The notes below the pieces were generated by a model, which ran no database searches, had not been told where the DNA came from, and was given only the letters and a program-made list of their open reading frames with translations. Position numbers and translations under genes: made by a program. A stretch of DNA of 18,033 bases from an uncultured Hippea sp. (lineage in GTDB: Bacteria > Campylobacterota_A > Desulfurellia > JAADFJ01), in NCBI GenBank assembly GCA_913009315.1, contig CAJVZA010000038.1:1-18033 (forward strand), written 5' to 3'. Below are positions 1 through 18,033 of this stretch, in pieces (within the stretch, counting starts at the first letter, position 1; every line of letters starts with the position of its first letter).

Positions 1-39
1 ATAGTAGAATTAAAGGACGAAGAAATAAGAGAAATATAA
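1..39 (+). CDS. C-terminal end of an unknown protein (5' cut by window edge)
   Basis: Frame 1 reads I-V-E-L-K-D-E-E-I-R-E-I and then stops at 37-39. The charged helical ending is typical of a protein C-terminus, and a new ATG follows 6 nt later at 46, as in an operon. Only 12 residues are visible, so the protein cannot be identified and the reading could be chance. Confidence 0.3.
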   Translation: MVELKDEEIREI

Positions 40-45
40 ACAGAA

Positions 46-213
46 ATGAATAAAAACGCCCTACAACAAAAGCTATATGTAATGCAGGTAAAGTGCTAAC
101 ATTGAGGTTTATAGCATTAAATAAACAGTGTAATAAATTGAAAATGAAGTGCTTAAAAATGCCCAACGCCTCATATACTCACCGCACGTTGAGGAAAAAT
201 AGGGGTCGCGTCG
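46..213 (+). pseudogene. Possible decayed NusG/LoaP-like gene remnant
   Basis: An ATG at 46 opens a 17-codon frame ending in Q-K-L-Y-V-M-Q-V-K-C before a stop at 97-99. The segment K-L-Y-V-M-Q-V-K resembles the first beta strand of NusG-family specialised antiterminators (LoaP/UpxY type, which begin with a pattern like LYVIQVKTG). Shifting frame gives A-N-I-E-V-Y-S-I-K. Farther on, about 160-213 in a third frame, M-P-N-A-S-Y-T-H-R-T-L-R-K-N-R-G faintly recalls the arginine-rich stretch of the same family. Several stops and frameshifts would be needed, so this would be a dead gene. It is followed at once by repeat-like DNA. The identification rests on short matches from memory and is weak. Confidence 0.25.
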
Positions 214-242
214 CAAGAGGCTGTTGAAAAACTCCTATTTGT

Positions 243-520
243 TATCGTAAGCACCAAAAAGTACGTGATGATCCTTTTATTGTCAGTATTTTTTGAGATT
301 GCCGCGCTTCGCTCGCAATGACTTTTTCCTTCTGTCACTGCGAGGCCGAAGGCCGCGGCAGTCTCATTAGATTGCTTCGCTGCGCTCGCAATGACGGGGG
401 AATTTGCAATGGCCTCTATTTTTCGTCACTGCGAGGAATGAAACGACGCGGCAGTACAGTCAGAACCGAGAATAAGAAGCCTCATATATCAGCGAATCAC
501 TATCGTAAAAGCTCCAAAAA
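243..520. repeat. Direct repeat pair flanking the REP cluster
   Basis: TATCGTAAGCACCAAAAA at 243-260 and TATCGTAAAAGCTCCAAAAA at 501-520 are near-identical direct repeats about 258 nt apart, on either side of the palindrome cluster. A sequence gaggctgttgaaaaactc sits just left of the first copy; GCTGTTGAAAAA-like ends occur at some insertion sequences. The arrangement fits a small non-autonomous element or a repeat split by insertion of the REP cluster. No transposase is present. Confidence 0.35.
295..456. repeat. Cluster of REP-like GC-rich palindromic repeats
   Basis: Four copies of one GC-rich motif lie in alternating orientation: 295-322 (gattgccgcgcttcgctcgc, continuing caatgac), 334-365 (gtcactgcgaggccgaaggc, continuing cgcggcagtctc), 369-395 (agattgcttcgctgcgctcg, continuing caatgac) and 425-456 (gtcactgcgaggaatgaaac, continuing gacgcggcagtac). 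Copies 2 and 3 face each other and would fold into a long imperfect hairpin, as in BIME/REP elements. The motif of the type TCATTGCGAGCGAAGCGAAGC is a dispersed intergenic repeat seen in many bacterial genomes. The copies stand out from AT-rich surroundings and contain no gene. Confidence 0.75.
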
Positions 521-658
521 AAATATTCGAGAGCATTTTTGACGAAGATGGGATAATATAATTACAGTCTTTTTCGCAGCGTAAAAGTCAAAGCGGAAAA
601 CAAGCAAGATTGCGGCAGGTATTTCTTATAACTATAACCTAAGCAAGGAAATAAAAGT

Positions 659-707
659 TTTGATCTTTCAAAGCGTAAAGGAAAATATCCGGAAAACGAA
701 GATCAAA
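659..707. terminator. Inverted repeat downstream of the U32 gene, possible weak terminator
   Basis: TTTGATCTT (659-667) and AAGATCAAA (699-707) are perfect 9-nt inverted arms around a 31-nt loop. They lie 65-113 nt past the stop of the minus-strand operon. On the minus strand the second arm is followed by ACTTTTATTT, a loose T-rich run. The arms are AT-rich and the loop is long, so terminator activity is uncertain. Confidence 0.3.
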
Positions 708-771
708 TATAAAAGATTTAAGGTATGCAGCAAAATCGGACATCCGAAAACAGATTGGCGCACAAGACAAG

Positions 772-2943
772 TCATTCAATAGAAATATTCCAGTTGAAAA
801 CATATGAATCCTGTATTGTTTTATCTTCATAATAAGACTTTATCACATTTTTAGCTTTGGCAGTCGACAGCGTCCTAAGATCAAGCATAAAATTACGGTA
901 TCCCAATTTTTCAAGCTCTTTTCTATGTCCTATCCAGCTGAATGGTTTCGACGGCCTCACAAAGGTCAGGGGGTTATTTTTAAGTTCAAACTCTTCATCT
1001 CTGCTGCTTTTGACCGAAGCTACCTTTTGTATTACTCTTGAGGTAAAAAGATCAGGTTTTCCGTACAGATAGATCAAGGCTTTATCCGTATCTATTTTCT
1101 CGGAAATTCTTTTTAAATCATCATGGCTTGATTCAATAAACAATGTTACAAGATCAAAATAATCTGTCAGAAAATTGAAGCTTATGTGATTATAAGCATA
1201 AACAGCATATCCGGCTATTTTATATTTCGCGTCCTTTAATGGCGCCAGCCACGAAAGATCGGTAACATAAGCAGTTTTAATAAATTTTGGAATATTCTTG
1301 ATTTGATTCTCAAATAAAACGGGAGACTTGGGCATAAATATAATATTGTTCCTCCTGTTTAACGCAGCAGCTGAAGAGATAACGGATTCCTTATGTTTTA
1401 AGAATGACAAAAGCATCGAATCATCGGTCAAAATAAATAGCTTGCCAAGTAAAACCGCTCTTTTTTTCTGCAATTTTTTTTCATCAAAAGTAATCTTTTT
1501 TCGATCTAATATCCGTGCAAGCAGATCTCGCCTTATTTTATTGAGTACAGACGGCCTGATGAACACATTTTCCAATCCGCTCAGTTTGATGCTATTTAAC
1601 TGATAACCGCTGCTGCCCAGTCTGCCCAAATATTTGTGAAGAAACTCTTTTATACTGTTTTCTGAAGGTTCAATATCAACACGATATATGGAATCGATGT
1701 CATATAAAGGTAGTTTTATATTTATAGCATCATTATTAATTTCAATTTCTAAATCTATCGGTTTACAGACTTTAATATCTTTGAAAAGGGCATTCGAAAT
1801 AGATTCAAATTCCGTTGATCTGATAGATGAGTTCAAAAAAACGGGCATTCCTTTCCGCAGTTTTGATATACTATCGCGCTTAATGCTTATATAACCGTTA
1901 TGCACCTTGCCGGACCACCATCTGAATGTTACGTTCTTGTTCCCTCCGTCAATGGAAATTCTCAACCTGTCTCCGTTTTTAACTTCTCCATCAATTTTCA
2001 GGGAAGAATTTTTTATGTTTATATCGGAAATATAGCCGATTTTTCGCCCCACAAAACTTGTACCGTTATCTATGATATTTTTACTCCCTTTTTCGAGGAA
2101 AAGCCTCGTTGTGGAGCTTCTGTGGCCGATAAATCTGTCAAAATAGTCTTTTGCCGGATTAAAATCTCCGTTCTTAATATCATCAAGAGCATTCCTGTAG
2201 CCCATCGTAACTTCAAATATTGCTTCAGACGATTTCATCCTTCCTTCTATTTTAATACAATCGATGCCTGTATCGACAATTTTATCCAATATTTTGATTG
2301 TCATAAGATCACTCATAGAAAAAATAGATCCGCTTTTGCGTCCTGCCCGAAAATTTCTCCTGCATACCTGAGTGCACAGTCCCCTATTGGCAGATTTGCC
2401 TCCAAGAAACGATGAGAAAAAACAGAGCCCGCTTATCGAATAACAGAGCGCTCCATCTACAAAAAGTTCCAAATCGATATCAGTCGCCTTTCTTATACCG
2501 ACGATTTCGTCGTATTCTAACTGCCGTTCCAGAATAACTCTGTCAATTCCTATCTGCTTAAAAATTTCTGCCTCATAGCTATTGGAAATATGCATCTGAG
2601 TTGAAGCATGAAGCGGAACGTTAATCCTGTTTTTTAATGCCATAAAAAGCGGATCTGCAAATATTATCGCATCTGTCCGGCAGTCCTGCAATTCGGCTAC
2701 GCTATTTACAAGTTCATCTATTTCCGATTCTTTAATTATTGTATTGATTGCGGCGTAAACCTTCTTACCGCGAATATGTGCAAATTTAACAGCTTTTTTG
2801 AAATCATCTATAGTAAAATTTTCGGCTCTGTTGCGAGCTGAGAATTTTTTTAACCCGATATATACAGCATCCGCTCCAGCCTCAATTGCGCTATAAAAAG
2901 AAGCAACATTACCCGCCGGAGCAAGCAGTTCAGGCAGTTTCAC
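772..2943 (-). CDS. U32-family protein, RlhA-like (probable rRNA cytidine hydroxylase)
   Basis: A 723-residue protein with an N-terminal U32 core (about 1-290, beginning [12 protein letters not shown]) and a DUF3656-like module (about 395-485, ending in [12 protein letters not shown]). The C-terminal 230 residues are unassigned. This domain order matches E. coli RlhA, which makes 5-hydroxycytidine in 23S rRNA; old annotations call such proteins peptidases. Cysteines 167, 174, 190 and 229 reproduce the spacing (7, about 17, 39) of the four [4Fe-4S] ligands known in UbiU and related U32 proteins, so an Fe-S cluster and a hydroxylase role are likely. The start is GTG at 2943, overlapping the rlpA stop as GTGA, so translation is coupled. 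It is the last gene of the operon. The exact substrate is inferred; another tRNA or rRNA hydroxylation is possible. Confidence 0.88.
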
Positions 2944-3578
2944 TTTACTGTAAGAAAAGAAGAAAATCCCAGATTCAACAATATTTTTCTGGTAGCATTG
3001 CTCTGTGCCGGTGTAGCAAAATCTCCGACAAACACCTTATAAAGAAGCAATCCCGATTGACGTACCTTTCTTATCGAAAGAGAATAAAACGAAGGATCCA
3101 GCCTGTCTTTTAAGCGCACTGCATTGCTCCTGACAACGAATGCTCCCACCTGAAGTGTAAATCTTTCAACCTTTCCGTAGTTGCCGCCTATAATTGTGAT
3201 AACAACCGGAGCCGTTCCGGTTCTGACAATTCCAATATCTTTTGCCGCTTTATAGGATAGATCAATAATTCTTCCTTTTACAAACGGGCCTCTATCGTTA
3301 ATTCTGACCACTGTTGTTTTGCCGTTGTTGAGATTTTTCACTCTTACAACTGTTCCCAAAGGCAATGTTTTGTTAGCAGCCGTACTTGCATACATATTAT
3401 AAATTTCGCCGCTGGCAGTAGGTTTACCATCAAAATCGGACCCATACCATGATGCAATGCCTCGCTCTTGATATCCATCATAATAATAGCCCGCAGGCGG
3501 CGTAACGGTATATTTTCTATGATGACGAAAAACTGAGGAAACAGGGCTGCCGACACATCCGGCCAACAAAAATAACAT
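2940..3578 (-). CDS. rlpA: RlpA-type septal lipoprotein (DPBB plus SPOR)
   Basis: The product has a double-psi beta-barrel (about 40-130, with G-I-A-S-W-Y-G and I-N-D-R-G-P-F) and a C-terminal SPOR domain (about 139-212, F-T-L-Q-V-G-A-F). This is RlpA, an outer-membrane lipoprotein that binds denuded glycan at the septum and in some species is a lytic transglycosylase. The lipobox L-L-A-G-C sits at residues 4-8 from the ATG at 3578, too early for a signal peptide with its own positive n-region. The frame stays open upstream to 3638 and encodes [14 protein letters not shown] before that Met, but has no ATG, GTG or TTG there. The likely true start is ATA at 3620-3618, 8 nt after GGAG and overlapping the plsC stop as ATAA. 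The usual active-site-region His of A-A-H-K-T-L-P is Asn (residue 69), while Asp95 is kept, so catalytic activity is uncertain. Confidence 0.88.
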
Positions 3579-3616
3579 CGCAGCTAAAAGGATAAACTTA
3601 GTTGAACCTAATCTGC

Positions 3617-4246
3617 TTATTTCAAAATCTCCACTATTCTATTTTTTATATCATCGCTGTAATCCATCGGTTCATATATTATAACATTTATTTTGCCGGG
3701 ATGGAAGGTAAATGATTTCGGACTCAGAATATCGGCACTTCCCTCAATTCTGACCGGAAGAATCTTTACTTTACTTTTTTTTGCAATCAAAAAACTACCT
3801 TCCTTAAAATCTGAGCCTTTTCTTGTTCCCTCAGGAAATATTACAAAATTTTTGCCGTTTTTTGTCTCTTTTATAATTCTTAAAATACTGGAGGCTTTGC
3901 TTCTTGTATCTGTTCTGTCAACCGAAACAGACCCCAGTTTTTTCATTGCAGATGAAAGAAACGGTATCAAAAAGAGCGATTTTTTGACAAGCCATGACAG
4001 TTTGACAGGCAGAGCTGCCAACAGTGCAGGTATATCAATAAAAGAAGAATGGTTAGCCACAATTATGTAGTTCTCTTCTCCTTTGATCGTACCCTTAACC
4101 GACAATGCGGCACCACTAAAAAAAAGAAGTGCCTTGCCCCATAAGATCGCAAACCGATACGATCCTGTAGTTGCCACCAAAGAACCGAACAGAATCGTTG
4201 AGACTGCAATAAAAAACCATCTAAAAACAGATATTAGCGTTGCCAT
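3617..4246 (-). CDS. plsC: Lysophospholipid acyltransferase, PlsC family
   Basis: A 209-residue membrane-associated acyltransferase. The catalytic N-H-S-S-F-I-D (His66 and Asp71, the HX4D motif), F-P-E-G-T-R (137-142) and F-K-E-G-S are all present, along with a hydrophobic N-terminal segment (about 5-45). PlsC transfers an acyl chain to 1-acylglycerol-3-phosphate to give phosphatidic acid at the inner membrane; the family also contains other lysophospholipid acyltransferases. The length is short but normal for the compact bacterial form. ATG at 4246 lies 30 nt after the phosphatase stop without a strong Shine-Dalgarno. Its stop overlaps the likely ATA start of rlpA. The donor (acyl-ACP or acyl-CoA) cannot be read from the sequence. 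Confidence 0.9.
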
Positions 4247-4276
4247 TGTAAAATGGATTTCTTATTCATATCATTA

Positions 4277-4894
4277 TCAGTTTTCATAAATTTCCGTATT
4301 ATTTTCTTCTATCAATGAAAATTGCTCTTTTTTGCATACAATTATGTTTACACACCCATAGTCTTGATCAATTCTTATTGCATCTTTTAAGGAAACATCC
4401 TTTATAAAAGAAAGTATAATTCTGTTTGTTCCGCCATGTGCAACAATTGCTATATATTTTTTTTCTGAAGATAATATTGCGAAAAAAGCTTTCATAACTC
4501 TTTTCTGCTGATCTGCAAAACTCTCACCGCCTGCAGGCCTGAAATGTACCGGGTTATCGATAAACTGTTTTGCTTCATTTGGATATAAGCTTGCTATCTT
4601 ATGCCAGATCTTTAATTCGAAAATTCCCATATTTCTTTCTCTTAGCTCTTTCATAAAAACCACAGGAGCATCGGAAAATCTGGATACGAAATACGCTCCT
4701 GCTTTCGCTCTTATAAGATCACTTGAAAAAATAATATCCGGTCTGTAATTTTTCGCTAAAAATTTGCCGATTTTCAAAAATTGCTTTGCGCCGCTTGAGG
4801 TTATACCGACGTCATGAGATCCATTATACACATGCTCCGCGAAATTGGCCACCTGAGGATGCCGGAGAAGAATAATAGTCTTGTCAAACTGCAT
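4277..4894 (-). CDS. Histidine phosphatase family protein (CobC/PhoE-like)
   Basis: A 205-residue branch-1 histidine phosphatase. It has the phosphoacceptor motif L-L-R-H-P (Arg11, His12; Pro replaces the usual Gly of RHG), S-S-D-L-I-R-A (Arg62), the acid E-L-R-E-R-N (83-88), G-G-E-S-F and V-A-H-G-G (His153). All catalytic residues are there, so it should be active on a small phosphorylated metabolite. RHP/RHT variants followed by V-A occur in alpha-ribazole phosphatase (CobC)-like members, but no cobalamin gene is nearby, so the substrate is open. Start ATG at 4894 overlaps the rny stop by one base (TAATG), showing translational coupling. Confidence 0.88.
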   Translation of the reverse strand: MQFDKTIILLRHPQVANFAEHVYNGSHDVGITSSGAKQFLKIGKFLAKNYRPDIIFSSDLIRAKAGAYFVSRFSDAPVVFMKELRERNMGIFELKIWHKIASLYPNEAKQFIDNPVHFRPAGGESFADQQKRVMKAFFAILSSEKKYIAIVAHGGTNRIILSFIKDVSLKDAIRIDQDYGCVNIIVCKKEQFSLIEENNTEIYEN

Positions 4895-6447
4895 TATGCA
4901 GCAATTTCGGTTGCCCTTATCTCTCTTATGGCAGTAACCTTCACTTCTCCCGGATAAGTTACCTTATTTTTAATTTCAGAGGCAATCTCTTTTGCCAAAA
5001 GATAAGTTTCATCATCATTTATGTTCTCCGGGTTTACAATCACTCTCACCTCTCTTCCGGCCTGAATTGCATAGCATTCTTTAACATTCGGAAAACCTTT
5101 TGCAACCGTTTCAAGTTCGGATATTCTTTTGATATAGTTCGCCAAAAGCTCACTTCTTGCGCCGGGTCTTGCTGCCGATAATGTATCGGCTGCACTTACA
5201 AGTACCGATTCAGGGCAGGAGGGAGCTATTCCGCCATGATGTGAAAGTATGGCATTTACAACCTCTTCCGGTTCATTGTATCGCCTTGCAACATCTGCTC
5301 CAAGTTCAGGATGGCTGCCTTCGGCTTCCTGATCCAGCGCTTTTCCGATATCATGCAGCAGACCCATTCGTTTGGCAAGTTTAGTTCTCAGTCCCAATTC
5401 GCTCGCCATAATACCTGCCGTATATGCAACCTCAACCGAATGCGCCAGAATATTCTGTGTATAGCTTGTCCTGAATTTCAATTTCGCAAGAAGACGAACA
5501 ATATTGGGATTTATGTTGCCGATATTAAGCTCAAAGAGAATCTTCTTTGTATCACTCATAGCTTCTTCATCAAGTTCATACTTAACCTTTTTTACTGTAG
5601 CTTCAATCTTAACGGGATGTATTCGTCCGTCGACTATAAGCCGTTCAAGCGCCACCTGAGCTATTTTACGTCTGTAGGTATTAAAACTGGACAATACGAC
5701 AACTTCCGGTGTATCATCTACAATCACATCAACACCTGTCACATTTTCGAACGATCGTATATTTCTTCCTTCACGTCCTATTATTCTTCCTTTCATATCA
5801 TCACTCGGTATGCTTACTGTCGATGAAACCTTTTCATTTATAAAGCTGTTTGATATTCTATCACATGTTAACGCCAGAATCTTCGAGCTCTTCTCTTTGG
5901 CAGTCTCCAAAGTCTCTTCCTCTATTTTACGCAAGATTTCAACCGATTCTCTCATGGCAGACTCCTTCACAGATTCAATCAACTGTTGTTTTGCCTCCCT
6001 GCTGCTCATATTGGCCACTTTCTCAAGCTGATTTAGTATATCCTGCTTTTTATTCAGCATCTCCTTTTCTTTGATATCCATACTTTTCTGCCTATCATTG
6101 ATGTCCGACTCTCTTTTATAGAGTTCCGACTCTTTCGAATGCAGTGATTTTTCCTTTTTATCAAGCAGATCTTCTCTATAATTTATACGCTTAAGCGCTC
6201 GCTTGGTTTCCTCTCGCTTTTCCTTAACTTCATTGTTGACTTCAAGTATCATTTGAGCCACTCTTTTGTTAGCCTCAGATTCTACTTTTGCCCTTAATAT
6301 TTCTGCATCTCTTTTTGCATCTTCAATAATCTTTCGTGAGGATTCCATACTTTTCATATAGCCTTTTTTTACAAATACCGAGTAAAAAATATACAGAATA
6401 ATCGCACCTAACAAAAACCCCAATATAAACATTAATGTACTATCCAT
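4894..6447 (-). CDS. rny: Ribonuclease Y
   Basis: A 517-residue protein with the full RNase Y architecture at normal length (about 520). It has an N-terminal membrane helix (about 5-27), a long charged coiled coil (about 35-190), a KH RNA-binding domain (about 205-270, G-R-E-G-R-N at 224-229) and an HD hydrolase domain with H336 and the pair H365-D366 in L-L-H-D-I-G-K-A, plus S-H-H-G-G (402-406). RNase Y is a membrane-anchored endoribonuclease that starts mRNA decay. Start ATG at 6447 has an excellent Shine-Dalgarno (AAAGGAGA, 6-nt spacing) inside the end of the upstream cyclo-ligase gene, with an 8-nt overlap. Finding it directly after 5-formyltetrahydrofolate cyclo-ligase is common in deltaproteobacteria-like genomes. 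Confidence 0.96.
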   Translation of the reverse strand: MDSTLMFILGFLLGAIILYIFYSVFVKKGYMKSMESSRKIIEDAKRDAEILRAKVESEANKRVAQMILEVNNEVKEKREETKRALKRINYREDLLDKKEKSLHSKESELYKRESDINDRQKSMDIKEKEMLNKKQDILNQLEKVANMSSREAKQQLIESVKESAMRESVEILRKIEEETLETAKEKSSKILALTCDRISNSFINEKVSSTVSIPSDDMKGRIIGREGRNIRSFENVTGVDVIVDDTPEVVVLSSFNTYRRKIAQVALERLIVDGRIHPVKIEATVKKVKYELDEEAMSDTKKILFELNIGNINPNIVRLLAKLKFRTSYTQNILAHSVEVAYTAGIMASELGLRTKLAKRMGLLHDIGKALDQEAEGSHPELGADVARRYNEPEEVVNAILSHHGGIAPSCPESVLVSAADTLSAARPGARSELLANYIKRISELETVAKGFPNVKECYAIQAGREVRVIVNPENINDDETYLLAKEIASEIKNKVTYPGEVKVTAIREIRATEIAA

Positions 6448-7012
6448 TGTTTTCTCCTTTATTAAAATCGTTACATCTAATTATTTCTCTTTCTGTTACA
6501 ATAAAATCGACAGGAATATCAAAGCTGTCTGCATAAATCTGCTTGATTATCTGAAATGAAAAGGCGGGAGCAACCAGAACCGATTTGGTTTCGGCAAAAA
6601 AACGATCATAAAAACCTCCGCCGTAGCCGATTCGCCGACCGGATTTGACGAATGCAATTCCGGGAACCAATATGATATCGATATCGGAAGCCGGTTCACT
6701 GTCTGCAGGCTCAGGTATCCCTTTATAACCTGCAGCGAGACAGTCCAAATCATCGACTTTTACAGGCTTTATATTTTGGTTTACTACCTTAGGCAGGATC
6801 AGGACACCTGTTTCCAATATATGATAAAGCAAAGGTGTTATATAGACTTCATTATTTACGGGGACGAACCCCATAACTCTTTTATATCCTGTCAAAAATC
6901 TGTCTTGCAAATGATGACAAACTTTCTCACTTAAGCTATGATAAACTTCTTCGGACAGATTTTTTCTTCTGTTTAAAACAGAGTGTCTTATACTTTTTTT
7001 ATCTTTTTTCAC
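6440..7012 (-). CDS. 5-formyltetrahydrofolate cyclo-ligase
   Basis: The enzyme converts 5-formyl-THF to 5,10-methenyl-THF using ATP. The diagnostic G-Y-G-G-G-F-Y-D-R motif is near the C-terminus, with the basic N-terminus K-K-S-I-R-H-S-V-L-N-R-R and V-P-V-N-N-E-V (substrate region). I chose GTG at 7012 (190 residues): AGGA lies 5 nt before it and the protein then begins V-K-K-D-K-K-S-I-R, as in the family. An in-frame TTG at 7036 would add eight residues but has no ribosome site. The stop overlaps rny by 8 nt. The gene lies immediately downstream of a candidate 6S-like RNA, the classic ssrS-ygfA/fau linkage, and its leader contains a perfect 12-nt inverted repeat. Confidence 0.92.
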   Translation of the reverse strand: MKKDKKSIRHSVLNRRKNLSEEVYHSLSEKVCHHLQDRFLTGYKRVMGFVPVNNEVYITPLLYHILETGVLILPKVVNQNIKPVKVDDLDCLAAGYKGIPEPADSEPASDIDIILVPGIAFVKSGRRIGYGGGFYDRFFAETKSVLVAPAFSFQIIKQIYADSFDIPVDFIVTEREIIRCNDFNKGENNG

Positions 7013-7026
7013 TATCTTCCTGTCAC

Positions 7027-7124
7027 AAGTAAGCAACAGGGTTCAAGCGGTTTTTTTAGCTTCAGTGTTTATCTAACCATTATATAAATCTTATATAAGC
7101 TATATATTTTTGTGTTGCTTACTT
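7027..7124 (-). promoter_or_regulatory. Perfect 12-nt inverted repeat in the cyclo-ligase leader
   Basis: On the minus strand AAGTAAGCAACA (7124-7113) and TGTTGCTTACTT (7038-7027) are exact inverted copies separated by 74 nt. The second arm ends just before the GTGACAGGAAGATAGTG that carries the ribosome site and start codon of the cyclo-ligase gene. The loop is AT-rich and contains a 10-bp palindrome CTTATATAAG (7090-7099) and a TATAAT (7084-7079) with no clear -35. In RNA this would form a leader hairpin close to the ribosome site. In DNA it could be an operator. The arms are seen directly; the function is inferred. Confidence 0.5.
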
Positions 7125-7125
7125 C

Positions 7126-7267
7126 ATTGATCCGCCCAGCCGTGTAGACTGTCTCCATGAACCCGCTATATGCAGGAAACAGCTCCCTTGCAAACTTGTC
7201 ACAATTTGGCCGTCAAATTACAGGTGTTGGTACAGGAAACAAACATCCATCACCAACTGGGCAGACC
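7126..7267 (-). ncRNA. ssrS: Candidate 6S-like regulatory RNA
   Basis: The gap between the glutamate-synthase GXGXG gene and the cyclo-ligase gene encodes a well-bounded structured RNA. The 5' strand GGTCTGCCCAG region (7267-7257) pairs with CTGGGCGGATC (7139-7129) in an 11-bp helix including G-U pairs, closing a roughly 140-nt RNA. Inside are an exact AATTTG/CAAATT hairpin, a GTTGGT/ACCAAC helix, and CTGTTTCC (about 7182-7175) pairing with GGAGACAG (7156-7149). A sigma70-like promoter lies just upstream. 6S RNA sequesters RNA polymerase by imitating an open promoter: a rod with a closing stem, a central bubble and a terminal stem. It is usually encoded directly upstream of 5-formyltetrahydrofolate cyclo-ligase. 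Identity rests on context and the closing stem, since sequence conservation is low. The length is on the short side for 6S. Another leader RNA is possible. Confidence 0.5.
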
Positions 7268-7269
7268 TC

Positions 7270-7297
7270 TATATATATTAGTGCAAAAATCCGTCAA
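7270..7297 (-). promoter_or_regulatory. Sigma70-like promoter for the small RNA
   Basis: On the minus strand TTGACG (7297-7292) and TATATA (7275-7270) are 16 nt apart, with the 18-nt alternative TATAGA overlapping. The predicted start, near 7263-7266, falls on the 5' strand of the closing helix of the candidate RNA. The -35 lies inside the last codons of the GXGXG gene, so the RNA could be made independently of the glt operon. Confidence 0.5.
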
Positions 7298-8024
7298 TGT
7301 AAAGGTTTTTATACGGTCTGTTTGTTGCAGAGATAATTTTTGTAAATCTACTTTTCATCACATTATTGTAGTTTATGTTTAATTCCTGACAATATTCAAA
7401 CAGATATTCTTTTATCTGCAATAGATCTTCCTGCAATAAAGAGGTTACTTTTACCTCTCTTCCCAAAGAATCGCTGTTGACCTTGCCTCTCACTATAATT
7501 ATTCCGCCATGCATACCTGCGCCGATAAAGTTGCAGTCATAGGTATTGATTTCGGAAAACAGATCAAGTATCACAAGAACTCCTCCGGCCATATACTCTC
7601 CGGCAAACTCTCCGGTTCTGCCTCCAATAATAACAATCGGAAAATCATCCTTATACGATTTCATATGTATGCATGTCCTGTATCCTACGTTGCCCCTAAC
7701 ATATATTCGCCCGCCTCTCATACTGTAACCCAGCACATCTCCGGCATTTCCGTCAATTACAATTTTTCCGCCGCTCATTGTGTTGCCGATGCCATCCTGG
7801 GCATCACCATGTACATAAATAGAGGGACCATCCATAAAAATTCCCAGATCATTTCCGGGTATTCCATTTATATCAATTTTCACAGGCTGCATTAATCCAT
7901 CTCCAATATAATACTGACCGTAAACATTATTGATTGCTATATTTCTATAGCCGGAATCCACAGCATCATGTATCTGATCGTTTAATATCTTATAATAAAG
8001 TTTATTCGCATCTATTGTTTTCAT
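7278..8024 (-). CDS. Glutamate synthase GXGXG-domain subunit (GltB3-type)
   Basis: A 248-residue protein made largely of the right-handed beta-helix that forms the C-terminal domain of GltB. The repeated G-x-x-G-x-x-x-x-G turns are clear, for example G-N-T-M-S-G-G-K-I, L-G-Y-S-M-R-G-G-R and F-A-G-E-Y-M-A-G-G. In split, archaeal-type glutamate synthases this is a free-standing structural subunit that helps shape the ammonia tunnel between the amidotransferase and FMN sites. ATG at 8024 follows the amidotransferase stop by 2 nt, with GAGGG as ribosome site. It is the last gene of the five-gene operon. Similar domains occur in formylmethanofuran dehydrogenase FwdC and in N-methylglutamate synthase, but the neighbours point to glutamate synthase. 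Confidence 0.9.
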   Translation of the reverse strand: MKTIDANKLYYKILNDQIHDAVDSGYRNIAINNVYGQYYIGDGLMQPVKIDINGIPGNDLGIFMDGPSIYVHGDAQDGIGNTMSGGKIVIDGNAGDVLGYSMRGGRIYVRGNVGYRTCIHMKSYKDDFPIVIIGGRTGEFAGEYMAGGVLVILDLFSEINTYDCNFIGAGMHGGIIIVRGKVNSDSLGREVKVTSLLQEDLLQIKEYLFEYCQELNINYNNVMKSRFTKIISATNRPYKNLYIDGFLH

Positions 8025-8026
8025 AT

Positions 8027-9181
8027 TTATACCCTCACGGTTTTGTTGGATTTACCAAACAGACGTGCCGATACGGCAGGCTTTAATTTGGCAATAACGG
8101 GTTCTCCGGCATTTGGAGACCAGATTCGATCTAATTCTTTCACGACACCCACTATGGCCGATTCTTCACTTGCCATATAAGTTGTATCGCCTTTTTGGCC
8201 GACAACCAAAGGTCTAAGTTTAATTCTGTCGCTTAATCCCATCAGTCCGCCTTTGAATCCTACGAGTATGGCAAAAGGACCGTTCAACATAGCGCTTCCG
8301 TAAATTCTTCTTATCTTTTCAATCTTATTTTTTTGGTCGGTATTCATTTTTTCAATTTGTGTCCAAAAAGGAGGAGCAAACGCCAACGCCGCTTCCTTTA
8401 ATGATAATCCATGTCTTCTTACAAGCAGATCCAACAGATACGATATAACCTCGGTATCGGTTTTCAAATTAAGATTATATTTAAACATCTCAAGATAACG
8501 CTTATTTATGCCATAAGAAGATATTTCTCCATTATGAACTACGCTCCAGTCCAATACCGAAAACGGGTGAGCACCTCCCCACCAGCCGGGAGTATTAGTG
8601 GGATATCTGTTGTGAGCAATCCAGCAATATCCCTTGTAATCGTCAATCATAAACATTTCGGCAATATCCTCCGGAAAACCTATCCCTTTAAATACTCCGA
8701 GATTTTTTCCGCTCGATATAACATATGCTCCCTTGATATTTTCATTAATTTTCATAGCAAGCCTTACTATGAACTCATCCTCCTGATCTTCTCTGAATTC
8801 ATCAATCTCAGCAACATCGGATTGAGCGCGCGGTTTTCCGAAATAGACAAAAAATAACGGCCTCGATTGAATATTCTTTGTTTTTTTTGTAGGAATACCG
8901 CCCCGCTGCACTATTGATAATTTCGTGGAAAGATATTCTTCCGTTTCTTCTCTTGCTTTATTATCCTGATAAATAATATGTATCGCATAATAATTCCTAA
9001 ACTCAGGATATGCACCGTAAACGGCAAATCCGGCGCCAAGACCGTTTCCTCTGTCACGCATCATACAAATTGAGTCAACACAAGCTCTTCCGCTTGATCT
9101 TCTTCCGTTTGTATTGATAAAACCGCTTATACCGCAACCCGATATATCTCTTGGTAAATTATTGCTGACATTTATAAACAT
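8027..9181 (-). CDS. Glutamate synthase class II glutamine amidotransferase subunit (GltB1-type)
   Basis: A 384-residue Ntn-type glutaminase that frees ammonia from glutamine. The nucleophile is Cys16 in S-G-C-G-I-S-G-F. It is internal, so the first 15 residues must be a propeptide that is cleaved, as in large-subunit GltB and some PurF proteins. Other motifs are R-D-R-G-N-G-L-G-A-G, H-N-R-Y-P-T-N-T-P-G-W-W, H-N-G-E-I-S-S-Y and T-D-T-E-V-I-S-Y-L-L, all family hallmarks. ATG at 9181 overlaps the stop of the flavoprotein gene (TAATG), with AGGAGA as ribosome site. The ammonia should pass to the FMN core encoded at the head of the operon. Confidence 0.92.
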   Translation of the reverse strand: MFINVSNNLPRDISGCGISGFINTNGRRSSGRACVDSICMMRDRGNGLGAGFAVYGAYPEFRNYYAIHIIYQDNKAREETEEYLSTKLSIVQRGGIPTKKTKNIQSRPLFFVYFGKPRAQSDVAEIDEFREDQEDEFIVRLAMKINENIKGAYVISSGKNLGVFKGIGFPEDIAEMFMIDDYKGYCWIAHNRYPTNTPGWWGGAHPFSVLDWSVVHNGEISSYGINKRYLEMFKYNLNLKTDTEVISYLLDLLVRRHGLSLKEAALAFAPPFWTQIEKMNTDQKNKIEKIRRIYGSAMLNGPFAILVGFKGGLMGLSDRIKLRPLVVGQKGDTTYMASEESAIVGVVKELDRIWSPNAGEPVIAKLKPAVSARLFGKSNKTVRV

Positions 9182-10446
9182 TATGCTCTCCTGGTAAGCT
9201 TTTCTCTTAATGTTCTATCAAGTGAATGCCACCAGAAATCGTTTTCGACAATTCGTTCTGCAAAAGCCGATACATCAGTGTTATCTTTTATCATAGCACT
9301 TATCATCCCGGCACGTTCAATATCTCCCATAAATATGGCACCTTTTATTATTCCATCCTTGACGATAACCTTTCTATAAATGCCCTCATCAATCCTTTTG
9401 TCGTTGATATACTGCCGACAATCATCAGGTGTTTCAACATACCCCATAGATACAAATGATATATCACCTATTGATATTGAATTGACCGGAAAGCCGCCGT
9501 TAAAGCTCTTATAAATACCCGACATATTTTCTCCTGCAATACGACCGCAAACAGCTGCCCACGGTATTACGGGAATAGGATGATTCATCTGAAAAACAGT
9601 ATCATGCAGCTCAACAACATCGCCGGCAGCATAAATATCTTTGACTGATGTCTGCATAGTTTCGCTTACCGCTATACCTCGGTTTACGGCAATACCGCTC
9701 TCTTTAGCTACCGATGTATTCGGCTTAACACCTATTGCCATAATTGTCAGATCGCATTCAATTTTCTTCCCCGAAGCAAGCACAACACCTTCACATTTTG
9801 TTGTTCCCAAAATCTCATTTACCGAATCCTCAGTAATAACATTAACTCCGGCTTTACTCATCTGAGCAGCCACAAGTGAGGATGACGGACCGTCAAGAGC
9901 AAGCCCCAAAATCTTATTTGTCAGTTCGACGATAGACACATCAAAACCGTATAGTGAAAGTTTTTCGGCAAGTTTGGCTCCGATCAGGCCTGCACCTACC
10001 ACGACTATTTTTTTAGCTTTTTTCAAAGCCTTTTCCAACTCCAGAGCATAGGTAAGATTTGTAAAAAAATGAACCCCTTCAACGCTGCTATTTTTTAGAT
10101 TGGGAGGCACGAAAGGTACGCCTCCCGTTGCAATAAGGCATTTATCATATTCAACAGCTTCAGAGTTATCAAGTAAAACTTTTTTACTTTTCGCAACTAT
10201 TTGCCTTGCTCTTTTGCCGAATTTTTTCTCTATTCTCAGATCATCATAAAATGAATCTCGTCTGTAATGAAATCTGTCGTCTTCAATTTTGACATGTCCG
10301 GTTATGTAATCCGATAAAAGCGGTCTTGAGTACGCAAAAAACGGTTCATCTGCGATAACGGTTATATCGGCGCTTTTATCGTTGTTTCTTATAGTTTCGC
10401 AAGCCGACAAACCGGCCACCGAATTTCCAATCACTATATATCTCAT
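9181..10446 (-). CDS. FAD/NAD(P)-dependent oxidoreductase of the glutamate synthase
   Basis: A 421-residue pyridine-nucleotide-disulfide-type flavoprotein. The FAD site is at the N-terminus (V-I-G-N-S-V-A-G), the nucleotide site V-V-V-G-A-G-L-I-G is at about 148-156, and the second FAD signature Y-A-A-G-D is at about 272-276. The acidic Glu at the end of strand 2 (V-S-I-V-E, about 174) suggests NADH rather than NADPH. No redox Cys pair is apparent, so it resembles ferredoxin/rubredoxin reductases and would feed electrons to the Fe-S subunits. I place the start at ATG 10446, which has AGGGGA 7 nt before it and lies 4 nt after the upstream stop. An ATG at 10467 lacks a clear ribosome site. It sits in the middle of the operon. 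Confidence 0.9.
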   Translation of the reverse strand: MRYIVIGNSVAGLSACETIRNNDKSADITVIADEPFFAYSRPLLSDYITGHVKIEDDRFHYRRDSFYDDLRIEKKFGKRARQIVAKSKKVLLDNSEAVEYDKCLIATGGVPFVPPNLKNSSVEGVHFFTNLTYALELEKALKKAKKIVVVGAGLIGAKLAEKLSLYGFDVSIVELTNKILGLALDGPSSSLVAAQMSKAGVNVITEDSVNEILGTTKCEGVVLASGKKIECDLTIMAIGVKPNTSVAKESGIAVNRGIAVSETMQTSVKDIYAAGDVVELHDTVFQMNHPIPVIPWAAVCGRIAGENMSGIYKSFNGGFPVNSISIGDISFVSMGYVETPDDCRQYINDKRIDEGIYRKVIVKDGIIKGAIFMGDIERAGMISAMIKDNTDVSAFAERIVENDFWWHSLDRTLREKLTRRA

Positions 10447-10450
10447 ATTT

Positions 10451-10894
10451 CTATCCCCTATCATCATAAAGAAGTGCGCCGTTAGGACACGAATCTACAC
10501 ATGCCGGAGTTTCGCGCTCAGGACACAGATCACATTTAGTTGAAATACCAAAATATCCATGACGCGTATCTCTCTTTATAACTCCATAAGAGCACATCAT
10601 TATACACATCCAGCATCCGACGCATGTTTTCTCGTTTACGATAACGGCACCCCGTTCGTCTTTATAAATAGAACCGTTCTGGCAAGCTGTAAGACAAGGT
10701 GCGTCTATGCAGTGTCTGCACATAATTGATGCCGAATACGGAAGCTCAACATCCACTTCGCATCTCGGCATAGGCCTTATCTCCATCTCATACGCATCCA
10801 ATATATCTTTAGTTGGAGAATGCTCGACATAGCATGCAAGCTCGCACAGTTTGCACTCCACACAAGCATCCTCTTTAATATAGACAAGTTTCAT
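10451..10894 (-). CDS. Four-cluster ferredoxin (DmsB/HycB-like) subunit
   Basis: A 147-residue electron-transfer protein with four cysteine quartets: C-V-E-C-K-L-C-E-L-A-C, C-R-H-C-I-D-A-P-C-L-T-A-C, C-V-G-C-W-M-C-I-M-M-C and C-D-L-C-P-E-R-E-T-P-A-C-V-D-S-C. This predicts four [4Fe-4S] clusters, as in the beta subunits of DMSO reductase or formate hydrogenlyase. There is no membrane helix or signal peptide, so it is cytoplasmic. Here it should wire the FAD subunit to the FMN synthase core. I chose ATG 10894, with GGGAGA about 7 nt before it; the ATG at 10900 is too close to that site. It overlaps or abuts both neighbouring genes, so it belongs to the enzyme. Confidence 0.9.
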   Translation of the reverse strand: MKLVYIKEDACVECKLCELACYVEHSPTKDILDAYEMEIRPMPRCEVDVELPYSASIMCRHCIDAPCLTACQNGSIYKDERGAVIVNEKTCVGCWMCIMMCSYGVIKRDTRHGYFGISTKCDLCPERETPACVDSCPNGALLYDDRG

Positions 10895-10896
10895 AC

Positions 10897-12399
10897 TCAT
10901 TCTCCCGCAGGTAAAACACCAAGAATTTCAAGATCACGGTCAGAAAGCCCAACACCTCTGAGATGAAGCCTGTTGCCTCTTAGACTCTCAATACTGTTGA
11001 CACCCATAGCTCCCATAATTTCTTTAAGCTCCAGCGACCATACGTTAAACAGATTATAAAGATGTTCCGACATTATGTCGGGGTTGACACGCTTTGATAA
11101 AAACGGATCCTGAGTGGTAATTCCCCATGCACATCTACCCGTATGGCACTGCTGACATAAAGTGCATCCTAAGGTTATCAAAGCCGCCGTTCCTATATAA
11201 ACCGCATCTGCACCAAGAGCAATCGCCTTTATAGCGTCCGCACTTCCTCTTATACCTCCCGAAGCGATGATCGAAACCTCATTTCTTATACCTTCCTGAC
11301 GCAGCCTTGTATCAACGGCAGCCAGTGCCAGCTCAATGGGAATACCGACATGATTTCTTATAATCTCCGGAGCCGCCCCCGTCCCCCCTTTGAATCCGTC
11401 AATGCTGATTGCATCGGCGCCCGAGCGCGCAATACCGGAGGCAATAGCGGCAACATTATGAACCGCAGCTATCTTAACAATGACAGGCTTGCTGTATCGT
11501 GTAGCCTCTTTCAATGCATATATCAATTGTCTCAGATCCTCTATGGAATAGATATCATGATGAGGCGCAGGCGATAGAGCATCAGTGCCTTTAGGTATCA
11601 TTCTTGCCTGGGAAATGCTTTCGGAAACTTTCTCGCCGGGAAGATGACCGCCTATACCGGGTTTGGCGCCCTGTCCTATTTTTATCTCTATTGCTGAGCC
11701 GATATCAAGATATTCCTTATGAACTCCAAATCTTCCTGATGCCACCTGAACAATAACATGCTTGGAGAACTTGTAATGATCTCTGCTCAGTCCTCCTTCG
11801 CCGCTGTTAAAAAATGTTCCTGCCATTGTGACAGCTCTTCCGATAGACTCAACTGAATTAAAACTTAATGCCCCGTAGCTCATTGCTCCTATCATAATCG
11901 GCGTCTGAAGCATAATGGATGGAGGAAGCGCTTCTCCCTTTTTTAAATATTTCGGTCTTCTGCCTATATATGTTCTCAGTTCCATAGGTTCGCGAAGAGG
12001 ATCAATCGACGGATTTGTCACCTGACTTGCATTGAGCAGAAGTTTATCCCAATAAATGGGAAACGGTCTGTCATTTCCCATACTTTTTACAGGAGTCCCG
12101 CCATAATATGCACGTCGTTTAATACCGCTTATATAGTATGCGCCCCAATGGGAATGCTCCCTAAACGGATTGGGACGGTTTTTTACAACAATTGCTTCTG
12201 TAGGACAATAAGCAACACATCTGTTGCAGCCTACACAGTTTTGCTGAAGCGTATATATAAAATTCCGTTTCTGATCATAAAAATTGGCATCGAATGAACA
12301 TTGCGTTACACACGCTTTACATCGTATACATAAATCGTCAGCTCTCTCCAATATAAAATCTGGAGGCAAATAATGGTGAACTTTTTTAAACCATTTCAT
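10897..12399 (-). CDS. FMN/Fe-S glutamate synthase core subunit (GltB2-type, archaeal form)
   Basis: This 500-residue catalytic subunit forms glutamate from 2-oxoglutarate and ammonia on FMN. The N-terminus carries a two-cluster ferredoxin domain (C24, C27, C30, C34 and C55, C58, C61, C65). The rest is the FMN barrel, with I-K-I-G-Q-G-A-K-P-G-I-G-G, S-P-A-P-H-H-D-I-Y-S, D-G-F-K-G-G-T-G-A-A-P and A-S-G-G-I-R-G. Cys412, Cys418 and Cys423 (C-x5-C-x4-C) match the [3Fe-4S] ligands of GltB; an extra Cys415 lies between them. ATG at 12399 has GGGGAGG 4 nt before it. It is the first gene of the operon, behind a sigma70-like promoter. N-methylglutamate synthase (MgsC) is the nearest alternative, but the ferredoxin and flavoprotein partners favour glutamate synthase. 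Confidence 0.93.
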   Translation of the reverse strand: MKWFKKVHHYLPPDFILERADDLCIRCKACVTQCSFDANFYDQKRNFIYTLQQNCVGCNRCVAYCPTEAIVVKNRPNPFREHSHWGAYYISGIKRRAYYGGTPVKSMGNDRPFPIYWDKLLLNASQVTNPSIDPLREPMELRTYIGRRPKYLKKGEALPPSIMLQTPIMIGAMSYGALSFNSVESIGRAVTMAGTFFNSGEGGLSRDHYKFSKHVIVQVASGRFGVHKEYLDIGSAIEIKIGQGAKPGIGGHLPGEKVSESISQARMIPKGTDALSPAPHHDIYSIEDLRQLIYALKEATRYSKPVIVKIAAVHNVAAIASGIARSGADAISIDGFKGGTGAAPEIIRNHVGIPIELALAAVDTRLRQEGIRNEVSIIASGGIRGSADAIKAIALGADAVYIGTAALITLGCTLCQQCHTGRCAWGITTQDPFLSKRVNPDIMSEHLYNLFNVWSLELKEIMGAMGVNSIESLRGNRLHLRGVGLSDRDLEILGVLPAGE

Positions 12400-12430
12400 C
12401 GCTCCTCCCCAAAGAAATAATGTTTTCTAC

Positions 12431-12458
12431 AAAATACAATATTTTAAAAAGAAGTCAA
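12431..12458 (-). promoter_or_regulatory. Probable sigma70 promoter of the glutamate synthase operon
   Basis: On the minus strand TTGACT (12458-12453) and TATTTT (12436-12431) are 16 nt apart, giving a start near 12424 and a leader of about 25 nt that carries the GGGGAGG ribosome site. The -35 is close to consensus and the -10 is moderate. No sigma54 (GG-N10-GC) site was seen. Confidence 0.45.
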
Positions 12459-12500
12459 GTCATTTTATAAATTATAAGTTATCATATATTTGGATATCTC

Positions 12501-12530
12501 ACCTTAAATCATCCTAAATCCGCTTAAATT
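12501..12530. repeat. Three 10-bp phased direct repeats, possible operator
   Basis: Three consecutive 10-bp blocks read acCTTAAATC, atCCTAAATC and cgCTTAAATT, consensus CYTAAATY once per helical turn. They lie 43-77 bp upstream of the -35 of the glutamate synthase operon, where an activator could bind one face of the DNA. They could equally affect the divergent lipoprotein gene. The regulator is unknown. Confidence 0.4.
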
Positions 12531-12667
12531 CCAATATAATAAAATGCTTAAAATTAGTATATTTTGATATTTTTAATAGATAGTGCCCCCAAATATCGTG
12601 TTTTAACTGCTAATCTCCCACAAATAAGAATCAAATATTTTATAGTTGCTTGAAGTTTTCTTTGTCA

Positions 12668-12696
12668 TTGAAATATCGCTTCCAGCATGATATAGT
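12668..12696 (+). promoter_or_regulatory. Sigma70 promoter of the TPR lipoprotein gene
   Basis: TTGAAA (12668-12673) and TATAGT (12691-12696) are separated by exactly 17 nt, a near-consensus promoter. Transcription should start about 12702-12704, at or just before the ATG at 12704. The mRNA would be leaderless or nearly so, which fits the lack of a Shine-Dalgarno there. Confidence 0.5.
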
Positions 12697-12703
12697 GAAA
12701 TTT

Positions 12704-13489
12704 ATGAGGAATATCGCAATTGCGCTGGTTATTATTTTTGTATCTTTTGGATGCACAGTAAAACAGCAAAATGTGCACTCTGCTACTGCTATAAATAAAA
12801 ACAGCGAAAGAGCAAAGCTGTATAGAAAAATGGCTTCCAACATAATAGCGCATAAGGATTATAAAAATATTCCGGAAGCGTTAAGATATCTGGACAAATC
12901 TAATGCTCTTATCCCCAATAATTCTGAAACTGCTTATTTGAAAGGAATAAGTTATATGATAGAAGGCAAACTTGATGCAGCATTCAAATGGCTTCAGAAA
13001 TCTATAGATATAAACAAACAGTATACGCCTGCCCGCAACGCTTTAGGCATCTGGTATGCGAAAAATAAACAATGGAACGAGGCCATTATCCAATTCAGTC
13101 TGGCTATAAATCTCTCGAAATACAGTTATCCAATCGTAAGCTACTACAACAGGGCAATAGCATATGAAAAGACAGGCAGATACCGCAGCGCAATAAAGGA
13201 TCTGAAGTCGGCAATAACTTTAGGAAAATATGACAGGAATAAGCTGTTTCATCTTGCGAAAGATTATTTTATTATAGGAGAATTTGAAAAATCAATACAG
13301 ACTCTGCGTGTCATAAAGAACAGATCAAAATTCTATGATTTTGAAACTCTGCTTTACGCAAAAGACCTTTTTTATCTGAAAAGATATAAAAAATCTGAAA
13401 TTTACCTGAAAAAGCTGTTAAAAAGCAAAGACAGCCTCATAAGAACTCAAGTCTTGCTATATCTGAGATTGATCAAAAAAAATGGATAG
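12704..13489 (+). CDS. TPR-repeat lipoprotein, PilF/PilW- or NlpI-like
   Basis: A 261-residue lipoprotein. From ATG 12704 it begins M-R-N-I-A-I-A-L-V-I-I-F-V-S-F-G-C, with the lipidated Cys at 17. The rest is helical and made of tetratricopeptide repeats, for example A-Y-L-K-G-I-S-Y-M-I-E-G-K-L-D-A-A-F and Y-N-R-A-I-A-Y-E-K-T-G-R-Y. TPR lipoproteins of this kind include PilF/PilW, the pilotin that inserts type IV pilus secretin in the outer membrane, and NlpI. Being directly upstream of a RodZ-like gene, as pilF is in pseudomonads, favours PilF, but no pilus gene is in the window. The stop overlaps the rodZ start by 8 nt. Confidence 0.8.
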   Translation: MRNIAIALVIIFVSFGCTVKQQNVHSATAINKNSERAKLYRKMASNIIAHKDYKNIPEALRYLDKSNALIPNNSETAYLKGISYMIEGKLDAAFKWLQKSIDINKQYTPARNALGIWYAKNKQWNEAIIQFSLAINLSKYSYPIVSYYNRAIAYEKTGRYRSAIKDLKSAITLGKYDRNKLFHLAKDYFIIGEFEKSIQTLRVIKNRSKFYDFETLLYAKDLFYLKRYKKSEIYLKKLLKSKDSLIRTQVLLYLRLIKKNG

Positions 13490-14273
13490 GTTTCGGGAAT
13501 TCGGTCAAAAAATCAAGCAGCTTCGGGAATCCCGCAATATAAGCATAGATACCGTAAGCAGTAAAACAAAAATTTCGAAAAAACTTTTAAATATACTCGA
13601 GAAAGGTGAAAGAAAAAGATTCCTGATACCGGTTTTTATGGAAGGCTTCTTAAGAAACTATTTAGAAGCAATCAAAGAAAGCCGTTCTGATTTAATAAAA
13701 GAATTCAGGGGACTTTTTTTTGAAGAAGAAAAAGAGAAAGAAAAAATTATCAGAAAAGAAGCAGAACGGTCAAAATCTATCAAGAGAAGGATAACTTATA
13801 TATCCGGAGCTGTATTGGGAGCTGCATTGATAATAGCTTCAACCATATATATTGCGCCTAATTTTTTCAATACAAAAAATGTCGTCAGCAACAGAGTTCA
13901 AACCGTTCAAAAATCCCATTTCAAATCATCAAACAGTTCGGAAAGTGCGCATAAAAACATCGTAGCCGTAAAAAGCGAACAGAAGCCGGATTATTTTACA
14001 TTTAAAATCGTAGCGGGAAGAAGAAGCTGGATCTTTTATAAGATTGACAGCAAAACTTCGAATTCAGGATTTATCGAAGCCGGCAAAACAATGAAGTTAA
14101 AGGCAAAGAATCTTCTTCTTGCAACACTTGGAAACTCTATCGGTATGCACCTTTTTTTCAACGGGAAGATAATAACAATACCAAAAAGTGTCGTTCATAT
14201 CCAATGCCGCATATCAGGATGCACTGTGCTTTCGGCGAGAGAATGGCAAAATATTATTTTTAACGGTAAATAA
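13482..14273 (+). CDS. rodZ: RodZ-like helix-turn-helix membrane protein
   Basis: A 263-residue bitopic protein. It has an N-terminal HTH_25 domain (about 5-75, G-Q-K-I-K-Q-L-R-E-S-R-N-I-S and the typical G-F-L-R-N-Y-L), a basic linker, one membrane helix (about 104-126), a low-complexity Ser/Lys stretch and a C-terminal DUF4115-type beta domain (about 170-240). RodZ links the MreB cytoskeleton to the wall-elongation machinery and sets rod shape; its HTH contacts MreB. The ATG at 13482 lies inside the end of the TPR gene, so the two are coupled. No mreB is nearby, which is normal for rodZ. Confidence 0.85.
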   Translation: MDRFREFGQKIKQLRESRNISIDTVSSKTKISKKLLNILEKGERKRFLIPVFMEGFLRNYLEAIKESRSDLIKEFRGLFFEEEKEKEKIIRKEAERSKSIKRRITYISGAVLGAALIIASTIYIAPNFFNTKNVVSNRVQTVQKSHFKSSNSSESAHKNIVAVKSEQKPDYFTFKIVAGRRSWIFYKIDSKTSNSGFIEAGKTMKLKAKNLLLATLGNSIGMHLFFNGKIITIPKSVVHIQCRISGCTVLSAREWQNIIFNGK

Positions 14274-14279
14274 TAGACA

Positions 14280-15047
14280 ATGCATAACGTAATAGCCCTA
14301 TTGACTGATTTCGGCTGCAGATCCGGATATGCAGCTCAAGTTAAAGCGACCATACTAAAACATGTCGAACATATCGAAAAAGTTATACAATTTATCGACA
14401 TAAGCCACAATATCAGAAGTTTTCAAATAGATCAGGCCGGTTTTGTTTTAAAACTGAATTACAAGTGGTTTCCGAAAAACAGTCTTTTCCTTGTCGTAGT
14501 AGATCCGGGTGTAGGTACGGACAGAGCCGTTATAGGCGTCAAATCTCATGATATGGTTTTTATAGCACCCGATAACGGTGTTTTAAGCTCCATATTAACA
14601 GATATCGAGAAGATTGTTGCAATAAAGGGTACAAGTGCAACATTTGCAGGAAGAGACGTTTTCGCAAAAGCGGCTGCCGAATTGATAAGCGGCAAACAGC
14701 TGGAAGAGATCGGAACGGAATACAAAAGACAGCCGAAACTTATAGAAATAGAACCGGAAATTACAGATTCGACTGTTTCAGGCAAAGTACTGCACATAGA
14801 TGATTTCGGAAATGTGATAAGCAATATAGAAAGTTCTCTTATATATCAAGGAAATAAAGTAAAGTGGGGAAATATCATTGTATCGGAATGGGTCAAAAAT
14901 TACAGCCAAATAGAAAAATGCGGCAAAAAGATAGGAAACATTATCAACTCTTCAGGATATCTTGAGCTTGCCGCATTCAAAAATTCGGCAGAAAAATTAA
15001 CAGACCTAAAAATCGGAAGCATAGTCAAAGCAGCCTCAATAAAATAG
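14280..15047 (+). CDS. SAM hydroxide adenosyltransferase family protein (DUF62), altered motif
   Basis: A 255-residue member of the family that splits S-adenosylmethionine with water or hydroxide to adenosine and methionine, and which also includes fluorinase and chlorinase. Signatures are L-L-T-D-F-G (N-terminus), V-D-P-G-V-G-T-D-R (Asp75 and Arg82), A-P-D-N-G and H-I-D-D-F-G-N. In characterised hydrolases an Asp-Arg-His triad is conserved, the His lying, as I recall it, in a T-F-H-G-R-D motif. Here that motif is T-F-A-G-R-D (Ala123), so the His appears to be lost. Length is normal. It follows the RodZ-like gene by 6 nt and probably shares its transcript. A changed activity is possible. Confidence 0.88.
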   Translation: MHNVIALLTDFGCRSGYAAQVKATILKHVEHIEKVIQFIDISHNIRSFQIDQAGFVLKLNYKWFPKNSLFLVVVDPGVGTDRAVIGVKSHDMVFIAPDNGVLSSILTDIEKIVAIKGTSATFAGRDVFAKAAAELISGKQLEEIGTEYKRQPKLIEIEPEITDSTVSGKVLHIDDFGNVISNIESSLIYQGNKVKWGNIIVSEWVKNYSQIEKCGKKIGNIINSSGYLELAAFKNSAEKLTDLKIGSIVKAASIK

Positions 15048-15059
15048 ATTTCCTCCGCT

Positions 15060-17711
15060 TCACTCCCTAATAGATATTAGTTGATCCAATTCTCCTACAG
15101 TTGCTACCTGTCTGTATTTAATATCCTTAAACTCACTAAAATGAGCCGATCCGCATCTTATCTTTTGCTTTTCGCTTGTCCTCAATTCTTGTCCTGCCGA
15201 TTTGGTTTCCGCAACAAAATAAACCGTTCTTTCATTTTTCTTTATCAACGCCCAGTCGGGGTTATAATTACCTATAGGCGTTTTAATCTTAAACCAAAAT
15301 GGAAGTTTAAAATAAAATTCAATGTCATCTCTGCTTTCACACTCTTTTGCAAATTTATATTCAACATTAGAATCAAGCGGCAGCATATTTTCGTAAATTG
15401 TTTTTTTATCGTTTGAGATTTTGAACGTCAGTTCATTAAGGAAAAAATCCGGCGGGTTTTCAAACAATCGCATTTCATACTCTCTATTGCCTATTTTCTC
15501 ATATTTAATGCCTTCAATCATCAATTCAGAAAGAACATCTTTTATAGCAGTAATAGCGCAATCAAGAAAAAGCTGCGGATTTATCAACACTTCCCCTATC
15601 CTGCCGGATTTTTTGAGTACTTCAAGAATTGTTGAACGTGTCAGTTCCGTTCTCTCCTGAATATAAAACAGAATATCCGGTATTCTAAATTTTCCTTCAA
15701 GTGTAGAAGAATATGATGCTTTAATACTGTCGGCTATGATACCTGCCTCATCAAATTTAACAGCAGTTCTGATTGTCTTGATTGCTGCCTTTCCGATAAA
15801 AGGCATTTGGATGACTGCTTTCGCTGCTTTTTCGATAAGTTCAGCAGTATCGTATTCAACCCGATAGATGGTTTGATATTTTATTTTATCCCATATATCC
15901 TTGAATTTATTATCCAGTTCAAAACCTTTTCGATATTTGACCGTTGCCCTTTTTTGTTTGTTTTTGATTCTGTCTTTAAAAGATACGCCGCAATCTTCTT
16001 CAATTTCCGACTGCAGCTGTTTGGCAAAATCTTCATACGATTCATTGGCAACCACCGTCAATCGGTTAATATTGGTATCCTGCATCCGCACTCCTTCCTG
16101 ATTAACCGAAAGCCTCAGACCTCTCCCGATTTCCTGTCTTTTCTTTAATTCGGAATGTGTTTCATTCAAAGTACATATCTGAAAAACATTCGGACTGTCC
16201 CACCCCTCGCGCAAAGCGGAATGACTGAATATAAATCGCAAAGGTTCGTTAATGTCCAACAGCTTTTCTTTATTTTTCATTATCAGTTTAAAGGTGTCGT
16301 CATCAGCCCTGGTATTCCCTTTTGTATCTTTCCATTTCCCTTTTTTATCAGCTGAGAAATAGCCGTTATGAACCTCATCCGCTTCAAACGGAATCAAATC
16401 TTTGTATGCAGATTTGGAGGATATTTTCTTATATATCTCTTCAAACCACCCGGCAAACTTCCCTTTTGCCGGATTTCCGTCAGAATCATAATTACGGTAG
16501 TTGGCCACACGGTCTATGAAAAAAAGAGACAGCACTTTTATTCCTTTGCTTTTAAGTTTTCTTTCTTTTAAAAAGTGCTCCTCAACAGTTTTTTGGATCT
16601 GAACTTTCATAATCTCATCGGAAAATCCGCCGAACGTATCACCCGCAAAGGCAATTTCACCATTTGAAAGCTCAATCAAATTTTCGGAAACATCAATTCC
16701 GTTTATAATATAGCCGTTTTTATAAATTTCTCTTTTATTGGATAAATCATACAAATCATCGCCCACTTTTGCGGTAACGGATTTTCGTTTTACTCCATCA
16801 GTTGTGTTTATATCTATCTTAATTTTTGCGGAAGTGCGGGTTTTCATTGCGGTTACTTTTTCTAAATGTAAATAAGCTTCATTGAAATCATTTTCCGTAA
16901 CAATGGAATCGACTTCAATCTGTTTTACCAATCCCAAATCATAGGCTTTTACCGGGTCAAGATTGTAAACCATATTATAACGATTGGTATGTGTCGCCGA
17001 ATATCTAAGAGTACAAAAGGGATTCAGATTCTCAATTGCTTTTTTCCTTATCTCCGTTTCCATGTTCTGCGGTTCGTCAACAATCACAATAGGAGAAGTA
17101 TTTTTAATAAATTCAATCGGCCTTTTGCCCGTCAATTTGTCATTTGGTTTGTTTATAATATTTTCATCTTTGGCAAAGGAATCGACATTGATAACAAGAA
17201 TCTGAATATTATTGTTGATGGCAAAATTTCTTAAATTGGAAACCCGCCTGGAATTATACACATCAAAATTAACCGGTATTTTATCATAAAGGTTTTGAAA
17301 ATGGTCAAAGGTAATTTCAAGATTTTTTAACACACCTTCACGAATGGCAATGGAAGGAACAACAATGACAAATTTTTTAAAACCATATTTTTTATTCAGT
17401 TCGTAAATGGTGCGGAGATAGACATAGGTTTTGCCTGTGCCGGTCTCCATCTCAACGGAAAAGTTCATACCGTCCAGTGTCCCGGAAACAGAAAGTTCAT
17501 TTTTCTTTTGAATCTCCTGAATATTTTTGAGAATCTGTTCTTCGCTTATTTCAAGACGATTGCCGGCGCAGCCTTCCCGAAACAAACTATTTTCCGAACT
17601 CATAGAAAAACTAAAATCACCCTGATTTAACGGCTGTCCTTCAAATATGCCTACTATGGAGTTTATCGCATCATGCTGAAATTGCTGATTTGGGTCGAAG
17701 TGGAGTTTCAA
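15060..17711 (-). CDS. res: Type III restriction enzyme Res subunit
   Basis: A complete 883-residue ATP-dependent helicase-nuclease. It has Walker A E-T-G-T-G-K-T (89-95), the DEPQ box of motif II (212-215), S-A-T-H (238-241), L-R-E-G-W-D-S-P-N and motif VI G-R-G-L-R-L. A C-terminal PD-(D/E)XK nuclease is made of P-D (Asp819) and E-T-K (835-837). Res cuts DNA only in complex with its methyltransferase partner Mod. Start is TTG 17711, overlapping the upstream stop as TTGA, and the N-terminus M-K-L-H-F-D-P-N-Q-Q-F-Q fits the family. No Mod gene is in the window; it would lie past the contig end. All helicase and nuclease residues are intact. Confidence 0.93.
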   Translation of the reverse strand: MKLHFDPNQQFQHDAINSIVGIFEGQPLNQGDFSFSMSSENSLFREGCAGNRLEISEEQILKNIQEIQKKNELSVSGTLDGMNFSVEMETGTGKTYVYLRTIYELNKKYGFKKFVIVVPSIAIREGVLKNLEITFDHFQNLYDKIPVNFDVYNSRRVSNLRNFAINNNIQILVINVDSFAKDENIINKPNDKLTGKRPIEFIKNTSPIVIVDEPQNMETEIRKKAIENLNPFCTLRYSATHTNRYNMVYNLDPVKAYDLGLVKQIEVDSIVTENDFNEAYLHLEKVTAMKTRTSAKIKIDINTTDGVKRKSVTAKVGDDLYDLSNKREIYKNGYIINGIDVSENLIELSNGEIAFAGDTFGGFSDEIMKVQIQKTVEEHFLKERKLKSKGIKVLSLFFIDRVANYRNYDSDGNPAKGKFAGWFEEIYKKISSKSAYKDLIPFEADEVHNGYFSADKKGKWKDTKGNTRADDDTFKLIMKNKEKLLDINEPLRFIFSHSALREGWDSPNVFQICTLNETHSELKKRQEIGRGLRLSVNQEGVRMQDTNINRLTVVANESYEDFAKQLQSEIEEDCGVSFKDRIKNKQKRATVKYRKGFELDNKFKDIWDKIKYQTIYRVEYDTAELIEKAAKAVIQMPFIGKAAIKTIRTAVKFDEAGIIADSIKASYSSTLEGKFRIPDILFYIQERTELTRSTILEVLKKSGRIGEVLINPQLFLDCAITAIKDVLSELMIEGIKYEKIGNREYEMRLFENPPDFFLNELTFKISNDKKTIYENMLPLDSNVEYKFAKECESRDDIEFYFKLPFWFKIKTPIGNYNPDWALIKKNERTVYFVAETKSAGQELRTSEKQKIRCGSAHFSEFKDIKYRQVATVGELDQLISIRE

Positions 17712-17963
17712 TTTGCGTTTTTAATTTGTTCGTGAAGATAATTTTTGATTCTGTTCTTATTATAAGAAAGAGAAGAAAATTGCTTCTCACCGATGTCACT
17801 GAACTTAGCAAGAACACGTCGATTGATGGTTTCCTGGTCATCAAATATTGATACTGAATTGTATTTAATGTTCCAACGCTCAAATTGATACATAGAAATC
17901 ATAACATCCTTGCATTTACTGTCATTGGGGATAGCAAAAAGATAAATAGGTTTTAGCATACAG
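17708..17963 (-). CDS. C-terminal end of an unknown protein upstream of res (truncated)
   Basis: A reading frame of 83 residues from an ATG at 17959 ends in a stop shared with the res start (TTGA). It is rich in charged and aromatic residues: K-P-I-Y-L-F-A-I-P-N-D-S-K and, further on, I-F-D-D-Q-E-T-I-N-R-R. I do not recognise it. The ATG sits 5 nt from the point where genomic sequence gives way to sequencing adapter, so the real start is probably further upstream and lost. It could be the end of Mod or of an accessory gene between mod and res. Nothing in the sequence decides this. Confidence 0.6.
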
Positions 17964-18033
17964 AGATCGGAAGAGCGTCGTGTAGGGAAAGAGTGTAGAT
18001 CTCGGTGGTCGCCGTATCATTAAAAAAAAAAAA
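17964..18033. other. Illumina TruSeq adapter read-through plus poly-A
   Basis: Positions 17964-18021 match the reverse complement of the 58-nt TruSeq universal (P5) adapter exactly as I know it, starting AGATCGGAAGAGCGTCGTGT and ending GCCGTATCATT. Twelve A's (18022-18033) follow, as seen when a read runs beyond its adapter. This is a library artefact, not biology, and marks the end of genuine sequence. Confidence 0.97.

Follow-up and report, generated by a model that had tools for sequence, protein, structure and literature searches.

Evidence for a short, diverged 6S RNA gene in front of the cyclo-ligase gene of an uncultured Hippea sp.

Bacteria widely make 6S RNA, a small RNA that sequesters their RNA polymerase. 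The window analysed here, a stretch of 18,033 nucleotides from an uncultured Hippea sp., almost certainly encodes such an RNA, in the form of a short and diverged copy that lies just under the database cut-off. The best explanation of the whole, which we consider very probable, is that the minus strand at 7125–7270 carries the sole detected 6S RNA, which is transcribed from a housekeeping-type promoter and acts in the ordinary 6S manner. The RNA is a divergent addition to a well-known family and no new kind of system. The strength of the case lies in the combination of a unique RF00013 match, an exact syntenic slot and conservation in a sister species.

7125..7270, minus strand: 6S RNA gene; RF00013 at 40.1 bits, model positions 1–187 of 187, with the relatives' model R1 landing on the same bases
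about 7268–7267 to about 7129–7125, minus strand: predicted mature ends of the 6S RNA

A sequence-only reading had called a 6S-like RNA at this place and had proposed a covariance search with the Rfam 6S family. In a permissive Rfam scan with all families, RF00013 matched 7125–7270 with E 1.1e-6, over the full length of the model, in sequence and structure and on the minus strand only. Together with RF00013 matches in the same slot of relatives, this bears out the call, though the score misses the RF00013 gathering score of 46.4 bits, which is a curation cut-off and no biological feature; a scan of the window at gathering thresholds gave no match. Nowhere else in the genome of 1.74 Mb does RF00013 match at an E value of 10 or less, and the permissive scan yielded no RF00013 match on the plus strand of the window, nor on the antisense strands of the 6S genes of six relatives. 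Matches of the window to snorna families in the permissive scan were below cut-off, concerned eukaryotic or archaeal families and were dismissed as chance.

The 6S gene occupies the slot between the glt and cyclo-ligase genes, as had been read from the letters, and domain matches identify its neighbours.

7278..8024, minus strand: glutamate synthase GXGXG subunit gene, upstream of 6S (PF01493, E 2.7e-34)
6440..7012, minus strand: 5-formyltetrahydrofolate cyclo-ligase gene, downstream of 6S (PF01812, E 6.9e-34)

Comparison with the sister species points to GTG 7012–7010, behind AGGA at 7021–7018, as the probable start of the cyclo-ligase gene; it is favoured over TTG 7036, where the longest open reading frame begins, inside arm 2 of an inverted repeat that is treated below. 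Elsewhere, the window carries genes for a SAM hydroxide adenosyltransferase (PF01887, PF20257; 14280–15047, plus strand) and, near the contig end, for a type III restriction enzyme res subunit (PF04851, PF19778; 15060–17711, minus strand).

The comparison set was made up of 24 further genomes from the genus and class. RF00013 matched in 22 of them, all outside the window's genus, and 21 of these 22 matches exceed the gathering score. Genes for the cyclo-ligase and RNase Y lie downstream of 6S in all 22, as in the window, and the GXGXG gene is found directly upstream in 14. In the consensus structure of the relatives' alignment 96.4% of cells are paired, both partners have changed in 14 pairs, where shuffles give 10.6, and double-changed cells number 76, as compared to 22.7 in shuffles. 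A covariation test of the closing helix in relatives had been suggested along with the 6S call. For the consensus structure, the covariation score is 0.368; shuffles score 0.215, and slid partners no more than 0.138. The relatives' 6S structure covaries strongly. Orthology of the window 6S RNA is indicated by its conserved position together with this covarying structure in the relatives. In G001, the third genome of the genus, neither the cyclo-ligase gene nor the GXGXG or RNase Y gene was matched, so that nothing can be read from its lack of a 6S gene; these absences probably reflect an assembly gap.

A model built from the 22 relatives with the window left out (R1) finds a single match on the genome, on the same bases as the RF00013 match (27.5 bits, E 7e-5). 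By itself this score is weak evidence, because the antisense strands of the relatives' true 6S genes reach 13–37 bits with R1, as a result of the 6S molecule being a rod. A profile of the relatives without structure (nhmmer) did not match the window, and identity at class-invariant columns was dropped as a test, since the antisense strands of true 6S genes do as well. Antisense rods scoring up to 37 bits leave some room for an explanation in which no separate RNA is made and the region, 6S-like only in being a long rod, serves as an operon spacer or as a structured leader on the cyclo-ligase mRNA; the RF00013 score under the Rfam cut-off and the probable structured leader element just downstream also fit this. 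It is nevertheless very unlikely: RF00013 does not match the antisense rods and matches at this genome place only, over-threshold 6S genes occupy the same slot in relatives, and the sister species has kept 89% identity in the 6S body as opposed to 40% in the spacer.

The preferred reading, a genuine 6S RNA, can be followed in detail in this sister species (L032, genome G002), which has the same gene arrangement as the window and whose 6S RNA scores 28.4 bits with RF00013. Between the two species, the 6S body is 89.4% identical, as compared to 78.6% for the GXGXG gene, 67.7% for the cyclo-ligase gene and 40.3% for the spacer between 6S and the cyclo-ligase gene. Four pairs vary, each by a one-sided change; all four are still paired and none is broken. 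Purifying selection on the 6S RNA between the two species is strong. A match of an L032 hairpin to the L25 leader family is under its cut-off and was set aside as chance.

The RNA is short, with 146 nt against 157–192 nt in the relatives, and diverged, and many class-invariant positions have changed. It could in principle be a 6S RNA by descent that has lost its open-promoter function and now has another role, such as that of a processing or leader element. With the strong purifying selection and the intact pairing between two species on the other side, and with a genome in which no other 6S match is found, we give this explanation hardly any credence and prefer a 6S RNA that still functions as such.

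The fold predicted for the 6S RNA is rod-like: between the closing helix and the apical stem lies an open internal region. Its free energy for 7125–7270 is -55.9 kcal/mol (z -4.0), which none of 200 shuffles matched.

7257..7267, minus strand: 5' strand of the closing helix, GGUCUGCCCAG, from sequence and fold
7129..7139, minus strand: 3' strand of the closing helix, CUGGGCGGAUC, from sequence and fold

The sequence-only reading had described an 11-bp helix closing about 140 nt, which was recovered: GGUCUGCCCAG (7267–7257) and CUGGGCGGAUC (7139–7129) form 11 pairs, two of them G-U, and close 139 nt. The longest inverted repeat in the 6S RNA with Watson-Crick pairs only is 6 bp, a length reached in 879 of 1000 shuffles; since such a run is not beyond chance, the closing helix alone proves little. 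The computed folds of the window RNA and its L032 counterpart both contain the closing helix and the apical stem, and alternative pairings of the central bubble region are predicted in both species and in the relatives. In an alignment of the relatives' 6S RNAs (A2), the near-invariant CACCUAACAAUG can pair with CGUUGUUAGGUU (columns 41–60 with 149–162). This pairing spans the expected open bubble and competes with GAGCC–GGUUC, and it may be a refolding pair for release.

Transcription of the 6S RNA would start from a housekeeping-type promoter of which the -10 box overlaps the GXGXG stop codon.

7298..7303, minus strand: probable -35 box TTTACA, kept in the sister species; from a promoter scan
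7275..7280, minus strand: probable -10 box TAATAT, overlapping the GXGXG stop codon; from a promoter scan and the sister species

The arrangement TTTACA (7303–7298)-17-TAATAT (7280–7275) is common to the window and L032 and predicts a start at about 7268–7267, which is the first base or edge of the closing helix; TTTACA lies within conserved LY codons, and its conservation is no independent evidence. A different promoter in the end of the GXGXG gene had been proposed, TTGACG (7297–7292)-16-TATATA (7275–7270). Its motifs are indeed present, but it is a poor choice, because the number of promoter-like sites in the region (7) is close to that in shuffles (6.5), and because TTGACG is driven by the LYIDG codons and is changed to TTAACG in L032. 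TTTACA-17-TAATAT is probably the better promoter reading. Read-through from the glt operon is a possible second source of 6S transcript, and co-transcription with the cyclo-ligase gene, followed by trimming, is probable by analogy with E. coli.

Judging from family membership, the most likely partner of the 6S RNA is the housekeeping RNA polymerase holoenzyme, which it would bind by mimicking an open promoter. The RNA would hold the holoenzyme during slow growth and come off it when the polymerase transcribes a short pRNA, with the 5' side of the central bubble as template. An alignment to the E. coli pRNA start, U44, predicts that this pRNA begins near 7226.

7226..7236, plus strand: predicted first bases of the pRNA, 5'-GUUGGUACAGG, placed by aligning the RNA with the U44 start of E. 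coli

The spacer between the 6S and cyclo-ligase genes holds a further structured element.

7113..7124, minus strand: AAGTAAGCAACA, arm 1 of an inverted repeat of 12 bp, immediately past the 3' end of the 6S RNA; from shuffles and L032
7027..7038, minus strand: arm 2, TGTTGCTTACTT, of the inverted repeat; from shuffles and L032
7019..7040, minus strand: alternative hairpin CCTGTTGC-TTACTT-GTGACAGG, which includes arm 2 and some of the ribosome-binding site

Arm 1, AAGUAAGCAACA (7124–7113), can pair over 12 bp with arm 2, UGUUGCUUACUU (7038–7027), a length that none of 2000 shuffles reached; the L032 version is 11 bp, with 3 of 2000 shuffles. The arms are 100% (arm 1) and 93% conserved in L032, beside an otherwise diverged spacer. 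When arm 1 is present, the 12-bp helix between the arms is predicted and the ribosome-binding site is free, and when arm 1 is left out, arm 2 is predicted in both species to enter a hairpin of 8–9 bp over part of the ribosome-binding site; the two structures are mutually exclusive. As a lead from two sequences, these alternatives point to a possible switch, located in the leader of the cyclo-ligase gene, that would link the two cistrons. That pairing of the arms frees the ribosome-binding site of the cyclo-ligase gene, with RNAs lacking arm 1 hiding the site in the hairpin, is possible, but we hold it to be rather doubtful. If true, translation of the cyclo-ligase would depend on read-through and trimming of the 6S transcript, and the old linkage between 6S and the cyclo-ligase would gain a physical mechanism in this genus. 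The repeat also suggests an alternative role, as a double-stranded site for trimming of the 6S 3' end. A mobile element or repeat family was considered for the arms and rejected, the motif occurring at one other genome place only. In four relatives (L013, L014, L015 and L017), a different small hairpin, e.g. UUGGC...GCCAA, lies 3' of 6S directly before the cyclo-ligase ribosome-binding site, so that hairpins in this leader may be found more widely across the class.

The position in front of a cyclo-ligase gene, which the sequence-only reading had called classical for 6S RNA, agrees with the literature. The E. coli 6S RNA shares a transcript with ygfA, a gene of the cyclo-ligase type (PMC2848244), and 6S has a cyclo-ligase gene as its neighbour in alpha-, gamma- and a number of further groups (PMC9130861). 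Among the papers of the literature collection that was searched, none joins 6S RNA with Desulfurella. The present analysis supplies the 6S RNA of a genus in which automatic annotation overlooks it at the Rfam cut-off, and it indicates that the linkage of 6S, cyclo-ligase and RNase Y is kept across the class, although purD is the neighbour of 6S in C. jejuni and H. pylori, the 185-nt C. jejuni RNA being encoded upstream of it (PMC3847290). The conserved alternative helices offer one testable mechanism for the linkage of 6S and cyclo-ligase, for this genus only.

As compared to the ssrS-ygfA system of E. coli (6S / SsrS, RF00013), the window RNA is likewise a rod with a closing helix and an apical stem, and it is likewise encoded directly upstream of a 5-formyltetrahydrofolate cyclo-ligase gene. 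It differs from typical 6S RNA, with a length of about 180–200 nt (PMC9130861), in being about 140 nt long, in scoring 40.1 bits and in its diverged bubble and apical arm. The Campylobacter and Helicobacter RNAs belong to the same family and differ in their location by purD. With the 6S RNAs of its class (L003 to L048) it shares the slot before the cyclo-ligase and RNase Y genes, mostly after the GXGXG gene, as well as the blocks GUGAU, UUUCC, CCAACACCU, GGUUC and CACGG, whereas those RNAs measure 157–192 nt and score 45–98 bits, and the genus of the window has a shorter RNA that has diverged a great deal.
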